A DNA stretch of 64,000 nucleotides, taken from contig NZ_KE159646.1 of NCBI RefSeq assembly GCF_000403355.2, positions 1,826,258 through 1,890,257 of the forward strand, read 5' to 3'. The position numbers and the translations under genes were made by a program. The DNA comes from Adlercreutzia caecimuris B7 (GTDB lineage Bacteria; Actinomycetota; Coriobacteriia; Coriobacteriales; Eggerthellaceae). Shown piece by piece: positions 1 through 64,000 of this stretch. A model generated the notes under the pieces. That model saw only the letters and a program-made list of their open reading frames with translations. It did not search any database and was not told the origin of the DNA. Numbering within the stretch: position 1 is the first letter of the stretch; every line of letters begins with the position of its first letter.

Positions 1-117
1 TTTGTGATTCGACGTTTCGACATCGACGAGATGGATCACCCCGAGGAGGTCGCTTTCGTGCCGGCAGAATACGAAAACCCCGCACCGCTCTATGAGTGGA
101 TGATAAGCCGAGCGTGA
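1..117 (+). CDS. C-terminal end of an unidentified protein (partial)
   Basis: Frame 1 is open from the first base to a TGA at 115-117 and gives 38 residues, acidic and with no membrane segment, ending PLYEWMISRA. The start lies outside the window. I do not recognise the family. A 53-codon ORF begins 14 bases after its stop, so the two may be cotranscribed. Confidence 0.5.
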   Translation, partial: FVIRRFDIDEMDHPEEVAFVPAEYENPAPLYEWMISRA

Positions 118-131
118 TATAAGAGATTGCT

Positions 132-293
132 ATGTTGACACTTGCAATATGCACGCTGCTGGCCGTGGGCCTCGTACTGTTCGTCGTTGCAGTCCTTCGC
201 CTCGCATGGATCGGCCTGCTCTACGCATGGCGGGCGTTCCTCCACGTGTCCTGCGCGATCGTCGCCCGCATTTCCCGGCGCGATATTTCCTGA
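132..293 (+). CDS. small single-span membrane protein, 53 aa
   Basis: ATG at 132, TGA at 291-293. Residues 1-30 form one strongly hydrophobic segment (LTLAICTLLAVGLVLFVVAV) and the C-terminal third is basic (ISRRD), so a single-span protein with a cytoplasmic positive tail is likely. The upstream AAGAG is only a modest ribosome site. The ORF follows the upstream stop by 14 bases, which suggests one operon. The family is unknown, and chance cannot be ruled out at this length. Confidence 0.4.
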   Translation: MLTLAICTLLAVGLVLFVVAVLRLAWIGLLYAWRAFLHVSCAIVARISRRDIS

Positions 294-373
294 ACTTTCT
301 CGCCATTCTCGCTTGCCTTATTCTAACGTTTGCGTTATAGTTAAGACATAAGGAAACGACGGAAGGGGCGGCA

Positions 374-607
374 ATGATCACCATCACGACGAACCACGGC
401 GGCAAGGTAAGCGGATACACCGACGACAGCCTCATGTTCGATGCGGTTATAAGGGACGGCGAGCTTGTCAGCTTGTTCGTTGCTGATAGCGGAACCGGAG
501 AGCTCGCGTATTACCTCGACGGCAAGAGCGAGGGCGCTATCGACGAGGTTCTCGAGGGCCGAAACGTTGCCGCGATCGCCTCAAATGTGGTCGATTGGGC
601 GAAGTAG
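374..607 (+). CDS. hypothetical protein, 77 aa
   Basis: ATG at 374 is preceded by GGAAGGGGCGGCA, a good ribosome site. The protein is soluble, acidic and glycine-rich, with alternating short beta-like stretches (ITITTNHGGKVSGYTDD, GELVSLFVADSGTGELAYYLDG) and no signal peptide. I do not recognise the family. Its last 97 bases overlap the 3' end of the convergent gene 511-1422, whose own C-terminus looks truncated. This gene is probably intact and the overlap is a product of the rearrangement. Confidence 0.6.
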   Translation: MITITTNHGGKVSGYTDDSLMFDAVIRDGELVSLFVADSGTGELAYYLDGKSEGAIDEVLEGRNVAAIASNVVDWAK

Positions 608-1422
608 CCCGAAGGTTTCACCAGTTCAAACCGTTTTTTACACATCGCATGTATATTTGGATGCAGATAGTACTTCTCAAGATATTTCGCCGCTTTTATA
701 GCGTCATAGCCGGTCGGAGCAACCGCTTGAGGGGCAATCTGAGATGCATCCTCGCCAAGATCTTCAGGTTTAGCAGTGGATGCCTCCACTTCAGGCAAGC
801 AGTCGACGGGTTCACCAGATATCTCACTTAGCGCGACAGCATCGCCCTCTTCTCCGGGAGAAACTTCCTCTTCGCCGCCATAAACAAATCTCAAATCCTT
901 TCCCTCGGGAAGTAGGCCGGTTGGATCAATTTGGCGATCCTCCACCAGCGTCCAATCCTTCCCTTGACCCTCAAAAACAAAAACGTGGCGACCACCGAAA
1001 CGTTGCTCAACCCCAGAATGTTTATTAATAAGCATGGTTTCCTCTATGGCATCAACAAGTATTCTTCCGTCTTCGTCAACGCGTTGAGCTTCGATGGTGA
1101 GATTTGAAGATGCCGAAGAGTACTCAACATCTGGCTTTAGTCGCTCCCTCCAATTGCAAATCTCCTTCCGCAATTCCCGCTGCATTTCTGAATCGGAAAT
1201 AGATTTCTTCGCTCTGATGAAGGCGGCGGATTCTTGCTCAGGAGTACCAGTCGCGAGCAAATTAGCCATACTTTCCAAATACTCTTCCGCCGCCGTACCA
1301 ATGGTCGTCTTGGAAATAGCATCGTCTCCGAAAGCCGATCCTGGCGTCACCGCCAAACACAGCAACACTGCCATAGCCGCAGCGAGGAGAAACGCACCGG
1401 CATTCCTTTTCAAGGCTGTCAT
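511..1422 (-). pseudogene. secreted protein with a truncated amidase-like C-terminus
   Basis: ATG at 1422 follows AAAGGAGCTGCG. Residues 1-32 are a Sec signal peptide (AAAMAVLLCLAVTPGSAFG). Near residue 240 the sequence GYDAIKAAKYLEKYYLHPN resembles the opening of the Amidase_6 family (YDR.AAV.YAEKY...PN). The remaining catalytic part is absent: after about residue 255 the frame runs into unrelated sequence and then into the antisense of the gene at 374-607. I infer a 3' truncation by rearrangement near 640-660. The gene sits behind an 83-bp repeat with a probable ECF promoter. A shortened protein may still be made and exported. Confidence 0.55.
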
Positions 1423-1501
1423 CGCAGCTCCTTTCGCACTTACAAGTGGTTATGCCCCGTTGCCGTAAATCGTCATTCACTTCGGAGACATATCTTCGGG
1501 A

Positions 1502-1584
1502 AAATTTTCCTCTCACCCTTAGACACGAACGGGAGGCGGGAATTATTACAGGTTTCGTGAAAAATTTCGAAAATTTCCTGTTCA
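1502..1584 (-). promoter_or_regulatory. 83-bp repeat with probable ECF promoter, copy 1
   Basis: This segment matches 8699-8781 at 82 of 83 positions (one T/C difference at 1519). Read leftward it has CTGTAATAA (1551-1543), a 15-base spacer, then CGTG (1527-1524), the same layout as in front of the ECF sigma gene at 8820-8847. Just downstream is the palindrome GGAAAATTTTCC (1499-1510). It lies 80-160 bases upstream of the secreted-protein start at 1422. Assignment to the local sigma factor is inference from shared sequence and spacing. Confidence 0.6.
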
Positions 1585-1651
1585 GATGCCACACGAGCAA
1601 GGCTCATGCCAGCCACCGGCCCATACCCCCAAGGCCTCGCGCACCCGACTC

Positions 1652-2386
1652 CTAGCGTATCCGCTCCAGGCGGCCGTGCTCCAGCTCGTGCACGGTATCG
1701 CACAAAATGCCGATGTCCTCGCTACTGTGGCTTGCGAGCACGATGGTACGCCCCTCCTCTTTCAGCTGCAGGAACAATTGGCGCATGTCGGCAAGCCCCT
1801 GCTTGTCGAGGCCGTTCATCGGCTCGTCTAGAAGCAAAATATCCTGCCCTTCCATGAACGCTTGGGCAATGCCGAGGCGCTGCCGCATACCCAGCGAGTA
1901 CTTCCCCACATGCTTGCGACTGTCGGGGTCAAGGCCCACAGCCTCGATCGCCTTCCGCACCTCTTCTTTGCCAGCTCGGTTCTGCAGCCGTGCTAGATAC
2001 ATCAGGTTGCGTAGACCGCTGTATTGAGGCGAGAAGCCCGGCGTCTCGATGATCACGCCGATACCCTCCGGCAGCCGCCGGTAAGGTGCCGCCTCGCCGC
2101 CGCGAATCTGGATGCTCCCCTCGTCGAACCGCACAAGGCCGCACAGGCATTTCAGCAGCACCGTCTTGCCCGAGCCGTTGCGCCCGATGAGTCCGTGAAT
2201 CTTCCCCGCCTCGAAAGAGGCCGAGACGCCATCGAGCACCGTGGCCTCGCCGTAGCACTTCGTCAGACCATCGAAGGCAAGGGCGCACGGATGCGAGACC
2301 CCATCAAACCCTCCAGACCGACCGATGCCCCGCTCAACAGCTACTACGTCCATAGATGCTTTGATCACTCCCCGGTTCTGCTGCAT
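1652..2386 (-). CDS. ABC transporter ATP-binding protein (exporter locus A)
   Basis: This is a 244-residue ABC ATPase of the BcrA/peptide-immunity type. Walker A GRNGSGKT is at about 68-75, signature YSLGMRQRLG at about 163-172, Walker B DILLLDEP at about 182-189, and the switch His (LASH) at about 220. I chose ATG 2386 because AAGG lies 8 bases upstream; the GTG at 2395 is too close to its ribosome site. The N-terminal 35 residues before the ATPase fold are an unusual extension. The gene follows two permease genes by 18 bases and should energise them. Substrate is unknown; secreted proteins of the same locus or an external antimicrobial are candidates. Confidence 0.9.
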   Translation of the reverse strand: MQQNRGVIKASMDVVAVERGIGRSGGFDGVSHPCALAFDGLTKCYGEATVLDGVSASFEAGKIHGLIGRNGSGKTVLLKCLCGLVRFDEGSIQIRGGEAAPYRRLPEGIGVIIETPGFSPQYSGLRNLMYLARLQNRAGKEEVRKAIEAVGLDPDSRKHVGKYSLGMRQRLGIAQAFMEGQDILLLDEPMNGLDKQGLADMRQLFLQLKEEGRTIVLASHSSEDIGILCDTVHELEHGRLERIR

Positions 2387-2404
2387 GCTCTTCACCTTCC
2401 CATA

Positions 2405-3286
2405 TCAATCTCGAACCTGTAGCTGAATATCCATTCGCTTCATGGCCCACACCGCAATCGCACCGACGACCACCGTCGCCGTCAAATCAAACAGGAGCGC
2501 GTTTCCGACCGTTGGAAGATACGCCGACGTGCCCACAAAATCCAAAAGCTGTATACGGGCATGGGAAACAGGGGAGAAATTGAACACGATATAGGGCAAC
2601 GTGTTGAGCGCGAGCAGATCGAAGAGGACGACGAAAGCCGCCGGCGCCAGCCCAATGCGCGTACCCGTACAAGCATTCACCGCCGCGATGATCAGCCCGA
2701 GCAGCACGCCACCCAGCACTTCAAACCCAAGTGTCAGCCCCAACGCACCTAATGGCGGCAGCGAGCCGACGATGCCGGCATCGAAGCCCAGGCTCATTGC
2801 CGCCGCTTGGGCCGCATCAGTCTCGGCCAACGTCGTAATCACCACGCCCCAGCCATCCAACGTGAATGTCATCCAAGGAGCCACGAGCAGCCATGACAGC
2901 ACCAGAAGACACCCGTAGTAGCCAGCTGTTATCAGAGCGATCGCCATAAGCCGACTCGCCGCCCACCGTGCGCGACTTGCCCGCACCACGATCATGGCCT
3001 CATCGGCTGAGACAAAGGGAGCGTCGGCCAGCAAAAACAGCAGGCCAAAAGCGAAGAACGCCTGGCAAACGGGATCGCTGGCCACGAAGGTGAAGAGCCA
3101 TGGCCCAACCCGATACCCAAGCTCGGTTACGAGACCGCCGATGGGAGACAGCAAATCCCAGAGCGGCATCGCCTCAACGAGCAGGACGAGAAGCATGCGC
3201 CTGGAAAGAAGGACACGAGCCACGACGGATCGCGTCAGCATCCACGCCGCACGAAGACCGCCAGTTCCGATCGGTCTATTACGCAC
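2405..3286 (-). CDS. ABC-2 type permease (exporter locus A, second subunit)
   Basis: A 293-residue integral membrane protein with about six hydrophobic segments. It starts at GTG 3286 and overlaps the upstream permease gene by 8 bases (GTGCGTAA), which indicates translational coupling. There is no ATP-binding motif. Together with 3279-4067 and the ATPase at 1652 it makes a complete two-permease ABC-2 transporter, the arrangement common in lantibiotic immunity and small-peptide export systems. The substrate cannot be told from sequence. Confidence 0.8.
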   Translation of the reverse strand: MRNRPIGTGGLRAAWMLTRSVVARVLLSRRMLLVLLVEAMPLWDLLSPIGGLVTELGYRVGPWLFTFVASDPVCQAFFAFGLLFLLADAPFVSADEAMIVVRASRARWAASRLMAIALITAGYYGCLLVLSWLLVAPWMTFTLDGWGVVITTLAETDAAQAAAMSLGFDAGIVGSLPPLGALGLTLGFEVLGGVLLGLIIAAVNACTGTRIGLAPAAFVVLFDLLALNTLPYIVFNFSPVSHARIQLLDFVGTSAYLPTVGNALLFDLTATVVVGAIAVWAMKRMDIQLQVRD

Positions 3287-4067
3287 GGTCCACCACCGCC
3301 TTTAAGCGCCCCCCGCACACCAGCAGCATCACAAAACAGAGCGCCCCGTAAACCCCAGCCACAATCAGCAGCGTTTGGAGAGAACCCCCGAAGCTTTGGG
3401 CATAGGCCAACGAGGCCAAGTTGAGCCGCGCGGGCCACAGGCCGAGGTGAATGATCTGCACGAAGGCGATTGCCCCTATGAAAGGCGCCGCATAGGCCGC
3501 ATACCGATAAAGCGCGAACAGGGAAACCGTGAACCCGAAAGCCGCCCAGAAAGCACCGTAGCAAAACTGGGAGCAACAGAACAGCACCCAGTAGAGAGCC
3601 GTGTTGCCCTCCACGAGCAGCTCGACAAAAGGCTCGTAGCCTGCCAGATCTCGCCATTCCCCCGTTTCCAAGGAAACCACTTCGGGACGGAGGCTCGCAC
3701 ACAGTCCGAAGAACAAGCTGCACGCAAGCACTACCACAGCGCCGCCTGACACAGCGCACGCCGCAAGCTTGCTCAGCAGATAGCGCCACCGGCTCTCGCG
3801 CACAAGCAGGAAGCGCAACTCGCCCGAGCGGTAGTCCTCGCAGAAGGAGCCCGAAAAGGGCAGGGCCGCACCAACTACCACGAACCAGAAAGAGTTGTTG
3901 AAGCAGTAGGCAAAACGAAAAACCGCAAGGGCGTCCATCGACGAGGCCTCCCCTGCGGAAAGGTCCGGAACACCCGAAAAGAGCAGCCCCGCAAAGGACA
4001 CCGCCACTCCCACTAAGAATAGAGGCGAGATGAAGGCGCGCCGCATTTCGGAGGCAAGAGACGCCAT
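3279..4067 (-). CDS. ABC-2 type permease (exporter locus A, first subunit)
   Basis: A 262-residue membrane protein of about six spans. The segment PFSGSFCEDYRSGELRFLLV followed by RWRYLLSKL, near residues 65-100, is the cytoplasmic coupling region. It matches the counterpart at 35391-36269 (EMRSGYYCQEITRCPRWQYY then FSKL), so the two exporters are paralogous. ATG 4067 lies 5 bases after the stop of the lipoprotein gene and uses AGGTG for ribosome binding. Confidence 0.8.
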   Translation of the reverse strand: MASLASEMRRAFISPLFLVGVAVSFAGLLFSGVPDLSAGEASSMDALAVFRFAYCFNNSFWFVVVGAALPFSGSFCEDYRSGELRFLLVRESRWRYLLSKLAACAVSGGAVVVLACSLFFGLCASLRPEVVSLETGEWRDLAGYEPFVELLVEGNTALYWVLFCCSQFCYGAFWAAFGFTVSLFALYRYAAYAAPFIGAIAFVQIIHLGLWPARLNLASLAYAQSFGGSLQTLLIVAGVYGALCFVMLLVCGGRLKAVVDRA

Positions 4068-4071
4068 GGCC

Positions 4072-5268
4072 CTAGATCACCTCCGCCGTCAAAGCATTAA
4101 CGCGAATGCCGTAATCGGGGTCATCGGCGTTCTGAAACACCCAGGCCGGCACCAACACGATGCCCGTTTCACTTCCCGAATCGGGCATTGCGCAGTATTC
4201 AAGAGAAATTTCATCTATGTGCATGGAATCAGTTCCCACGATCGAGCCAAACTTTGTCGCCAAGACGTTCAGCGCTTCGTCCACAGAAATCAAACGATCT
4301 TTACCCTGAATCTTTGATCCAACTGTGAAGAGATTTCTTGAGTCAACGCGCCGAATTCCTTCTTTTCCGACATATATATGAAGAAAGCTCATATCTACAT
4401 GCTCATCCCCCTCGTAGCGCATGCCAAGCCTGTTGCCATAGGATGTAGTATTTAGTGGCACCCCCTTTGACGTCAGGTGCACATGCACTGAGTACATCTC
4501 GTCTTCAGTTGTGTAAACAATGTTGCGCATACGTTCTAGCTCCGCCAAGTCTTGCGCATATACACCAGTGTCAAAATCGTCCAATTCTTCGTAAGACCTC
4601 TGCATACTCAGAACATAATCTTCCTTGACCTGCTGCATTGAGCCCGCGCTTAATGCATAAACCTCTATCGACGACACCTCGTTTATGCCAAAACTTCTCA
4701 GAAGGGCTTGAGCATGCTCAACGGCCTCTTGAGAGGAAAACTGGACTAACTCCTCCTGCGCGTAAGGAGCCAAGAGAGCCCCGTCGGGCATGTTAAAATC
4801 TATTGCGTCATATCGTTCGACGAAGTCGCCCACGCTAAACCCGACAGAATCGCATCCCACAAGAATACCGTCGCCCCCATCCTCCTCATATTGAAGGTCA
4901 GTCAAGTCGTCATATTTCCAATAAAGTGAATCGGCGGGTACTTCATCAGGCTGTTCTTCCGGAAAAAACGCTCGGAATGCCCTATCTTGAACACCCAAAA
5001 GAGCTGGCTCGGCATTATAAACGGCAACCCCTATGGCTTCGGGAAGTATAACCTCGGCATCAACGAAAATCGCATCGGCCACGGTCTCGTTAATATGGTG
5101 AGGGGTTGTTGAACGCATTGAATCGTACGTTGTCGTATCTATCCCATACTCAAACGAAGGTGCCGCCACGACACTTCCGTCGATGCTCTCGGACAAGCAA
5201 CCCGAGAGCATCGACGGTATCAAGCAGAGGCCAACGACAATTGCTACTCCGCGGTTTTTTTTAACCAT
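4072..5268 (-). CDS. lipoprotein of exporter locus A
   Basis: The 398-residue protein begins with a lipoprotein signal (VAIVVGLCLIPSMLSGC) whose lipobox is LSGC, so the mature protein starts at Cys23 and is anchored outside the membrane. The rest is a soluble acidic domain with no motif I recognise. AAGGAG precedes ATG 5268. It is tightly joined to the permease gene (4-base gap), so it probably works with the exporter, as a substrate-capture or accessory protein; this role is inferred from position only. Confidence 0.7.
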   Translation of the reverse strand: MVKKNRGVAIVVGLCLIPSMLSGCLSESIDGSVVAAPSFEYGIDTTTYDSMRSTTPHHINETVADAIFVDAEVILPEAIGVAVYNAEPALLGVQDRAFRAFFPEEQPDEVPADSLYWKYDDLTDLQYEEDGGDGILVGCDSVGFSVGDFVERYDAIDFNMPDGALLAPYAQEELVQFSSQEAVEHAQALLRSFGINEVSSIEVYALSAGSMQQVKEDYVLSMQRSYEELDDFDTGVYAQDLAELERMRNIVYTTEDEMYSVHVHLTSKGVPLNTTSYGNRLGMRYEGDEHVDMSFLHIYVGKEGIRRVDSRNLFTVGSKIQGKDRLISVDEALNVLATKFGSIVGTDSMHIDEISLEYCAMPDSGSETGIVLVPAWVFQNADDPDYGIRVNALTAEVI

Positions 5269-5321
5269 TTCTCGCTAACCTCTCCTTTTGCATCAAACTA
5301 GCCCAAGCAGCTGGCTATGCT

Positions 5322-5756
5322 TTATGGGCGCCACGTCCCACCCGCATAAGCCGATTTCGTTCCGCTTGTTGAATCAAGTTGGCCAGCCAACTTGTAATAG
5401 TTTTTCTTACCACCAAAACCTGACCAATATGCCATCTTCTTTGTGCAGTATGACGTATATGTTTTAGAGTCTGAGGCCATTTCGTTCTTTGAATTTCGTA
5501 CTCTTAGTACTACTTTTCCGTTTTTAAGCATGAACACATTTGACCTTGCTTTCTGGATTGTCGCTGAAGCGCTGCCTGTCACTGTTTTTTGAGCTATGGA
5601 TGAATAAAAAGTCTTTGTTCCTAGAAAAGAAAACGACCAACTTTTTTCAGCCGCATGTGCCTGCGATGCAGGAACCAACGCAAGTGCCGCCAAAGCAAGC
5701 ATTACCGCCAGCGCAATACATAGGCCATTATGCTGCCCCAACACTTTCTGAGCCAT
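5322..5756 (-). CDS. small secreted protein, 144 aa (possible exporter cargo)
   Basis: ATG 5756 follows GAAAGGAAAAAGAA. Residues 1-35 are a Sec signal ending in an AHA-A cleavage motif. The mature part of about 109 residues is basic and rich in Ser/Thr/Lys/Tyr with repeated beta-type stretches (KTVTGSASATI, NGKVVLRVRNSKNE) and ends GGTWRP. The small protein at 36379-36879, which heads the second exporter operon, likewise ends near GVWSPDC. Secreted proteins of this size beside an ABC-2 exporter are often bacteriocin-like or envelope-active, but no function can be proved here. Confidence 0.65.
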   Translation of the reverse strand: MAQKVLGQHNGLCIALAVMLALAALALVPASQAHAAEKSWSFSFLGTKTFYSSIAQKTVTGSASATIQKARSNVFMLKNGKVVLRVRNSKNEMASDSKTYTSYCTKKMAYWSGFGGKKNYYKLAGQLDSTSGTKSAYAGGTWRP

Positions 5757-5918
5757 TTCTTTTTCCTTTCTTCAATCGTGTCGCCCCAGCCAGTCGTCAC
5801 TGACCGAGGCTGGGCCCTCGGGAAAGATTTCCTCTCATCCCTTGCGATCCTCTATGGACCGAACGTATCCGATGCAAGCGCCAACAATTACTTGCATGCT
5901 TGTCGGATCCAATTTACG

Positions 5919-6542
5919 CTACTCGAAGTGAATCTCGAACTCGTCGATTTTCGTCACTCCATCCGCAAGATACACGGGAATGCGTACCGGCGCACCACCA
6001 GCCGCCCTCATCGCCTCTTCGGGAGATGATGGGGTTGTGGCCTCCAGGTCCGCATAATAAATATAGCCTTCTCGACCACCGATGCCTTCGGCGGCAACCA
6101 GATCCGGAGGGGCCACCTCACAAACAGTGGCTAGGTACAGGTTTCCAAGCGTTTGATCGGCTTCGTTTACGCCGTACTCTATCTGAGTTTTAGCCTTAGA
6201 AGCCATCGCATACGGCGTTTTCGCACATGTAAATGATGCATAGCTCTCCGTTTTGGGACGCCAGACAAATCCCGTAGCAGTCGCTTGAACGCCTCTTACA
6301 TAGGCGTTTGACGGGATTGTATAAGAGGCACCTGCGGCTACGCTTGCGCACTTCTTTTTTGAAATGACTTTACCCGCTGAAACAAGATTACCGCCGGCAC
6401 GAAATAGTCGCGATTCGACCCCAATGCGACCAGCCGCAACAGCCGCAGAAGTTGAGATGGTGCCAAACGTATAGCCGGCACTGCCCAGCGTATGGGCCGT
6501 CGCCTTCACTGTATATTGCCGACCATCAATGGTCTTTTTCAT
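5919..6542 (-). pseudogene. IS-interrupted Tat-secreted protein gene, 3' part
   Basis: This frame carries the main body of a secreted protein whose signal-peptide part lies on the other side of the IS (8061-8174). Joining at one copy of the 8-bp duplication restores a continuous frame of 38 + 207 = 245 codons. The body (KKTIDGRQYTVKATAHTLG) aligns with the secreted protein at 10325-10993 (KKTVSGVTYTYKSGFSAG). The C-terminus carries the shared domain QTLG...PDLV...GYIYYADL...PVRIPVYLADG. An ATG at 6542 formed at the junction is unlikely to give an exported product because the signal is lost. Confidence 0.85.
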
Positions 6543-8052
6543 GATCGTGTGCCGAATGTTGGTGTAACGATCGTTTCTCCGGCCGAATAGCCGGCCAATG
6601 AGAAACGGCCATCGCTAGAATCCTTTATTGCGAAGTAAACGATTCGAGAAAGGCGATGACCGCAATGGACACTTTACCAGCTTTGCAGGGGCCGATGCCC
6701 GAGATTCCCAGATTCGACGACGGCATGGTCAACCTGAACGAGCTCGTGCGCACGCTCGCGGAGGCGCTCGTCAACGAGGTGATGGACGCCCAGGCCGACG
6801 ACGCCTGCGCCGAGGGCAACCAGCGCAACGGCTACCGCGAGCGCCGCCTGCTCACGAGCGTGGGGCCGATCACGCTCAGGATACCCAAGCTCAGGCGCGG
6901 GACGTTCTTCCCGAACGACCTCATCGACCGCTACAGCAGGGTCGACCGGGCGGTCGTGGCGGCGGTGGCCGAGATGGTGGCGAGCGGCGTCTCCACGCGC
7001 AAGGTCGAGCGGGTCGCCCGCACGCTCGGAGCCGACCGCATGAGCGCCAGCCAGGTGTCCCGCATCTGCGAGGCGCTGGACGCGACCGTCTCCGACCTGC
7101 GGGAGCGCTCCTTCGGGGGCGTGCGGTTCCCGTATCTCTGGATAGACGCGACCTACGTCAAGTGCCGCGACGGCGGCCACGTGTCCAGCTGCGCGGTGGC
7201 CACCGCCATCGGAGCAGCCGACACGGGCCACCGGGCCCTCCTGGGCCTGGAGGCCGTGGACGCCGAGGACTACGCCTCGTGGCGGTCCTTCCTGCTCTCG
7301 CTGCGGGAGCGCGGCGTCGCCGGGGTGCTCTGCGTCACCTCCGACGCCCACGCGGGCCTGCGCCGCGCGATAGAGGAGGTGTTCCCGGGCGCCGCGTGGC
7401 AGCGCTGCATCGTCCACCTGGAGCGCAACGCCTGCGCGCTCGGGCGAAACAGGCGGGAGAGGCGCCTGATCGGCTCGGTGCTCTCGGCCGTGTTCGCGGA
7501 GAGCGACCCCGACCTGGTGCGGGAGCTCTACCACCTGGCCGCCGGGGAGCTGGGCGCCGCCAACGCGGCGGTGGGGGATCTCCTGGAGGAGGCCGAGCCG
7601 GACGCGCTGGCCCACCTGGACTTCCCTCCGGCGCACCGGCGCCGCCTGCGCACCAACAACGTGCAGGAGCGCGCCAACCGCGAGATCAAGCGCCGCGCCC
7701 GCGTGGTGCAGGTGTTCCCGTCCAGGAAGTCCCTGATCAGGCTCATCGGCGCCGTCCTCTCCGAGATGGACGAGGAGTGGGCGTGCCGCCGGTGGTTCGA
7801 CGGCGACTCCATCGCGGAGGCCTACGAGGACCGCTCAAAATGGGCCCCGGCGCCCGCCCCGTCCTACGACGGCACCGCAGCCGAGCACGCCGCCCGCATA
7901 ATAACGGTGGTCCTTGCCGACGAGGGATGCGAGAGGAGGGCGGCCTGACGATAGTGTAGAATGGGGTTCTCTGGCGATGTTCCCGATCGGCTCGGACAGT
8001 CTGCGACCGCCCTCGCCGATCGGGGCGCTACACCAACTTTCGTGACACTACC
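6543..8052 (+). mobile_element. IS256-family insertion sequence, 1510 bp
   Basis: Imperfect terminal inverted repeats of about 25 bp (left TCGTGTGCCGAATGTTGGTG; right, inverted, TAGTGTCACGAAAGTTGGTG) bound a single transposase gene. The flanks are an exact 8-bp duplication, TTTTTCAT, at 6535-6542 and 8053-8060, which is typical of this family. Size is also typical. A hairpin built from GGCCG/CGGCC and GTTTCTC/GAGAAAC lies at about 6570-6607, just inside the left end. The insertion splits a Tat-secreted protein gene. Confidence 0.95.
6656..7948 (+). CDS. IS256-family (mutator type) transposase
   Basis: A 430-residue DDE transposase. Catalytic residues are visible as IDATY (Asp, about residue 163), TSDAH (Asp, about 233) and NNVQERANREIKRR (Glu, about 337). 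The N-terminal part has the family pattern NGYRER...L.V..PKLRRGTFFP. AAAGGCG precedes ATG 6656. The gene appears intact and fills the IS. Its GC content is very high, unlike the lower-GC secreted-protein gene it interrupts. Confidence 0.95.
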   Translation: MTAMDTLPALQGPMPEIPRFDDGMVNLNELVRTLAEALVNEVMDAQADDACAEGNQRNGYRERRLLTSVGPITLRIPKLRRGTFFPNDLIDRYSRVDRAVVAAVAEMVASGVSTRKVERVARTLGADRMSASQVSRICEALDATVSDLRERSFGGVRFPYLWIDATYVKCRDGGHVSSCAVATAIGAADTGHRALLGLEAVDAEDYASWRSFLLSLRERGVAGVLCVTSDAHAGLRRAIEEVFPGAAWQRCIVHLERNACALGRNRRERRLIGSVLSAVFAESDPDLVRELYHLAAGELGAANAAVGDLLEEAEPDALAHLDFPPAHRRRLRTNNVQERANREIKRRARVVQVFPSRKSLIRLIGAVLSEMDEEWACRRWFDGDSIAEAYEDRSKWAPAPAPSYDGTAAEHAARIITVVLADEGCERRAA

Positions 8053-8060
8053 TTTTTCAT

Positions 8061-8174
8061 CGAGGACGACGTTGCCGCGTGCGCAGCCTCAGGCAGACCA
8101 GCCACGCCTAGGAGGGCGGCAGCACCCACTGCCGAAGCCATGAAAGCGCGTCGCGACATTGCGGTGTTTATCAT
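8061..8174 (-). pseudogene. IS-interrupted Tat-secreted protein gene, 5' part (signal peptide)
   Basis: ATG 8174 follows GGAAAGAGGCTAATT. The 38 codons encode a twin-arginine signal (SRRAFMASAVGAAALLG) and a cleavage region AAHAA, then reach the IS at 8052. The paralogue at 10325 has RRSFLIAAGI at the same place. The start lies 17 bases after the stop of the lipoprotein gene at 8192, so both belong to the ECF-promoter transcript. The matching 3' part is at 5919-6542. Confidence 0.85.
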
Positions 8175-8191
8175 AATTAGCCTCTTTCCAT

Positions 8192-8647
8192 TCACATTGT
8201 TCCGAGAATCGTTTTGCCGTCCTTGTCGAAAAGGGTAACGCCATCCAGCGTTTTCCTGTACTCGCCCTGTACGGCCCTTTCTGGGGAGGAGGGCATGTCA
8301 CCGAAGAAGTCGTCGACAGTGATGTAGCCTTCTACGCCATCAGAGTTCTGGGCAGCGATTAAGTCGGGATAGAACTGCTTCGTCTCCTCCACCGTTCCGT
8401 CGAAGTCGGCGGGAATCACCACATCGAGCGCGGACCCATAGGTCTGACCGGAGGAGTTGACCCCCTTTTCCGCACTCGACCCCTCTCTGCTCACCTCGGA
8501 AACCGCCTGCGCGAAAACAGTGCTCTCGCCGTTTCCCTTTCCGGCAGAATCCGCTTCTTCGGACGACGGGGACGAGCAACCGCAAAGCGCTAAAAGCGCA
8601 GCGACTGCCACCGACATTACACTCGATCCTAAAGCACAGCTCCTCAT
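8192..8647 (-). CDS. lipoprotein with M56-type C-terminal domain, 151 aa
   Basis: ATG 8647 follows AAAGGGGTCTTCA; a longer in-frame start at 8782 would translate the promoter and is rejected. The N-terminus is a lipoprotein signal (SVAVAALLALCGCSS) with lipobox ALCGC. After a Ser/Glu-rich linker the C-terminal ~85 residues read GQTYGSALDVV...YPDLIAAQNSDGVEGYI...MPSSPERA...VTLFDKDGKTILG. This motif set, from memory, is found at the ends of M56-family peptidase (BlaR1-like) proteins in Gram-positives. It recurs at 5919-6542 and 10325-10993. First gene behind the leftward ECF promoter. Confidence 0.75.
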   Translation of the reverse strand: MRSCALGSSVMSVAVAALLALCGCSSPSSEEADSAGKGNGESTVFAQAVSEVSREGSSAEKGVNSSGQTYGSALDVVIPADFDGTVEETKQFYPDLIAAQNSDGVEGYITVDDFFGDMPSSPERAVQGEYRKTLDGVTLFDKDGKTILGTM

Positions 8648-8698
8648 TGAAGACCCCTTTCTTTCGACATGTCGAATGAGAGTACTGAGATTTTCCGG

Positions 8699-8781
8699 AA
8701 ATTTTCCTCTCACCCCTAGACACGAACGGGAGGCGGGAATTATTACAGGTTTCGTGAAAAATTTCGAAAATTTCCTGTTCA
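8699..8781 (-). promoter_or_regulatory. 83-bp repeat with probable ECF promoter, copy 2
   Basis: Nearly identical to 1502-1584. Leftward -35-like CTGTAATAA at 8748-8740, 15-base spacer, CGTG at 8724-8721. The start codon of the lipoprotein gene (8647) is about 65 bases downstream of the expected transcription start. It is divergent from the sigma-operon promoter at 8820, with the two -35 elements about 70 bases apart. Confidence 0.65.
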
Positions 8782-8819
8782 ACGGCTAAATATGATCTTT
8801 TTCAAAATATTTTGGATTT

Positions 8820-8847
8820 CTGTAATAAAACCGCCTTCCCAAACGTG
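8820..8847 (+). promoter_or_regulatory. probable ECF autoregulated promoter of the sigma operon
   Basis: CTGTAATAA (8820-8828), 15 bases, CGTG (8844-8847), the same spacing as in both 83-bp repeats, with GGAAGAAATTTCC downstream in place of GGAAAATTTTCC. The distance from TGTAAT to CGTG is 17 bases, normal for an ECF promoter. The sigma start codon is about 70 bases downstream. Autoregulation is inferred. Confidence 0.6.
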
Positions 8848-8920
8848 ATAGAGAGTAGGAAGAAATTTCCTGCGCATTGCGCAACGGCTCGTCCGCAACC
8901 CGGAGAGGAGGTGACGGCCT

Positions 8921-9655
8921 TTGAGGAGCGACCAATTCATAGAAGACGCCATGCGCGCCCACAGCGACGCCCTGTTTCGCACCGCATGCAGCATGCTGAA
9001 CTCCGAGGAAGAGGCACGCGATGCGACGCAGGAGGCATTCATCAAGCTGTTCAAAAGCGAGACGAACTTCAAGGACGACGACCACGTGCGCTGCTGGCTC
9101 ATTCGGGTGGTGCAAAACGACTGCATCGACCGCCAACGGCGCGAGAAAAGGGTAGCCATCGACCTGGTAGATCCGACCGAGCCCGACGCCATCGAGCGGC
9201 TCATAGGCGACCGGGCGCTGCTCAGCCAAAGCGAAGTAGAGCTCGACGAGGACCACTTCCTTTGGCGCCACGTGGCCACACTCTCGGAAGATGACCGGCG
9301 CGCCGTACACTTACGGTATGCCGAGGACCTGTCACTTCGGGAGATCGCGAAGATCACCGGGTGGTCCTACGGCGCGACCGGCACTCGGCTATGCCGCGCC
9401 TGCAAGAAGCTGAAACGCTTAGTTGAAGCCGAGCTGAAACAGAGAAAGGAGGAAGACCGTGAGAAGATCGACAAGAAGACGATTCGAGACGTACCGCAAG
9501 CAGACCCGCACGCTGACCTTCGGGGACGAGGCCCGCAACGAGACGATGCGGATCATTCGGGCTCTGAGGGCCGAGCAAGCCCAAAGAGAGGCCGCCGCAG
9601 CCGAGGCTCCAGCCGTCGCCCCGATGGCGGAGAAGACGGCTTTGCCTGCGCCTAA
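8921..9655 (+). CDS. ECF-type RNA polymerase sigma factor
   Basis: Region 2 (FRTACSMLNSEEEARDATQEAFIKLFK, about residues 19-45) binds core polymerase and the -10. Region 4 (LSEDDRRAVHLRYAEDLSLREIAKITGWSYGATGTRLCRA, about 120-160) carries the -35 helix-turn-helix. The start is TTG 8921, supported by AGGAGGTGACGGCC; no better ATG exists before region 2. The functional protein probably ends near residue 180. The last ~65 codons are Arg/Gly/Asp-rich and overlap the next gene by 197 bases in another frame, so this tail is odd and may simply be the run to the first stop. Probable regulator of the repeats at 1502 and 8699. Confidence 0.85.
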   Translation: MRSDQFIEDAMRAHSDALFRTACSMLNSEEEARDATQEAFIKLFKSETNFKDDDHVRCWLIRVVQNDCIDRQRREKRVAIDLVDPTEPDAIERLIGDRALLSQSEVELDEDHFLWRHVATLSEDDRRAVHLRYAEDLSLREIAKITGWSYGATGTRLCRACKKLKRLVEAELKQRKEEDREKIDKKTIRDVPQADPHADLRGRGPQRDDADHSGSEGRASPKRGRRSRGSSRRPDGGEDGFACA

Positions 9656-10328
9656 GCCCAAAAAGCGCCCGAGCTGGATCGGCATGAGAGCGCCCTTCGC
9701 GCTGAGGGCCGCCGCCTGCGCCGTCGTGGCCGTAGGCGTCGCGCTGTTCGCGGTGGCGGGCATTGCCCCTACCGTCGATAGAGAACACAGCATCGCCACC
9801 GCATCGTCTCCCCTCCTTCCGTATCAGCGCATCCAGTTCGATCACAATAGCGAGGGGATATTTGAAGCCGACGACGGTGTTTACATCACCGTGCCTATTC
9901 TGCTTGCACTGCCGGGGAACCCCGCGGGAGACGCAACGGTGAGTCTTAATGGGGCAGAAAACACGCTCTTGTCAACCGAATGGTTTCCCGGCGAGGAATC
10001 GGAGCCCGGGTCGGCCTCGATCCAAACAAAGATCGTTTCTGGGCAGGTGAGCGCCTACGCCATCTACCGCACCAGCTTAACCCATGCAGACTTCATGAAC
10101 GGAACCACCGTTCCATCGGGCTGGACATGGGATCCGACTGATGCCATCAACATGATAAAAGACCTTCGCAATTGCGAGATTGTCGTCACGCCGTCAGCGG
10201 GCAGCCCCGTCGCCTACACGATCAACTTTGACGACTATCCAACGCGCGAGGACATCGCTGATCGGTTGTACAGCCGCGCCGGCTTCCGTCTTACCTATTT
10301 CTCTCTAGACCGAAATGAGGACCAATGA
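9459..10328 (+). CDS. single-span membrane protein in anti-sigma position
   Basis: GTG 9459 has an ideal AAAGGAGG site 6 bases away, so translation here is well supported despite the overlap with the sigma gene. About 76 basic cytoplasmic residues precede one membrane span (FALRAAACAVVAVGVALFAVAG, about 76-97), followed by about 190 extracytoplasmic residues. This topology and its position right after an ECF gene suggest an anti-sigma factor, though no zinc-binding HxxxCxxC motif is visible. The external domain has no recognised fold. Its stop overlaps the next ATG (ATGA), so the two are translationally coupled. Confidence 0.65.
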   Translation: MRRSTRRRFETYRKQTRTLTFGDEARNETMRIIRALRAEQAQREAAAAEAPAVAPMAEKTALPAPKPKKRPSWIGMRAPFALRAAACAVVAVGVALFAVAGIAPTVDREHSIATASSPLLPYQRIQFDHNSEGIFEADDGVYITVPILLALPGNPAGDATVSLNGAENTLLSTEWFPGEESEPGSASIQTKIVSGQVSAYAIYRTSLTHADFMNGTTVPSGWTWDPTDAINMIKDLRNCEIVVTPSAGSPVAYTINFDDYPTREDIADRLYSRAGFRLTYFSLDRNEDQ

Positions 10329-10993
10329 GCTCTGAAAAACGCAGCACGGGCATTGATCGCCGAAGCTTTTTAATCGCCGCAGGAATTACCTGCCTCGGTA
10401 TTTTTGCGCATCCTGCCTCGGCTTTTGCAGCCATAATAAAATGGGGAACACCTCTTAAGAAGACAGTGAGCGGTGTTACCTATACTTATAAATCTGGTTT
10501 CTCCGCAGGCTCGGATCCTTGTGTATATACGCAGATAACTGCAAGCAAGACCGTCTCGGCTGGAACAATGCAGGCACGCGCTATCGCAGTAAAAGAAACC
10601 AACCTGGCCATTGCAGCGGCAAGCAACTGGATGAGCAACTCCAAAGGAACGAGCCTTACCGTAAAAAAGCAAACCCCCGCGGTTACCCTCGGCTGCACCT
10701 CTCGGGGTCGAGTGCAAATCAAGAACGTTCAGGGACAGCTTTCCTGCAACCCCATTAGAACCCGCTCTCTCGCTCCCGAGCTTTCTGTGAACGAGCACGG
10801 GCAGACGCTCGGCACCTACGAGGATGTCGAGCGCGGGGCCGTTCCCGATCTGGTGGGCATCGTGGCCGATTCCGGAATCGACGGCTACGCCTACTGGGAG
10901 CAGTTCGACGCCGAGGATGCTTCCGACGCCATTCCCGTGTACGCCGAAGACGGCACCACGCAGATCGGCATCTTCACCTTCGGCGACAAATAG
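10325..10993 (+). CDS. Tat-secreted protein with shared C-terminal domain
   Basis: 222 residues. A twin-arginine signal, DRRSFLIAAGITCLGIFAH, precedes an SAFAA cleavage region. The middle domain (LKKTVSGVTYTYKSG...) aligns with the interrupted gene at 5919-6542. The last ~70 residues (NEHGQTLGTYED...VPDLVGIVADSGIDGYAYWEQFD...IPVYAEDGTTQIGIFTF) are the domain also seen at 8192-8647. Third gene of the sigma operon, so an envelope-exposed product of the ECF regulon. Several Cys residues could form disulfides. Function unknown. Confidence 0.7.
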   Translation: MSSEKRSTGIDRRSFLIAAGITCLGIFAHPASAFAAIIKWGTPLKKTVSGVTYTYKSGFSAGSDPCVYTQITASKTVSAGTMQARAIAVKETNLAIAAASNWMSNSKGTSLTVKKQTPAVTLGCTSRGRVQIKNVQGQLSCNPIRTRSLAPELSVNEHGQTLGTYEDVERGAVPDLVGIVADSGIDGYAYWEQFDAEDASDAIPVYAEDGTTQIGIFTFGDK

Positions 10994-11005
10994 CCTTCTT
11001 CTCTC

Positions 11006-11037
11006 GCGCGGGGCGCCTCCTTCCGGTCGCCCCGCGC
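11006..11037. terminator. terminator between convergent genes
   Basis: GCGCGGGGCG (11006-11015) pairs perfectly with CGCCCCGCGC (11028-11037) over a 12-base loop, followed on the plus strand by a pyrimidine-rich CCTCTTTCTCC. It sits between the ends of the sigma operon and the convergent regulator gene and may serve both. Confidence 0.75.
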
Positions 11038-11049
11038 CCTCTTTCTCCC

Positions 11050-11577
11050 CTACGAAGCCTTGCAGGCGTACTCCAGGATGCGCCGCGCGGTGCCCTGGCT
11101 CACCTTCGTATCGTCGCCTTTGCCGAGAAACGCGTAGATGTTTCCCTTGTTCAGGCCCAAGTCCTTGCAGAGGCGGTACACCGTTACACCGCGGCCCTTC
11201 ATGGCCTGCAACGTTTTCTCCCTCATACCCGCAATAACGAGGCGCTCCCCCGCGATGGCGTAGCGCTTGGCTATGTAGGCGCTCCACACCGCGCGATACC
11301 GCGGCGGCGCTTCGGCCGACTGCAGGAAGAACGACACCTCTTCGGGATCGTCTAAGCAGTCGGCCATCTGCGCGTAGCTGCGCTCCATCCACGTACCCTC
11401 GCTGATGGCGGCCAGGTATCGGGCCTTGCCCTGAACCGCCGCGAACACCATGAGGGCCTCGGCCGCAGCCGGCATGGACGTCGCGACGGAATCGCGGAGT
11501 TTCCGCAGGTTGTCGGTCTTCAAGCCGGTGAGCTCACGACAGTGCAAACGCAGAAACCCTTTGAAAGTCAGGTTCAC
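11050..11577 (-). CDS. putative DNA-binding protein with C-terminal HTH
   Basis: GTG 11577 has AAAGGAGGAAGC directly upstream, so I prefer it to the earlier in-frame start. 175 residues. The helical body shows no known domain. The C-terminal third (GRGVTVYRLCKDLGLNKGNIYAFLGKGDDTKVSQGTARRILEYA) reads as a helix-turn-helix. A perfect 31-bp palindrome lies 16 bases upstream of the start, which suggests autoregulation. I do not recognise a named family. Confidence 0.7.
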   Translation of the reverse strand: MNLTFKGFLRLHCRELTGLKTDNLRKLRDSVATSMPAAAEALMVFAAVQGKARYLAAISEGTWMERSYAQMADCLDDPEEVSFFLQSAEAPPRYRAVWSAYIAKRYAIAGERLVIAGMREKTLQAMKGRGVTVYRLCKDLGLNKGNIYAFLGKGDDTKVSQGTARRILEYACKAS

Positions 11578-11592
11578 GCTTCCTCCTTTCTT

Positions 11593-11623
11593 GATAGTAT
11601 TATTCGTAACGAATAATACTATC
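11593..11623. promoter_or_regulatory. 31-bp perfect palindrome (operator candidate)
   Basis: GATAGTATTATTCGT and its exact complement ACGAATAATACTATC flank one base. AT-rich against a GC-rich background and placed just in front of the ribosome site of the HTH gene, so it likely overlaps that gene's promoter. Confidence 0.65.
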
Positions 11624-11672
11624 ATAAGTTAATTCATCATCGTTGACTTTTTCGACGATTGGCGACATAAAA

Positions 11673-11707
11673 AAGCCCCGCCGCTCGAAGACGAGACGGC
11701 AGGGCTT
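11673..11707 (-). terminator. rho-independent terminator (leftward)
   Basis: On the minus strand AAGCCCTGCCG pairs with CGGCGGGGCTT (one mismatch), followed by a run of T. It is a second stop signal downstream of the XRE gene at 11844, protecting the operator region at 11593. Confidence 0.75.
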
Positions 11708-11789
11708 GCGGAGGGGTCGGCGCCGGCTTGTCCGACAACGGGTGCGACCTGGACGGCAGGTCGCGAGAGCTTGGGTACGGCCAAACGAA

Positions 11790-11816
11790 AAGGGCCGACC
11801 CAGTGGATCGGCCCTT
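11790..11816 (-). terminator. terminator of XRE gene, copy 1 of a duplicated hairpin
   Basis: AAGGGCCGA and TCGGCCCTT form a 9-bp stem with T-rich sequence on the minus strand. About 33 bp around it is identical to the hairpin at 12767-12793, so the terminator is duplicated on either side of the XRE gene. Confidence 0.75.
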
Positions 11817-11843
11817 GGAGGGAGAGGTGCGGCACGGGATTGG

Positions 11844-12668
11844 CTACTCGGCAAACCACTCCTTCAGCCAATCGTCGGAGCCCTGTATGCCTTCAGCGGC
11901 CCCTTCCCGGGCACGATCCGCCATCACGCCCCATGCCGACGAATAGTCTTGCGCGTAATGATTGACGAAGTCGTCCATGCGCCTCACTTGGTAGCACGTG
12001 TCTTGGTACTGCACGTAGGCGAGCCCGTCGATGTTTCCACCGAAGGAGCTTGTAAAGGCCACGTGTGCCCATCCCACCTCCTGGCCCTCCTCGTTCTGCA
12101 GCACATATACATTCGGATCACCGGTTTTCCTGAAGTAGCCGTTGACAGGCGGCGTCCCCTCGTCAAGACGAGCCAACTGCCACACCCCGCCCTCGTCGTC
12201 GGCGAAGCCAAAGGAGAGATAGGTTGACCGTTGGTCAGGCCGCTCGGATATCCACGTGCCTTCCAGCTTGAAGCCGTGCTCGAATCCGCTGGCGAACTTC
12301 CCCGCCTCGTTGGCGAGCGCGTAGACGATGCCCGTCGCCAGCACCACCGCACAAGCAACGGCAAGAGCCACAACAGACCAGCGGTAGATGCGCTCGCTAC
12401 GATCCTTCTGCGAGACGCGCTCCTTCAAAAGCCCTGCCTCAAGGGCCAGCTCCTCCTGGCTTTGCGCCCACACGACCGACTCTCCCAGCAAGTCGGCCGC
12501 AGTTACCTCGAGGGCCCGGGTCAACGCCACCAGCATGCTCGCATCAGGCACCGACTTCCCGCGCTCCCACTTCGAGACGGTCTGCCGCACCACATGCACC
12601 TCGTCAGCCAGCTGCTCTTGGGAGAACCCCTTCTGCTCACGGTACTTCCGCAGGTTGTCCTTCAGCAT
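11844..12668 (-). CDS. XRE-family regulator with membrane span and extracytoplasmic domain
   Basis: I choose ATG 12668 because AAGGAGGTGGCC stands right before it; the ATG at 12683 would put that ribosome site inside the gene. Residues 1-65 are a helix-turn-helix (NLRKYREQKGFSQEQLADEV, then VVRQTVSKWERGKSVPD). One membrane span lies near 105-125 (WSVVALAVACAVVLATGIVYAL). The C-terminal ~150 residues have no known fold. The layout suggests a membrane-bound regulator sensing an outside signal; this is inference. Confidence 0.8.
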   Translation of the reverse strand: MLKDNLRKYREQKGFSQEQLADEVHVVRQTVSKWERGKSVPDASMLVALTRALEVTAADLLGESVVWAQSQEELALEAGLLKERVSQKDRSERIYRWSVVALAVACAVVLATGIVYALANEAGKFASGFEHGFKLEGTWISERPDQRSTYLSFGFADDEGGVWQLARLDEGTPPVNGYFRKTGDPNVYVLQNEEGQEVGWAHVAFTSSFGGNIDGLAYVQYQDTCYQVRRMDDFVNHYAQDYSSAWGVMADRAREGAAEGIQGSDDWLKEWFAE

Positions 12669-12766
12669 GGCCACCTCCTTCATCGCTTCTCTCCCACCAC
12701 GCTACCATATTCGCGCCGCCAGGCAAGCAACGATCGCTAACAGCGCGTATGAACTGGGCAAACACA

Positions 12767-12793
12767 AAGGGCCGACCCAGTGGATCGGCCCTT
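12767..12793 (-). terminator. terminator of the 27-residue peptide gene, hairpin copy 2
   Basis: Same stem as 11790-11816 (AAGGGCCGA/TCGGCCCTT), lying 23 bases after the stop of the small hydrophobic peptide gene and followed on the minus strand by TTTGTGTTTG. Confidence 0.7.
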
Positions 12794-12815
12794 GGAGGAA
12801 GGGGTGCGACATGCC

Positions 12816-12899
12816 CTACAGGGTGGCGGCGCCGATGCAGCCGGCCATGGCGGCGGTGGCGAGGGCGAACAGGGCGACTCCGGCAACGATGGCAATCAT
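12816..12899 (-). CDS. 27-residue hydrophobic peptide
   Basis: ATG 12899 is preceded by AAAGGAGATCTACC, a near-perfect ribosome site, and the ORF ends with TAG followed closely by a terminator, so it looks like a real transcription unit. The product is almost entirely hydrophobic (IAIVAGVALFALATAAMAG) with one Cys near the C-terminus. It could be a small membrane peptide, type I toxin or leader. Homology cannot be judged at this length. Confidence 0.5.
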   Translation of the reverse strand: MIAIVAGVALFALATAAMAGCIGAATL

Positions 12900-12913
12900 G
12901 GTAGATCTCCTTT

Positions 12914-13107
12914 CCGTGCGGAACATTTTCGATGAGACCACTATGACAGCCGCAACTTACCGGCCCGTTGCGCGTCCCTTACAATAATGTCGCTTTACGC
13001 CGAGCCGCCAGAAGAGAGCGCAAAAGTTGATAAATGTTCCGAGTGCGGAATACTTTTCTTGCGGAATAGCGTGGAGGAAAATATACCGAATGAGGAATAC
13101 TTTTATG
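12914..13107. repeat. four dispersed copies of a GCGGAATA-type motif
   Basis: GTGCGGAACATTTTC (12916), GTGCGGAATACTTTTC (13043), TTGCGGAATAGC (13059) and TGAGGAATACTTTTATG (13091) recur in the gap between the small peptide and the HAD gene. Direct, same orientation. Possibly a regulator binding array; no proof. Confidence 0.35.
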
Positions 13108-13113
13108 GCGCGG

Positions 13114-13782
13114 CTATTCCCCGGCCTTCTCCAGGAACTCGTCGGGGCTGAGGTCTTCCCAGCTGGCGATGAGGAAGTCGGCGCGGGCGAGCAGGGCCTC
13201 GCGGGTGCCGGAGATGTCGTTGTCGTAGATGGCGCCGGTGCGAAAACCCGCGGCCCGCAGGGTGTCCAGGGCATAAGTGGCGTCCTCGAAGCCCCAGGTG
13301 TGGGCGCGGTCGGTGCCGAGGAAGCTGCGCGCGTGGTCGTAAACGGCCGGCTCGCGCTTGCTGGTGCGCAGGTCGTCCACCGACACGACGGCCTTCATAT
13401 AGGGGGCGAACCCGCAGCGCTCAACGCAGATGGCCAGCATGTCGGCCGGCGTGGAGGAGGCCACGGCCATGGGCACGCCGCGCGCGTGCAGGCCCTGCAC
13501 GAAGGCGAGCGCGCCGGGCCGGGCTTCCACCTCGTTGGCGTAGAAGGCGCGCATGCGCTCGAAGATCATGGCGAGCACGTCCTCGCTGCTGACCCCCAGG
13601 CCGCACTGCTCGTGCAGGTAGGCGGAGGCCTCGGACAGCGACATGGTGGTGATGGCGTCGGCGTCTTCCTTGGTCAGCGTAATGCCCGCCTCGGCCGCCA
13701 GCGTGCGGTCCACGTCGTGCCACGCGCCCATGGAATCCACGAGCGTCCCGTCGCAGTCGAAGATAACACCGATACCACTCAT
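13114..13782 (-). CDS. HAD-superfamily phosphatase (beta-phosphoglucomutase-like)
   Basis: Motif I is FDCDGTLVDS at the N-terminus (nucleophile Asp in DCDGT), motif II is ASSTP in AVASSTPADML, and the lysine motif is RTSKREPAVY. The acidic motif IV appears as GFEDATYALDTLRAAG, with Glu-Asp in place of the more usual E-D-S. 222 residues with a helical cap after motif I, as in subfamily IA. ATG 13782 has GAGG upstream; the GTG at 13797 has a poorer site. A cytosolic sugar-phosphate or nucleotide phosphatase is likely; substrate unknown. Confidence 0.85.
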   Translation of the reverse strand: MSGIGVIFDCDGTLVDSMGAWHDVDRTLAAEAGITLTKEDADAITTMSLSEASAYLHEQCGLGVSSEDVLAMIFERMRAFYANEVEARPGALAFVQGLHARGVPMAVASSTPADMLAICVERCGFAPYMKAVVSVDDLRTSKREPAVYDHARSFLGTDRAHTWGFEDATYALDTLRAAGFRTGAIYDNDISGTREALLARADFLIASWEDLSPDEFLEKAGE

Positions 13783-13933
13783 TTTCTGCAACCTCACATT
13801 CCTGGCAAAGTCAGCGAGAAGCTCTGGCGCGTTTCAGATTCGCCCGCCTTTGCGCCAAGCCGGCTTCGGCCAACGCCGCGTGCAAAACAAGGGTGAAGAT
13901 GAAACGGGCCAGAGCCTCGCAGCGTCGGGCGGC

Positions 13934-13958
13934 CCGTGCGCCCCGTCAGGGCGCACGG
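13934..13958 (-). terminator. hairpin after hom
   Basis: CCGTGCGCCC (13934-13943) pairs with GGGCGCACGG (13949-13958) 7 bases after the hom stop codon. No T-run follows, so termination strength is uncertain. Confidence 0.45.
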
Positions 13959-13964
13959 AACAAG

Positions 13965-15248
13965 TTACTCCTCCACGCGGATGACCGAGGGAGTGTCCAG
14001 CACCACGTTGTCCAGGGAGAGGGCCTCTTCCAAGGCCTCGCGGATGTCGCGCTCGCTGCAGCGATGGGTGACCACTACCTGGTCAACCCGCTCGGCACCC
14101 GAGCGGCCGCGCTGCACGATGGACTTCACCGAGATGTTGTGACGAGCGAACACGCCGGCCATGGTCTCCAGGACGCCGGGACGATCGGTCACCGAGAAGC
14201 GCAGGTAGTAGCGCATGACCAGCTCGTCCATGGGCAGGATGGGCAGCTCATCAGTGCAGGTGCAGCCCACGATGGGAGCCACGCCCTGCTGAATGTGACG
14301 CGCCACTTCCAGCACATCGCCCATCACCGCGCTGGCCGCCGCACCGGCACCGGCACCTTCGCCGAAGAACATGGTCTCGCCCACGAAGTCGCCCACCACG
14401 TAGATGGCGTTGAACACGCCGTTCACCGTGGCCAGCTGATGGCTCTCGGGAATCATGGTGGGATGCACGCGCACGTCCACGCCGCCCTCGCGGCGATGGG
14501 CGATGGCCAAAAGCTTGATGACGTAGCCCATGTCGCGAGCCGCCTCGATGTCCACGGGCGAGATGTTGGTGATGCCGTCGGTGAACACGTCGTCCAAGGT
14601 CACGCGCGAGTTGAAGGCGATGGAGGCCAGAATGGCGATCTTGGCGGCCGCATCGAACCCGCCCACGTCTGCCGTGGGGTCGGCCTCGGCGAAGCCCTTC
14701 TCCTGAGCCTCGGCCAGCGCATTCTCGTAGGACAGGCCGTTGTCGGCCATGCGGGTGAGCATGTAGTTGGTGGTGCCGTTCACGATGCCCATGACCGAAG
14801 TGATCTCGTTGGCAATAAGCGAGTGCTTCAGCGGGTCGATGATGGGAATGCCGCCGCCCACGGACGCCTCGAAGGCCAGCTCCTTGCCCGCGGCTGCCGC
14901 AGCATCCATGACCTCCTTGCCATGGGTGGCCATGAGCGCCTTGTTGGCCGTGACCACATTCTTCCCCGCCGCCAGCGCGTTCAGCACCACGGTGCGGGCG
15001 ATGGTGGTGCCGCCGATGAGCTCCACCACGATGTCGATCTCGGGGTCGTTGATGATGTTGTTGAAGTTGTCGGTGAACAGGTGCCCCACGCCGTGGGCCT
15101 CGGCCTCTTCCGATGAGAGCGAGCACACGCGGGCCAGCTCCAGGTCGATGCCGAAGTGGCGGCGGAAGGCGTCGCCGTGCTTCAAGATGATGTCGATGCA
15201 GCCGCCACCCACGGTGCCGGTGCCCACCAAGCCGATCTTCACTGCCAT
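13965..15248 (-). CDS. hom: homoserine dehydrogenase
   Basis: 427 residues. Catalyses reduction of aspartate semialdehyde to homoserine for threonine and methionine synthesis. N-terminal NAD(P)-binding loop is IGLVGTGTVGGG (residues 5-16). The family core is seen as ANKALMATHGKEV, FEASVGGGIPIIDPL, MGIVNGTTNYMLTRM and EADPTADVGGFDAAAK. A C-terminal ACT domain (RYYLRFSVTDRPGVLETMAGV) should bind an amino acid for feedback control. ATG 15248 follows GAGAGGACGCAAT. No neighbouring threonine genes. Confidence 0.97.
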   Translation of the reverse strand: MAVKIGLVGTGTVGGGCIDIILKHGDAFRRHFGIDLELARVCSLSSEEAEAHGVGHLFTDNFNNIINDPEIDIVVELIGGTTIARTVVLNALAAGKNVVTANKALMATHGKEVMDAAAAAGKELAFEASVGGGIPIIDPLKHSLIANEITSVMGIVNGTTNYMLTRMADNGLSYENALAEAQEKGFAEADPTADVGGFDAAAKIAILASIAFNSRVTLDDVFTDGITNISPVDIEAARDMGYVIKLLAIAHRREGGVDVRVHPTMIPESHQLATVNGVFNAIYVVGDFVGETMFFGEGAGAGAAASAVMGDVLEVARHIQQGVAPIVGCTCTDELPILPMDELVMRYYLRFSVTDRPGVLETMAGVFARHNISVKSIVQRGRSGAERVDQVVVTHRCSERDIREALEEALSLDNVVLDTPSVIRVEE

Positions 15249-15412
15249 ATTGCGTCCTCTCCCGAGCGCGAAGGTTCTCTCTGATCGGACGATTATAAGG
15301 GCGCACGGCGCAAAAGCCGCGACGGCTCAGGGGAGAGGGCCGTATTCACGGCCGTCTGAGTTTCTCCGCCTTTCCCTTTGAAGCGTCAAAGGGAGGCGAA
15401 CGTCGGCGCGTG

Positions 15413-15613
15413 TTTCCGAAATGGCCGATTTTGCGCAGTAAACTCCGCGAGATAGATATTGCGCGTCGCCGACTTCGCTACATGTGGGTTGAAACTTATA
15501 CTTCGACGGCGTTTTCCCAGGTAAAAAAGTTCGGAAAACTGAGTCGCGTTAGGTCTTGCGACAAAGGTGTCTATCTCGCGGAGTTTACTGCGCAAAATTG
15601 CGAAATAGAGAAA
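15413..15613. repeat. 201-bp inverted-repeat element, copy 1
   Basis: Ends TTTCCGAAA... and ...TAGAGAAA. Inner arms of 29 bases (15428-15456 and 15570-15598) are perfect complements with core GCGCAGTAAACTCCGCGAG. The centre contains GGCGTTTTCCCAGGT. Similar elements of almost the same length are at 22605-22806 and 24196-24396. The arms read YLAEFTAQN and RSKLREID if translated, but no gene is evident. It lies in the gap upstream of hom, where 15249-15412 shows nothing else. Confidence 0.8.
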
Positions 15614-15867
15614 TAAAAGAGATGCGGAAACCAATCGAATGCAGTCTGGTGAGGCGAGCAGAGCACGAGGAGCTCGTCGCGGGCGAGAAAACATAGTTCG
15701 AAATTGAGAAACGCCGACAGGGATGACGGTCTGCGCTTAGTCAAGCAAACATCGCGAGCACTTATCCAGCCCCGCTCTGGGCCATCCTTCCAGCATCAAG
15801 TTTTATAATTCTAAGTATAATACTTGAAAGTATAACAACTAGCTCTATGGAGGAAACCGCACGTCAA
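15614..15867. other. AT-rich gap without a gene
   Basis: No supported ORF. Contains an AT-rich stretch at about 15798-15838 with the small palindrome AAGTATAATACTT and nearby AAGTATAAC, which could be promoter elements but face no identifiable gene. Confidence 0.4.
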
Positions 15868-15911
15868 AGCGGGGGAGAAGGCCCGTTCGCCAAACTTCTC
15901 CCCCCCCCGCT
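15868..15911 (-). terminator. hairpin after the MoaE-like gene
   Basis: AGCGGGGGAGAAG pairs with CTTCTCCCCCCCCGCT apart from extra C residues in the second arm, 14 bases past the stop at 15925. The minus strand lacks a clear T-run. Confidence 0.5.
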
Positions 15912-15924
15912 CCGTCAAAGACTT

Positions 15925-16320
15925 CTACGCGAAAATCTCCTTCTCCACGACGAGCTCGTTTTTGATGTGGCCGACGAGCTTTTGCAGGGCGTCGATGCAG
16001 TTGGGGCGGATGTCGGCGCCGATGAGCACGTACATGAGCGAATCGCCCACGTTACAGCGACCCTCGTTCAGCCACGTGCGCACGTAGTAGACGCCCGGCC
16101 AGGTGAGCGCCTCAGCCTCGGCCGCGGCCAGGCCCTCCGCATCGTAGGAGAACTCTACGGCCACCACCTCGCCGAGGCCTTCCACACCCTCGCGCACCTG
16201 CTGTTTGGGCGTTACGCGCACCACGCCGTTGTGCGTGAGGAACATGCCGCACTGGGCTGCCGCCGGATCGGCCTTGGCCTCGCGCAGCCACTGATCAACA
16301 GAAGGTTCGGTCTTCGCCAT
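15925..16320 (-). CDS. MoaE-like molybdopterin synthase subunit homologue
   Basis: 131 residues from ATG 16320 (ribosome site AAAGGACCCATC); an earlier in-frame ATG lacks one. The pattern GMFLTHNGVVR...VVAVEFSYDAEGL followed by a C-terminal LIGADIRPNCIDALQKLVGHIKNELVVEKEIF resembles MoaE, the large subunit of molybdopterin synthase, which moves sulfur to precursor Z. The usual substrate-binding R-H-R-G region is altered (YVRTWLNEGRCNVGDS), so it may be a divergent member. No other moa gene is adjacent. Confidence 0.65.
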   Translation of the reverse strand: MAKTEPSVDQWLREAKADPAAAQCGMFLTHNGVVRVTPKQQVREGVEGLGEVVAVEFSYDAEGLAAAEAEALTWPGVYYVRTWLNEGRCNVGDSLMYVLIGADIRPNCIDALQKLVGHIKNELVVEKEIFA

Positions 16321-16863
16321 GATGGGTCCTTTCATCGGGCGCCGCCGCAGCAGCAATTATTCACTGGCGAGAACATACCACAGAATCGTCGCTTCACGGC
16401 CCAGCCCTCGCTCTTGCACACCCTTTCAACAGCTCCTCAAATTCTACGGCACTTCAGCAGCGCTTCTTATTAACACCGAAGAACAAAAACGGGGCGCCCC
16501 TCCCGTAGTTCTTAGAAAAACACCTGGTCAGCGTCTTTTGTCTCATCGCTTTCTTATTGCCTTCTTATTATCATTCAATTAACAAGAAGGCTCATGGGGC
16601 GCCCTGCTAGAACGCGCCTGCCCCTCGAGCGAAACTGCGTGAACCGAGCGAGCTGCCGGGCGATTTCGCATCTCGCCTTCCAATGAAGCCGCTCAATTAC
16701 CGGTTGGGCGATTTAACGATTCGGACATACGCAGGCAGCCGGCAGGCTGGTAAGATACGGCCATTCACGAGAGAAACACGGGTGCGGACCCGCCCCCCCG
16801 CCGAGATGCCTGCGAGCGCTCGGCGAAAGACACACCTGACGCCCGAGAAGAAAGGAAGCGGAA
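16321..16863. other. 543-bp gap without a supported gene
   Basis: I see no convincing ORF, RNA or repeat here. The last 20 bases hold the lysA ribosome site; a GGGGCGCCC motif occurs near 16490 and 16596. Confidence 0.5.
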
Positions 16864-18219
16864 ATGGCCCTGCCTGCCTCCGACCTTACCAAGAAGCCCG
16901 ACCTGCGCACCACCATGGAGCTGGGCGCCGTACTGCCCGAGACTGCGGAAGTGCGCGACGACCACCTGTTCATCGGCGGCGTCGACATGGTTCAGCTGGC
17001 CCGCGAAGAGGGCACGGCGCTCTACGTGTTCGACGAGGCCGACCTGCGTCATCGCATGGAAGCCTATCGAGAGGCCTTCCGCAGCCGCTACGAGAACTCC
17101 GACGTCATTTACGCCTCGAAGGCCTTCCTCAACAAGGAAGTGGTGCGCATCGCCCAGGCCGAGGGGCTGTGCCTGGATGTGTCCGGCGGCGGAGAGCTCG
17201 CCTGCGCTCAGGCCGTGGGCTTTCCCATGGAGCGCGTGTTCGTGCACGGGAACAACAAGACGCCGCGCGAGCTGGAAGAGGCCATTGCCGCGGGCGTGGG
17301 CCGCATCGTGGTGGACAGCCGCATCGAGCTGGCCCGCGTGAACGAGATCGCCGGCCGCCTCGGCGTGGTGCAGGACATCTACATGCGCATCACCCCCGGC
17401 GTGGAGGCCGACACCCACGAGTACATCCGCACCGGCTGTGAGGATTCGAAGTTCGGCTTCACCATGCGCGAGGACTTCGCCTTCACCTGCGTCGCCGACG
17501 TGCTGGCCGCGGAAAACGTGCGCCTGGCGGGCCTGCACTGCCACATCGGCTCGCAGATCTTCGCCCTGCACTCTTTCCGCGAGGCGGCGGCGGTCATGGT
17601 GGAGTTCATGGCGCGCATCCGCGAGCGCTACGGCTACGAGATCGAGGAGCTGGACTTGGGCGGCGGCCTGGGCATCGCCTACCTGGCCGACGACGCCCCC
17701 TCCTCTATCGACGACTTCGCCGAGGTCACCTGCACCGCCGTGCGCGACCTGTGCGAGCGCCACGGCCTGGCGCTGCCGCGTCTTTTGGTGGAACCGGGCC
17801 GCAGCCTGGTAGCCAACGCCGGCGTGACCCTGTACACCGTGGGCATTTTGAAGACGCTGCCGGGCATCCGCAAGTACGTGGCCGTGGACGGCGGCATGTC
17901 CGACAACATCCGCACGGCGCTCTACCACGCCGACTACGAGCCCACCATCGCCAACAAGGCATCCCAGCCGCGCACCGAGATCGTCACGCTGTGCGGCAAG
18001 CACTGCGAGAGCGGCGATGCCGTGGTGGTGGACATGCCGCTGCAGAAGGCCGATGTGGGCGACATCGTGTGCGTCTTCGGTACCGGCGCCTACAACATGA
18101 CCATGGCCAGCAACTACAACGGCCAGCCGCGCCCAGCCGTGGTGTTCGTGCGCGACGGCGTGTCGCGCGTGGTCACCCGCCGCGAGACCTACGAGGACCT
18201 CTACCAGCGCGACTTGTAG
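16864..18219 (+). CDS. lysA: diaminopimelate decarboxylase
   Basis: 451 residues. PLP enzyme that converts meso-diaminopimelate to lysine. The PLP lysine is in VIYASKAFLNKEV (about residue 84), HCHIGSQIF and the glycine loop LDLGGGLGIAYL follow, EPGRSLVANAG binds phosphate, and the C-terminal domain has CGKHCESGDAV (active-site Cys). AAGAAAGGAAGCGGAA supports ATG 16864. A typical terminator follows. Single-gene unit with no lysine-pathway neighbours. Confidence 0.97.
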   Translation: MALPASDLTKKPDLRTTMELGAVLPETAEVRDDHLFIGGVDMVQLAREEGTALYVFDEADLRHRMEAYREAFRSRYENSDVIYASKAFLNKEVVRIAQAEGLCLDVSGGGELACAQAVGFPMERVFVHGNNKTPRELEEAIAAGVGRIVVDSRIELARVNEIAGRLGVVQDIYMRITPGVEADTHEYIRTGCEDSKFGFTMREDFAFTCVADVLAAENVRLAGLHCHIGSQIFALHSFREAAAVMVEFMARIRERYGYEIEELDLGGGLGIAYLADDAPSSIDDFAEVTCTAVRDLCERHGLALPRLLVEPGRSLVANAGVTLYTVGILKTLPGIRKYVAVDGGMSDNIRTALYHADYEPTIANKASQPRTEIVTLCGKHCESGDAVVVDMPLQKADVGDIVCVFGTGAYNMTMASNYNGQPRPAVVFVRDGVSRVVTRRETYEDLYQRDL

Positions 18220-18260
18220 GGCAATGGGGTCGCTTACGACCCTGCCACCTGATACGCTGC

Positions 18261-18300
18261 AAAGCGGGCGGCTCTGCGAGGGGCCGTCCGCTTTTCTTTC
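18261..18300 (+). terminator. lysA terminator
   Basis: AAAGCGGGCGGC pairs with GCCGTCCGCTTT (one G-T pair) across a 10-base loop, followed by TCTTTC. 42 bases after the lysA stop. Confidence 0.85.
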
Positions 18301-18490
18301 AGTTCCGTAGCAACAAGATCGCAGGTCAGTAAAGGGGAGCGGCCGCATACTCCCCACCACGCACGCGCCCGTTACAGTGGCAAGGTGCGATGCGAATCCG
18401 CGCGCCCCCGAAGCGCGCTTCCATGCCGAGGCCACGCTCTTTCCCGTCGGCTCGGCATTTTTACTGGCGAAAAGGATCGAGGACTGCTTC

Positions 18491-18991
18491 ATGAACGCCA
18501 TTTTCAAGCGGTGCAGCGTGCGCCAATTCACCGACGAGCCGGTGAGCATCGATGATATCGAGCGGCTCATGCGCGCCGCCATGGCCGCCCCGTCGGCCGG
18601 AAACCAACAACCTTGGGAGTTCTTCATCGCCCGCGACGAGACTACCCGCATGGCCCTGGCCGCGACAACCCCCTACGCAGCACCCGCAAAGCTGGCCCCG
18701 TGCGTCATTGCCGTGTGCACCCGCACCGAGGGGCTGCGCTTCCCACGCTGCACCCCGCTCGATATGAGCGCTGCCGTGGAGAACATCCTGCTGGAGGCCG
18801 CAAACATAGGCCTTGGCGCAGTTTGGCTCGGCATTGCGCCCGAACCCGACCGCATCGCGGCGGTGAAGGTCGCCCTCGGCGGCCCCAGAGAGGTGGAACC
18901 GTTCGCCCTCGTGGCAGTGGGCCACGCCCTGAACCATCCCGAGCCCAAGGGCTCCACCCGCTACGACGAGACGCGCGTCCATTGGATTTAG
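18491..18991 (+). CDS. nitroreductase-family flavoprotein
   Basis: 166 residues. FMN-binding hallmarks of the family are present: RCSVRQFTDEPV at the N-terminus, AAMAAPSAGNQQPWEF (about 38-53) and GLGAVWLGIAPEPDRI (about 113-128). ATG 18491 is used; the ORF extends upstream but without a ribosome site or homology. A cytosolic NAD(P)H-dependent reductase of quinones or nitro compounds is expected. True substrate unknown. Confidence 0.9.
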   Translation: MNAIFKRCSVRQFTDEPVSIDDIERLMRAAMAAPSAGNQQPWEFFIARDETTRMALAATTPYAAPAKLAPCVIAVCTRTEGLRFPRCTPLDMSAAVENILLEAANIGLGAVWLGIAPEPDRIAAVKVALGGPREVEPFALVAVGHALNHPEPKGSTRYDETRVHWI

Positions 18992-19028
18992 GCCCGGGCG
19001 CCATAGACGATAGGGGTGCCGGCTGCGC

Positions 19029-20483
19029 TTAGCCGCTCTTGGCTTTGCGCTGGGCATCGCGGTGGGCGTGGTTGCGCTCGGCGGTCACATCGCTGAAGGC
19101 GCGGGTGAGCCCGCGCAGCGCATTCAGCATGGTCGTGCGGCCCTCGGCAGGCGCACGCATCACGCCATCGCGCAAGATCGCCCATTCGCGGCCGCCTTCG
19201 AATATCTGCGCCGCATCGGTAACGCCGGCGGCCCGCACCGCATCGAAGAGGGCATCGACCATGCGCTCGCGATCGGCTCCGTCCATGGAAGCGAGCCAGC
19301 GCTTCAGAGCCTCAGCCCGGCGCTGAGTGCGCTCGGGCAGCCCCGGCAGCGTGACAAAAGCCGTCCCGGCCGCAGAGCTTTCGACAGTCGCGGAACCGAC
19401 GACCTCGTCGCCCTCGGCGTCGGCGGCCTTCGAGGCCTTCGGCTTCTTCCCCAACGGGCCCTCGGCCACAGCGCTTTCGCCCGATGCCACCTCCCAGCGA
19501 TACACCGAGTGCTGCTCGAAACCCCGTCCGGCAGCACTCACCACCTGGGTGGGCATCCCCGATTCCATAAGGATGCCCACCATGGAATCCTCTGGCACGT
19601 GCTTGGTCATGCGGCCGGCCAGGGGCGCGTAGTCGTCTTCCGAGAACGTAGCGGCCATGAAACCCGGGCCATCGTGACTGTACAAGTGCGCGATGCGGGC
19701 CTGCACCGACGGGGCTGCGGTAAGCGCCGCGTACTCGGCCAAGTTACCGCCCTTGGAATGGCCGCCCACTATGATCGTGTCGGGCAGACGCGGGTCGGCC
19801 GCCACGGCCGTCAGATAGCGAGCCGCCATATCCTGGGCCGGCACGGGCACCATATAGGCCATGTTGAAATCTTCCCGCCAGCCGGTGAGCGTGGTGTCGG
19901 TGCCCCGGAAGCCCACGTAGGCGAAACACCCCGGGCACACATAGGTCGTGGCGGCGAACTGGAGCCCCAGATCCTCGTCGAAAGCGGCGGCATGATCGTA
20001 CATGAGCAGGTCGCGAAAACGGGGGCTCGCGGCCATGAGAAAAAGCTGCTGCTTCATCTGCGCCGCATGCATACCCGAGAACATGGTGGGGAACAGCTCT
20101 GCCCGCAGCAGGTCGGCAAAGCGCACCGGGCTTGTCGGAGCGTCCGCCATCTGCGCGGCCTCGAACCGGTCGCGCACGACATCTTCATCCTTGTCCGCTC
20201 CCCCTCGCTTGCCGCTCCGCTTCAGGCCGCCCTCGCGCACGCGGCGCCATTTTGCCCGCAGCGCCGATAACCCCCGAAAGCGTCGCGTGCCCTGGGCTTC
20301 TGCACCGTTACCGCCTTCGCCCGCGGCTGCGGCGGCCTCCTCCCCGCAACCCAGCACCCGCGGCATGATGCCCTCGCCCCGAGCCATGCAGAATTGGGCG
20401 AGCAGCGCCGAGTCCACGGCGTTGAAAGGCTCCTCGTCGAAGGTGGCCAGCTGCGTTTCCAGATATGTGAGTATATCGCTCAT
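19029..20483 (-). CDS. DUF2974-type alpha/beta hydrolase
   Basis: 484 residues from ATG 20483 (MSDILTYLETQL); the ORF runs further upstream but composition and the neighbouring promoter region argue against it. The nucleophile elbow GHSKGGNLAEYAAL is near residue 255, preceded by AYVGFRGTDTTLTGWREDF, both classic of the DUF2974 (Mbeg1-like) lipase-type family. A charged low-complexity stretch near 75-110 and a long helical tail bracket the fold. Cytoplasmic; probable esterase of unknown substrate. Confidence 0.85.
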   Translation of the reverse strand: MSDILTYLETQLATFDEEPFNAVDSALLAQFCMARGEGIMPRVLGCGEEAAAAAGEGGNGAEAQGTRRFRGLSALRAKWRRVREGGLKRSGKRGGADKDEDVVRDRFEAAQMADAPTSPVRFADLLRAELFPTMFSGMHAAQMKQQLFLMAASPRFRDLLMYDHAAAFDEDLGLQFAATTYVCPGCFAYVGFRGTDTTLTGWREDFNMAYMVPVPAQDMAARYLTAVAADPRLPDTIIVGGHSKGGNLAEYAALTAAPSVQARIAHLYSHDGPGFMAATFSEDDYAPLAGRMTKHVPEDSMVGILMESGMPTQVVSAAGRGFEQHSVYRWEVASGESAVAEGPLGKKPKASKAADAEGDEVVGSATVESSAAGTAFVTLPGLPERTQRRAEALKRWLASMDGADRERMVDALFDAVRAAGVTDAAQIFEGGREWAILRDGVMRAPAEGRTTMLNALRGLTRAFSDVTAERNHAHRDAQRKAKSG

Positions 20484-20761
20484 GGGTCTATTATGCCCCA
20501 CCTTGCCGAAAGGCACACCGCGCCGACCCCGCCAGACACAAAGCCGTTGCCTGCACTTCGCAGCCTTACCATGACCGCACCTCTCACCTTCGGCTACAAT
20601 GGCAGCGCAATTTCGTTCAAATGCGGGCATCTCCCGGCGCGGCGAGTGCACCGCCGCCATGACCGCGAGCCGCCATCGGCCCTGCCATTCCCGCAGCGGC
20701 CGTCGCGCCCGGTCACTCGCCGTGCCGAGGGGCGCCCGCGCGCCCAACCCAGGAGGTTCCC

Positions 20762-22261
20762 GTGTCCATCGATCCCGCCTCTATCCCCGCGCCGGCCCGC
20801 GACGCCGCCGTTCCGGCCGCCGACAGCAACCCCGCCGGCGCCGACATCCCCGCCGGCATCGGCAGCGCCGCCGCGCCCCGCGAGCACTTCGCCAGCCGCC
20901 TCGGCTTCATCCTCATCTCAGCCGGCTGTGCCATTGGCCTCGGCAACGTGTGGCGCTTCCCCTATATCGCCGGCGAGTACGGCGGCGCGGCGTTCATTTT
21001 GCTGTACCTGATCTTCCTCGTCATTTTGGGTCTGCCGGTCATGGTGATGGAGTTCGCCGTGGGCCGCGCCTCCCAGCGCTCGGCGGCCCTGGCCTTCGAC
21101 GTGCTGCAGCCCTCTCGCCGTTGGCACTGGTTCAGCTGGTGGGGGTATATCGGCTGCATGCTGCTCATGATGTTCTACACCACCGTGTGCGGCTGGATGC
21201 TCGCCTACACCGCCAAGATGGCCACGGGCACCTTCGACGGGCTGGATCCCGAGGGCGTCGGCGGCGTGTTCGGCACCATGCTGGCGAACCCCTCCGAGAT
21301 GGTGGGCTGGATGCTCGCCGTCATCGTCATCGGCTTTTTCGTATGCAGCTTCGGCCTGCAGAAGGGCGTGGAGCGCATCACCAAGATCATGATGATCTGC
21401 CTGCTCGGCGTCATGGGCCTGCTGGTCGTCCGTTCGGTCACCCTGCCCGGCGCCGCCGAGGGTCTGGCCTTCTACCTCGTCCCCGACTTCGGGCGCATGT
21501 TCGCCGGCGGCATCGGCGGCTTCGGCGAGGCCGTGTACGCCGCCATGGGCCAGGCGTTCTTCACGCTGTCGCTCGGCATCTCGGCCATGGAGGTCTTCGG
21601 CAGCCGCATCGGCAAGCAGAACTCGCTCACCGGCGAGGCCCTGCGTATCTGCGGCCTGGACACGCTCGTGGCCATTCTCGCCGGCCTCATCATCTTCCCC
21701 GCCTGCTTCGCCTTCGCCGTGGCCCCCGACCAGGGCCCCTCGCTCGTGTTCGTCACCCTGCCCAACGTGTTCAACCAGATGCCCTTGGGCCAGCTGTGGG
21801 GCACCCTGTTCTTCGTGTTCATGAGCTTCGCGGCCTTGTCCACCATCATCGCCGTGTTCGAGAACCTCATCACCTTCACCATGGAGAAATGGGATCTCTC
21901 CCGCCGCGACGCCATCAAGCGCACGGCCATCCTCGTCACCGTGCTCAGCCTGCCCTGCGCGCTGGGCTTCAACGTGCTTGCCGGCGTCACCGTGCCGGGC
22001 ATCGGCGACATCCAGTCCATCGAGGACTTCATCGTGTCGAACAACCTGCTGCCTTTGGGCAGCCTCCTGTACGTGGTGTTCTGCGTGTCCCGCAAGGGCT
22101 GGGGCTGGAAGAACTTCCTCGCCGAGGCCGACACGGGCACGGGCGCGAAATTCCCCCGCTGGGCCCGCGGCTGGCTTGCCTTCGGCCTGCCGACGCTCAT
22201 TATCATCATCTTCATCATGGGCTACGTGCCGAAGATCATGCTGTGGCTGGGGCTCGCATAG
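20762..22261 (+). CDS. neurotransmitter:sodium symporter family transporter
   Basis: 499 residues, starting at GTG 20762 directly after AGGAGGTTCCC. A 45-residue Ala/Pro-rich cytoplasmic leader precedes TM1, RLGFILISAGCAIGLGNVWRF, with the family's GNxWRFP motif that forms the Na+ and substrate sites. About 11-12 spans follow. Expected to bring an amino acid into the cell with sodium, as LeuT and MhsT do. The extended N-terminus is unusual. Confidence 0.93.
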   Translation: MSIDPASIPAPARDAAVPAADSNPAGADIPAGIGSAAAPREHFASRLGFILISAGCAIGLGNVWRFPYIAGEYGGAAFILLYLIFLVILGLPVMVMEFAVGRASQRSAALAFDVLQPSRRWHWFSWWGYIGCMLLMMFYTTVCGWMLAYTAKMATGTFDGLDPEGVGGVFGTMLANPSEMVGWMLAVIVIGFFVCSFGLQKGVERITKIMMICLLGVMGLLVVRSVTLPGAAEGLAFYLVPDFGRMFAGGIGGFGEAVYAAMGQAFFTLSLGISAMEVFGSRIGKQNSLTGEALRICGLDTLVAILAGLIIFPACFAFAVAPDQGPSLVFVTLPNVFNQMPLGQLWGTLFFVFMSFAALSTIIAVFENLITFTMEKWDLSRRDAIKRTAILVTVLSLPCALGFNVLAGVTVPGIGDIQSIEDFIVSNNLLPLGSLLYVVFCVSRKGWGWKNFLAEADTGTGAKFPRWARGWLAFGLPTLIIIIFIMGYVPKIMLWLGLA

Positions 22262-22354
22262 CGAACCGCCCCGCATGGCGCCAGCGTGCGGGCCTTCGAC
22301 GGTTTCTTCTCGACGGCGCACCGCGTTTCCGCTATACTGCGTAGATGCGCCTAG

Positions 22355-22438
22355 GCCCGGGTGGTGGAACGGCAGACACGACGGTCTCAAAAACCGTTGC
22401 CGAAAGGTGTGCGGGTTCAAATCCCGCCCCGGGCACCA
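22355..22438 (+). tRNA. tRNA-Leu (anticodon CAA)
   Basis: Acceptor arms GCCCGGG and CCCGGGC, anticodon loop CTCAAAA giving CAA, a long variable arm (TGCCGAAAGGTGT) typical of class II, T-arm GCGGG-TTCAAAT-CCCGC, and an encoded CCA. TATACT lies 16 bases upstream as a probable -10. Confidence 0.95.
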
Positions 22439-22446
22439 CGAACCTC

Positions 22447-22475
22447 AAACGGCTCCCCTCGGGGAGCCGTTTTCC
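22447..22475 (+). terminator. tRNA-Leu terminator
   Basis: AAACGGCTCCC and GGGAGCCGTTTT form the stem with loop CTCG. The tRNA 3' end plus the first arm recur at 24661-24690. Confidence 0.85.
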
Positions 22476-22541
22476 GTCGGAAGCGAGCTGGCCGACGGAG
22501 CCGTTTTTCGTCGGGAGCGAGCTGGCGGACGGAGTCGTTTT
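22475..22541 (+). repeat. tandem repeat, two ~33-bp units
   Basis: Units beginning CGTCGGAAGCGAGCTGG and CGTCGGGAGCGAGCTGG are each followed by GACGGAG(C/T)CGTTTT. The unit's end resembles the second half of the adjacent terminator, so it probably arose by slippage of that region. Confidence 0.6.
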
Positions 22542-22604
22542 CGTTGCAGGCCGCGGCCGTCGCCTCCGCGCCTCCGCGCCTCAGCCATCGGCTTCATTCC
22601 CCTG

Positions 22605-22806
22605 TTTCCCTATTTCGCAATTCTGCGCAGCAAACTCCGCGAGATAGACATCGAGCTCGCCTGTCCTTGCCAGGAAGAGATCGAGATGCGGGTGTTGCCC
22701 GCGTTTTTCCAGGTGGAGAAAGCGCGAAAGGGCGGTGTACGATCGTCTCTGCGGGAGGCGCATCTACCTCGCGGAGTTTGCTGCGCAGAATCGGCCCTTT
22801 CGGAAA
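22605..22806. repeat. 201-bp inverted-repeat element, copy 2
   Basis: Arms at 22620-22648 and 22763-22791 match over 28 of 29 positions (core GCGCAGCAAACTCCGCGAG). Judged by its outer ends (TTTCCCTATTTCGC left, GGCCCTTTCGGAAA right) this copy is reversed relative to copy 1, yet the central GCGTTTTTCCAGGT reads in the same direction as in copy 1. Confidence 0.8.
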
Positions 22807-22934
22807 CAAAACCCGGGAAGGCAAAGGCCATCTTCTCCCGGAGCACGAGCCTGCCCCCTCCCGTCACCTTCCGCGCCAAAGAAGAACGGCCCACGGCGAC
22901 CGGTCGACAGACAGGGGGCATTGCGCGCCTCGGC

Positions 22935-23987
22935 TCAGAGCTGCTCGCGATGGAATTTCCCCACCTGCCAGCGCAAAGCCGTGTGCTTCTCAATCTGCCC
23001 GGGAAGCCACCCCCGAAAGCGCTTCCCCGTCTTCTCGGACACCTTGCCCATCAAGCTCGCGAACTCATACACATTCGAGAACTGCGCCGACGTCACGGTG
23101 ACCACATCGACGCCCTCGGCAAGCAACGCGTCTCTTCGCCGCGAATCGCGCGCCTGGGCGAGACTGCCGCTGTGGGCGTCGCGACCATCGTACTCAACCA
23201 CAATGCCGCATTCCCACCAGCACAGATCCCCGACAACATACTTCTGTCGCGCAATACGACGCCCCCGATCGCCCAGTGCGCGAGGTTCGTTCAGGCGGGC
23301 ATCGGGAAGCCCCAACCCTCCTCGGCGCCTCGGAGTGAGCGCAATGATGGCCAGCTCGGTCTCCATAACGGACGCCGATTTACGACGCACCTGCTTCGCC
23401 GCCGAGCGCGCCAACTTGATAGCACGAACATCGGTAAGCTGCTCGAGAAACGCCAGCAGTCGCTCCGGAGTCGTTAGGGGGCGGCGCACCATGTCGCCTC
23501 CGCTTCCCTCAATCGGGTAGCTGCCGCAAAGCTCATAGCCGAGCGCGAGCAGCTCTCCATAGGTGAGCCGCGACGCCATCTGCGCGAAAACCAACTCGGG
23601 CGACGCGGCCCACACTCCAGGCGCGACCTCGAGAAACGCATTGCGCGGCATACTGCGGCCGCTCTGGCGCCGACACACCGAGGCCGCCGATCGCACACCG
23701 GGCTTCTTGCCCACGAGCACCTCAAGGGGAAGACCCCCAGGTGTGACCGGCTCGCATCCCGCGAGCAACGCGCGCGACTCCGGGGGAAGCTTCCCGAGAA
23801 CATACGCTATATCTTCGTGCGTCGACGCGCACATCTTCACTGTCGTAGAGCCGGAGAGCATTGATGCGGGCAGGTCGACGCCTCGGCGCTTACCGGACAG
23901 GTGAAACTCACTCAACGGAATCGAATGCGCCACCGACCAAGCGCGCCACAGGAGAAGGGCGGAGGTATGACTCGGATATATGTTCAT
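22935..23987 (-). CDS. protein with C-terminal DUF559/Vsr-like endonuclease domain
   Basis: About 350 residues. The C-terminal part reads CWWECGIVVEYDGRDAH, then RDSRRRDALLAEGVDVVTVT, the pattern of a small PD-(D/E)xK nuclease fold (acidic residue in EYDG, basic RRR after it). The N-terminal part has no family I know, and reads like a helical DNA-binding or recognition domain. I use ATG 23987; an in-frame ATG at 24053 is possible. No partner methylase or toxin is adjacent. It lies between two copies of a tRNA-end repeat. Confidence 0.65.
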   Translation of the reverse strand: MNIYPSHTSALLLWRAWSVAHSIPLSEFHLSGKRRGVDLPASMLSGSTTVKMCASTHEDIAYVLGKLPPESRALLAGCEPVTPGGLPLEVLVGKKPGVRSAASVCRRQSGRSMPRNAFLEVAPGVWAASPELVFAQMASRLTYGELLALGYELCGSYPIEGSGGDMVRRPLTTPERLLAFLEQLTDVRAIKLARSAAKQVRRKSASVMETELAIIALTPRRRGGLGLPDARLNEPRALGDRGRRIARQKYVVGDLCWWECGIVVEYDGRDAHSGSLAQARDSRRRDALLAEGVDVVTVTSAQFSNVYEFASLMGKVSEKTGKRFRGWLPGQIEKHTALRWQVGKFHREQL

Positions 23988-24195
23988 TGGTGCAGGATAC
24001 TGTGCCGATTCGACGCTCGGCAGGCCATGCCGCGAAATTAACCGAACGACCATTCATGAGGGACTTGCTTGCTTTTGGAATTGCCTTGGAATGGCGCTTG
24101 CGCTTCCTATGCCGCAGCCGACACAAGAAGGGTAACGATTGAGGTTCAGTGCTCCGATCGAGGTGTGCCCGATTCCCTCGTGGAACCAGTTCGTG

Positions 24196-24396
24196 TTTCC
24201 GAAACGGGGAAATTTGCGCAGCAAACTCCGCGAGATAGATGCTCCCCGAAATACATTCCAGCTCGAACGGCTTTGCGGCCGTATAACACCAGGGAAAACG
24301 CCGTATAGACCGCATCTCAACCAAGCCAGCCACCCCTTCCGGAGACCTTACGTCTACTTCGCGGAGTTTACTGCACAAAATCGGTCTCTTCAGAAA
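24196..24396. repeat. 201-bp inverted-repeat element, copy 3
   Basis: Arms at 24211-24239 and 24353-24381 (core GCGCAGCAAACTCCGCGAG) pair with a few mismatches. Both outer ends read TTTCCGAAA/TTTCTGAAG inward. The central motif is present in the reverse direction (ACCAGGGAAAACGCC). Confidence 0.8.
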
Positions 24397-24660
24397 CAAA
24401 ATCCGAGCCGCAGCGCCGAAAATCGCGCTGGGAGAACCTCAGCCGACCGCACCGATACTCCTCATACGGCGGCTCACCCGCAAACTCGCAAGCGCCCTCA
24501 CTCGCAAGCCCGATTGACCTCGCAGCTTAGCGACTCCACGCCAGCGAATCGCCGCGGCCCCGCAGACCCACAACGCCGCACGCCAATGATCCACCGGAAA
24601 TTGACACCCACAGCGGGAAAGGGGCCGTCATTCGCAGTGCGCGGCTCCCTATCGAAACAC
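24397..24660. other. gap without a gene between repeat copy 3 and the tRNA-end repeat
   Basis: No ORF, hairpin or repeat that I can support. Confidence 0.4.
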
Positions 24661-24690
24661 CCCGGGTGCCGCGAACCTCAAACGGCTCCC
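24661..24690 (+). repeat. partial copy of the tRNA-Leu 3' end and terminator arm
   Basis: Matches 22428-22457 at 27 of 30 positions (CCCGGG(C/T)(A/G)CC(A/G)CGAACCTCAAACGG). It may be an old attachment site or a duplicated terminator. The 2.2 kb between the copies holds repeat copies 2 and 3 and the endonuclease-domain gene. Confidence 0.6.
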
Positions 24691-24707
24691 CCGAGGGAGC
24701 CGTTTTT
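24680..24707. terminator. terminator hairpin, duplicate of the tRNA-Leu one
   Basis: AAACGGCTCCC pairs with GGGAGCCGTTT around loop CCGA, followed by TTT on the plus strand and TTTGAGG on the minus strand. It can end the leftward acetyltransferase transcript. Confidence 0.7.
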
Positions 24708-24741
24708 CGTCGCAGGCAAGGGCGGCGGCCCGACGGAGCGC

Positions 24742-25251
24742 TTAAGCAGTCTCGTGGTAGTAGATGAAGGTGTCCTCGTAGACGCCATCCTTGTTGCGAA
24801 AACCGTCGGGAATACGCCCGATGCGCTGGAAGCCCAGATCTTCGTAGAGGGCGATGGCGCGCTCGTTGCTGGCCACCACCGCGTTGAACTGCAATCCGCG
24901 AAAGCCGAGACGCGCCGCCTGACGCAGCGAGTCCTCCACCAGAAGACGTCCGACCCCGTGGCCGCGCACCTCCGACGACACCGCGTAGCTGGCATTCGAC
25001 ACATGCCCGCAACGCCCCACATTGTTGGGATGCAAGATATACAGCCCCGCCACGCGTCCAGCCACCGTGGCCACCGCCGTATGAGACTGCTCGGCGAAGA
25101 ACGCGCTCGCCTCCTCCGCCGTCAGCGGATCGGTCTGTGGAAAGGCGCGACCGGCCTCCACCACGGCGTTCCAAATCTCCATCATGGCGGCCACGTCCTC
25201 CTCGCGGTACGGCCGCGTAACCCGCATCGTCAATCCATCAAGCGCGCTCAT
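24742..25251 (-). CDS. GNAT N-acetyltransferase (phosphinothricin-type)
   Basis: 169 residues from ATG 25251 (AAGGGAGCAGTGGCA upstream). Acetyl-CoA binding motif A is SSEVRGHGVGRLLVEDSL (about 90-107), followed by ALYEDLGFQRIGRIPDGFRNKDGVYEDT near the C-terminus, the usual pattern of the PAT/RimI-like branch that acetylates amines. Soluble. Target unknown. Ends at a terminator and is followed upstream by the aldolase gene's terminator, so it is a single-gene unit. Confidence 0.9.
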   Translation of the reverse strand: MSALDGLTMRVTRPYREEDVAAMMEIWNAVVEAGRAFPQTDPLTAEEASAFFAEQSHTAVATVAGRVAGLYILHPNNVGRCGHVSNASYAVSSEVRGHGVGRLLVEDSLRQAARLGFRGLQFNAVVASNERAIALYEDLGFQRIGRIPDGFRNKDGVYEDTFIYYHETA

Positions 25252-25280
25252 TGCCACTGCTCCCTTCTCTATCCCATAAA

Positions 25281-25306
25281 GAAAGGCTCCCTCGCGGAAG
25301 CCTTTC
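25281..25306 (-). terminator. aldolase gene terminator
   Basis: GAAAGGCT pairs with AGCCTTTC, 23 bases after the aldolase stop; the minus strand continues TTTATGGG. Confidence 0.7.
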
Positions 25307-25328
25307 CTGCAAGCACTATGCCAGCGGC

Positions 25329-26276
25329 CTAGATGTCGGCCAGCGTGAAGTCGCGCTCGCCGTTGAACACGGCCAGGGCGTCGGCCACCGTCCAGTCGGC
25401 CAGGGTGATGGCGGAGATGGCCTTGGTCAGGCGCACGGCCTCGTCCAGGGAGCGCTGATGGATGTTGCGGCCCGTGGCGTTGCCCACGGCCCCGCCCACG
25501 CGAATCTGATCGTAGAGCTGGGTGAGGAAGGTGTCGGCATCCACCGTGGAACCGCCCGCGCACACCAGACCGCAGCGGCCAGCGGCGGTAGAGGCGATCT
25601 TCAGCGCCTCGGCAGCCGGGGTACCGTCCTCGGGCTTCGGCGGGTTCACCTTCACGAAGTCGGCGCCGAGGCACAGGGCCACGCCGGCGGCACCGGCGAT
25701 GAGATCCGGATCCTTCTCAGCGGTGACAGCCTTGCCGCGGGGGTAGATCCACAGCACCACAATGAGGCCGTTGGCATGGGCCTGGGCGATAAGCTCGCCG
25801 GCCTCGGCCATCATGGTGGCCTCGTACTCGCTGCCGAGGTAGATGGTGTAGCCGAGGCCCACCACGTTCACGCCGGCCTCCTTCATAGCCAGCACGGCGT
25901 CCAGATCGTACAGCTGCGGGGAGTAGGGATCCTCCTGCTTGGTGCCCACGAGGTTGGTCTTGGAGTTCATCTTCACGAGGTAGTTGATCTCCGGGTAATC
26001 GGCCGCGTACTGGGCCACCAGGCCGCGCTGGCCGGCGAGCACGCCGCAGACACCCTCGGAGCCGATCTTGAACAGGTGCTCCGGATCCAGGTCGGCGATG
26101 TCGATGCCCTCGCCGTAGAAGTCCTTGTTCAGGTGCTCGATCTTCTGATCGCAGGCGAACAGCATGAGACGACCGGTCTCGCGCGTGGCCTTCATGTAAT
26201 TGGAAATGTACTCGTCACGCATCTCGGGCATGACGTCGGCGGGAACGCGCACCTGATCACGGGTGATCTTCGGCAT
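25329..26276 (-). CDS. class I fructose-bisphosphate aldolase (DhnA/DeoC-type)
   Basis: 315 residues from ATG 26276, supported by AAGGAGGATCCCC. A TIM-barrel aldolase that forms a Schiff base with substrate. MLFACDQKIEHLNKDF near the N-terminus, IVVLWIYPRGKAV, FVKVNPPKPEDG (Schiff-base Lys) and LVCAGGSTVDADTFL then VGNATGRNIHQR (phosphate site) match the DhnA class. It likely interconverts fructose-1,6-bisphosphate and triose phosphates. Confidence 0.9.
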   Translation of the reverse strand: MPKITRDQVRVPADVMPEMRDEYISNYMKATRETGRLMLFACDQKIEHLNKDFYGEGIDIADLDPEHLFKIGSEGVCGVLAGQRGLVAQYAADYPEINYLVKMNSKTNLVGTKQEDPYSPQLYDLDAVLAMKEAGVNVVGLGYTIYLGSEYEATMMAEAGELIAQAHANGLIVVLWIYPRGKAVTAEKDPDLIAGAAGVALCLGADFVKVNPPKPEDGTPAAEALKIASTAAGRCGLVCAGGSTVDADTFLTQLYDQIRVGGAVGNATGRNIHQRSLDEAVRLTKAISAITLADWTVADALAVFNGERDFTLADI

Positions 26277-26595
26277 GGGGATCCTCCTTGGAATTCGTAT
26301 CAATAACGGCGACTATTGTACAGAAACAAACCCTGACCGCGCATTCTTTCACAAAGAAAGTGGCGAAGGGCGGCCGTCGCTACCGCACGACGATGGACCT
26401 CTTAACCGACCAAGCACCGTAGACCACCCTGCCATTGGCCTTCGCCACGGTGCGCACCTGCACAGCGCCCGCAGGAACCCCTACTCCTTCGCCACGGTGC
26501 GCACCCGCAAGGCTCCCACACCGCCCCACGGCGCGTCCGCTGTGCGCCCGGAGCAGCATCACCTGCAGCGTGCCCGCGGTGCGCCCGCAACGGCC
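26277..26595. other. 319-bp gap with a short direct repeat
   Basis: No gene supported. TTCGCCACGGTGCGCACC occurs at 26441-26458 and 26488-26505. Confidence 0.4.
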
Positions 26596-27390
26596 CTACT
26601 CCTTCGGCGTGCTGTCTTTCGGCGCGCTCGGCTTCTTCGTCATGCGGCTGTACACAATGAGCGCCACCACGGCCACAACGGCAGTCACCGCGAAGATGGC
26701 CACCGATTCCATGATGTTGCCCGACACGAGCCCGGACGCTGCATAGGTGGACAGCACGATGCCGGGGATGCGCGCAAAGTTCGAGATAAGCACGAAGCTG
26801 CGCATGGACATGTGCGTGAGCGGCGTGACATAGGTGAACACGTCCTTCGGCAAGCCCGGGATCAGGAACAGGATGAACACGATGACGTTGAACTTCTCGG
26901 AGGTTTCCCATTCGCGGAACTTGCCCATGTACTTCTCGGGCACCATGGCCTGCACGAAGGGGGCGCCCAGCTTGTGCACGAGCACAAAGATGAACGAGCT
27001 GGAGATGATGCAGCCGAGCCAGATGATGAGCGCGCCCACCCACGGACCGTAGATCATGCCGGCGGCCACCTGCACCACTTCGCCGGGAATGAAGGCCACG
27101 ACGATCTGGAGGAACTGGATAGCCAGCAGAATGAGGAAGCCCCAGGGGCCGGCGTTGCGAATGTCGGAGGTGACGCGATCCACCCCGCCGGGCTCGAACA
27201 GCTCGTGGATCATGGGCCAAACGGCCACGCATACCACGATCATGATGACGAAAAACGCAATGAGGCCCGCGAACTTGAAGATGTTCGCCGCGGGCATCTC
27301 GTGGCCGGCGACGGACTTCTCCTGGTGGGCCTTGGCCTCCAGCTTCTGGAGGCGCTCGGATTTGGGGGATTTGTTATCGTGTGTATTCAT
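26596..27390 (-). CDS. TVP38/TMEM64-family (VTT domain) membrane protein
   Basis: 264 residues with a charged 37-residue N-terminus, then about five or six spans. The signature is the reentrant helix FIPGEVVQVAAGMIYGPWVGAL (about 115-137) and later LFLIPGLPKDVFTYVTPLT (about 190-208), both typical of VTT/DedA-related proteins, thought to move lipids or maintain membrane potential. ATG 27390 is used. No operon partner is close. Confidence 0.9.
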   Translation of the reverse strand: MNTHDNKSPKSERLQKLEAKAHQEKSVAGHEMPAANIFKFAGLIAFFVIMIVVCVAVWPMIHELFEPGGVDRVTSDIRNAGPWGFLILLAIQFLQIVVAFIPGEVVQVAAGMIYGPWVGALIIWLGCIISSSFIFVLVHKLGAPFVQAMVPEKYMGKFREWETSEKFNVIVFILFLIPGLPKDVFTYVTPLTHMSMRSFVLISNFARIPGIVLSTYAASGLVSGNIMESVAIFAVTAVVAVVALIVYSRMTKKPSAPKDSTPKE

Positions 27391-27531
27391 GGGCTCCAGT
27401 GTAACGGAGCGCCCCGCGGGGCGGGGCGCATCTTAAAGAACTCTATAGCTTAGTGACGAAATCGTAAGGGCTGCCCGCGAAGAGCCCGAAACGCCCAGCC
27501 GGATCTTCGCGCCAACGCACCCCGCCATACT

Positions 27532-27560
27532 GGGACAGTCTTACCAGGTAAGACTGTCCC
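27532..27560. repeat. 29-bp perfect palindrome
   Basis: GGGACAGTCTTACC and its complement GGTAAGACTGTCCC flank one base, 4 bases after the stop codon of the PRC-barrel gene. A degenerate relative (GGGACAGCTTACCCGGTAGG) occurs at 52358. The lack of a loop or T-run makes a simple terminator unlikely. Confidence 0.55.
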
Positions 27561-27563
27561 GCA

Positions 27564-28382
27564 CTAATCGTCGTCCTTGCGAGCCTTGTCGTACTCCTCC
27601 TTAAAGGCGGAGAACATGCCGCTGGCCCGCTTTATCTGGCGGCCCGTGGCGTAGGCGCCGGCGTTCACGGCCTTGCCCGCCGCCTTGGTGGCGCCCGACA
27701 CGGCCGGCTTCACCGCCTCGACGGTTTCCCGCGCGCGGTCGGCCACCACCGCCGTGGCCTCGCCGGCCTTGGCAGCCAGGCCACCCTCGGCCGCAAGCTC
27801 GGCCACCTCATCGCCCACGAGGATGGCGCCGAGCACCGGGTTCTCCTCGTCGGCAGCCCCGTTCACGGCCAACGCCGTGCCGATGCCGCGCTTGAAGCCG
27901 CGGATCATGGAGCCGGGAATCTCCTTCACGCCAAGCAGCGCGTTGGCCGTGGCGCCCTGGCTCACCGTAAGCGAACGCACCTCGCCAGTCTTCGGGTCGA
28001 AGGACACATCGCCCACAATGCCGTACACCGTACCGTCCTCGCTGATAACCGGCAGGTCGGCCCACAGCACGCAGTCGTCATAGTCGACGCCGAGCGCCCG
28101 GCAGGCCCCTTTGTCGGTGGCCTCGGGCTTCTGCAGCACCACAATGCGGCCGTCTATCACGTCGTAGCCGTTGTAGGCCACGAACACGTCCTTGCGGCGG
28201 AACATCCACAGCAGGTCGGGCCGCTTCACGATAAAGCCGACGAAGCGCCGCTGGTTGGGATGGAACACGCAGTGGCGCACCTTCCCCAACCGACCGACCG
28301 CCTCGGGTTTCTTCGGCGTGCTCTTGTCGCGAAGCACGCGCTTGCCGACAAGTTCGCCGGTGGTGCCGTAGCGCTTGGCCAT
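27564..28382 (-). CDS. PRC-barrel domain protein with Ala-rich tail
   Basis: 272 residues. The PRC-barrel appears twice as a beta pattern: VGRLGKVRHCVFHPNQRRFVGFIV (about 29-52) and YGIVGDVSFDPKTGEVRSLTV (about 119-139). The C-terminal ~90 residues are Ala/Lys/Glu-rich and helical (AGEATAVVADRARETVEAVKP). It starts 3 bases after the YtxH-type gene, so the two form an operon. Family members often bind ribosomal, photosynthetic or cell-surface partners; role here unknown. Confidence 0.8.
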   Translation of the reverse strand: MAKRYGTTGELVGKRVLRDKSTPKKPEAVGRLGKVRHCVFHPNQRRFVGFIVKRPDLLWMFRRKDVFVAYNGYDVIDGRIVVLQKPEATDKGACRALGVDYDDCVLWADLPVISEDGTVYGIVGDVSFDPKTGEVRSLTVSQGATANALLGVKEIPGSMIRGFKRGIGTALAVNGAADEENPVLGAILVGDEVAELAAEGGLAAKAGEATAVVADRARETVEAVKPAVSGATKAAGKAVNAGAYATGRQIKRASGMFSAFKEEYDKARKDDD

Positions 28383-28385
28383 GAT

Positions 28386-28937
28386 CTACTTTTCGTCCTT
28401 CTTGTCGGCGGCCTTCTCGGCCACGTCCTTCGCGGTTTCCTTCGCCTCGTGGGCGGCGGTCTTCACGGCCTCGCCCGCATCGGCGGCGGCTTCCTTCACA
28501 TCTTCAGCGGCATCGGAGACCGCATCGGCGTCCTCGCCGGCGTTCTTGGCCACCTGATCGGCAATGCGCTGACGGGCAGCCTCGATCTTGTCGCGCAGCT
28601 CGTCGCCCTTCTCGTTGATGGTGGGGGAAATGTTGCTGGCAGCCTCCTGGATGGAAGCGGCCACATCGGCGCCGCGGGCAGCCGCCTCGGAGGCGATCTC
28701 CTGGCCGCGGGCGGTCACGTTGTTCACCACTTCGGCGCCCTTGGTGGCAGCCTCCTGGTAGATGTGCTGAGCACCGGCCGCCGCCGAATCGCCCCACTGC
28801 TGGGCATTGCCGACGAACTCGTTGGCCTTGTCGGCCACCATCGCGCGCGTCTCCACGCCCGGACGCGGCGCAGCCAGCAAAGCTGCGACGGCACCGACGA
28901 CGCCACCGATCAGAAACATTCCAAATTTGTTGGCCAT
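28386..28937 (-). CDS. YtxH-type membrane-anchored stress protein
   Basis: 183 residues from ATG 28937 with AAAGGAGGCAGTC. A single N-terminal membrane span (KFGMFLIGGVVGAVAALLAAPRPG) is followed by a long Ala/Glu/Lys/Asp-rich coiled region with heptad-like repeats (AADAGEAVKTAAHEAKETAKD), the classic YtxH/LEA-like layout. Envelope or general stress role is suggested by family. Translationally linked to the PRC-barrel gene downstream. Confidence 0.8.
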   Translation of the reverse strand: MANKFGMFLIGGVVGAVAALLAAPRPGVETRAMVADKANEFVGNAQQWGDSAAAGAQHIYQEAATKGAEVVNNVTARGQEIASEAAARGADVAASIQEAASNISPTINEKGDELRDKIEAARQRIADQVAKNAGEDADAVSDAAEDVKEAAADAGEAVKTAAHEAKETAKDVAEKAADKKDEK

Positions 28938-30054
28938 GACTGCCTCCTTTATCGACGGAATATCAAGTTCGCTCATTATAGAGTGCGCGCAAGTCGACCG
29001 CAGCCGTTGATGCGCGGTTCTCACCTTACGGTAAACAAAGCGTCAAACATCATCGATAAGTAAATCTCTCACAGAAAACCTCAGCCTGTGCGCAAAAGCG
29101 GCATGGGGTGCAAAGCAATAAAGCATCCTGTCAAGCTCATCAAGGTAGACCAACTATGGGAAGCCCTTCGAGTGGTTGGAGTTCGCTCGTTTTTATACAT
29201 TTTGCGCTCACGGCCCAAAAACTGGTCGAAAATCGCTCGCTTTGCTACATCTCGTGGCCGAAGATCGCCCATTTTTCGACAAGCGTCTGTCGCACAGTCA
29301 GAGCACTCATCGCTGACCTGGCAAAACGTCATCGCTTCTCAGCCACTCGCAAAACTCACTTTGCTAAAAGCGCAAAAACAAGCGATCCCCAACCATTTTT
29401 ATAGGAAGATGACTCAACGTCCAAAAACAGAAGATCTCTGCCGCCCCCCCCTGTAAGCCACGTAGACCACCGAAATCCAATGGCAAATTGCTATGCAGGC
29501 TGCTTGATCGTGATGTGGCCGCACGAAAACCATGCAAGAAATCAGCCGCGGGTGCAGAATTCGATTCCTTCCCTGTTGTTTTGTGCAGGAGATGCGGGCT
29601 GTGGCGTGGAGAAGGCGGCACTGACCGTCGCTGCTGATTTGGCCTTCCCTCTGGCGAGCAACTGACGTTCGAGCTCTCGGATGAACTCCATTATGCATTC
29701 GAAATTCTCGCCTGACAGTTTCAGCAATTGCGCTTGTTTGGCAAACGTCTCGAAACGACCGTATCGCTTTTTACGTCACCACCGCCGGATCCTCTGACGC
29801 CATCCCATGCGCATCCTCCCTCAGAAAATCGGAAGCCCCTACTCTTAAACACGTACGAAAATGGTAAAACGCAGCAAGAGTTTTCTAAAACCACGAAGCA
29901 TGCAAAAACGCACTGTCGCGATCCAAATCCAAGCATTACACGCACGAGATAAGACCATACATCGTCGCCGTAAAACCTAGCCGAACAAAGTCTTCGTTAA
30001 TATCTTTCATGGAGACATCGACGAAAAGCTGGAAAACTCAAAGTAATCTCTCTA
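28938..30054. other. 1.1-kb gap with no supported gene
   Basis: GC content falls compared with the flanks, marking entry to the accessory region. Open frames exist on both strands but none has a ribosome site or recognisable protein. A leftward frame from a possible TTG at 29727 (LKLSGENFECIMEFIRELER) could be the end of a decayed gene. Confidence 0.4.
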
Positions 30055-30077
30055 AAATTAAATTATAAATTTAATTT
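30055..30077. promoter_or_regulatory. AT-rich inverted repeat before the radical SAM gene
   Basis: AAATTAAAT and ATTTAATTT flank TATAA, ending 29 bases before the start codon. Likely overlaps the promoter and could be an operator. Confidence 0.45.
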
Positions 30078-30106
30078 TTTCGTTATACTCAACCGAAGAA
30101 GGAAGT

Positions 30107-31354
30107 ATGAAGTTCGGCCCTCACATCAAATTGTTCGAATTCGCCGATATCCCCATGATTGGCAATGCAGATACGGGAGATGTGATTGGATTAAGCGACA
30201 AAGGACTCGACCTTTGCCAACGAATCGAAGATGGGCGAACGAGCATTGACGAGGCGGCTCGCGAACAACCAGACCTTTTTGAGCATTTAGAGATGGGCGG
30301 CTTTTTAGCTGAACCTTATCCACGCTCGCTTGAAGCCGCATACCTCCATATAACTCAGCGCTGCAATCTCCATTGCATAGGTTGTTATTCTGACGGCCCT
30401 GATCGCAATCGCTCAACCGATTTATCTTTATCCGCGATAGATGACATTATCGCGCAACTTGCGAGCATGGGCGTACGGACATTGAATATTTCTGGAGGGG
30501 AGCCTTTCCTCAGAAAAGATCTTCCTCTAATTGCTCAGCTAGCCAGCCGAGCACATGGCATTCCCGAAATAAATATTCTCACCAATGGCACTATCTATGC
30601 TCAGAATACAATTGACGGAATTGCTCCATTTGTAAAAAAGGTATCTGTTTCTTTTGATGGAATCTCTTCCTCGGACGAAGCCCTCGTTCGTGGCAGCCAA
30701 CGCTTTGATGAACTTGTTTCATTTGTTAAGCTTCTTCAAAAAGCAAACATTCCCGTGGTTCTTACAGCCACCGTTCACCGCAGGAACATAGAAATCTTAG
30801 ATGAATATGTTCGCCTAGCAAATCGGCTAGGGGCGACGATGAATTACAGCCTTCTTTCGCCACCATCTCATGGGATGTCCGAATTCGAAGACCTCGCATT
30901 TCGTGATGATGATTTGGTACAAGCCGCCACCGTTTTGTGGGATCTTGCCGACAAAGGCCTAGCAACTGTGGCTGAGGAAGAACCTGTTGGTGTTGGCCTT
31001 CGCTGTCGCGACACTTGCGGCGCCGGAGCGCGAGTCGTTAGCGTTGGAGCGGACGGAACGCTTTTTCCTTGCCATATGATGCACGACGATCGCTTCGCAT
31101 TAGGCAACTTACTAGAAAAATCATTGGAGGAAATACTTGCCTCGAGCAAATCTGAGAGTGTATCTCTAACAACCAGCCAACTGAATGGCTGCAAAGGATG
31201 CGACGCCCTTCCCTTCTGCGCCGGCGGCTGTCGTGCGCGCTCAGTAGCATCCGGCAACGGAATAGCTGGAAAAGACGCCTATTGCGCAATGCATAAGGCA
31301 TACTACAACGAGGCAGCCAGGCGGTTGAAAGCCGCCCTAGAAGATAGGAGTTAG
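30107..31354 (+). CDS. radical SAM/SPASM peptide-modifying enzyme
   Basis: 415 residues, with GAAGAAGGAAGT before ATG 30107. The N-terminal ~75 residues (IGLSDKGLDLCQRIEDGRTSIDEA) resemble a PqqD-like peptide-binding region. The radical SAM cluster motif CNLHCIGC has Cys at 86, 90 and 93, followed by LNISGGEPFLRKDL and VSFDGISS. The C-terminal SPASM region holds further Cys (CRDTCGAG, FPCHMM, GCKGCDALPFCAGGCRAR) for auxiliary Fe-S clusters. Enzymes of this layout crosslink ribosomal peptides or proteins. A 26-codon ORF starts 4 bases after its stop and is the best candidate substrate. Confidence 0.9.
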   Translation: MKFGPHIKLFEFADIPMIGNADTGDVIGLSDKGLDLCQRIEDGRTSIDEAAREQPDLFEHLEMGGFLAEPYPRSLEAAYLHITQRCNLHCIGCYSDGPDRNRSTDLSLSAIDDIIAQLASMGVRTLNISGGEPFLRKDLPLIAQLASRAHGIPEINILTNGTIYAQNTIDGIAPFVKKVSVSFDGISSSDEALVRGSQRFDELVSFVKLLQKANIPVVLTATVHRRNIEILDEYVRLANRLGATMNYSLLSPPSHGMSEFEDLAFRDDDLVQAATVLWDLADKGLATVAEEEPVGVGLRCRDTCGAGARVVSVGADGTLFPCHMMHDDRFALGNLLEKSLEEILASSKSESVSLTTSQLNGCKGCDALPFCAGGCRARSVASGNGIAGKDAYCAMHKAYYNEAARRLKAALEDRS

Positions 31355-31357
31355 ATT

Positions 31358-31438
31358 ATGTTGTTTCATCTGTCCGGAAATGTGTTAAAGCCTTGTGAAT
31401 GGATAGGCCTGTTTGGTTTCTGCTATTCTGCGGGGTAG
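31358..31438 (+). CDS. 26-residue peptide, candidate radical SAM substrate
   Basis: ATG 31358 uses AGGAG, which lies in the last codons of the radical SAM gene, so translation is coupled. The peptide has a short leader-like start (MLFHLSGNVLKP) and a core with two Cys nine residues apart, a Trp, and a Tyr (CEWIGLFGFCYSAG). Cys, Trp and Tyr are common targets of SPASM-enzyme crosslinking. No dedicated exporter or protease is adjacent on this strand. Function is inferred from position and composition only. Confidence 0.55.
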   Translation: MLFHLSGNVLKPCEWIGLFGFCYSAG

Positions 31439-31447
31439 AAGAAATGT

Positions 31448-31479
31448 CTCTGGCGGGGTTCTTGAAAACTCCGCCAGAG
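31448..31479 (+). terminator. hairpin after the radical SAM unit
   Basis: CTCTGGCGG pairs exactly with CCGCCAGAG, extended by GTT/AAC, beginning 10 bases after the peptide stop. No T-run follows. Confidence 0.6.
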
Positions 31480-31526
31480 CCCACGTCACATGCGTTTAGA
31501 TAGTTTTTCCTGCGGAGGATGCCAAC

Positions 31527-32057
31527 TTGGAAGCCGCTCAGATTGAGAATTCTCGAAATGCTGTCAGGAATTTTGGCAAGATTCTAATTGTCGTATTTAC
31601 GGTGATGGCTTTTTTCTGCGCCTTCAACGTCTTGGCCTACTTGTTCGCTGCTTTTAAATCATCCGCATCGGAAGAAGTCCAGGATTGGTATCTTTTTGTC
31701 CCTGGTACTCTGGAGTGGGCTGCTTTTCTAATCGCGGCCCTTACCTGCATTTCAGCAGCTCATAAGATTACAATCGGCGCATCTTTATTTGTCCCCACGG
31801 TATCAAAGCGCCTAATGGGTTCTGCAATTTTTCTCTGGATCTATGTCCTTGTTAATGCTTTCTGGTTCCCTCTTCTTCAGCATTTCGGAACATTGATAGA
31901 TTGCAGTGAGGTGGCCATCAGCATTGCAGAGAACGGCTTTACCGCAGGCATATATTTTGATATCGGAACGGCATTTGCCGCCACAATCCTTATGCTGGTT
32001 GCTTCTATAATTCGCTATGGATCGGCGCTCCAAGAACAAGCTGATGAGTTATTTTAG
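31527..32057 (+). CDS. DUF2975-family membrane protein
   Basis: 176 residues. TTG 31527 is chosen since GGAGG lies 8 bases upstream and no ATG fits before the first span. Four membrane spans (ILIVVFTVMAFFCAFNVLAY, LEWAAFLIAALTCISA, LMGSAIFLWIYVLVNAFWF, TAFAATILMLVASII) and the usual length match DUF2975. These proteins almost always precede a YozG-like XRE regulator, as here. Exact role unknown; likely works with that regulator. Confidence 0.8.
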   Translation: MEAAQIENSRNAVRNFGKILIVVFTVMAFFCAFNVLAYLFAAFKSSASEEVQDWYLFVPGTLEWAAFLIAALTCISAAHKITIGASLFVPTVSKRLMGSAIFLWIYVLVNAFWFPLLQHFGTLIDCSEVAISIAENGFTAGIYFDIGTAFAATILMLVASIIRYGSALQEQADELF

Positions 32058-32071
32058 CGAAGGTTTGCCTA

Positions 32072-32287
32072 ATGCCTATCCGCATCAACCTTGACGAAAT
32101 GCTTGAACGAAAAGGAATAACGGCACGGGAGCTAGCCGCCGCCATAGATACGTCTGAGGTGAACCTCTCCCATATTAGGACAGGAAAAGTCAAAGCGTTT
32201 CGATTCTCAACTTTAGAGAAACTGTGCCGCGCACTCTCTTGCACGCCAGGAGACCTCATAACCCTCGTTGATGATTACCCCGAATGA
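32072..32287 (+). CDS. YozG-type small XRE regulator
   Basis: 71 residues, essentially one helix-turn-helix: NLDEMLERKGITARELAAAI then EVNLSHIRTGKVKAFRFSTL and CRALSCTPGDLI. Begins 14 bases after the DUF2975 gene. The pair is a common module in Gram-positives and probably regulates its own or nearby transcription. Confidence 0.9.
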   Translation: MPIRINLDEMLERKGITARELAAAIDTSEVNLSHIRTGKVKAFRFSTLEKLCRALSCTPGDLITLVDDYPE

Positions 32288-32324
32288 ACTGGCGCTCCTA
32301 CGCAGGTTGAAGAATCCAATCTAC

Positions 32325-32365
32325 AGCCTCTCGAATCCCCTGTGCTTCAGAAGGCTCGAGAGGCT
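32325..32365. terminator. terminator between convergent units
   Basis: AGCCTCTCGA (32325-32334) pairs exactly with TCGAGAGGCT (32356-32365). It lies between the XRE gene stop and the lipoprotein gene stop of exporter locus B. Confidence 0.7.
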
Positions 32366-32392
32366 GCTCTAAAGTTTTGATTTACACCCTTA

Positions 32393-33151
32393 CTACTTCT
32401 CGGTCTTCGACTGGTCTTTACCGTCACACACGCTGGCAGTAAGCCAAATGAAATCATGATTAGGAACGGCACCCTCTCCCACCTGATGATACTCTTCCTT
32501 ACTGCCGCCAAAAGCGATATAGTCCCGGTTGTTCATGTCCGCGCTTCCATCGAACCATGTTTGAGGCACGGAAAACCCAACGTATATGATCGTTGAGTCT
32601 CCTTTTGGAAGGGAGAATGTCATAGAATCCGAACCGCCGATGTCTGTACGTTCGGATTGCTCAGGTGCAGCAAAGAACGTGACGGGGATTCTATCGGGGC
32701 CTAGGAACATAAAGTTGGCCCGGAATTTCTCGTCCTGTGCGTCGCTTTTCGCATCGTGATTATCAAGATACACTTCGCAAATAAGTATAGGGGCATCTTT
32801 TAAAGCATCCTTTCCTGCGACAAGATGCCCAACGTGATCTTTAGCTTCGTTGTAACTCCGATAGATCGTTGCAGATTTGATCTCGACGTTCATGACCCCT
32901 GACCAACCCAGATTATCGCGACTAGAGGAATCAAGCGTAAGCGCACCAGTCATGCTCACACCGGGAAGAGAAGGCGTTTCCCGGTCGGCTTCTGATTCCT
33001 CCACCGTTTTTGAATTCGGGGTTGCGCCTTGCCCATCATCAGACGAGCTTGACGGCGGTTGACAACTTGGCTGACAACCACTTAGGGCAAACAAACCTGA
33101 CATGCAGACTATCAGAAGGATCGACAACAACTTTGCTTTGCAGTTTTTCAT
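32393..33151 (-). CDS. lipoprotein of exporter locus B
   Basis: 252 residues. Signal with lipobox LSGC (SILLIVCMSGLFALSGCQ), then a Ser/Asp/Pro-rich linker and an extracytoplasmic beta-type domain (GVMNVEIKSATIYRSYNEAK...ILICEVYLDNHDAKSD...IIYVGFSVPQTWFD). This resembles the DUF5027-type lipoproteins found near small-peptide ABC exporters, from memory and unchecked. Last gene of the leftward operon, 33 bases after the membrane-anchored protein. Confidence 0.7.
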   Translation of the reverse strand: MKNCKAKLLSILLIVCMSGLFALSGCQPSCQPPSSSSDDGQGATPNSKTVEESEADRETPSLPGVSMTGALTLDSSSRDNLGWSGVMNVEIKSATIYRSYNEAKDHVGHLVAGKDALKDAPILICEVYLDNHDAKSDAQDEKFRANFMFLGPDRIPVTFFAAPEQSERTDIGGSDSMTFSLPKGDSTIIYVGFSVPQTWFDGSADMNNRDYIAFGGSKEEYHQVGEGAVPNHDFIWLTASVCDGKDQSKTEK

Positions 33152-33184
33152 AGTTACCCTTTCATTTAGATATTCGCACTCTCG

Positions 33185-33871
33185 TTAACTCCTATAGCCA
33201 GCTGAAAACAAAATGATTTTTCGTATCGGCGAATTTGTCACCACAAGTTTGTACTCACCCTCCTTCAGTGGCAGTCGAGTTCGTAAATTGCTAGCTTCAA
33301 AGTACCGCTCCTCAGCTTGAATGCTAAACGGTACGACTAAGTCAAACTCAGTACCTGGCTCTATGCGAAACATAGATTGATCAGTCATTTTCGGATCTGA
33401 AATTTCCCACAAATCCCAATCGGGCTGCATCGACAAGCTAGGATTTTTCGAACTTATAGCTCGCCAGTCAATTGCAGCAAAGTATCCATCGCTATTCTCG
33501 GGAGCGCATTTCACTGCAAGTTTAACGACAAGAACCGATAAAGTGTCGGCTTCCTCCACCTTGATGTCGTCATATTTGCCAAGAATATCTTTGCTTAGAT
33601 CGACCGATGCTTCACCGTAGGCTTCCAAAAACTGCTTGGGTGACATGATCTGAGAAGACTCCAATTTCAATGAGAGTCCGTTGGTTTTTTCATCTGCCAG
33701 ACCAGCAAACGATCCATCGAGGTCAACCCAGTCTGCATTTTCGTAGTTTTCCTCAACAATCTGAGGCGCATGCGCATTGACGTAATCAATGCGCAAAAAA
33801 CACGCTATCGCAAGAAGACCTACGACAATTGGCACAGAAATACGGAGCGCCCTCCTCAAAGCGTCACTCAT
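33185..33871 (-). CDS. membrane-anchored extracytoplasmic protein of exporter locus B
   Basis: 228 residues. One N-terminal span (ISVPIVVGLLAIACFLRIDYV, about 11-31), then an external domain (LSVLVVKLAVKCAPENSDGY..., FDLVVPFSIQAEERYFEAS). It overlaps the ATPase gene by 8 bases, so it is coupled to the exporter. Possibly of the DUF5028 type that pairs with DUF5027; tentative. Probable accessory or immunity component. Confidence 0.65.
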   Translation of the reverse strand: MSDALRRALRISVPIVVGLLAIACFLRIDYVNAHAPQIVEENYENADWVDLDGSFAGLADEKTNGLSLKLESSQIMSPKQFLEAYGEASVDLSKDILGKYDDIKVEEADTLSVLVVKLAVKCAPENSDGYFAAIDWRAISSKNPSLSMQPDWDLWEISDPKMTDQSMFRIEPGTEFDLVVPFSIQAEERYFEASNLRTRLPLKEGEYKLVVTNSPIRKIILFSAGYRS

Positions 33872-34553
33872 CTCGCCCTCCCATCGATTGGCTGCAACAT
33901 ATATTGCTGTCGCGCATCGGTGGCTTCTCTTCTATCAGCCTGCCCTCTTCCACAAGAGCCATTCTGTCGGATACCATCCCCAAAACCTTATCATCATGCG
34001 AGGTGATCACTATGCTTGCCCCACATCCCCTGGCTTTGCATATCAGCGACTTGAACATTTCAACGCCATCTTGATCGAGTGCATTTGTAGGCTCGTCTAA
34101 AAGCACCACATCGGGTCTCTCCATAAATGCAACAGCCAAGCCCAAACGCTGCTTCATTCCAAGCGAGTACTTATGAAAAGGGCGGCGATCCTGCGGATCA
34201 AGGCCCACTTGCCTCAGAATCGTCTTGATGTCTTCGACCGTAACGGTGTTTCTAATTGATGCCAAAAGTCGACAGTTGTCCAGCCCTGTATAGTGAGCGA
34301 GGAATGACGGCGTTTCGATTAGGAGCCCAAGATTGACAGGGTACGGCACGCCCGGACCGAGCTTGATTCCATTGATAAAGATTGCTCCTGCATCGGAATA
34401 GACTAAACCAGCTATTGCTCGAAGAAGCATAGTTTTCCCAGAACCATTAGGCCCTTTTACGCCAACAATCTCTCCAGGCCTGACCGTTAGATTGATTTCT
34501 CGAAGGACTTTGTGGCCTCTGATGGTTTTAGAAAAACTACTTACTTCAATCAT
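33864..34553 (-). CDS. ABC transporter ATP-binding protein (exporter locus B)
   Basis: 229 residues. Walker A GPNGSGKT at about 34-41, signature YSLGMKQRLG at about 129-138, Walker B DVVLLDEP at about 148-155, switch His in ITSHDD at about 186. It is of the same subclass as the ATPase at 1652 (both have LIETPsF/GVIIETPGF before the Q-loop region and the same signature). It overlaps the upstream permease gene by 8 bases. Confidence 0.92.
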   Translation of the reverse strand: MIEVSSFSKTIRGHKVLREINLTVRPGEIVGVKGPNGSGKTMLLRAIAGLVYSDAGAIFINGIKLGPGVPYPVNLGLLIETPSFLAHYTGLDNCRLLASIRNTVTVEDIKTILRQVGLDPQDRRPFHKYSLGMKQRLGLAVAFMERPDVVLLDEPTNALDQDGVEMFKSLICKARGCGASIVITSHDDKVLGMVSDRMALVEEGRLIEEKPPMRDSNICCSQSMGGRDE

Positions 34554-35394
34554 AAGTTTCCACCATCCCTACAATATTGCTGCCACGAAAAATTAGCGCC
34601 CCAACCAAAGTTGAAAAAAACCCGACCAATACCGCATATGCTAAGGATTGAATCGATGAAATCCCAGTACTTAAGAAACAATCCGATCGTACAGCCATCA
34701 AATACTCCCCCGGAATAAAACCGGACACAATTAGCAGGGCAGGGAGCAACGACACTAACACAGTCAAAAAAGCGAACAATTCGTTCTTTAAAAGCGAAAT
34801 TACCACCAGAGGTAGAACGAAAAGGGCCCCTATGAGCGGAATCATTAGCAAGAAGGAGGTCAAATCGTATGGACTATCTAACAGTTCGTCATTTCGTGAT
34901 AAGTTGATGGCTTCGATGGAACTGGAAGCCTCCAAAGAAAAGTGTCCCGAATTGATACTAGTTAAGAACATTGCCGTAATTGCTACCGCTATCCAAAACA
35001 AAAATGTCGCAATCAACGCCCAGATACATTTCGCCAAGAACCACGAGGAGCGCTTTTTCGATTTCAGAAGAGAACTCACGCCAAAATACCCTTTGCCATA
35101 TTTACCCACATAGGCTATTGGCGCAAGAGCACACGCCGTCCATAACAGCATCCAACCGATTGGAAAAAGAATTGAATCTCGTTCGATCTGGTCAGGAGGC
35201 AGAAGACCAGCCAATATAAGGAGAGCGTTATCGCCAAGAGTGAATTCGCTCCAATCAATCTGGTAGGCAGAGGCTTTGACCCATCCTCCCAATATAACAG
35301 TAAAGGCGACCGTAGCTCCTAAGGCAACAGAAAGGAGCAGGTATCGCTTTCCAGCTCGTAAATCAAACCGAAGACCGTTGTAGACGCCAATCAT
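34546..35394 (-). CDS. ABC-2 type permease (exporter locus B, second subunit)
   Basis: 282 residues with about six spans. Overlaps the preceding permease by 4 bases (ATGA) and the following ATPase by 8, a fully coupled set. Partner of 35391-36269; corresponds by position to 2405-3286 in locus A. Substrate unknown. Confidence 0.8.
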   Translation of the reverse strand: MIGVYNGLRFDLRAGKRYLLLSVALGATVAFTVILGGWVKASAYQIDWSEFTLGDNALLILAGLLPPDQIERDSILFPIGWMLLWTACALAPIAYVGKYGKGYFGVSSLLKSKKRSSWFLAKCIWALIATFLFWIAVAITAMFLTSINSGHFSLEASSSIEAINLSRNDELLDSPYDLTSFLLMIPLIGALFVLPLVVISLLKNELFAFLTVLVSLLPALLIVSGFIPGEYLMAVRSDCFLSTGISSIQSLAYAVLVGFFSTLVGALIFRGSNIVGMVETYD

Positions 35395-36269
35395 CGCGCA
35401 CCACTCCGATTCCGCGAAAAAGCAAGCACTGCGGACAAAAGAATAAGAAGAGCGACTATGCTAACCGAAATTATAGGCTCATGCGCATATTCAAAGCTCC
35501 ATCCTTGGAGTATCTGAAAAATGCTAAACTCGAAAATAGGAACCGAAGTTAGAGCCGCAAAGAAGAAGTGGTTGCAAAATTCAAGTATCAGCAGAAAGAA
35601 ATAGGGCAAAATAAGCGCAAAGGAAACTCTCTTGACGAACCAGCCGATACTGAGCACCAAGGCACCCCATGCTCCGCACAGACACGAATCAAACAAGGTT
35701 CTCAAAAAGACAAAAAATGCAGGGTTGGAATAGAATACATCGGCAAAAACCTCGCTATACGTCATTCCCGTATACAAGCTATCATAAGCATTAGGCATAA
35801 ATGCCGGGAAATAGCATGCGACAAAAATCATATTTGACAACAAAGCAATGGCGGCCACTGCAGCAGATGCACAAAAAGACGCAATCAGCTTACTAAAGTA
35901 GTACTGCCAGCGAGGACACCTGGTAATCTCCTGACAGTAATAGCCGGACCGCATTTCCGTAACACTAGACCAGCTATACGCAAAAGGCGCAATGAACACC
36001 ATTCCGTAGAAGAAGAGGTAATAGAATCCCGCTCTGCCCCACGCCCCTACCCCGAGCCATGCAGCATAGCAACTCCAACTAGAATAATAGGGATACGCAT
36101 CTGTATTGGCTGTGTTAAAGCCGATAACTTCGAACTGATTTATCGATTCTACAGCCGCAAGGCCGGCAAGCACGAGTGCGATTGCCACAGCAATCGCAAA
36201 CCATCTCCCGCAAAAAGCTTTTCGAATCTCCAGTGACAATACTCGACGCATACGAATTAACAGCTCCAA
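35391..36269 (-). CDS. ABC-2 type permease (exporter locus B, first subunit)
   Basis: 292 residues with about six spans. The cytoplasmic coupling region PFAYSWSSVTEMRSGYYCQE followed by RCPRWQYYFSKLIAS aligns with the locus A permease at 3279-4067. ATG 36269 lies 110 bases after the small secreted protein gene, so it is probably on the same transcript with separate translation. Confidence 0.8.
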   Translation of the reverse strand: MELLIRMRRVLSLEIRKAFCGRWFAIAVAIALVLAGLAAVESINQFEVIGFNTANTDAYPYYSSWSCYAAWLGVGAWGRAGFYYLFFYGMVFIAPFAYSWSSVTEMRSGYYCQEITRCPRWQYYFSKLIASFCASAAVAAIALLSNMIFVACYFPAFMPNAYDSLYTGMTYSEVFADVFYSNPAFFVFLRTLFDSCLCGAWGALVLSIGWFVKRVSFALILPYFFLLILEFCNHFFFAALTSVPIFEFSIFQILQGWSFEYAHEPIISVSIVALLILLSAVLAFSRNRSGAR

Positions 36270-36378
36270 ATCCCCAAAACCATAGCAGCAGCCAGATACG
36301 GTACTAGTGCAGAATGCCTCACGATAGAGCAGAGCGTCACGTCGGCACCGGCGGACGCACCGCCCTATCAGCCAAGCC

Positions 36379-36879
36379 TTAATCTATGTTCAGGACCGGC
36401 AAGTCAGCTGCAGCCTCGCTGCAATCCGGACTCCACACACCATTGGTGCTTCCAGTTCCAAACGGCGCCCATGCCGTCAGACGAGCCCATTTGTAGTCCT
36501 CATTGCCATGTCGGGAATCTCGCACAGTGTTGCGAATTCGATATTGCCCATCTCGCTCATCGTAGGCTTTTCCGACCATGCAATTTTTGGAACCCCTGCC
36601 TTCGCGATCGAGAGCCCCATCAATGTACAAGCGACAATGATGCCCGTTATGGTACATGATGTGGATATAAGCACTTCCCGCCGCCGCCTTGTGGCGCCAC
36701 TCGGTTCCGTCCGTAGAGCCTTTGCTCTCCAAATAGAAACCATAGCCAGTATTTGCGTCACTAGCGTATGCGTGCTGAGTTGTCGTCGCAGTACCAAACA
36801 CTGACAGCAAACCAACAAAGGCCACGATCAGTGCCTTCCGCCTAAAATCGAACGTTGTAATGCTAGATGTAGACTTCAT
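36379..36879 (-). CDS. small secreted protein heading exporter locus B
   Basis: 166 residues. ATG 36879 follows AGGAGGTATGTA. Signal peptide to about residue 39 (LIVAFVGLLSVFGTATTTQHAYA), then a ~127-residue mature part with four Cys and a repeated aromatic/basic beta pattern (NTGYGFYLESKGS, YIHIMYHNGHHCRLYIDGAL, KWARLTAWAPFG) ending VWSPDCSEAAADLPVLNID. The style recalls DUF2712-type proteins that accompany ABC exporters in Gram-positives, but I cannot confirm it. Likely the exported or protected substrate of the operon. Confidence 0.65.
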   Translation of the reverse strand: MKSTSSITTFDFRRKALIVAFVGLLSVFGTATTTQHAYASDANTGYGFYLESKGSTDGTEWRHKAAAGSAYIHIMYHNGHHCRLYIDGALDREGRGSKNCMVGKAYDERDGQYRIRNTVRDSRHGNEDYKWARLTAWAPFGTGSTNGVWSPDCSEAAADLPVLNID

Positions 36880-37233
36880 TACATACCTCCTGGATAGGAT
36901 TTATCTAATCAGCAATCGATCGCACGATAAAGCGTATCAGTATTTAAAGTTTTAGTTTAATTTAAATGAGCAAAGTTGCTTGACCGTTACCGAAGAAAGA
37001 TTCCGGGAGGTTTCTGTTGTATTCTATATTTATTTCAGCCATCTAAAAGAAAGCGCTCTCAACAGACAGGAGCAAAAAAAGAAGTGCAAAGGTATAACAC
37101 GATCTAGCACATATGGCTTCGCGATATCCTGAAATATGGCTTAGTTTTCTTAGCTTATCTTGATTTGTTTAGTTCGCCTTGTTTTTAGTTCATCTTAGTT
37201 TCTTTAGTTCATAGTTTGGACTGGGAAAATAGA
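36880..37233. other. regulatory gap upstream of exporter locus B
   Basis: AT-rich and gene-free. TTTAAATTAAACTAAAACTTTAAAT at 36944-36968 on the minus strand could hold the promoter. Around 37140-37210 the motif CTTAGTT/TTAGTTC recurs loosely. Confidence 0.35.
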
Positions 37234-37274
37234 AGAGCCGTATGCCGAAGACTTTCTTCTTGACATACGGCTCT
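37234..37274 (-). terminator. ddl terminator
   Basis: AGAGCCGTATG and CATACGGCTCT form an 11-bp perfect stem 31 bases after the ddl stop; the minus strand continues TCTATTTTCCC. Confidence 0.75.
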
Positions 37275-37305
37275 GCGCTGAAAAGCGGACTCAGGATGCA
37301 GCGTC

Positions 37306-38310
37306 CTAGAACTTGGCGCCGCGGGCGTAGGCTTCTTCCACCAGGGTGTCGAGTACCTTGGGCAGGGTGAGGCCGGCAGCCGAGCAGGCCATGGGGAACA
37401 GGGAATGCGGCGTCATGCCCGGGGACACGTCCAGCTCGAAGCAGCGGGCGGCACCGCCGTCCCACACGAGGTCCACGCGGCCCAGATCGCGGGCGCCGTA
37501 GGCGCGATACACTTCCAGCGCGGCCCGTTCGATCTCGGCGCGGATGGCGTGGGCCGTAGCCTCATCGGGCGAGAGCGACGCCGGGCGCACGGGGCAGAAG
37601 AACTCCACGGCGTCGTTGCGCATGCGGGCGGAGGCGTCGAAGAACTCGCCCTCGCGGGCCACGATCTCCACCGGCGGGAGCGCATAGGCGTCCCAGCCGG
37701 TACCGAGGATGGCCACCGACACCTCCACGCCGTCGATCCACTGCTCGATGTTCACCGCGTCGTCGAAGGAGAGCGCGTCGAGCACCGCCTCGCCCAGCTC
37801 GTCCTGGGAGTTCACCTTGTGCACGCCAAGGGCGCTTCCGCCGTGGGCCGGCTTCACGCAGACCGGGTAACCCCCGATCACGCGGTCGGCCACCAGGTCG
37901 AGAGCCGTGGCAGCACCCATGTCCTTGAAGGCGTCGCGGGACAGGTACACACCCTGGGGCCAGCTTGCGATACCCTCTTCGCCGGTGACGTCGCGGTACT
38001 TCTCCAGCGACGAGTGCAGCGCGTCCTTATTCCAGGCGCGATGGCACACGCTGGCCGGCGAGCCCACAAAGGGCAGGCCGACGAATTCCATCAGGCTTTG
38101 GATGGTGCCGTCCTCACCGTGCTTGCCGTGCAGGGCGTTGTAGACCACATCGGGGCGCTCGCTGCGCAGGGTGGGCACCAAGTCGGCGTTCGTGTCCAGC
38201 GGCACCACCTTGTGACCGGCCTCTTCCAGGGCCTCGCAGACCACCTTGCCCGATGCCAGCGACACCTCACGCTCGAAGGACTTGCCTCCCATCAGCACTG
38301 CTACTTTCAT
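37306..38310 (-). CDS. ddl: D-alanine--D-alanine ligase
   Basis: 334 residues from ATG 38310 (GAGAGGCAAC). Joins two D-alanines with ATP for peptidoglycan. N-terminal VAVLMGGKSFEREVSLASG, ALHGKHGEDGTIQSLMEF, and the Gly-rich VKPAHGGSALGVHKV are family marks. The C-terminal metal-binding part reads GRVDLVWDGGAARCFELDVSPGMT, where the usual ...EVNTxPGMT is altered to ELDVSPGMT. The position that in many enzymes separates Ala-Ala from Ala-lactate ligases cannot be called without an alignment. Confidence 0.93.
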   Translation of the reverse strand: MKVAVLMGGKSFEREVSLASGKVVCEALEEAGHKVVPLDTNADLVPTLRSERPDVVYNALHGKHGEDGTIQSLMEFVGLPFVGSPASVCHRAWNKDALHSSLEKYRDVTGEEGIASWPQGVYLSRDAFKDMGAATALDLVADRVIGGYPVCVKPAHGGSALGVHKVNSQDELGEAVLDALSFDDAVNIEQWIDGVEVSVAILGTGWDAYALPPVEIVAREGEFFDASARMRNDAVEFFCPVRPASLSPDEATAHAIRAEIERAALEVYRAYGARDLGRVDLVWDGGAARCFELDVSPGMTPHSLFPMACSAAGLTLPKVLDTLVEEAYARGAKF

Positions 38311-38380
38311 GTTGCCTCTCTTTCCCTTGTGAGTAGGGCACGGATGCGGGGTGTGCCTCCGCGCGCAGTTCCGCAGCGAC

Positions 38381-38405
38381 TGCAAGTGTCCAGCGGACAC
38401 TTGCA
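38381..38405. repeat. 25-bp hairpin sequence between ddl and the aminotransferase gene
   Basis: TGCAAGTGTCC and GGACACTTGCA flank AGC. It may act as a weak terminator of the aminotransferase transcript, though no T-run follows. Confidence 0.5.
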
Positions 38406-38499
38406 CCAAGCGAGGACTGTCTGAGCACGGAGGTATATCCCGCAGCCGCGTCCGGACGACCGCGGAGTATGCCCCCTGGCCCCCGCCAAACGTTCGCAG

Positions 38500-39936
38500 T
38501 TATTCCGCCGCTTCTTCTTCGGCCTCGGCCACCTTGTCCTCGGCAATCTCGATCTGGGCGGCATCGCCGTCGTGAGACTGCATGACGGCCTCCTCGTTCT
38601 GCTCGGACGCCACGATGACCTCGTCCCAATTCTCGCGCTCGTTCTCGGCCATGACGGCCTCCTTTCCGTAACCCGGCAGCGCGCCGGCATTGATGAACAC
38701 GCGGTACAGTTCCAGGCGCTCCTCGATGACCCCGGCCAGCCGGCGGATGGCCTCGGTGATGGATTCCGGCGTCTCGAAGCTGAAGTTCACGCGCATGGAG
38801 TTCTTGCCGGTCACGCCATCGGGGAAGAAGGAGTTCCCTGGCACATAGGTTACGCCCGCCTCCAGCGCCTCGGCAAGCATCGAATCGGTATCCATATAGT
38901 CCGGCAGGGTGATCCAGAGGAACATGCCGCCGGCGGGATGGGTCCAGGAGGCCTCGGGCGGGAAGAACTCGTCCAGGGCCGCCAGCATGGTGTCGCGCCG
39001 CTCCTTGTACAGGGCGATGAACTTTTGCAGCGTGCGCTGCCAGGGAATATCGGCGAAGTAGTGCTGCACCACGAGCTGGTCGAAGGCGCTGCCGCACAGA
39101 TCGGCCCCCTGCTTCACCAGGTTGACGCGGGCGAGCACCGATTCCGGCGCCGCAATCCAGCCCGTGCGCAGGCCCGGCCCGAGCATCTTCGAGATAGTGC
39201 CCAGGTAGATGACCGAATCGTCCATGGCCTTCAAGGGCACCTGATGGCCGCCGTCGTAGCGCAAGCGACCATAGGGGTCGTCTTCCACCACCATGAAGCC
39301 GTACTCGTCGGCCAGCTCCAGCAGGCGGCGCCGGCGCTCGGCGTTCATAGTCACCCCGCCGGGGTTCTGGAAATTCGGGATGGTGTAGCAGAACTTCAGG
39401 CGCGGATTGCCCTTGCCGATGCGCTCGAGTTCGGCCTCCAAGAGATCCATGCGCATGCCGTCCTCGTCGAAGGGGATGGCGCGGATATCGGGCTCGAAGG
39501 CGGAGAAGGCCTGCAACGCCCCCAGATAGGTGGGACCCTCGGTGATGATGATGTCACCCGGGTCGATGAAGGCCTCGGCGATGAGCGTGAGGGCCTGCTG
39601 GGCCCCCGATGTAACGAGAATCTGGTCAGCCTTCACGCGAATGCCCAGGTCGCGCATCATATCGGCGAGTACGGCCCGCAGGCCGGCCAGGCCGTCGGTG
39701 GGCCCGTACTGCAACGACACGGCCCGGGCCTGGGGACTTTCCACCGCGGCTAGCACAGCGCGACGCACGTCCTCCTCGGGCAGAAGCGACACGGCGGGCA
39801 TGCCGCCCGACAGCGAGATCACGTCGTCGCGCGTGGCGGCGGCGAAGAGGTTGCGCACGGCCGAGGGGCGCATCTTGCGCACGCGGCGAGCGATCTTGTC
39901 GCCGGTGGTGTCGAAGGTGATGTGAGCTGATGACAT
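38500..39936 (-). CDS. PLP-dependent aminotransferase, class I/II
   Basis: 478 residues. Fold type I aminotransferase of the MocR/2-aminoadipate type but without an N-terminal HTH: ISLSGGMPAVSLLPEEDV at the start, YGPTDGLAGLR, FCYTIPNFQNPGGVTM, VVEDDPYGRLRYDG and the PLP lysine in YLGTISKMLGPGLRTGWI (about residue 240). The last ~55 residues are an acidic, Ala/Glu-rich tail after the catalytic fold, which is unusual. ATG 39936 lies 2 bases after the upstream stop, so it is coupled to the small hypothetical gene. Confidence 0.92.
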   Translation of the reverse strand: MSSAHITFDTTGDKIARRVRKMRPSAVRNLFAAATRDDVISLSGGMPAVSLLPEEDVRRAVLAAVESPQARAVSLQYGPTDGLAGLRAVLADMMRDLGIRVKADQILVTSGAQQALTLIAEAFIDPGDIIITEGPTYLGALQAFSAFEPDIRAIPFDEDGMRMDLLEAELERIGKGNPRLKFCYTIPNFQNPGGVTMNAERRRRLLELADEYGFMVVEDDPYGRLRYDGGHQVPLKAMDDSVIYLGTISKMLGPGLRTGWIAAPESVLARVNLVKQGADLCGSAFDQLVVQHYFADIPWQRTLQKFIALYKERRDTMLAALDEFFPPEASWTHPAGGMFLWITLPDYMDTDSMLAEALEAGVTYVPGNSFFPDGVTGKNSMRVNFSFETPESITEAIRRLAGVIEERLELYRVFINAGALPGYGKEAVMAENERENWDEVIVASEQNEEAVMQSHDGDAAQIEIAEDKVAEAEEEAAE

Positions 39937-39938
39937 GG

Positions 39939-40337
39939 CTAATCCACCATCCCTTCCATAAGCGCCCGGGCCGCCTTCAAGGCCGCCAGAGCGATGAGGT
40001 CATCGGTAAAGTTTACTTCAACGCGGGCCAGACCCTCGCGCTCGTTCAGCCATTCCGTCGTACCGACAAAAGTTGCCGCCGAACGGTCGGCAAGCTCGGC
40101 TTGGAAATCGATGATGAGGTGCTCCAGGATATGGGGAAGAGAGGTGCGGTCGAGAATGGCCCCGAACGGCTCGCCTTGGGCGTTCACGCACGCGTGCCGG
40201 GCCAGCCGAGGGCGCGCCTGAAGAAGCCGCGCGGCCGCCTCGGGCGACAGATGCGCGGCAGGACCGCCCGCCACGCGCACGAGCAGCGCCATGCGGTCGC
40301 GCTCGATGGCCACGCGCTCGACGACGAGGGTCGCCAT
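39939..40337 (-). CDS. hypothetical protein, 132 aa
   Basis: Soluble protein without signal or membrane span. LEHLIIDFQAEL followed by FVGTTEWLNEREGLARVEVNFTDDLIALAALKAARALM looks like a small alpha/beta domain. The pattern resembles a segment of cyanophycin-synthetase N-termini, but I would not assign it. It starts at the stop of 40337-41095 and ends just before the aminotransferase ATG, a tightly coupled operon with both. Confidence 0.7.
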   Translation of the reverse strand: MATLVVERVAIERDRMALLVRVAGGPAAHLSPEAAARLLQARPRLARHACVNAQGEPFGAILDRTSLPHILEHLIIDFQAELADRSAATFVGTTEWLNEREGLARVEVNFTDDLIALAALKAARALMEGMVD

Positions 40338-41095
40338 CAGGCGCCGCCCGACGGGGTGCGCGACAGCAGGGTAAGCCCCTCGGCACCCGCCTCTGCGGGG
40401 GCAAGCGTCTCGCCCTGCAGTTTCTTCACCAAGGCCTCCAAGGTCCAGCCGATGTCGCGGCCCAGCGTATCGCCGCCCGTAAACGAGCCGTCGACGAGAG
40501 CCAGCTGGTTGCGATCGAGGGAGAACCGATAGCAGCCCGATCCGGCCAGATTGGTGAAGGTGAACGCGATGGTCTTGTCGCCCGTATCGAGCGCATAGCG
40601 GTAGGACACGTCCTTGGTGAGGTTGATGCGGTCCTCGGTGATCTCAATGGGGGTAGAGGTGCCGGCCAGATACCACGTACCCTGGATGTCGGCCGCATCG
40701 TCGGCGGAGAACCAGCGCAGCCAGGAAAAGCCGCCGACCACCGCGCACACCAGGGCCAGCACCACCGCCGAGCAGGCAACGGCGACGATTTTCCGTCGCC
40801 GCCGGCGACGTTGCTCGGGGGAAGGCTGCGTTCGCGCACGCCGCGTGGGGGCCGCCTCCCCCTCGGACGAACGGGCCGCCGCACGACCACGAGCCGATGA
40901 GCCCGGGCGGGCGGCGCTGCGCTTGGTGGGGGCACTGCCGGCTGCCCGAGCCTCGCGAGCAGCCCGGGCCTCCGCAGCCGAAGCGGGAGGAGCCGCCGGC
41001 TCCGGCGGAAGAGCCGCGGCCTCGCGGCGGGCGCGCTCCTCGCGGGCGCGCAGCCGGGGGTCGTTGCTCCCCGACCCGCGCGTTCTCATACCCAT
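40337..41095 (-). CDS. membrane-anchored hypothetical protein with Arg/Ala-rich N-terminus
   Basis: 252 residues from ATG 41095 (AAGGGCACC upstream, 8 bases past the serS stop). The first ~95 residues are low-complexity Arg/Ala/Ser/Pro with a poly-Arg run just before a single span (IVAVACSAVVLALVCAVVGGFSWL). The outside domain (IQGTWYLAGTSTPIEITEDRINL...) looks like a small beta-barrel of the DUF-type lipocalin-like kind. Function unknown. Operon with serS, 39939 and the aminotransferase gene. Confidence 0.7.
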   Translation of the reverse strand: MGMRTRGSGSNDPRLRAREERARREAAALPPEPAAPPASAAEARAAREARAAGSAPTKRSAARPGSSARGRAAARSSEGEAAPTRRARTQPSPEQRRRRRRKIVAVACSAVVLALVCAVVGGFSWLRWFSADDAADIQGTWYLAGTSTPIEITEDRINLTKDVSYRYALDTGDKTIAFTFTNLAGSGCYRFSLDRNQLALVDGSFTGGDTLGRDIGWTLEALVKKLQGETLAPAEAGAEGLTLLSRTPSGGA

Positions 41096-41102
41096 GGTGC
41101 CC

Positions 41103-42398
41103 TTAGACCTCTTCCGGCCCAATCACCGTTTTGCCGCCCATGTAGGGCACGAGCACCTCGGGCACCGTGATGGTGCCGTCGGGGTTCTGGTAGTTCTCGA
41201 TGACCGCGGCCATGGTGCGGCCCACGGCCAGACCCGATCCGTTCAGGGTATAGGCGAAGCGGGTGCCCTTGAAGTTGGCCGGATCGCGGTACTTGATGTT
41301 GGCGCGGCGGGCCTGGAAGTCGGTGCAGCAGCTGCACGAGGAGATTTCCTTGTAGGCGTTGTAGCTGGGCAGCCACACCTCAACATCGTAGGTCTTGGCG
41401 GAGGAGAAGCCGATGTCGCCCGTGCACAGGCTGATGACACGATAGGGCAGCTCCAGCTTCTGCAGGATGTTCTCGGCGTCTTCCACCATGGACTCCAGCT
41501 CGGCAAAGCCGGTCTCGGGGGTGGCAAACTTCACCATCTCCACCTTGGAGAACTGGTGCACGCGGATGATGCCGCGGGTATCGCGGCCGGCGCTGCCCGC
41601 CTCCTCGCGGAAGCACGGGGTGAAGGCGCAGTAGTGCAGCGGCAACTGATCGGCGTCGAGCACCTCGCCGGCATGCAGGTTGGTCAGCTGCACCTCAGCG
41701 GTGGGAATGAGGTAGAGCCCCTCGGTGGTGTGGAACAGGTCTTCCTCGAACTTCGGCAGCTGGCCAGTGCCCGTGAGCGTGGCGGCGTTGGCCATGGCCG
41801 GCACCCACCACTCCTTGTAACCGCGCTCGGTGTGCTGATCCAGCATGAAGGAGATGAGGGCGCGCTCCAGGCGGGCACCAGCGCCGCCGAGCACGTAGAA
41901 GCGGCTCTCGGCCAGCTTCACGCCACGCTCGAAGTCGATGATATTCAGGGCCGGCCCCAGATCCCAGTGGGCCTGGGCCTCAAAGCCCTCGACGGCGAAG
42001 TCGCGCGGGGTGCCCCAGCGGCGCACCTCGGGGTTGTCGTCCTCGTCCTCGCCGATGGGAGTGGAGGCGTCGCACAGGTTCGGCACGCTCATCAGCAGGG
42101 TGTTCAGGGCGTCGTCGGCCTCGGTGCGGGCCGCGCTGGCCGCCTCCAGCTTCTCGTTGATCTGGCGCACCTGCTCCTTGGCGGCCTCGGCCTCGTCCTT
42201 CTTGCCCTGGCCCATGAGGGCGCCGATCTGCTTGGAGATGCGGTTGCGCTCGGCCTGCAGGGCCTCCTCCTCGGCAATCAGCTCGCGACGCTGAACGTCA
42301 AGGGCGGAGAACTGCTCGGGATCGAAGGACGCATGGCGGTTCTTCATGGCCTCGGCTACTTCGTCGAGATGTTCACGTACGTACTTGATGTCCAGCAT
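41103..42398 (-). CDS. serS: seryl-tRNA synthetase
   Basis: 431 residues from ATG 42398 (GAGGAGCAACCT). N-terminal coiled-coil arm (about 30-105, [20 protein letters not shown]) grips tRNA-Ser. Class II catalytic motifs: motif 2 [27 protein letters not shown], motif 3 [19 protein letters not shown]. Charges tRNA-Ser with serine. Upstream on the minus strand TATACT near 42440 may be the -10. First gene of a four-gene leftward operon. Confidence 0.97.
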
Positions 42399-42640
42399 AG
42401 GTTGCTCCTCGGAGTCGGGCGTTTTGCGTTCGACCAGTATAGCGCAACCATCGCGCCTGGTAGCAGCCAGGGCGGGCAGCGAGCCGAAAGACACCTCAAA
42501 ACCACCGACGGAATATGCCCTATCGCACGTGGAGATTGCGTTTTCGGCGGGGGAAGCATAGTATACTTTCCGCAGCACATCACCGACCCGCCGCAGCGGC
42601 CCGCAGGTTCGTGCCGGCGCGAGAAGACGAGGACAGCCCC

Positions 42641-42838
42641 ATGAATTTCGAAGAGCTCTACCACTTCCTGTTCGAGACCATGCCCGGTATCGGTATTCTC
42701 GTCGGCGGCGGCCTTGTCATCAGCATCATCGTGTGCCTCATCTTGGAGCGCAAGACGCGCAAACAGTACAAGAATCACGAGAAGACCGAGGACGACTGGT
42801 CGCTGTTCGACGATGACGACGAGGATGAGAGCAAGTAA
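42641..42838 (+). CDS. small single-span membrane protein with acidic tail, 65 aa
   Basis: ATG 42641 follows GAGGACAGCCCC. One span ([20 protein letters not shown], about 17-36) and a cytoplasmic acidic end ([12 protein letters not shown]). Divergent from serS and followed by a good terminator, so it is a stand-alone gene. No family recognised. Confidence 0.7.
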
Positions 42839-42923
42839 CCCGATCCCCATCCCGATCCCAAGCCCAAAGCAAGGCTGAAGAAAACCCCGAAGAGCCCACC
42901 TCAATCTGAGTCACCTAACAACA

Positions 42924-42951
42924 AGAGCGCCCCACCCCGGAGCGCTCTTTT
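42924..42951 (+). terminator. terminator of the small membrane protein gene
   Basis: AGAGCGC and GCGCTCT enclose CCCACCCCGGA, followed by TTTTGC. Confidence 0.8.
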
Positions 42952-42975
42952 GCTGTACGGCTTTCGCCTGAGAGG

Positions 42976-43878
42976 TTATCCCGCGAGGAACAGCCCCTTG
43001 AAGGGCGGTCGATAGGTTGCGCCCCATGACTCCTGCTGGCGGTACATGAGCGGACTCTCATAGCGATCGGCCACCTTGATCCACCCGGTCTTCCCGCCGG
43101 TTTTCACCTGGAAGCGCACCGTATTGCCCTTTACGTACACCTTGAGGAACTTCACCTTCTGGCCCTTCTTAATGGTGAACTTGGTCGACTTGCAGTTCGT
43201 GCTCTTGTAGGCCTTCATGCTCTTCAAGGCCTTGTAGGTGTTGGACTTGCGATTACCCACGGAAAGCTTACCAGTATTGCTCGTCTTCTTCAGTGTTCCC
43301 TTCGTATACTTGTAAGTAAAATCACCGGAAATATTTCCTGCCATGTAGGACATAATTCGGTGCGATACCACGATCTTGTTCCCCGTCACAGCCTTTATCT
43401 CGCCGCCTCGATGGGTGCCAATTTTCTTACCGAACCCGTTATTGCAGTCGACAACCTGCTTCAATTTGCCCTTGGAGCACTTGAAGAGGCCGCGAACATC
43501 GGCGTCATCATTGTCCGACCACGCCTCGAGAAACAGAAACGGCTTCCCGTTCTTAAGCGTGATCAGCTGGGCCACCACACCGTAAAAATAAGTGCTTTTC
43601 GAGAACGCCTTCTTTCCGTTCACGTACACAACGATGCGACTGCGGTACCCGTACCCGTCGTAAGTCGCCTTCACCTTGATCTTGTCGGGCTTCTTGTCGC
43701 CGGTGATGTCGTACTGGGTATAGGTCACATTCTCGCTCAACGTATGCACCTGCGCGCCACCGCTTGTCTTCGGTGCCGCATGGGCGACGCCCGGCGCCGC
43801 CGCCATCAGCAGCGCCGCAGCGCACACCGCCACGGCAAGCATTGCCACCCTCCCGCACTTGCTTCTCACTCTCTCCAT
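42976..43878 (-). CDS. secreted protein with SH3-like C-terminal region
   Basis: 300 residues from ATG 43878 (AGAGGAGTGCGGGA); the in-frame extension upstream lacks homology. Signal peptide ends near AHAAP (residue 35). ITGDKKPDKIKVKATYDGYG looks like an FG-GAP/EF-hand-like calcium pattern (D.TGD.KPD). The Lys-rich C-terminal third (FTIKKGQKVKFLKVYVKGNTVRFQVKTGGKTGWIKVAD) reads as a bacterial SH3 domain, which often binds cell wall. Very basic overall. Confidence 0.7.
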   Translation of the reverse strand: MERVRSKCGRVAMLAVAVCAAALLMAAAPGVAHAAPKTSGGAQVHTLSENVTYTQYDITGDKKPDKIKVKATYDGYGYRSRIVVYVNGKKAFSKSTYFYGVVAQLITLKNGKPFLFLEAWSDNDDADVRGLFKCSKGKLKQVVDCNNGFGKKIGTHRGGEIKAVTGNKIVVSHRIMSYMAGNISGDFTYKYTKGTLKKTSNTGKLSVGNRKSNTYKALKSMKAYKSTNCKSTKFTIKKGQKVKFLKVYVKGNTVRFQVKTGGKTGWIKVADRYESPLMYRQQESWGATYRPPFKGLFLAG

Positions 43879-44105
43879 TCCCGCACTCCTCTCTCTTCCT
43901 TTCCGCGCCGAAAACGCGGCCTCTACGAGGAAGTATAGCACCCCTTCTTCATCCTCGCTGAGGCACCCCATCGCAAACTGAATACAAGGGGCGCCCCGCG
44001 ATTCTTGAATAGAAAACGGCGCAGCGAAGCGGCTCGGTGGCGGCCGTTTGGGCGAAGAGAGACGCGATCAGGCTGACGGCTTGCTTGCGCTAAGCCGACT
44101 CAGAC

Positions 44106-44597
44106 CTAAAGTTTTGCGAACATGCTGCCGGTGTCTCCCAAGTCGCGGAAGCCGTAGCGCTCGTAGAAACTACGCGCACTCTCATCGTAGGGATCGACAA
44201 CAAGGGCCTTGGCACCGAGCTGCTCGGCGATGGCCTTGCTTCGCTTCGCCGCGTCAAGCAGCAAATCGCGCCCCAATCCGCAACCTTGATAACGCGCATC
44301 GACTCCAAGCATGCCCAGAAGAATGACAGGGATGGAGGCCGGAGTATTCCGCGCCAACCACCCTTTGGCACGGCTGCGGGCAACGGCGTAAGAACTGAGG
44401 GAGCAGAATCCCGCAAGCTCCTGCTTTCCGTCCGATGGCGAAATGAAGGTCCCATAGACAACGGCAGTGCCGTGCTCCTTAGCCGTGAGGCCATGAGTGG
44501 CGAGCCATTGGTCTATGAACTCCGTTCCGCAGCAAAACCCCGACACGTCATCTTGGGGTTGCAGTATCCGGGGCTCGCTGAACTCTAGCGCTCCCAT
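44106..44597 (-). CDS. GNAT toxin of TacT type
   Basis: 163 residues. TacT-like acetyltransferases block translation by acetylating charged tRNA. Family marks: FCCGTEFIDQWL near the N-terminus, LGMLGVDARYQGCGLGRDLLLDAAKRS (acetyl-CoA loop, about 91-117), and KALVVDPYDESARSFYERYGF at the end with its catalytic Tyr. It overlaps the antitoxin gene by 13 bases, the usual order (antitoxin first). Confidence 0.9.
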   Translation of the reverse strand: MGALEFSEPRILQPQDDVSGFCCGTEFIDQWLATHGLTAKEHGTAVVYGTFISPSDGKQELAGFCSLSSYAVARSRAKGWLARNTPASIPVILLGMLGVDARYQGCGLGRDLLLDAAKRSKAIAEQLGAKALVVDPYDESARSFYERYGFRDLGDTGSMFAKL

Positions 44598-44863
44598 CGG
44601 GTGCTGCCTTCTGCAAACTCATCGAAACGCGGGGTCGGATCGCCCTGAAGCAGCTGCAGGAACTCGTCGAAGACACTCTCCTCCAACATGATCTGGGAAC
44701 TCTCCAGAATGTCTTCGCGAGCAGAAGCAATCAAATGGGCAAGGGACCATTGGGAGACGGTAACGCCGTTGAGGCGAGCAGCCCTTTCAATTTGGCGCTT
44801 CTGGTCGCTCGTCATGCGCAAATCGAGCCGAGAATTCTTCGGTTCAGCTGCGGCCGTCGCCAT
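44585..44863 (-). CDS. DUF1778 antitoxin of TacA type
   Basis: 92 residues. N-terminal ribbon-helix-helix (SRLDLRMTSDQKRQIERAARLNGVTVSQW) for DNA binding and a C-terminal helical tail (FDEFLQLLQGDPTPRFDEF) expected to neutralise the TacT toxin. A 19-bp palindrome sits 14 bases upstream, fitting autoregulation. Confidence 0.92.
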   Translation of the reverse strand: MATAAAEPKNSRLDLRMTSDQKRQIERAARLNGVTVSQWSLAHLIASAREDILESSQIMLEESVFDEFLQLLQGDPTPRFDEFAEGSTRWER

Positions 44864-44876
44864 GATTCCTCCTAAA

Positions 44877-44895
44877 GTACGGTGTTACACCGTAC
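44877..44895. promoter_or_regulatory. probable TacA operator
   Basis: GTACGGTGT and ACACCGTAC flank one base, a perfect 19-bp palindrome just upstream of the antitoxin ribosome site. Confidence 0.7.
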
Positions 44896-45022
44896 AATTC
44901 TAATAACCGCGACAGCTGAAGTCAACGGACGAGGCGCTAGGCGCAAGGAATGAATGCGGCTTCTCGCTCCTCGATGCGGCGAGATGGGCCGCTGCGTTGT
45001 GCGGCCATCTGGTCGGATCGCC

Positions 45023-45988
45023 TTAGCCCTTCCAGAAGTCTTGGGTGAGCTCTTGGCGGGTGGCGTGGCCGGTCTTCTTCAGGATGTTGTGCACGTGGGC
45101 CTTCACGGTGCCCAAGGCCAGCTGCAGTGTGCTGGCGATGTTCTGGTTGTCCTTGCCCTCGAGCACCATTTCCAGAATCTCGCGCTCGCGGGCCGTCAGG
45201 CCGTGGCGCTCGCAGTAGGCGGGCAAGAGCTCGTCGATGTAGGACTGCAAATCGGGGTTGTCAGCCGCCGGCGGCTCCTTGAAGCGCAGCCACAGCGTTT
45301 CAGCGGCAGCTCGCATGGCGAAGAAGGCGAAGGCCAGCACGAGGAAGTTCTCGGAGAAGTTGCGCTCCGAGAGGTAGAGGGGCAGAAGGCTATCGGCGAT
45401 GGTGGCCGGATCCAGCATGAGCATCATGAAGATGTCCTCGGCCAGAATGCACAGCACGAACGCGAAGGTGGCGAACAGCAGCGGTTCTTGACGGCGCATG
45501 CGCGCCCGCTCGATGTCGCTTTGGCAGGTGCAGTAGCGGAATATCACATAGCCGATGCCCCAGAGCAGGAACAGCTGGCGCAGGCTGAAGTACAGCCACT
45601 GCCGGAAAGGGCCCTCGGGCAGCAGCCCGAGCACGAGGGCGCAAGAGCCGAGGAACAAGGCCAGGGGCAGCCACAGAAGCACCGGGCGGCGCTCGTTCTC
45701 GAAGTCGCACACGAGCAGCCACAGCGACTGCAAGGCGCCCGCTGCCAGCGCCGTGCGCATCAGCGGCCGATCGATTCCGTAGAACGAGTCGAAGGAGTAG
45801 GCGAGGTTCTGCCCCAGGTACTCGTACTGGAAGATGAGGGCCATATCGAGGAAGTAGAAGAGGAAGAGCGCACCTGCGTACAAATAAGCGCGCCGCCGCG
45901 AGACGAAGTAGGCCGATAGGCATACCGACCCCGCCGCCACGCAAGCCACCATGATGAGGATGGTGTAGAGGTAGAAAGCTGTCTCCAT
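45023..45988 (-). CDS. membrane-spanning LuxR-family regulator
   Basis: 321 residues. About seven hydrophobic segments fill residues 1-235, followed by a LuxR helix-turn-helix (LTAREREILEMVLEGKDNQNIASTLQLALGTVKAHVHNILKKT, about 262-304). This fusion of a membrane sensor and LuxR output is common in Eggerthellaceae. It is divergent from the agmatine genes and is the likely regulator of that operon, perhaps sensing a polyamine. ATG 45988 follows AAGGAGCGGCACG. Confidence 0.9.
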   Translation of the reverse strand: METAFYLYTILIMVACVAAGSVCLSAYFVSRRRAYLYAGALFLFYFLDMALIFQYEYLGQNLAYSFDSFYGIDRPLMRTALAAGALQSLWLLVCDFENERRPVLLWLPLALFLGSCALVLGLLPEGPFRQWLYFSLRQLFLLWGIGYVIFRYCTCQSDIERARMRRQEPLLFATFAFVLCILAEDIFMMLMLDPATIADSLLPLYLSERNFSENFLVLAFAFFAMRAAAETLWLRFKEPPAADNPDLQSYIDELLPAYCERHGLTAREREILEMVLEGKDNQNIASTLQLALGTVKAHVHNILKKTGHATRQELTQDFWKG

Positions 45989-46026
45989 CGTGCCGCTCCT
46001 TGGCCCCGAATGTGCGTTTCCAAGTT

Positions 46027-46040
46027 CTAATCCGGATTAG
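46027..46040. promoter_or_regulatory. LuxR operator candidate (14-bp palindrome)
   Basis: CTAATCCGGATTAG is its own complement, located 39 bases upstream of the LuxR start codon, in the divergent control region. It shares GGATTA half-sites with the pair at 46133-46190. Confidence 0.55.
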
Positions 46041-46132
46041 GAAGCTGGATGCACCCGCTATGCGAGCCGCGTAAACCTCCGTTCGCACTGAGACCCATTG
46101 AACCACAACTGCCCGCTCAGGGCCCTCAACTT

Positions 46133-46190
46133 CGGGATTATTTTGGATATAGACGCGGGTGTGAAATTCCCTGAACGCAAAATAATCCCG
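46133..46190. promoter_or_regulatory. paired 13-bp inverted repeats upstream of the agmatine operon
   Basis: CGGGATTATTTTG (46133-46145) and CAAAATAATCCCG (46178-46190) are exact complements, 32 bases apart (centres 45 bases, about four helical turns). Could be a looped operator or two regulator sites. No other gene in the 368-bp divergent region. Confidence 0.55.
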
Positions 46191-46356
46191 GTTAATGCTT
46201 CCCAAGCCGCCGCGCCGCCCCCATGCTGTGCCCCAACGGATGCGGAGGAGCATCAGGGGACGGTCAGGCTGGCACGGCCTCGCCGCTTCCTCCGCGACAA
46301 GTCGCCCGCGGTCTTTCCGACCGAAGGCCGCGGATATATCCCTAAGGAGGATTTCC

Positions 46357-47427
46357 ATGGTCAAGGATTACATCGACACCAACGACTTCACCAAGGAGGA
46401 GCTGCTCGGCATGGTAGATCTGGCCATCGCCATGAAGGGGCTCATCAAGGAGGGCGGCGAGTACCCGCTGCTGCTGAAGAACAAGACCCTCGGCATGATC
46501 TTCCAGCAGGTGTCCACCCGCACCCGCATCTCCTTCGAGACGGCCATGACCGATCTCGGCGGCCACGCGCAGTTCTTCGGCCCCGGCTCCATCCAGCTGG
46601 GTGGCCATGAGTCCATCGAGGACTCCGGCCGCGTCATGGGAAGCCTCGTCGACATCCTCATGGCCCGCGTCGATCGTCATAAGGATGTAGTGAGCTTGGC
46701 GAAGTACTCCGCGGCCCCCGTCATCAACGGCATGAGCGAGTACAACCATCCCACCCAGGAGCTCGGCGACCTCATGACCATGATCGAGAACTTGCCCGCC
46801 GGCAAGAAGATCGAGGACTGCAAGTTTGCCTTCATCGGCGATGCCACCCAGACCTGCGTGTCGCTCATGTTCATCTGCTCGAAGATGGGCATGGATTTCG
46901 TGCAGTTCGGGCCGAAGGGGCATCAGATTCCCGACGGCGCCCTGCATATAGGCACCGATGAGGAGCGCGCTGCCTTCGGCAAGCAGCTCATGGCTATCGG
47001 CGAGGAGAACTGCAAGGTCTCCGGCGGCACCATCACCATTTCCGACGACATCTCCTGCATCGAGGGCGCCGACTTCGTGTACACCGATGTGTGGTACGGC
47101 CTCTACGACGAGGAGGTCTCCAGCTCCAGCTACATGGACGTGTTCTATCCGAAGTACCAGGTGACCTGGGATATGATGAATGTGGCCGGTCCGAACAGCA
47201 TGTTCATGCACTGCCTGCCCGCCAACCGTGGCGAAGAAGTGGTGGACGAGGTAATGGACGACCCCGCGCGCAGCTTGTGCTGGGACGAGGCCGAGAACCG
47301 CAAGCACTCCATTCGCGCCATCCTGGCCACTCTGTGCCCCCAGAGCGAGCCCGACGAGGCGAAGGCCACGGCCTACCGCGCCACCATCGATGAGCGCATG
47401 GCGGCCCTCGGTAAGCACGGTCTGTAA
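46357..47427 (+). CDS. ptcA: putrescine carbamoyltransferase
   Basis: 356 residues from ATG 46357 (TAAGGAGGATTTCC). Takes carbamoyl from N-carbamoylputrescine to phosphate, yielding putrescine and carbamoyl phosphate. The carbamoyl-phosphate motif STRTRISFE (about 52-60) and [15 protein letters not shown] match ornithine/putrescine transcarbamylases; [16 protein letters not shown] and [18 protein letters not shown] also fit. I choose putrescine over ornithine from the neighbouring agmatine deiminase and antiporter. Confidence 0.9.
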
Positions 47428-47440
47428 GACGTACCAGGTC

Positions 47441-47466
47441 GGGGGAGCTGCGGCTCCCCCGCCTTT
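47441..47466 (+). terminator. intra-operon hairpin after the carbamoyltransferase gene
   Basis: GGGGGAGC and GCTCCCCC enclose TGCG, followed by GCCTTTAT, 25 bases before the antiporter gene. May attenuate transcription or protect the 3' end of the first message. Confidence 0.6.
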
Positions 47467-47490
47467 ATCTTCCAAGTAAGGAGCCACACT

Positions 47491-49008
47491 ATGAGTGGTA
47501 AGAAGAAATTCTCCTTCGTGTCCGTTATTCTGTCGGTAATCTGCGTGGTGTTCGTGTGCGAGGCGGCGGCGCCGGCTGCTGCCATCGGCAACCAGCAGTT
47601 CTTCTGGTGGATCTTCCTTATCATCACCTTCCTTCTGCCCTACGGCATGGTGGCGGCCGAGCTCGGCACCGCCTACGACTCTGAGGGCGGCATCTACGAC
47701 TGGGTGCGCGATGCTTTGGGCGACAAGTGGGGCGCCCGTATCAGCTGGTACTACTGGATCAACTTCCCGCTGTGGATCGCCAGCTTGGCCACCCTGTTTC
47801 CGCCGATCCTCGGTATGGTGTTCGGAGCCGACATCGAGTCGAATCTGGCGCTCACGCTGGCCATCGAGATCGCATTCGTGTGGATTGTCGTGCTCATGAG
47901 CTTCTCCAAGGTGTCCGACTCCGAGTGGATTCTGAACGGCGGAGCCGTCTTGAAGGTGCTCGTGGCCGTGTCGGTGGGTGTGCTCGGTATCTGGTATGCT
48001 TGCGCCAACGGATTTGCCGGATCCATGGCCCCCGAGACGTTCCTGCCCGACGTGACCAACACTGCCGCGCTCGGCTATTTGTCCATCATTATCTTCAACT
48101 TCACGGGCTTCGAGGTGGTCTGCACCTTCGCCAAGGACATGCAGAACCCGGCCCGCGACATCCCGAAGGCCATCATCCTGGGCGGCCTGGCCATCGGCGC
48201 CATCTACCTGTTCTGCGGCTTCGGCGTCGGCGCCGCCATCCCGGCCGACCAGATCGACCCCGACTTCGGCATGATCGTGGCCGTAATGACCATGGTGGGC
48301 GAAGCCTCCCCCATCTTCATCATCATCGCCGTGGTGTTCCTCATCACCCTGTTCGCGAACATGGCCTCCTGGTCCTTCGGCGTGAACGCCGTGGCCCAGT
48401 ACGCCGCGAAGAACCAGAACATGCCGAAGGTCTTCGCCCACGAGAATCCGAAGACCGGCATGCCCACCGGTGCCGCCGTTGTGAACGGCATCGTGGCTAC
48501 CGCCGTGCTGCTCATCCAACTCATCCCCAACGAGGCCATCTCTAACGGGTTGTTCTGGACGCTGTTCGCCACCTCGGTCGTGTTCCTGCTGCTCACCTAC
48601 ATCCCCATGTTCCCGGCGTTCATCAAGCTGCGCAAGGTGGATGCGAACCGTCCGCGCGTGTATCGCCTCCCCTTCCAGGGTACAGCTATGAAGGTTATTC
48701 TGGCCATCCCGGTCATCGAGCTGGTGCTGGCCGTCGTGGCCACGATCGTGCCGTTCTCAGCCGAGGAAGTAGCGGACAAGGTGCCGATGATCGCCATCTT
48801 CATCATATTCCTCCTTATGGGCGAGGTGGTGCGCGTGGTGAGCGCCCGCGGCCGCAAAGAGGAGTTCACGGGCCTCACCGAGGCCACGGCTGCCGAGCGC
48901 CTCGCTGCCGAGGCCGCTGGCGAGACCGACTCGCTGGAGCCTGCCGACCCGGCCCAGATCGAGGCAATCCTCGCTGCCAACGGCGGCAAACCCGAGAAGG
49001 TCCTGTAG
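47491..49008 (+). CDS. aguD: APC-family agmatine/putrescine antiporter
   Basis: 505 residues with about 12 spans, starting MSGKKKFSFVSVILSVICVV. The consensus unwound helices of the APC fold are seen in AAAPAAAIG and FNFTGFEVVCTFAKDMQNPARDIPKAIIL. In agmatine deiminase clusters this gene exchanges external agmatine for internal putrescine. The Glu/Ala-rich C-terminal tail (about 455-505) is extra. AAGTAAGGAGCCACACT precedes the ATG. Confidence 0.85.
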   Translation: MSGKKKFSFVSVILSVICVVFVCEAAAPAAAIGNQQFFWWIFLIITFLLPYGMVAAELGTAYDSEGGIYDWVRDALGDKWGARISWYYWINFPLWIASLATLFPPILGMVFGADIESNLALTLAIEIAFVWIVVLMSFSKVSDSEWILNGGAVLKVLVAVSVGVLGIWYACANGFAGSMAPETFLPDVTNTAALGYLSIIIFNFTGFEVVCTFAKDMQNPARDIPKAIILGGLAIGAIYLFCGFGVGAAIPADQIDPDFGMIVAVMTMVGEASPIFIIIAVVFLITLFANMASWSFGVNAVAQYAAKNQNMPKVFAHENPKTGMPTGAAVVNGIVATAVLLIQLIPNEAISNGLFWTLFATSVVFLLLTYIPMFPAFIKLRKVDANRPRVYRLPFQGTAMKVILAIPVIELVLAVVATIVPFSAEEVADKVPMIAIFIIFLLMGEVVRVVSARGRKEEFTGLTEATAAERLAAEAAGETDSLEPADPAQIEAILAANGGKPEKVL

Positions 49009-49141
49009 CCTTAACCGTCAGGACCTCCGTGGAACCGAGGCGGGTCTGTGCCGGCCGCCTCTGACCAAGTGGTGCCGGGGCGCGCCAAGTCCTCCGACGC
49101 GTCCCTGCTCCGAAGCCATTTCACTCCGAAAGGATTTCCCC

Positions 49142-50347
49142 ATGAAGACTATTTTTGAGTCTGACTCTACCCCCGCCGCCGACGGTTTCTTCATGCCCGC
49201 CGAGTTCGCCCCGCAGGATCGCGTGTGGATAGGCTGGCCCCATCGCACCGACACCTGGGCCCATGGCGCCAAGCCGGCTCAGAAGCAGTACGCTGCCATC
49301 GCTCGGGCCATCGCCGAGTTCACGCCGGTCGTCATGTGCGCCAACGAGGACGATTACGCCAACTGCAAGGCCGTTTTCGAGGACGATGAGAATGTGACCG
49401 TCATCGAGATGACCACCGACGACGCCTGGTTCCGCGACACCGGGGCCACCTACGTCATTAACGGCAAGGGCGACAAGCGTGCCTGCGACTGGCACTTCAA
49501 TGCCTACGGTGGCTTCGTCGACGGTCTGTACTTCCCGTGGAGGGCCGACGACCAAATTGCCTGCAAGATGGCCGAGCTGTCGCACTGCCGCCGCTACCGT
49601 CCCGATGACATGATTCTCGAGGGCGGCTCCATCACCGTGGACGGCGAGGGCACCCTCGTGGTGACCGACCAGTGCCTGCTCTCCCCGGGCCGCACCGCCT
49701 CTGCCGTGTTGGCCGACGAGGCCGACGAGGACACCATCTGGCCCGTCTACGCCAAGAAGTTCCAGCCCTGGAGCGAGGAGCTGCGCGCTTATATGGACGA
49801 GCACCTGAAGGCCTATCTGGGCGTTGAGAAGGTCATCTGGGTGAAGGAGGGCATCGACCCCGAGGAGACCAACGGCCACATCGACGACGTGGCCACCTTC
49901 ATCGCCCCTGGCGTCATGGCCTGCATCTGGACCGATGATCCGGACTACCCCTTCTACCGCCAGTGTCATGAGGCCTATGAAACCCTGAGCAACGCTACCG
50001 ACGCGAAGGGTCGCGCCATCAAGGTGTACAAGCTGCCCATGCCGGCGAATCCCCTGTACATGGACCAGGCATCCTGCGACACCATCGACATCGACGAGAA
50101 TGCCGAGCCCCGCGTGGCCGACGAGCCGCTGATCGCCTCCTACATGAACTACCTCGTGACCAACGGCGGCGTCATCGTGCCGCAGTATGGCGACGAGAAC
50201 GACCAGCTTGCCGTGGACACGCTGCAGCAGATCTACGACGAGGTGTGGGGCGAGGGCGTCTATAAGTGTGTGGGTGTCCAGTCCGATCAGGTCGTCTACG
50301 GCGGCGGCAACATCCACTGCATCACCCAGCAGGAGCCCAAGGCCTAA
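49142..50347 (+). CDS. aguA: agmatine deiminase
   Basis: 401 residues. Hydrolyses agmatine to N-carbamoylputrescine and ammonia. Guanidine-group deiminase fold: WIGWPHRTDTW, DDAWFRDTGATYVING (Asp-rich substrate loop), NGHIDDVATF (catalytic His), and the catalytic Cys in [11 protein letters not shown] at about 393. The AguA family normally ends just there. AAAGGATTTCCCC precedes ATG 49142. A 112-bp copy of its 3' end lies at 51934-52045. No carbamate kinase gene follows, although the full pathway usually has one. Confidence 0.96.
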   Translation: MKTIFESDSTPAADGFFMPAEFAPQDRVWIGWPHRTDTWAHGAKPAQKQYAAIARAIAEFTPVVMCANEDDYANCKAVFEDDENVTVIEMTTDDAWFRDTGATYVINGKGDKRACDWHFNAYGGFVDGLYFPWRADDQIACKMAELSHCRRYRPDDMILEGGSITVDGEGTLVVTDQCLLSPGRTASAVLADEADEDTIWPVYAKKFQPWSEELRAYMDEHLKAYLGVEKVIWVKEGIDPEETNGHIDDVATFIAPGVMACIWTDDPDYPFYRQCHEAYETLSNATDAKGRAIKVYKLPMPANPLYMDQASCDTIDIDENAEPRVADEPLIASYMNYLVTNGGVIVPQYGDENDQLAVDTLQQIYDEVWGEGVYKCVGVQSDQVVYGGGNIHCITQQEPKA

Positions 50348-50392
50348 GGGCGCCTGCCGAATTGCGGTCTTGACCGAAGTATCAGAACGCGA

Positions 50393-50426
50393 AAGGCGGT
50401 TCCCAGTCCGGGAGCCGCCTTTTTTC
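50393..50426 (+). terminator. agmatine operon terminator
   Basis: AAGGCGGTTCCC and GGGAGCCGCCTT form a 12-bp stem (with one T-A step) around AGTCC, followed by TTTTT. Confidence 0.9.
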
Positions 50427-50558
50427 GTGGGGGGGGCTCCGCGCCAAGTCGCCCCCTCCGCAAGGGCGGCTACGGAAAGGGCGTCGTCCTTCATGGTAGC
50501 CAGGACGAGGGGCGCCCGGCGGCTGAATACGTTATCATGGCGGCCTATTAACTTTCTA

Positions 50559-50571
50559 TCACCAATGGTGA
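50559..50571. promoter_or_regulatory. short palindrome upstream of the nuclease gene
   Basis: TCACC-AAT-GGTGA lies 21 bases before ATG 50593, close to where a promoter would be. Tentative operator. Confidence 0.3.
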
Positions 50572-50592
50572 CAGTAGTGAGACGAGGCGTTT

Positions 50593-51633
50593 ATGGAAGA
50601 GATCGAGAAGCCGGTCGTGCGCGAGCTGGCCGGAGAGATAGCTCATCTTATCAACGAGCGGCAGTATCGTGCTCTGAGGCGGCTGAATACCAGTACCATA
50701 GATCTGTACTGGCGCATCGGCGAGATAATATGCGCCCGGCAAGAACTGGAGGGATGGGGAAAATCGGTCGTAGAGGGCCTCTCTGATGAACTCATGAAAA
50801 TGTTTCCCGGCGCCAAAGGTTATTCAGCAGTCAATTTATGGAGAATGCGAAACTTCTATCTCACCTATCGCGACAGCGAGAAACTGTCACTTTTGGTGAG
50901 AGAAATCAGCTGGTCATGCAATCTGGTGATAATGAACAAATGCGATGATGACCTGCAGCGTGAGTTTTATCTAAAAGCGGCGGCGCGATATGGCTGGACC
51001 AAGCGGCTCCTCGCAAATTATATAGAGGCCGGTGCCTATGAGAGATTTCTCTCAAACCAGACGAACTTCGAAGCCACGCTTCCGCCTGAACGACAGGCGC
51101 AGGCAAAGCTTGCCGTTAAAGATGAGTATGCCTTCGACTTCGCCGAGCTTTCTCCCGAGTACTCCGAGCACGAGCTCGAGCTTCAACTGGTTTCGCGCAT
51201 TCGCGACTTCCTCGCGGAAATGGGAGGTGCCTTCGCGTTTGTCGGCAGTCAATTCCATCTGAAGGCCGGAGAGCGAGACATCTATATTGACTTGTTGCTG
51301 TTCCACCGAGGGCTAAAGTCGCTTGTGGCTGTCGAACTGAAAGTGGGCGAATTTGAAGCAGAATATGCGGGGAAAATGCAGCTCTACCTTTCTGCGCTGG
51401 ACGATCAGGTGCGCCTCCCCGATGAGAACTCGTCCATTGGCATCATCATCTGCAAGAGCAAGGACAGAACTTATGTGGAGTATGCCTTGCGCCAGTCGTC
51501 TGCACCCATCGGCGTGGCTACTTACAGCTTGAGTCGTGCGTTGCCCGAGGAGCTAAGAGACCAGCTTCCTTCACCCGAGATTATCGCCGAGAGACTTGCC
51601 GCGTTCGATGACGTCCCCTTTGGGGATAGCTAG
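50593..51633 (+). CDS. YhcG/DUF1016-family PD-(D/E)xK nuclease
   Basis: 346 residues. DUF1016 N-terminal domain (RALRRLNTSTIDLYWRIGEIICARQ...GYSAVNLWRMRNFYLTY) followed by the C-terminal nuclease domain, FVGSQFHLKAGERDIYIDLLLFHRGLKSLVAVELKVGEF, with catalytic D...E-x-K (IDLLLF and VELKVG). Family members associate with restriction or defence loci and mobile DNA. No restriction genes are adjacent. It lies between the intact aguA and aguA fragments, so it probably arrived by insertion. Confidence 0.92.
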   Translation: MEEIEKPVVRELAGEIAHLINERQYRALRRLNTSTIDLYWRIGEIICARQELEGWGKSVVEGLSDELMKMFPGAKGYSAVNLWRMRNFYLTYRDSEKLSLLVREISWSCNLVIMNKCDDDLQREFYLKAAARYGWTKRLLANYIEAGAYERFLSNQTNFEATLPPERQAQAKLAVKDEYAFDFAELSPEYSEHELELQLVSRIRDFLAEMGGAFAFVGSQFHLKAGERDIYIDLLLFHRGLKSLVAVELKVGEFEAEYAGKMQLYLSALDDQVRLPDENSSIGIIICKSKDRTYVEYALRQSSAPIGVATYSLSRALPEELRDQLPSPEIIAERLAAFDDVPFGDS

Positions 51634-51747
51634 CATCAGCGCGCCGATAACAATTGCGTGCCCAGCCGCTCTCCGGCAAGGAGAGGGCACCGGAGGTTTG
51701 CCTCTAGGCCTCCGGCGCCCTCAAAATGCTCTTGTCAGGCAAGAAGG

Positions 51748-51933
51748 CTATCCGACGGCTGGCTGCTGCTGCGTCGCACAATGGATATTGCCGCCTCCGA
51801 GGAACATCTCATGGCACGCAACGCCCACGATCTCGCGGTCGGGGTAAGCCTCGCCCAGCACTTCGGCTGCCTGGCGATCATGCACCTCATCGCCGAAGAG
51901 CGGGAACACAATGCCGCCATTAGCCGTATAGTA
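51748..51933 (-). pseudogene. 3' fragment of a second agmatine-deiminase-family gene
   Basis: The minus strand reads [20 protein letters not shown] then [20 protein letters not shown] and [12 protein letters not shown] before TAG 51748-51750. This is the C-terminal end of an agmatine deiminase but clearly not a copy of aguA at 49142 (different sequence upstream of GGGNIHC). No start is present, so the 5' part was lost. Confidence 0.85.
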
Positions 51934-52045
51934 ACGAGGTGTGGGGCGAGGGCGTCTATAAGTGTGTGGGCGTCCAGTCCGATCAGGTCGTCTACGGCGG
52001 CGGCAACATCCACTGCATCACCCAGCAGGAGCCTAAGGCCTAAGG
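51934..52045 (+). pseudogene. duplicated 3' end of aguA
   Basis: Matches 50238-50349 at 110 of 112 positions, covering the last 35 codons with the catalytic GGGNIHC and TAA stop. It abuts the oppositely oriented fragment at 51748-51933. It cannot produce an enzyme. The near identity points to a recent event. Confidence 0.95.
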
Positions 52046-52137
52046 ATCGCGACCCGCAATGGAGCGGGACAGCACGCTCGGCAGGCTGCCCCGCTCCGCA
52101 CCATCCAGCAGCCTTGTGCCAAGCTACACGTTTCACA

Positions 52138-52173
52138 GAAAGAGGCGACCGAGATCGGCGGTCGCCCCTTTCT
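52138..52173. terminator. terminator between gene remnants
   Basis: GAAAGAGGCGACCG pairs with CGGTCGCCCCTTTC (one mismatch) followed by TTGTGG. Probably the terminator that once followed the duplicated gene end. Confidence 0.65.
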
Positions 52174-52178
52174 TGTGG

Positions 52179-52343
52179 CTATTCCAACGTGACGCACACC
52201 TGCTTGCCGAGCGCCTCGGCAAGATCTGCCATCAGGTTGGCTGCCACATTGCCGCGACCGCGCTCCACCCGACTCACCACCGCCTGGTTCACATGGGCCC
52301 GCTCGACCAACGGCCCCGACCGAAGTCCCCCGGCAGCCTCGTG
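52179..52343 (-). pseudogene. C-terminal fragment of an XRE regulator
   Basis: Minus-strand frame ending TAG at 52179-52181 encodes VERAHVNQAVVSRVERGRGN followed by LMADLAEALGKQVCVTLE, the second half of an XRE helix-turn-helix of HigA-like type. The frame lacks a start and the N-terminal helices. Remnant. Confidence 0.7.
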
Positions 52344-52490
52344 TCCGAAACCAAAGTGGGACAGCTTACCCGGTAGGTCGTCCCGCCTCCGCTACCCTGT
52401 ACGACAATCCCGCGCTCCGCCCCTCCCCTTTTGTGCCCCAATACGATATGCTGGAAGGTAATGGTTACCGAGTCCGCAAGGAGGCATTCG

Positions 52491-53984
52491 ATGCCCCGTT
52501 CCCGCTTGCTGCAGCATTCCGTATGCACTGCCCTCGCCATCCTTCTCGCCGCGTTTCTCCTGGCCGGTACGGCTATGGCGGCAACGACCACCCCGGCCTT
52601 CGCCGACGAGCCTGCCGCCCCATCGGTGCAGTGGGTCGAGAAGGGGTCGCGCATCTACTGCAAGGTGGACGGCGTGGCTCAGAAGGGCGGTCTGCGCACC
52701 ATCAACGGCAAGACGTATCTCTTCGACAAGAAGGGTCGTCAGCTGACCGGCTGGCACAAGGTGGGCAAGCATTACCGCTACTTCACCGTGGCCAACAAGG
52801 CCAAGGGCGCCATGGTGACGGGCAAGGTGGTCAACGGTGTGAAGCTGGACAAGCAGGGCCGTGCCGTGCTGAACGATCAAACGAAGGCCGAGCTGAAGGT
52901 GCTCGCGAAGGCGACGGCGTTCGTGGAGCGCAACACCAAGCCCGGCTGGTCGCAGAAGAAGAAGCTGCGCGCCTGCTTCAACCTGCTGCGCGACAAATAC
53001 AGCGAACGGGCCTTCCGCGGCTTCTCGTCGAAGTCGGGCTGGCAGAGGGCCTTCGCCCTGGACATCTTCGACAAGAAATCGGGCAGCTGCCATTCCTATG
53101 CCGCCGCCTTCGCCTACATCGCCAACGCCATCGGCTGCAAGAGCTGCAAGGTGGTTTCCAGCGGCGGCCACTCCTGGGCCGAGGCGGACGGCAAGGTGTA
53201 CGACCCCGAATGGGCCAAGCACTGCCGCGTGGACCTGTTCGCCTTTCCCTATGCGCGAAGCGGCCAGGGCGGCACGCCGGGCTACAAGAACGCCCGCACA
53301 TACGTCGTGACTATCGCGCCGCGCACCAAGGCCCTCGGCGGGAAGGCATCGACGGCCAGCAGCCGCTTCGCTGGCAAGCGCGGCCTGGTGAAGATGGGCG
53401 GCGAGCGCTACTACGTGCAGAACGGCAAGGCCGTCAAGAAGCAGTGGAAGACGGTGAAGGGCGCGAAGTACTACTTCCTCGCCAACGGCAAGGCCGCCAC
53501 AGGGCCGGCGAAGATCAAGGGCGCCTGGTATGTGTTCGGGCAAAACGGCAAGCTGCTGACGGGGAAGAAGACCCGTCTCGTGAAGGTGGCGGGCGACACG
53601 TACCGCGTGACGAAGAGCGGCCGCGCCAAGGCCGGCTGGGACAGCGCCAAAGTGCGGCGCTTCGCCAAGAACGGGCAGATGATGACCGGCACCGCCGTGG
53701 TAGGCGAGAAATTCTACGCCTTCAGCGCCAAGGGCCGCTACGATGCGGCGAAGACCAAGCAGCTGCGCAGCGCCGCGCGCATCGATGCCGATGCGGCGCC
53801 CCTGCTGAAGCTTCTGGGCAGCCCGCAGAAGCGCACCTACAGCGCCAGCTGCTACCAGATGACCGACGCCGACGGTAACAGCATCCTGGGCGATGACGGG
53901 CGTCTCGTGTACCCGCACTTCACCGTGTTCACCTTCAAGGCCGACAACGGCGTGGAATACTACCGCGGCGTCGAGGCGCGGTAA
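52491..53984 (+). CDS. secreted transglutaminase-like protein with cell-wall-binding repeats
   Basis: 497 residues from ATG 52491 (AAGGAGGCATTCG). Signal peptide ends near AFADE. A transglutaminase-type core has Cys in SGSCHSYAAAFAYIANAIG, His in SGGHSWAEADG and Asp in VYDPEW. Both sides carry short aromatic/Gly repeats (INGKTYLFDKKGRQLTGWHK, VKGAKYYFLANGKAATGPAK, AWYVFGQNGKLLTGKK), typical of choline-binding-like wall attachment. Probably a surface hydrolase or crosslinking enzyme; substrate unknown. Confidence 0.88.
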   Translation: MPRSRLLQHSVCTALAILLAAFLLAGTAMAATTTPAFADEPAAPSVQWVEKGSRIYCKVDGVAQKGGLRTINGKTYLFDKKGRQLTGWHKVGKHYRYFTVANKAKGAMVTGKVVNGVKLDKQGRAVLNDQTKAELKVLAKATAFVERNTKPGWSQKKKLRACFNLLRDKYSERAFRGFSSKSGWQRAFALDIFDKKSGSCHSYAAAFAYIANAIGCKSCKVVSSGGHSWAEADGKVYDPEWAKHCRVDLFAFPYARSGQGGTPGYKNARTYVVTIAPRTKALGGKASTASSRFAGKRGLVKMGGERYYVQNGKAVKKQWKTVKGAKYYFLANGKAATGPAKIKGAWYVFGQNGKLLTGKKTRLVKVAGDTYRVTKSGRAKAGWDSAKVRRFAKNGQMMTGTAVVGEKFYAFSAKGRYDAAKTKQLRSAARIDADAAPLLKLLGSPQKRTYSASCYQMTDADGNSILGDDGRLVYPHFTVFTFKADNGVEYYRGVEAR

Positions 53985-54157
53985 CAGGACGGCTGCCGGG
54001 GCACTTTACCGGGCAAGCGTGTCCCAGCTAGGCTCGGACAGAGGCATCTCCCCGTAACGGACGGGCGACTTTCTGTGAAGGGCATCGCGCCTTCGGCCGT
54101 TTTCGGGAATAATAGACCGCACGATCGTCGGCAGCGCAACACGGATGGGAGCACGCA

Positions 54158-54820
54158 GTGACCTACCTCATCACATTCCTGGAAGGCATCATCACTTTCG
54201 TGTCGCCGTGCCTTTTGCCCATGATCCCCATTTACGTCACCTACTTCGCCGCCGGCGAGGAGGTGCGCACCTCCGTGGTGCTGCGCAACGCCCTCGGCTT
54301 CGTGCTGGGGTTCACGTGCGTCTTCATTGCCATGGGCGCCCTGGCTTCCACCGTGGGCGCGTTCTTCATCGAGTACCAGAGCGTCGTGAACGTCGTGTGC
54401 GGTCTGGTGGTCATCGCCTTCGGCCTGTACTTCCTCGGGTTCATCAAGGTGAACCTGTTCCGTGGCGGGAAGAATCCACTGGCCGGCCGCCAGCTCGGCT
54501 TCTTCTCGTCGGTGCTGTTCGGCATCATCTTCTCCATCGGCTGGACGCCGTGCGTGGGCGCGTTTCTCGGCTCGGCGCTCATGTTGGCCTCGCAGCAGGC
54601 CTCGGTGGTGCAGGGCGTCATACTGCTGCTGTGCTACTCGGCCGGCCTCGGCATTCCCTTTGTGGCTGCCGCCGTGCTCATCGACAAGCTGAAGGGCGCT
54701 TTCAACGCGATCAAGCGCCATTACGATATCATCAACAAAGTGTGCGGCTGGTTCCTCGTGGCTGTGGGTGTGCTTATGGCCACGGGGCTGCTCGGCGGGT
54801 TTCTGCGCCTGCTGAGCTAG
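54158..54820 (+). CDS. ccdA: CcdA-type thiol:disulfide membrane protein
   Basis: 220 residues, GTG 54158 after GGGAGCACGCA. Six spans. The two redox cysteines are in SPCLLPMIPIYVTYF (about residue 15) and IGWTPCVGAFLGSAL (about 133), the family pattern. It moves electrons across the membrane to an extracellular thioredoxin, here the TlpA-like protein encoded 28 bases downstream. Confidence 0.95.
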   Translation: MTYLITFLEGIITFVSPCLLPMIPIYVTYFAAGEEVRTSVVLRNALGFVLGFTCVFIAMGALASTVGAFFIEYQSVVNVVCGLVVIAFGLYFLGFIKVNLFRGGKNPLAGRQLGFFSSVLFGIIFSIGWTPCVGAFLGSALMLASQQASVVQGVILLLCYSAGLGIPFVAAAVLIDKLKGAFNAIKRHYDIINKVCGWFLVAVGVLMATGLLGGFLRLLS

Positions 54821-54847
54821 AACTGCACGAGAGAGAAAGGACGCTCC

Positions 54848-55618
54848 ATGAACGATCACGAGAACAAGGACGAGGCCGCCACCCCCGCAGAGCGCGGCGA
54901 GCGGATCGGCGCGGCCCTGGAAGCCGAAGCTGCGGCCCGAGCTGCCGAGGCGGCCACTCCCGCAGGCGAGGCCCGCGACCGCAAGGCCCATCGGGGCATC
55001 GCCATCGCCGCCGTTGCCTTTGCCGTACTGCTCATCGGCGCCGGTGTCGCATACAGCGTGCTGGCCCCGGCCGCAGAAGACAAGTCCATCGAGGTGACTG
55101 GCACCGATGCCGTCCATAGCACCGAAGGACCCGCGGAAAACAACAGCGACACCGGCGATGGCAATGGAGGCAACGCGGCCACCACGCCCGCGCCCGACTT
55201 CACCATGACCACCAGCGAAGGCAAGACCCTTCACCTGTCCGACTTCAAGGGACGTCCGGTGCTCTTGAACTTCTGGGCCAGCTGGTGCGGCCCCTGCAAG
55301 AGCGAGATGCCGGCCATTCAGGCGGCCTGGGAGCAGTCCGGCCAGGATGTCGACTTCGTCATCGTGAACATGACGGACATGGGCGGTGAGTCCGAGGAGG
55401 CCGCCAAGGCGTTCCTCGCCGAGGGTGGCTACACCTTCCCCGCCTACTTCGACGCGGGCAACAGCGCAGCCACCGCCTTCGGCGTCACTTCCATTCCGCA
55501 GACGTACCTCATCGATGCCGAGGGCAACATCATCGGCGCCTGCATGGGGGCCATGGACGAGAGCGTCATCGCCCAGGGCATCGCCATGCTGAAGGGCGAA
55601 GCCACCACTGCCCAGTAG
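54848..55618 (+). CDS. membrane-anchored TlpA/ResA-like thioredoxin
   Basis: 256 residues. A cytoplasmic Ala/Glu-rich start, one span (GIAIAAVAFAVLLIGAGVAY, about 50-69), a flexible linker, then a thioredoxin domain with WASWCGPCKSEMPAI (active WCGPC, about 143) and cis-Pro loop SIPQTYLID. Takes electrons from CcdA and reduces disulfides outside the membrane, as in cytochrome c assembly. ATG follows AGAAAGGACGCTCC. Confidence 0.95.
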   Translation: MNDHENKDEAATPAERGERIGAALEAEAAARAAEAATPAGEARDRKAHRGIAIAAVAFAVLLIGAGVAYSVLAPAAEDKSIEVTGTDAVHSTEGPAENNSDTGDGNGGNAATTPAPDFTMTTSEGKTLHLSDFKGRPVLLNFWASWCGPCKSEMPAIQAAWEQSGQDVDFVIVNMTDMGGESEEAAKAFLAEGGYTFPAYFDAGNSAATAFGVTSIPQTYLIDAEGNIIGACMGAMDESVIAQGIAMLKGEATTAQ

Positions 55619-55645
55619 CCGCTTACCGTCGCTCAGCGCGAGCTC

Positions 55646-56995
55646 CTAGAACTCCAGCTCCTGCAGGCGATCGAAGACCACGTCCTTGCGGGTGAGGAAA
55701 TCCCAGGGGTCGAAGATCTCGTCGAGCTTCTCGGTCGTGAGCAGCGCGGCGGCCTCGTCGTCGGCCTCCAGGCGCTCGCGATAGGTGGGGCCGTCCACGG
55801 CGTTCTGGATGTCCTCCCACACCTTCATGGCGTTGCGCTGCACGATGACGTAGGCATCCTCGCGGGTGATGCCGGCGTCCACCAGGGCCAGCAGCACCTT
55901 GCTGGAGAAGATGAGGCCGCGGGTGCGCCACAGGTTGTGCTCCATCTTGGCCGGGTAAGTCTGCAGGCCGTCGAGCATCCACTGCATCTTCGCGAACATG
56001 TAGTCCAGCGCCGTGAAGCTGTCGGCCAAAACCACGCGCTCGGCGCCGGAATGGGAGATGTCGCGCTCGAACCACAGGGCCACGTTATCGAAGGCCACCT
56101 GGGCGTTCGCCTTCACCACGCGAGCGAGGCCGCACACGCGCTCGGCCGTGATGGGGTTGCGCTTGTGGGGCATGGCGGAAGAACCCTTCTGACCCTTGGT
56201 GAACGGCTCCTCGGCCTCAATGACGTCGGACTGCTGCAGCAGGCGCACCTGCATGGCGATGGATTCCAGGGTGGAGGCGGTCACGGCCAGAGCGGCCATC
56301 ACCTGGGCGTGGCGGTCGCGGGCCAGCACCTGGGTGGACAGCGGGTCGGGGGTAAGGCCCAGCTTCTCGCACACGTACTGCTCCACATAAGGATCGATGG
56401 AGGAGTAGGTGCCCACCGCACCGGAGATAGCGCCGGTGGCGGCCACGGCGCGGGCCTCCTCCATGCGGGTGAGGGCGCGCTTCAAGGCCCAGGCCCAGCT
56501 GCCGAACTTCATGCCGAAGGTCATGGGTTCGGCGTGGATGCCGTGGGTACGGCCCACGCAGAGGGTGTTCTGGAACTCGAAGGCGCGGCGCTTGCAGGTC
56601 TCGCCCAAGCGCTTGATGTCCTCGATGATGATGTCGCAGGCCTGGGTGACCTGATAGGAAAGCGCGGTGTCGCCCAGATCGGAGGAGGTCATGCCGTAGT
56701 GCACCCAACGGCTCGGCTTGTCACCGCCCTCGGGGATGTCGGCGTCGATGTAGTTGGCCATGCACGTGGTGAAGGCGATGACGTCGTGGTTCGTTACCTT
56801 CTCGATCTCGTCGATCTCCTCCACGGTGAAGTCGGCGTGATCGCGGATCCACTGAGCCTCTTCCCGCGTGATGCCCGCCTGGCCCAGCTCGGCCTGGGCC
56901 TCGCAGGCCAAAACCTCGATTTCCTTCCAGATGGCGAACTTGTTCTCGAGTTCCCAGATACGGCCCATTTCCGGACGGGTGTAGCGACCAATCAC
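55646..56995 (-). CDS. purB: adenylosuccinate lyase
   Basis: 449 residues. Cleaves adenylosuccinate and SAICAR in purine synthesis. GTG 56995 (AAAGGAAACGCAC) gives the usual VIGRYTRPEMGRIW start; the longer ORF upstream has no support. Family marks: HYGMTSSDLGDTALSYQ, GRTHGIHAEPMTFG, and the fumarase/aspartase signature QKGSSAMPHKRNPI (catalytic Ser loop). Convergent with the TlpA gene. Confidence 0.97.
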   Translation of the reverse strand: MIGRYTRPEMGRIWELENKFAIWKEIEVLACEAQAELGQAGITREEAQWIRDHADFTVEEIDEIEKVTNHDVIAFTTCMANYIDADIPEGGDKPSRWVHYGMTSSDLGDTALSYQVTQACDIIIEDIKRLGETCKRRAFEFQNTLCVGRTHGIHAEPMTFGMKFGSWAWALKRALTRMEEARAVAATGAISGAVGTYSSIDPYVEQYVCEKLGLTPDPLSTQVLARDRHAQVMAALAVTASTLESIAMQVRLLQQSDVIEAEEPFTKGQKGSSAMPHKRNPITAERVCGLARVVKANAQVAFDNVALWFERDISHSGAERVVLADSFTALDYMFAKMQWMLDGLQTYPAKMEHNLWRTRGLIFSSKVLLALVDAGITREDAYVIVQRNAMKVWEDIQNAVDGPTYRERLEADDEAAALLTTEKLDEIFDPWDFLTRKDVVFDRLQELEF

Positions 56996-57168
56996 GTGCG
57001 TTTCCTTTCCTCGCGCCTGCGCGGCCGCCCACGCGGCCCGCTTCAATGCTCTGTGCGTAGGGTACCAAAAACTGCGGCCGCCAGCGGGGCTTTCCCGCCC
57101 AATCGCCCCTTTCCGCAGCCGTAGGGCCGCCACAAAGGGCAGTCTTTGCGAAAGTGGCGAATATGCCG

Positions 57169-57197
57169 TTGCAGAAAACGCGCCGCTCGGGTAAGAT
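57169..57197 (+). promoter_or_regulatory. tRNA-Ser promoter
   Basis: TTGCAG (57169-57174), 17-base spacer, TAAGAT (57192-57197), 12 bases upstream of the tRNA 5' end. Confidence 0.75.
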
Positions 57198-57209
57198 ACG
57201 AACTTACGC

Positions 57210-57300
57210 GGAGGAGTGACCGAGAGGCCGAAGGTGCTCGCCTGCTAAGTGAGTATGCCCCACAAGGGCATCTAGGGTTCGAATCCCTACTCCTCCGCCA
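57210..57300 (+). tRNA. tRNA-Ser (anticodon GCT)
   Basis: Acceptor arms GGAGGAG and CTCCTCC, anticodon loop CTGCTAA giving GCT, long class II variable arm (TATGCCCCACAAGGGCAT), T-loop TTCGAAT, encoded CCA. It borders a mobile element that begins right after it. Confidence 0.96.
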
Positions 57301-57410
57301 GTTTTCCCTGTTCAAACGGTACGCAGCTGGCTCAAGTGGTCGGTAAGTGGTCGGGAATTTTGGTCTGAACCGCATCGCAGCAAACCCGAATAAGCCGAAA
57401 AAGAGAAAGA

Positions 57411-57438
57411 CCCTGGGCGCATTCGAGCGTCGCCAGGG
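57411..57438 (-). terminator. terminator after the excisionase-like gene
   Basis: On the minus strand CCCTGGCG and CGCCCAGGG form an imperfect stem followed by TCTTTCTCTTTTTC, 31 bases after the stop at 57470. Confidence 0.6.
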
Positions 57439-57469
57439 CCTTGCGCATCTCGCGTGCAGGTGGTCGGAA

Positions 57470-57652
57470 TCACCACTCCACTTTGATCTCGCCGTCGCAT
57501 TCCTCCAACCACTTCTCGAAGTCTTCCTTCGAGACCATTGGAGTCCGACCGACGTAGATGCGGCCAGGCTGCATGTGCAGGATCTTCATTGCCTTGTTAC
57601 GGCCGCAGCAGAATTCTCTCGCGATGTGACGCCAAGTATAGTAAGAGCGCAT
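57470..57652 (-). CDS. excisionase-like DNA-binding protein, 60 aa
   Basis: YYTWRHIAREFCCGRNKAMKI is followed by GRIYVGRTPMVSKEDFEKWL, the winged-helix pattern of Xis/HTH_17 proteins (helix, then a wing ending in a KEDFEKWL-type helix). Size and position at the element end fit an excisionase. Upstream GAGGAGCATCTA supports ATG 57652. Confidence 0.75.
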   Translation of the reverse strand: MRSYYTWRHIAREFCCGRNKAMKILHMQPGRIYVGRTPMVSKEDFEKWLEECDGEIKVEW

Positions 57653-57864
57653 TAGATGCTCCTCTCAGGACATGTGGGCATAGCTCGCCCACGACGAATA
57701 AGAGAGGAGGACTTGGATAATCGCATCAATAGCGGAGGGTGCCTACGCCACTGCGGGCAGCGTTCCCTAATGGGGTCAGGTGTCCTCCCTGGTCTACGCG
57801 ACCGTCTTGGTGGCGTGCCAGGTACCTGAGCACCCTGCAATATAGCACGTTTAATATGATCTGT
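57653..57864. other. 212-bp gap inside the element
   Basis: No gene. Contains GGTGTCCTCCCTGGTCTAC at 57779-57797, a variant of a motif repeated in this element (58078, 58353, 60177), and several short GC-rich inverted repeats. Confidence 0.4.
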
Positions 57865-58152
57865 CTAGTCGACTTGCTCGATGAAATAGGCCAGCTGAGG
57901 CCCCTTCAGGTTGTCGAGTGCGTAATCGTTGGCCGCTGCCCACAGCTCGTTGTAGAGCGCGGTAAAGGGGGAGTCTGGGTCTTTCTCCCAGTGCTTCCAC
58001 AGCTTGCGATTGAGCACCAATACCAGGTCAGTGAGGTAGCGGTAATCGTCGTGCCACTGCTGGAACACCCTCTCGTAGGTGTCCTGGACTGCCGCTGGGC
58101 CGAACTGCTCCGCGATGGTGAAGTCGCGCATGAAGGTTGTGTTGAACTCCAT
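57865..58152 (-). CDS. element protein, 95 aa
   Basis: ATG 58152 follows AGGAGTGGTAGCC, inside the 3' end of the previous gene. Soluble, rich in aromatic residues (WHDDYRYLTDLVLVLNRKLWKHWEKDP, YNELWAAANDYALDN). It begins MEFNTTF; the next protein has MEFNQLF, and both contain a similar helical pattern (AAANDYAL, YRYL), so they are probably related. Family unknown to me. Confidence 0.7.
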   Translation of the reverse strand: MEFNTTFMRDFTIAEQFGPAAVQDTYERVFQQWHDDYRYLTDLVLVLNRKLWKHWEKDPDSPFTALYNELWAAANDYALDNLKGPQLAYFIEQVD

Positions 58153-58154
58153 GG

Positions 58155-58562
58155 CTACCACTCCTCCTCTTCTTCGTCGTAGTCGCAATCCTCGGGCTTA
58201 GCCCAATCCCAGAAGTCAAAAGTACACGGCTCAGTCACCAGCCAGGGGCGCTCCTTGATGTAGATGACCATTTCATTAGCAAGGGCCTCGATCTGCTGGC
58301 CGTACATGGGGTCGTAGGAGCACCAGAGGGAGTCGATGATTCCAGGAATAGAGGTGTCCTGGTCTACGCACTCGTCGATGAACCTGGCGGCTGCGTTGCA
58401 CGTCTCGTTGCCGTAGTCGCGGCCTACCATATCGCCATCATTGAGGTAGCGGTAACCGAGCCTGGCCGTTGCTCGCAATAACTCACCGCCGAGGGTTCCT
58501 GCCTTGCCTTGGGCTGGCACCAGCGCATCGAAAAGCTGGTTAAATTCCATGATTACCTGCAT
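58155..58562 (-). CDS. element protein, 135 aa, acidic C-terminus
   Basis: ATG 58562 after GAAGGAGCAAAG; an internal ATG at 58550 (MEFNQLF) is also possible. The body includes RATARLGYRYLNDGD, NAAARFIDECVDQDTSIPGI and a tail of DCDYDEEEEEW. Adjacent to and probably homologous with 57865-58152. First gene of this short leftward unit. Confidence 0.7.
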   Translation of the reverse strand: MQVIMEFNQLFDALVPAQGKAGTLGGELLRATARLGYRYLNDGDMVGRDYGNETCNAAARFIDECVDQDTSIPGIIDSLWCSYDPMYGQQIEALANEMVIYIKERPWLVTEPCTFDFWDWAKPEDCDYDEEEEEW

Positions 58563-58693
58563 CTTTGCTCCTTCTATTGACGCTCTATCAGTGTGAGTTA
58601 ATTATGCTGTGAGCAGGAGATACAGGTGTCCCCAAATGAGGTCTACTAGGAATGGTTTTCTATAGCTGACCTGGTGTTTTCATTGAATGTAGC

Positions 58694-58729
58694 AGTGCGG
58701 TTGAGCGTTATAGCCCTACCGCACTTTTT
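58694..58729 (+). terminator. rightward terminator in an intergenic region
   Basis: AGTGCGGT and ACCGCACT enclose 16 bases and are followed by TTTTC on the plus strand, opposite to all nearby genes. It would end a rightward RNA from the gap 58563-58731. Confidence 0.6.
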
Positions 58730-58731
58730 CG

Positions 58732-59538
58732 TTAGTCTTCGAAGGGGTTGCTCACACGCCAGCCGAGGCCGATGTCTCGGTTGTCCACGGAGTAGGCCTG
58801 GGCCATGGTTCGTATCCTCTCCTCATCGGTGTACCACGTCTTGAACCTGACCCACTGGTTGAAATCGTCTTGCGCGAAGTAGAACTCACCTGGGCCAGCG
58901 AGCCTCAGCACGTTGCACTTGTCGGTCTGCCCCTCGCAGAAGAGGTTCGCGTCGCCGATGGAGCAGCGCCCTATGAACCTTATGTTGAATTGGGAGCGGA
59001 TGCTGGTGGCGATGGTCACGCCAGAGTCGAAGGTCTGGGATGCCACGAGGATGCCCATGTTCGCCGCTCGGGCCATGCGCAGGTAGGAGCCGAACCACTC
59101 GCGGATGGCGTTCTGCTCGTTCTTGCTCAATTCCGTGTTGTTGATGAGCGAGGGAAGCTCCTCCACGACGACTATGATCTGCGGGAACTCGCCGCCGTGC
59201 CTCACTGGGTCTATCTTGGCCCAGCCCCGCGCCTTCATCTCGGCGAGTCGGTCGTTCATGATCTGCTCTATCTTGTTCATCGTCGGGAGCCATGTCGCGG
59301 GCTGAGTGAACACTGGCACGCTGAACCTCGGCTCGATGGAGAACAGGGAGGTCAGCTTCGGATCGAAGCCTATGAACTGCACCTTCTCGCGCAGCTCGCG
59401 TGAGAGCATGAGCACGATGTTCTGCAATAAGGTGGTCTTCCCCGAGCCAGAGGATGCGAGGAGGCCTATCCTCATGGGGTCGCCCAGCTGCATGCGCACC
59501 TCGTTCCTCATCTTGTCATATCCGACTAGCATATCCAT
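58732..59538 (-). CDS. FtsK/SpoIIIE-type ATPase of the element
   Basis: 268 residues. Walker A ASSGSGKTTLLQ (about 28-39), Walker B IIVVVEELPSLINN (about 122-135), then FGSYLRMARAANMGILVASQ and SIRSQFNIRFIGRCSIGDAN, the FtsK/TraB core. Shorter than usual, with no N-terminal membrane domain, so it is likely the coupling ATPase or a DNA-translocation motor for transfer. ATG 59538 overlaps the upstream stop (TAGATGG). Confidence 0.88.
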   Translation of the reverse strand: MDMLVGYDKMRNEVRMQLGDPMRIGLLASSGSGKTTLLQNIVLMLSRELREKVQFIGFDPKLTSLFSIEPRFSVPVFTQPATWLPTMNKIEQIMNDRLAEMKARGWAKIDPVRHGGEFPQIIVVVEELPSLINNTELSKNEQNAIREWFGSYLRMARAANMGILVASQTFDSGVTIATSIRSQFNIRFIGRCSIGDANLFCEGQTDKCNVLRLAGPGEFYFAQDDFNQWVRFKTWYTDEERIRTMAQAYSVDNRDIGLGWRVSNPFED

Positions 59539-59759
59539 CTAGATCACCCCGCTCTCGTCGCCGATGCTCTGGACGTTGTACTCGAACTCCCTCTCAAGAT
59601 AGGAGAGCTTGCGCTGGTGGGAGGCGCACTCCTCGTCGATCATCTTCATGAGCACCGCCATTCTCGCGTTGTGCTCGGTCACCAGGGGGCACGCTCGCTG
59701 CGGTACCTATCGCGCATCGACTTGTACTTCAGGGCCTGGGCCTTGTTGATCTTTGCCAT
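59539..59759 (-). pseudogene. small element gene with a possible homopolymer frameshift
   Basis: ATG 59759 (AGGTAGATAATT) starts MAKINKAQALKYKSMRDRYR and hits TGA after 26 codons at a CCCCC run; the next frame continues TEHNARMAVLMKMIDEECAS...GVI to TAG at 59539. One extra C would fuse both into a 73-residue protein. As it stands the two parts overlap by a GTG start inside TGGTGA, so two short proteins are also possible. Directly coupled to the ATPase gene. Confidence 0.5.
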
Positions 59760-59761
59760 AA

Positions 59762-60526
59762 TTATCTACCTGCTTTCATGATCTGCTTCAATTTCGATGT
59801 CTTAGGTGCTGGGGCCAGGGGGTCATCGTCAAATGGGTTGTTCTGCTCAAGAGTCTTGGAGAAGGGGTCAACGTCATAGAAGATATGGAGGAGCCAGGCT
59901 ACCTGGTTACCCCGCTTGTCTCGGGAGGGTTCCAGCTCCACTTCCTGGGCCTTATAGAACGCGCTGGCCAATCCCTCCTGCAATTTCTCCATGCGCTCGG
60001 GTGTCGCCTTTACTGACTTCAGCTCGAACTCAAGGGAGTAGCAGTGATTCGCCCTGTCGTAGTGACTCGACGGGAATATGCGAATCTGGGTGTTCATTCG
60101 CTCGACATCTGGGCGCAAGATACCTGAGTCGATAAGAGCGGTAATCAGCTCATCGCGCACCCTGTACATCGGGGGTGGTGTCCTGGTCTGTTCCCACATC
60201 TCAATGGCAATGGCAGCAACGAGAAGGACTATGCCGATGACAAGGGATGTTGGTGAGAGGAGGAACGCGATCAGCTCATGCACTGACTTTAATGCGTCAA
60301 TGAGCACCGCGATTCCGAGCTGGGCTACTGCTTCCGTATGAGCTACCCAATCAATAGCCCATAATATGATGAACCCGAAGGCAGCAACAAGAAGGGCATA
60401 GGAGACATTGGAGGTGCGCTGGGGTTTCCACATCTCCTTGGGCTGCTCGCTCTGATCGTCACCATAGGCGATTCGATTAAAGATGCCGTAGTCGTTGTCA
60501 TTTCTCGGGTTTGAGTTCTTTTTCAT
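59762..60526 (-). CDS. membrane protein of the element, 254 aa
   Basis: Two or three spans in the first half (NVSYALLVAAFGFIILWAIDWV, LIAFLLSPTSLVIGIVLLVAAIAIEMW), then a soluble domain (YRVRDELITALIDSGILR, NHCYSLEFELKSVKATPERMEKLQ). The start overlaps the end of 60498-60935, with GGAGAAAAGTT as ribosome site. Resembles a transfer-apparatus membrane protein by position; no family assigned. Confidence 0.75.
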   Translation of the reverse strand: MKKNSNPRNDNDYGIFNRIAYGDDQSEQPKEMWKPQRTSNVSYALLVAAFGFIILWAIDWVAHTEAVAQLGIAVLIDALKSVHELIAFLLSPTSLVIGIVLLVAAIAIEMWEQTRTPPPMYRVRDELITALIDSGILRPDVERMNTQIRIFPSSHYDRANHCYSLEFELKSVKATPERMEKLQEGLASAFYKAQEVELEPSRDKRGNQVAWLLHIFYDVDPFSKTLEQNNPFDDDPLAPAPKTSKLKQIMKAGR

Positions 60527-60935
60527 AACTTTTCTCCTGTTCGTTGTTAGACATTATTTCAAGGTCCCCCATCGAGTTCTGCACCCTCACGGGCACGACC
60601 TCGAAGCCCTGGGGATAAACGAGCTTGCATAGGGTCTCCAGGGCCTCTAGAGACGGAACGCATTCCAGATCGAGGTAGACCGTCTTGGTTTCCAAGGTAT
60701 CCAGATTTCCGAGAGCGGCCATATCCATGAACTTATCCCATGGGTACGTGCGGTAACGGGCCATGATGCCGTACCAAAAATTACTTACAAGGGTATCGAT
60801 GGGGATGGGTCTGCGCTTCCTCCTCTTCAGCAGGGCCATCAGTCCTTGAGGCTCGGGAAGGGGGGTGACATGAACTTTCGTTGCGATCGGGGGCGCAATG
60901 GTCTCACGCCCCGTGATAGTGGGGAGTGCTGCCAT
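60498..60935 (-). CDS. element protein, 145 aa
   Basis: Soluble. Pro-rich start (TGRETIAPPIATKVHVTPLPEPQG), basic patch KRRKRRP, then LVSNFWYGIMARYRTYPWDKF and an alpha/beta-type segment (LETKTVYLDLECVPSLEALETLCKLVYPQGFEVVPV). Overlaps the next gene by 29 bases, so they are coupled. Not recognised. Confidence 0.7.
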   Translation of the reverse strand: MAALPTITGRETIAPPIATKVHVTPLPEPQGLMALLKRRKRRPIPIDTLVSNFWYGIMARYRTYPWDKFMDMAALGNLDTLETKTVYLDLECVPSLEALETLCKLVYPQGFEVVPVRVQNSMGDLEIMSNNEQEKSYEKELKPEK

Positions 60936-61007
60936 CAGAGCCTCGCTTTCGTTGAATGCAGAAGGGCCGCACAGGAGACGTTCCCATGCGACCCCCTAGT
61001 TTTACGG

Positions 61008-61346
61008 TTAGGCTCTTTTGACTGATGCAGCGCTCAGCTTCTCGGACAGGCGGGTCTTCCCGCTGCCGTCAGTCCAGGTGTTCACACGCAGCTTAGCGCC
61101 GTTGACCTGCACGGGCGTGAAGTCGGGGATGGCCTCTGGTGCCTTGGCGCTCGGAACCTCGACGCTGATCTTCTCGTAGTCGGCCGCACCCTTGGGCTTG
61201 TACAAGAGAGGGATTTTGTACAGCGGCACTCCCTCGGCGTTGGTCTGAGGGGTGTCGGTCGGCTTGTTCCCCTCCCACTTCATCATGGGGACGGGCTGGC
61301 CTGAGGCCACAATTACACCAGTTAGATTCACGTTCCAATTACTCAT
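61008..61346 (-). CDS. element protein, 112 aa
   Basis: ATG 61346 with GGCGGAGCAAAA; the in-frame extension to 61418 lacks support. Beta-rich single-domain protein (SNWNVNLTGVIVASGQPVPM, KISVEVPSAKAPEAI, NGAKLRVNTWTDGSGKTRL). Small proteins of this kind are common in conjugative elements, sometimes as single-strand DNA or accessory binding proteins; not assigned. Confidence 0.65.
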   Translation of the reverse strand: MSNWNVNLTGVIVASGQPVPMMKWEGNKPTDTPQTNAEGVPLYKIPLLYKPKGAADYEKISVEVPSAKAPEAIPDFTPVQVNGAKLRVNTWTDGSGKTRLSEKLSAASVKRA

Positions 61347-61377
61347 TTTTGCTCCGCCTTTCAATACTAGACAACAA

Positions 61378-61713
61378 TTATTCGGAGTTTTCTTCACTCG
61401 AACTGCACTCGGATTCACTGCTATCTAAAACGGCGAGGGTTCCCGTGCTTTCCAGCTCGTCTAAGACAGTGGAATAAGTCTCAAGAAGGCCCCTCAGTGC
61501 CGCTTTGATCATGTGGGTGTTGGGGGCATCTGATTCAGCCTCGTGCTGAACCTCGGCCAGCTCGTAGATCGTCTGGAACATGAGGCCGTTGAGTTCGTTG
61601 GCCTCAGCGTCGATTACGGCAATATCGAGAACCGCATTCTCTCCGCCGTTGAATCGGACGAACCCGCAGGCTCTGTCCATTGCGTCCTCGGACACTTCCA
61701 GTGCGATCTTCAT
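61378..61713 (-). CDS. element protein, 111 aa, acidic
   Basis: Begins MKIALEVSEDAMDRACGFVR and contains DIAVIDAEANELNGLMFQTIYELAEVQ and a Ser/Glu-rich tail (SSESECSSSEENSE). Acidic and helical, no span. First gene of the leftward set that runs to the FtsK gene. Upstream sequence is AT-rich and holds the probable promoter. Not recognised. Confidence 0.7.
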   Translation of the reverse strand: MKIALEVSEDAMDRACGFVRFNGGENAVLDIAVIDAEANELNGLMFQTIYELAEVQHEAESDAPNTHMIKAALRGLLETYSTVLDELESTGTLAVLDSSESECSSSEENSE

Positions 61714-61880
61714 GGCTCTTGCCTCCCAACTGGGTTTAATCGAGTTTACTTTTTATTATCGAAAAGTTATCTACGGCTAACTAACCCACAGAGCCAGTGA
61801 GGCTCGCCGTAAGCAAATCACAACGAAAGTGAGAGAAAGCGCAGGTAGGACACCACAACGAATAGGAGAAACAATGGTGT

Positions 61881-61964
61881 TATAATGAGCAAGCCTCACT
61901 GATCCTGGGGGTTTAAAAATGGGAGCAGCGGGCGGAGACTGCACTAGCACTACTCCCATTTTTC
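61881..61964 (+). ncRNA. candidate rightward small RNA
   Basis: TGTTATAAT (extended -10, 61878-61886) is followed about 30 bases on by a stem AAAAATGGGAG/CTCCCATTTTT (61915-61925 and 61953-61963). A transcript from about 61892 to 61965 would be about 75 bases. It is opposite to all neighbouring genes. No -35 consensus, so this is tentative; the hairpin may simply end the surface-protein transcript. Confidence 0.3.
61915..61963. terminator. terminator after the surface-protein gene
   Basis: AAAAATGGGAG pairs with CTCCCATTTTT over a 27-base loop. T-rich on both strands; lies 16 bases from the stop of 61979-63793. Confidence 0.8.
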
Positions 61965-61978
61965 TATCAGAAATTAAA

Positions 61979-63793
61979 CTACTTCAAACTGAAATAGCCT
62001 GGGTTATCTGCGCCGCCGTCGATGCGGGCGTAGGTGCCAGAGCAGGCGTTCCAAGACCACTTCGAGCCCTGGCCGCCAACGAGGAGAGGGTTCTCGAAGA
62101 AGGTCATGGAGCCAGTGACACCGTTCCACGAGTCATTGGCATAGATGGTGGTCAGGTTGTACATTCCCGCGAACATCTGATCGGCCTCGGCGAGGTTGGC
62201 GACGTTCCAGCTTGAGAGATCGAGCACCGAGGCGTTGGAACCCGCGAACGCCACATTGGCGCTGGTCACCTTATGCACGTCCAGCTTCGCAACGTCGAAG
62301 GAGGTCGCAGGGAACATGAACCAGCCGTCGAGGGAGGCGGGCTGGATACCCTCGTCTACCACCGTGACGGTCACGATAGAATTGCTACCCCATGGAGCGC
62401 CGTTGCCGTAGGCGCAGTTCTCCTCGTCTATGGGGTAGACGATCTCGGTCTGGGTGCTGGCGGGAAGGGTGTCGCGCTTGTAGAACTTCAGGCTCTTGGT
62501 GGCGCTGTGGTACACCGCGAATGCGCTGCCGTCGGAATCGGGATTGCCCAGATCGAACGGGGTCTTCTCAGTGAAGTACCCTGGCTTGCCTGAGCTGCCG
62601 TCGATGCGGGCGTACTGGTAACTGTTGTAGAGGGGCAGATGGCTCAGAAAGGTCGTTCCCTGGCCGCCAGTGAGCTTCGGGCAGCTGGTGAAGGTAGTAT
62701 TCGTGGGCCTACTGGTATCATCGGCGATGGCTTCCCATGAATCGTTGGCGTAGATAGTCACCACGTCGCGCATCTCGTGAAACATGAAGTTAGTTGTTTC
62801 CACATCTGCGGGAACGTTCCAGGTGGAGAGGTCTAGGGTCTCTACGGAGGCGCAAGCCGCGAAGGTGGCCCAGAAGGTGCGCACCCTCTCAACGTCCAGC
62901 TTCGTGACGTCGATGGTCAGGCAGTTCTCGCAGCCAGCGAACCACTCTCCCATCGAGGTGGGGCTGATGCCGTCATCGACCACTGTGATGCTCTTGATCT
63001 CGCGGGTGTGCGCATTCCAAGGTGCCGTGCCGTCGGTGTAGTCGCAGTCCTCCTCGTCTACGGGGTACACCTCGATGCCGCTCCCAGACTCGGGCATGGA
63101 GGTGCGCTTGTAGAAGTTTAGAGACCCATCAGAGGCCGTGAAGACGGCGTAAGTGACCTTGGGCGTGCTCTGGGTAAAGAGGATTGCAGCAGCGTCCTCA
63201 GGGGTCTCGATGCCCTCGGTCTGGACACCGAAGCCGACTACGATGATATGCTGGTGGAGCTCGTCGGGGGTGAGCTGCCCGTTCACGTAGTTGCAGACCG
63301 TCACGCTGTCGAAGATGCTCTGGGTGGTGTCGCCTGGCTCCAATGGCTCAGTGTAGATGTAACGATAGATCACCGTGCCGTCGCCCGTGATCACATCGTC
63401 GAGCACCCACTTGTCATTTGCCTCGTAGGAGAAGAGATCGGTCACCTGCTGGGGCCTCGGGGTCCCGTCCAGCTCGGCGGTAATAATGTCTTTGGTGGGA
63501 ATGGTCACTTCCGCAGTGACGTAGATCGGGATGTTGTTGGGGTTCTGGATGGCGGGGTCTTTCGGAACGGTCTGGGTGGGCAGGAGGTTCACCGCCTCGT
63601 CGGGGTTCCAGTTCGGCTCAACTACCTTGACTTTGATGCCGTCGGCGATGCTGAAATCATTGATAACGGTGTCCTTCGCGGTGAAGTAGGCAAGGGTTCC
63701 CGTGCACACTACGGCGAGGACGCACAGAAGCACCGCTAATGCACCTATGCCCTTTTTCTTCTCATTTACTGTTGTAATACTCATGGTTTTCAC
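61979..63793 (-). CDS. TasA-like surface protein with two DUF285/BspA-like modules
   Basis: 604 residues. The N-terminus (KKKGIGALAVLLCVLAVVCTGTLAYFTAKDTVINDFSIAD) matches the SipW-dependent signal and camelysin/TasA start, followed by a beta domain to about residue 205. Two related modules follow, each with YAVFTASDGSLNFYKR/FAVYHSATKSLKFYKR, IEVYPVDEEDC/EIVYPIDEENC, VDVTKLDVERV-type lines, LDLSTWNV/LDLSSWNV, TIYANDSW and ending ARIDG..KPGYF, the DUF285-type repeat. Likely a cell-surface or fibre protein of the mobile element. ATG 63793 after GAAAGGTGAAAACC. Confidence 0.85.
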   Translation of the reverse strand: MKTMSITTVNEKKKGIGALAVLLCVLAVVCTGTLAYFTAKDTVINDFSIADGIKVKVVEPNWNPDEAVNLLPTQTVPKDPAIQNPNNIPIYVTAEVTIPTKDIITAELDGTPRPQQVTDLFSYEANDKWVLDDVITGDGTVIYRYIYTEPLEPGDTTQSIFDSVTVCNYVNGQLTPDELHQHIIVVGFGVQTEGIETPEDAAAILFTQSTPKVTYAVFTASDGSLNFYKRTSMPESGSGIEVYPVDEEDCDYTDGTAPWNAHTREIKSITVVDDGISPTSMGEWFAGCENCLTIDVTKLDVERVRTFWATFAACASVETLDLSTWNVPADVETTNFMFHEMRDVVTIYANDSWEAIADDTSRPTNTTFTSCPKLTGGQGTTFLSHLPLYNSYQYARIDGSSGKPGYFTEKTPFDLGNPDSDGSAFAVYHSATKSLKFYKRDTLPASTQTEIVYPIDEENCAYGNGAPWGSNSIVTVTVVDEGIQPASLDGWFMFPATSFDVAKLDVHKVTSANVAFAGSNASVLDLSSWNVANLAEADQMFAGMYNLTTIYANDSWNGVTGSMTFFENPLLVGGQGSKWSWNACSGTYARIDGGADNPGYFSLK

Positions 63794-63824
63794 CTTTCGT
63801 TATGATCATTAACTGCACAAAAAG

Positions 63825-63850
63825 AAAAGGTGCTCTGACCTGCACCTTTT
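63825..63850. terminator. terminator hairpin upstream of the surface-protein gene
   Basis: AAAAGGTGC and GCACCTTTT form a perfect 9-bp stem with T-runs on both strands. Confidence 0.75.
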
Positions 63851-63904
63851 ATATCTATTTAACGAAAAGTGATTGCTCTTGAAAGAAAGAGGGAGATGCA
63901 GAAA

Positions 63905-63938
63905 GAGCGCCTGGCTAAAATGTGAAGGCCAGGCGCTC
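63905..63938 (-). terminator. terminator of a gene extending beyond the window
   Basis: GAGCGCCTGGC pairs with GCCAGGCGCTC over a 12-base loop; the minus strand continues TTTCTG. Between 63951 and 64000 the minus strand has an open frame ending TGA at 63951-63953, possibly the end of the next gene (a SipW-like peptidase would be expected by analogy, not shown). Confidence 0.6.
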
Positions 63939-64000
63939 AAGCATCATGCGTCATCTCGACTGAGTGCGAAAAGAGGGCGCAAGAATCTCATTTCTCAGGC

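Follow-up and report, generated by a model that had tools for sequence, protein, structure and literature searches.

A four-gene RiPP cassette of gut Coriobacteriia with a hypervariable peptide and DUF2975-like membrane protein, proposed to serve self-recognition signalling

In the agr and ComQXP systems conserved flanks enclose a variable part, in which the peptide changes together with the sensing region of a membrane protein. SdpC, SdpI and SdpR of Bacillus subtilis are a peptide, a membrane partner and a small HTH regulator, respectively. In yydFGHIJ, which specifies an epipeptide, a peptide and a radical SAM enzyme are found with ABC genes and a membrane protease; epipeptides are epimerised, not Cys-based. 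Substrates of PapB have a Cys-x3-acceptor spacing, which the family described here would share. Streptosactin has two unnested rings, each running from a Cys to residue i+3 (Cys25-Ser28 and Cys31-Gly34) (PMC8172795, PMC13361665). Putative sactipeptide clusters of Anaerococcus prevotii and Thermoanaerobacter mathranii, whose membership of the present family is unresolved, appear in a 2014 survey of anaerobes, where the single mention of Eggerthella lenta concerns NHLP/Nif11-like precursors (PMC4289311). The literature that we searched, which mostly excluded subscription papers, contained no earlier description of the cassette reported below, nothing linking DUF2975 to radical SAM enzymes, and nothing on DUF2975 function.

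The window analysed is a stretch of 64,000 nucleotides from Adlercreutzia caecimuris B7. An earlier note on this DNA proposed a two-gene RiPP unit made up of a radical SAM/SPASM enzyme and a coupled 26-codon precursor. The link between the enzyme and a real short precursor is borne out by the comparisons below, but the unit is larger: enzyme, peptide, a DUF2975-like membrane protein and an HTH_26 regulator (Table 1) are all present in 62 of 71 Coriobacteriia loci, and most of the exceptions are cut by contig ends. With modest confidence, we read these four genes as a RiPP cassette for self-recognition signalling, in which a thioether peptide would act on its cognate DUF2975 protein and this in turn on the HTH regulator.

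Table 1. Features of the cassette and its flanks (window coordinates)
Feature	Position	Strand	Basis
25-bp perfect palindrome AAAATTAAATTATAAATTTAATTTT, candidate operator/promoter element	30054..30078	.	Palindrome scan; function inferred only
Radical SAM/SPASM peptide maturase, 415 aa	30107..31354	+	Pfam Radical_SAM and SPASM above cut-off
N-terminal RiPP recognition element (RRE), PqqD-like winged helix, residues 1-68	30107..30310	+	AlphaFold, Foldseek
CxxxCxxC (C86, C90, C93), binds SAM-cleaving 4Fe-4S cluster	30362..30385	+	Invariant in 18 homologues
7-Cys SPASM motif, C304 to C393	31016..31285	+	7/7 Cys invariant in 18 homologues
AGGAG ribosome binding site of peptide, within the enzyme's last codons	31346..31350	+	Sequence
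Precursor peptide MLFHLSGNVLKPCEWIGLFGFCYSAG, 26 codons	31358..31438	+	71-peptide family; fixed position by enzyme and DUF2975 gene
First crosslink motif C13-E-W-I-G17 (putative)	31394..31408	+	C-x-x-[IVL]-G of two-Cys class
Second crosslink motif C22-Y-S-A-G26 (putative)	31421..31435	+	C-x-x-x-G of two-Cys class
Strong RNA hairpin directly 3' of peptide, without T-run	31448..31479	+	-23.7 kcal/mol
Membrane protein of 176 aa, DUF2975-like, with four predicted TM helices; receptor in the proposed reading, immunity protein in the rival one	31527..32057	+	In-house HMM, 1e-38
HTH_26 (Cro/C1-type) DNA-binding regulator, 71 aa	32072..32287	+	Pfam PF13443, 71.5 bits (cut-off 22)

Homologous enzymes (E <1e-60) were found in 37/140 Eggerthellaceae genomes and 61/350 Coriobacteriia genomes, sampled at one genome per species; a few occur in Bacillota. 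In the 62 complete Coriobacteriia loci the peptide gene is followed by that of a membrane protein of ~160-190 aa and then by HTH_26. The enzyme comes first in 55 loci, and the order is peptide-DUF2975-HTH-enzyme in 7. Some peptides have no adjacent enzyme at all: L245 (G094:C67) is a second peptide-DUF2975-HTH set of its genome, and L254 (G089:C130) is a peptide-DUF2975 set lying apart from the enzyme of that genome (L167). The peptide's tie to the membrane protein is thus no weaker than its tie to the enzyme, and we infer that the enzyme can act in trans. DUF2975-HTH pairs without any peptide also exist, so that the two look like a regulatory module of more general use. The window's membrane protein has no Pfam match at E 0.1 and is tied to DUF2975 by the cassette alignment and by its C-terminal RYGSALQEQADELF; the in-house HMM that recovers it had the protein itself in its training set. 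Cassette proteins that reach the 27-bit gathering cut-off of PF11188 are those of G030 (30.9), G002:C16 (28.1), G061 (27.6), G093 (27.2) and G084 (27.0). The window's own genome has a second complete cassette (L148, G000:C1:2813195-2814409), whose precursor, beginning MLFHTNPNVKSICHKIGVAGICISQGF, has a 31-residue C-terminal extension, and G002 has three enzymes.

Comparison of related cassettes reveals a hypervariable middle. L168 and L171 are 97% identical in both enzyme and HTH protein, 67% in the peptide and 58% in the DUF2975 protein. The corresponding values for L173/L175 are 96, 96, 63 and 44% and for L191/L193 86, 99, 68 and 48%; in L034 and L153 the enzymes are 94%, the peptides 56% and the DUF2975 proteins 39% identical. 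The peptides of L174 and L176 are similar (89%) with membrane proteins only 59% identical, and pairs such as L156/L177 show no such divergence. In the divergent pairs dS is 0.18-0.36 in the enzymes and >1.4 or saturated in the DUF2975 genes, and BLASTN homology is lost around the peptide and regained towards the end of the DUF2975 gene. The jump in dS and the break in homology together look like allelic replacement, not fast substitution alone. The criterion for pherotypes, a hypervariable peptide and membrane partner between conserved genes, is therefore met in these cassettes, and such a middle between conserved neighbours predicts allele-specific recognition.

Does the peptide co-vary with the membrane protein specifically? 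With enzyme and HTH distances removed, peptide and DUF2975 distances remain correlated (partial r 0.72, n=16, P 0.0005; 0.51, n=29, P 0.0005), and peptide distances show no correlation with HTH distances; in the one-Cys peptide class defined below only a weak partial correlation is seen (0.16, P 0.02). This co-divergence supports binding but does not prove it, because linkage of neighbouring genes could contribute. Identity across 16 related DUF2975 proteins is low in the two predicted outer loops (0.18 in loop 1, 0.24-0.30 in loop 2) and higher on the inside, at ~0.6 for the positively charged cytoplasmic loop and 0.83-0.89 for the C-terminal tail (topology was assigned from hydropathy and charge only). 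We consider it quite likely that the peptide is recognised by its cognate DUF2975 protein, binding itself being an inference. To our knowledge there is no DUF2975 protein with a known ligand.

In the mechanism that we propose, the modified peptide would be recognised outside the membrane by the variable face of the DUF2975-like protein encoded with it. The conserved side of that protein, which faces inwards and comprises the cytoplasmic loop and the C-terminal tail, would relay the signal to the HTH_26 protein encoded next door, a probable regulator of the promoter of its own cassette. Between lineages, peptide and receptor outer face would be swapped together, and signal/receptor types would therefore differ among strains. 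The same pairing of a hypervariable peptide with a hypervariable membrane partner occurs in bacteriocin/immunity loci, for which SdpI and SdpR, both responding to SdpC, provide a model. A narrow-spectrum modified bacteriocin is thus the main rival and remains possible, if doubtful; here the peptide would attack the membranes of close relatives, the DUF2975-like protein would give allele-specific immunity and the HTH protein would induce that immunity. The ABC transporters and CAAX-type proteases of Bacillota relatives make a bacteriocin-like layout, and some streptococcal radical-SAM RiPPs inhibit their own producers (PMC13361665). Coriobacteriia cassettes, however, have no dedicated exporter, and in them regulators that are 96-99% identical accompany membrane proteins of only 44-59% identity. 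Signalling is favoured over plain immunity because the membrane protein varies mainly on its predicted outer face and is conserved on the inner one, and because DUF2975-HTH pairs occur without a peptide. Among the points against signalling, besides the pattern shared with bacteriocin/immunity pairs, is that the cassette lacks an exporter and a processing protease. No sensor histidine kinase or response regulator recurs in the Coriobacteriia cassette, only DUF2975 and HTH_26.

The enzyme scores above the Pfam cut-offs for both Radical_SAM (70.4 bits) and SPASM (36.3 bits). Its CxxxCxxC motif and Cys-rich SPASM end, remarked on earlier, hold up in homologues: the SPASM cysteines C304-x12-G317-x4-C322, C362-x2-C365-x5-C371-x3-C375 and C393 form the canonical 7-Cys motif. 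The N-terminal region has no Pfam match. The AlphaFold model of residues 1-71 has the order beta-beta-beta-alpha-alpha-alpha (pLDDT ~78), and Foldseek retrieves the lasso-peptide RRE TbiB1 with leader at the top (prob 1.00), followed by CteB and SuiB, in agreement with the PqqD-like N-terminus suggested in the earlier note; on this predicted structure the enzyme is a radical SAM/SPASM protein with an RRE fold. Its nearest solved structures are those of RiPP maturases, namely CteB (best PDB match), SkfB and PqqE by profile and SkfB, CteB, PqqE and SuiB by fold, and its profile similarity to YydG is only distant (23.7 bits). Residues 286-415 of the whole-enzyme model are poor (pLDDT <50) and so we make no statement on the active site. 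PHROGs and PADLOC returned generic radical SAM, viperin and HTH similarity only. The NCBIfam model of the StsB sactipeptide maturase (NF045574) matches at 121.3 bits, short of its curated cut-off of 625. This match had been read as a streptosactin enzyme, a reading that was dropped because StsC is part of an Actinomycetota sactipeptide (PMC12710340), and the name StsB is therefore no evidence for streptosactin.

The peptide ORF lies just where the earlier note had placed it, with its ribosome site inside the enzyme gene, except that it begins 3 and not 4 bases past the enzyme's TAG stop. Of the 79 homologous loci, 60 have an ORF that starts M-[LQ]-F and contains C-x3/4-G between -60 and +150 bp of the enzyme stop, compared with 5/7,141 control windows of the same DNA; an M-[L/Q]-F ORF with a Cys lies near the enzyme in 70 of the 79 loci examined. 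Such ORFs sit beside enzyme homologues both across Coriobacteriia and in Bacillota; their Cys positions are conserved and their flanks variable, which is the outcome that the proposal of a precursor had called for. The precursor is upstream of the DUF2975 gene in L150, L157, L166, L178, L033, L204 and L206. Family members that were tested have no Pfam or NCBIfam match, in line with the first impression that the family was unfamiliar. We have hardly any doubt that the 26-codon ORF is a real precursor.

All but one of the 71 peptides are distinct in sequence (70/71). They are mostly 21-29 residues long with one to three Cys, and start Met-Leu-Phe in 69/71 and MQF in two. Trp and Tyr, which the earlier note had stressed, are not conserved; what is kept is MLF, Cys, Ile/Val/Leu at Cys+3 and Gly, giving C-x-x-[I/V/L]-G and often a second C-x-x-x-G. 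In the two-Cys class (n=47) C-x-x-[I/V/L]-G is followed after 3-5 residues by C-x-x-x-G and mostly by one final residue. The one-Cys-motif class (n=23) has C-x-x-[I/V/F]-x, usually with G-[I/V/F/L]-x-[I/V]-G-x, and one further peptide is an outlier. Counts of Gly are not independent evidence since the class definitions fix the Gly positions; the I/V/L at +3 (47/47 two-Cys members), the MLF start and the spacing are not so fixed. In 16 related Eggerthellaceae loci peptide positions 1-5 are identical, and the remainder is 35-52% identical outside Cys/Gly. As judged from such alignments, the precursor is a five-residue leader plus a variable core. Unlike other one-Cys-class members, the L195 and L198 precursors (MLFESMNCACC...) have three clustered Cys (C8, C10, C11).

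This variability bears on two other explanations. If the peptide were the precursor of a redox cofactor or small molecule of the mycofactocin or PQQ type, with the enzyme as cofactor maturase, a conserved core would be expected as in cofactor precursors, whereas 70/71 peptides differ; core variability led us to reject this explanation, which is very improbable. The mycofactocin maturase MftC is among the best NCBIfam matches of the enzyme, but its score of 121.2 bits is far under the curated cut-off of 265, and no cofactor-pathway genes were seen beside the enzyme. The ORF's mere 26 codons and lack of a family-model match might suggest a frame that is open by chance, or one that serves translational coupling and yields no peptide. 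This reading is scarcely credible and was rejected given the ORF's excess over control windows, its conserved start, motif, position and ribosome site, its separation from the enzyme gene in 7 loci, and the purifying selection seen in L168/L169 (dN 0.03, dS 1.26), where the DNA has diverged but the peptide has been kept.

Returning to the four-gene signalling cassette, how might its peptide be matured? That the peptide is modified by the adjacent enzyme is very probable, and a thioether is the likely product, the chemistry being inferred. The RRE would hold the MLF start of the 26-aa precursor as a minimal leader, and the radical SAM/SPASM core would then link C13 and C22, each through a single thioether, to the residue at +3 or +4. 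In the window's peptide the acceptors would be Ile16/Gly17 and Ala25/Gly26, yielding two small unnested rings. The Gly at +4 of the two-Cys class would fit a sactipeptide-type alpha link, which a Gly acceptor would need as it has no side chain; the Ile/Val at +3 is an equal candidate. Trp/Tyr crosslinks were rejected as a general chemistry, as only 5/47 two-Cys peptides have a Trp and 25/47 a Tyr after position 8. Formyl-Met-Leu-Phe is a classic human neutrophil chemoattractant, and a released MLF leader (31358-31366) could matter in the gut. MLF is also found in a Thermoanaerobacter relative (L227), which suggests enzyme recognition, not host interaction.

On the regulatory side, the palindrome upstream of the enzyme (Table 1) is in an AT-rich site just upstream of a TATACT -10-like hexamer (30084-30089). 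Neither the palindrome nor, with up to 3 mismatches allowed, its inner 23-mer recurs in the genome, and no regulon can therefore be inferred. A GTAA-N8-TTAC-type inverted repeat precedes 13/81 cassettes, compared with 5/1,771 control windows, and is absent from the window's upstream region. The HTH protein may act on this type of repeat or, in the window, on the palindrome. In L155, L160, L168-L171 and L181 the conserved element ATTTATCATAAAAC[GA]TTAAA lies ~190-240 bp upstream of the enzyme and adjoins the apparent start of a divergent LysR-type gene, and the palindrome TGTAAATCTGTGATTTACA is immediately upstream of the L254 peptide. The hairpin after the peptide is a probable stabiliser or attenuator: at 21 loci such hairpins average -21.7 kcal/mol as against -11.3 for shuffled spacers, with stem sequences that differ among loci. 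We infer that it fits a need for more precursor transcripts than downstream-gene transcripts.

Export is likewise inferred: the modified peptide would leave the cell by a housekeeping route not encoded in the cassette. The earlier note had found no adjacent exporter and left open export by its 'locus B', here taken to be the divergent ABC genes at 33864-36269. The absence of an exporter is general, since no Coriobacteriia cassette except L158 has ABC genes; no link to 'locus B' was found, and it was discarded as the exporter. The region 32393-36879 (- strand) encodes an ABC ATPase (33864-34553, Pfam ABC_tran) and two proteins that resemble permeases. It also encodes a 166-aa secreted protein (36379-36879, - strand) that by eye is like the lactococcin 972-type bacteriocins but has no Pfam match. 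In L158 (G025:C12, Eggerthellaceae) the enzyme is followed by two tandem precursors, an ABC ATPase, a permease and a CAAX-type protease, without DUF2975/HTH. ABC genes and a CAAX-type protease (Rce1-like) also replace DUF2975/HTH in Bacillota relatives (Anaerococcus, Thermoanaerobacter-type and others); this form is a more ordinary RiPP export layout. In L229 and L230 (Bacillota) one enzyme is preceded by a row of three precursors, all different (further off in L230); every one of them has two CxxxG-like motifs and a tail at its C-terminus that ends in -RL, -RI, -RV or -KL. A plasmid search gave only a mycofactocin enzyme and a partial Streptococcus relative. L264, on Streptococcus salivarius plasmid NZ_CP018188.1, has an enzyme without the N-terminal part that adjoins an IS1595-type transposase and lnu(C). 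The one-Cys peptide of L264 is MLKFSTKKTKKAGCVSVGALVSVSIGHYIKEVKSTV, and the locus also has ABC genes, a CPBP protease and a LytTR/GHKL pair.

Gut bacteria of the Coriobacteriia, including Adlercreutzia and its Eggerthellaceae relatives, are poorly known as to communication and competition. The case is evenly balanced that they possess a new signalling architecture, widespread among them and made up of a near-leaderless radical-SAM thioether peptide, a hypervariable DUF2975 sensor of the cell surface and a directly controlled single-domain HTH protein. If they do, this would be the first ligand and function for DUF2975/HTH_26 pairs, which are present in many bacteria; the cassette in any case offers a route to the function of an uncharacterised membrane family, and adds a RiPP family of ~70 distinct precursors.

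How, then, does the cassette compare with known systems? The nearest chemical parallel is streptosactin (GggA/GggB, Streptococcus), with a SPASM enzyme, a short core and two consecutive small Cys rings, whose Cys to i+3 span resembles the C-x-x-[I/V] of the present family. The leader of streptosactin is longer, and its cluster includes a protease and regulators but no DUF2975/HTH_26, whereas the present family has Gly at i+4, Ile/Val/Leu at +3 and a leader of ~5 residues. Ranthipeptide enzymes of the CteB and PapB type share the RRE-SPASM arrangement, CteB being the best profile match; SCIFF-type precursors, however, have six Cys in ~45 residues, a criterion that one to three Cys do not meet. 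The yydFGHIJ layout is resembled by the Bacillota relatives, not by the Coriobacteriia form, which has neither transporter nor protease. With SdpC/SdpI/SdpR the cassette shares a peptide, a membrane partner and a small HTH protein, but there is no SdpI match in Pfam, the regulator is HTH_26, the peptide is very probably radical-SAM modified and no sequence relation was seen. Relative to agr/ComQXP, a four-helix DUF2975 protein and a one-domain HTH protein stand in place of a kinase and response regulator, and maturation would be by a radical SAM enzyme; the likeness lies in a peptide and a proposed membrane sensor that vary together.
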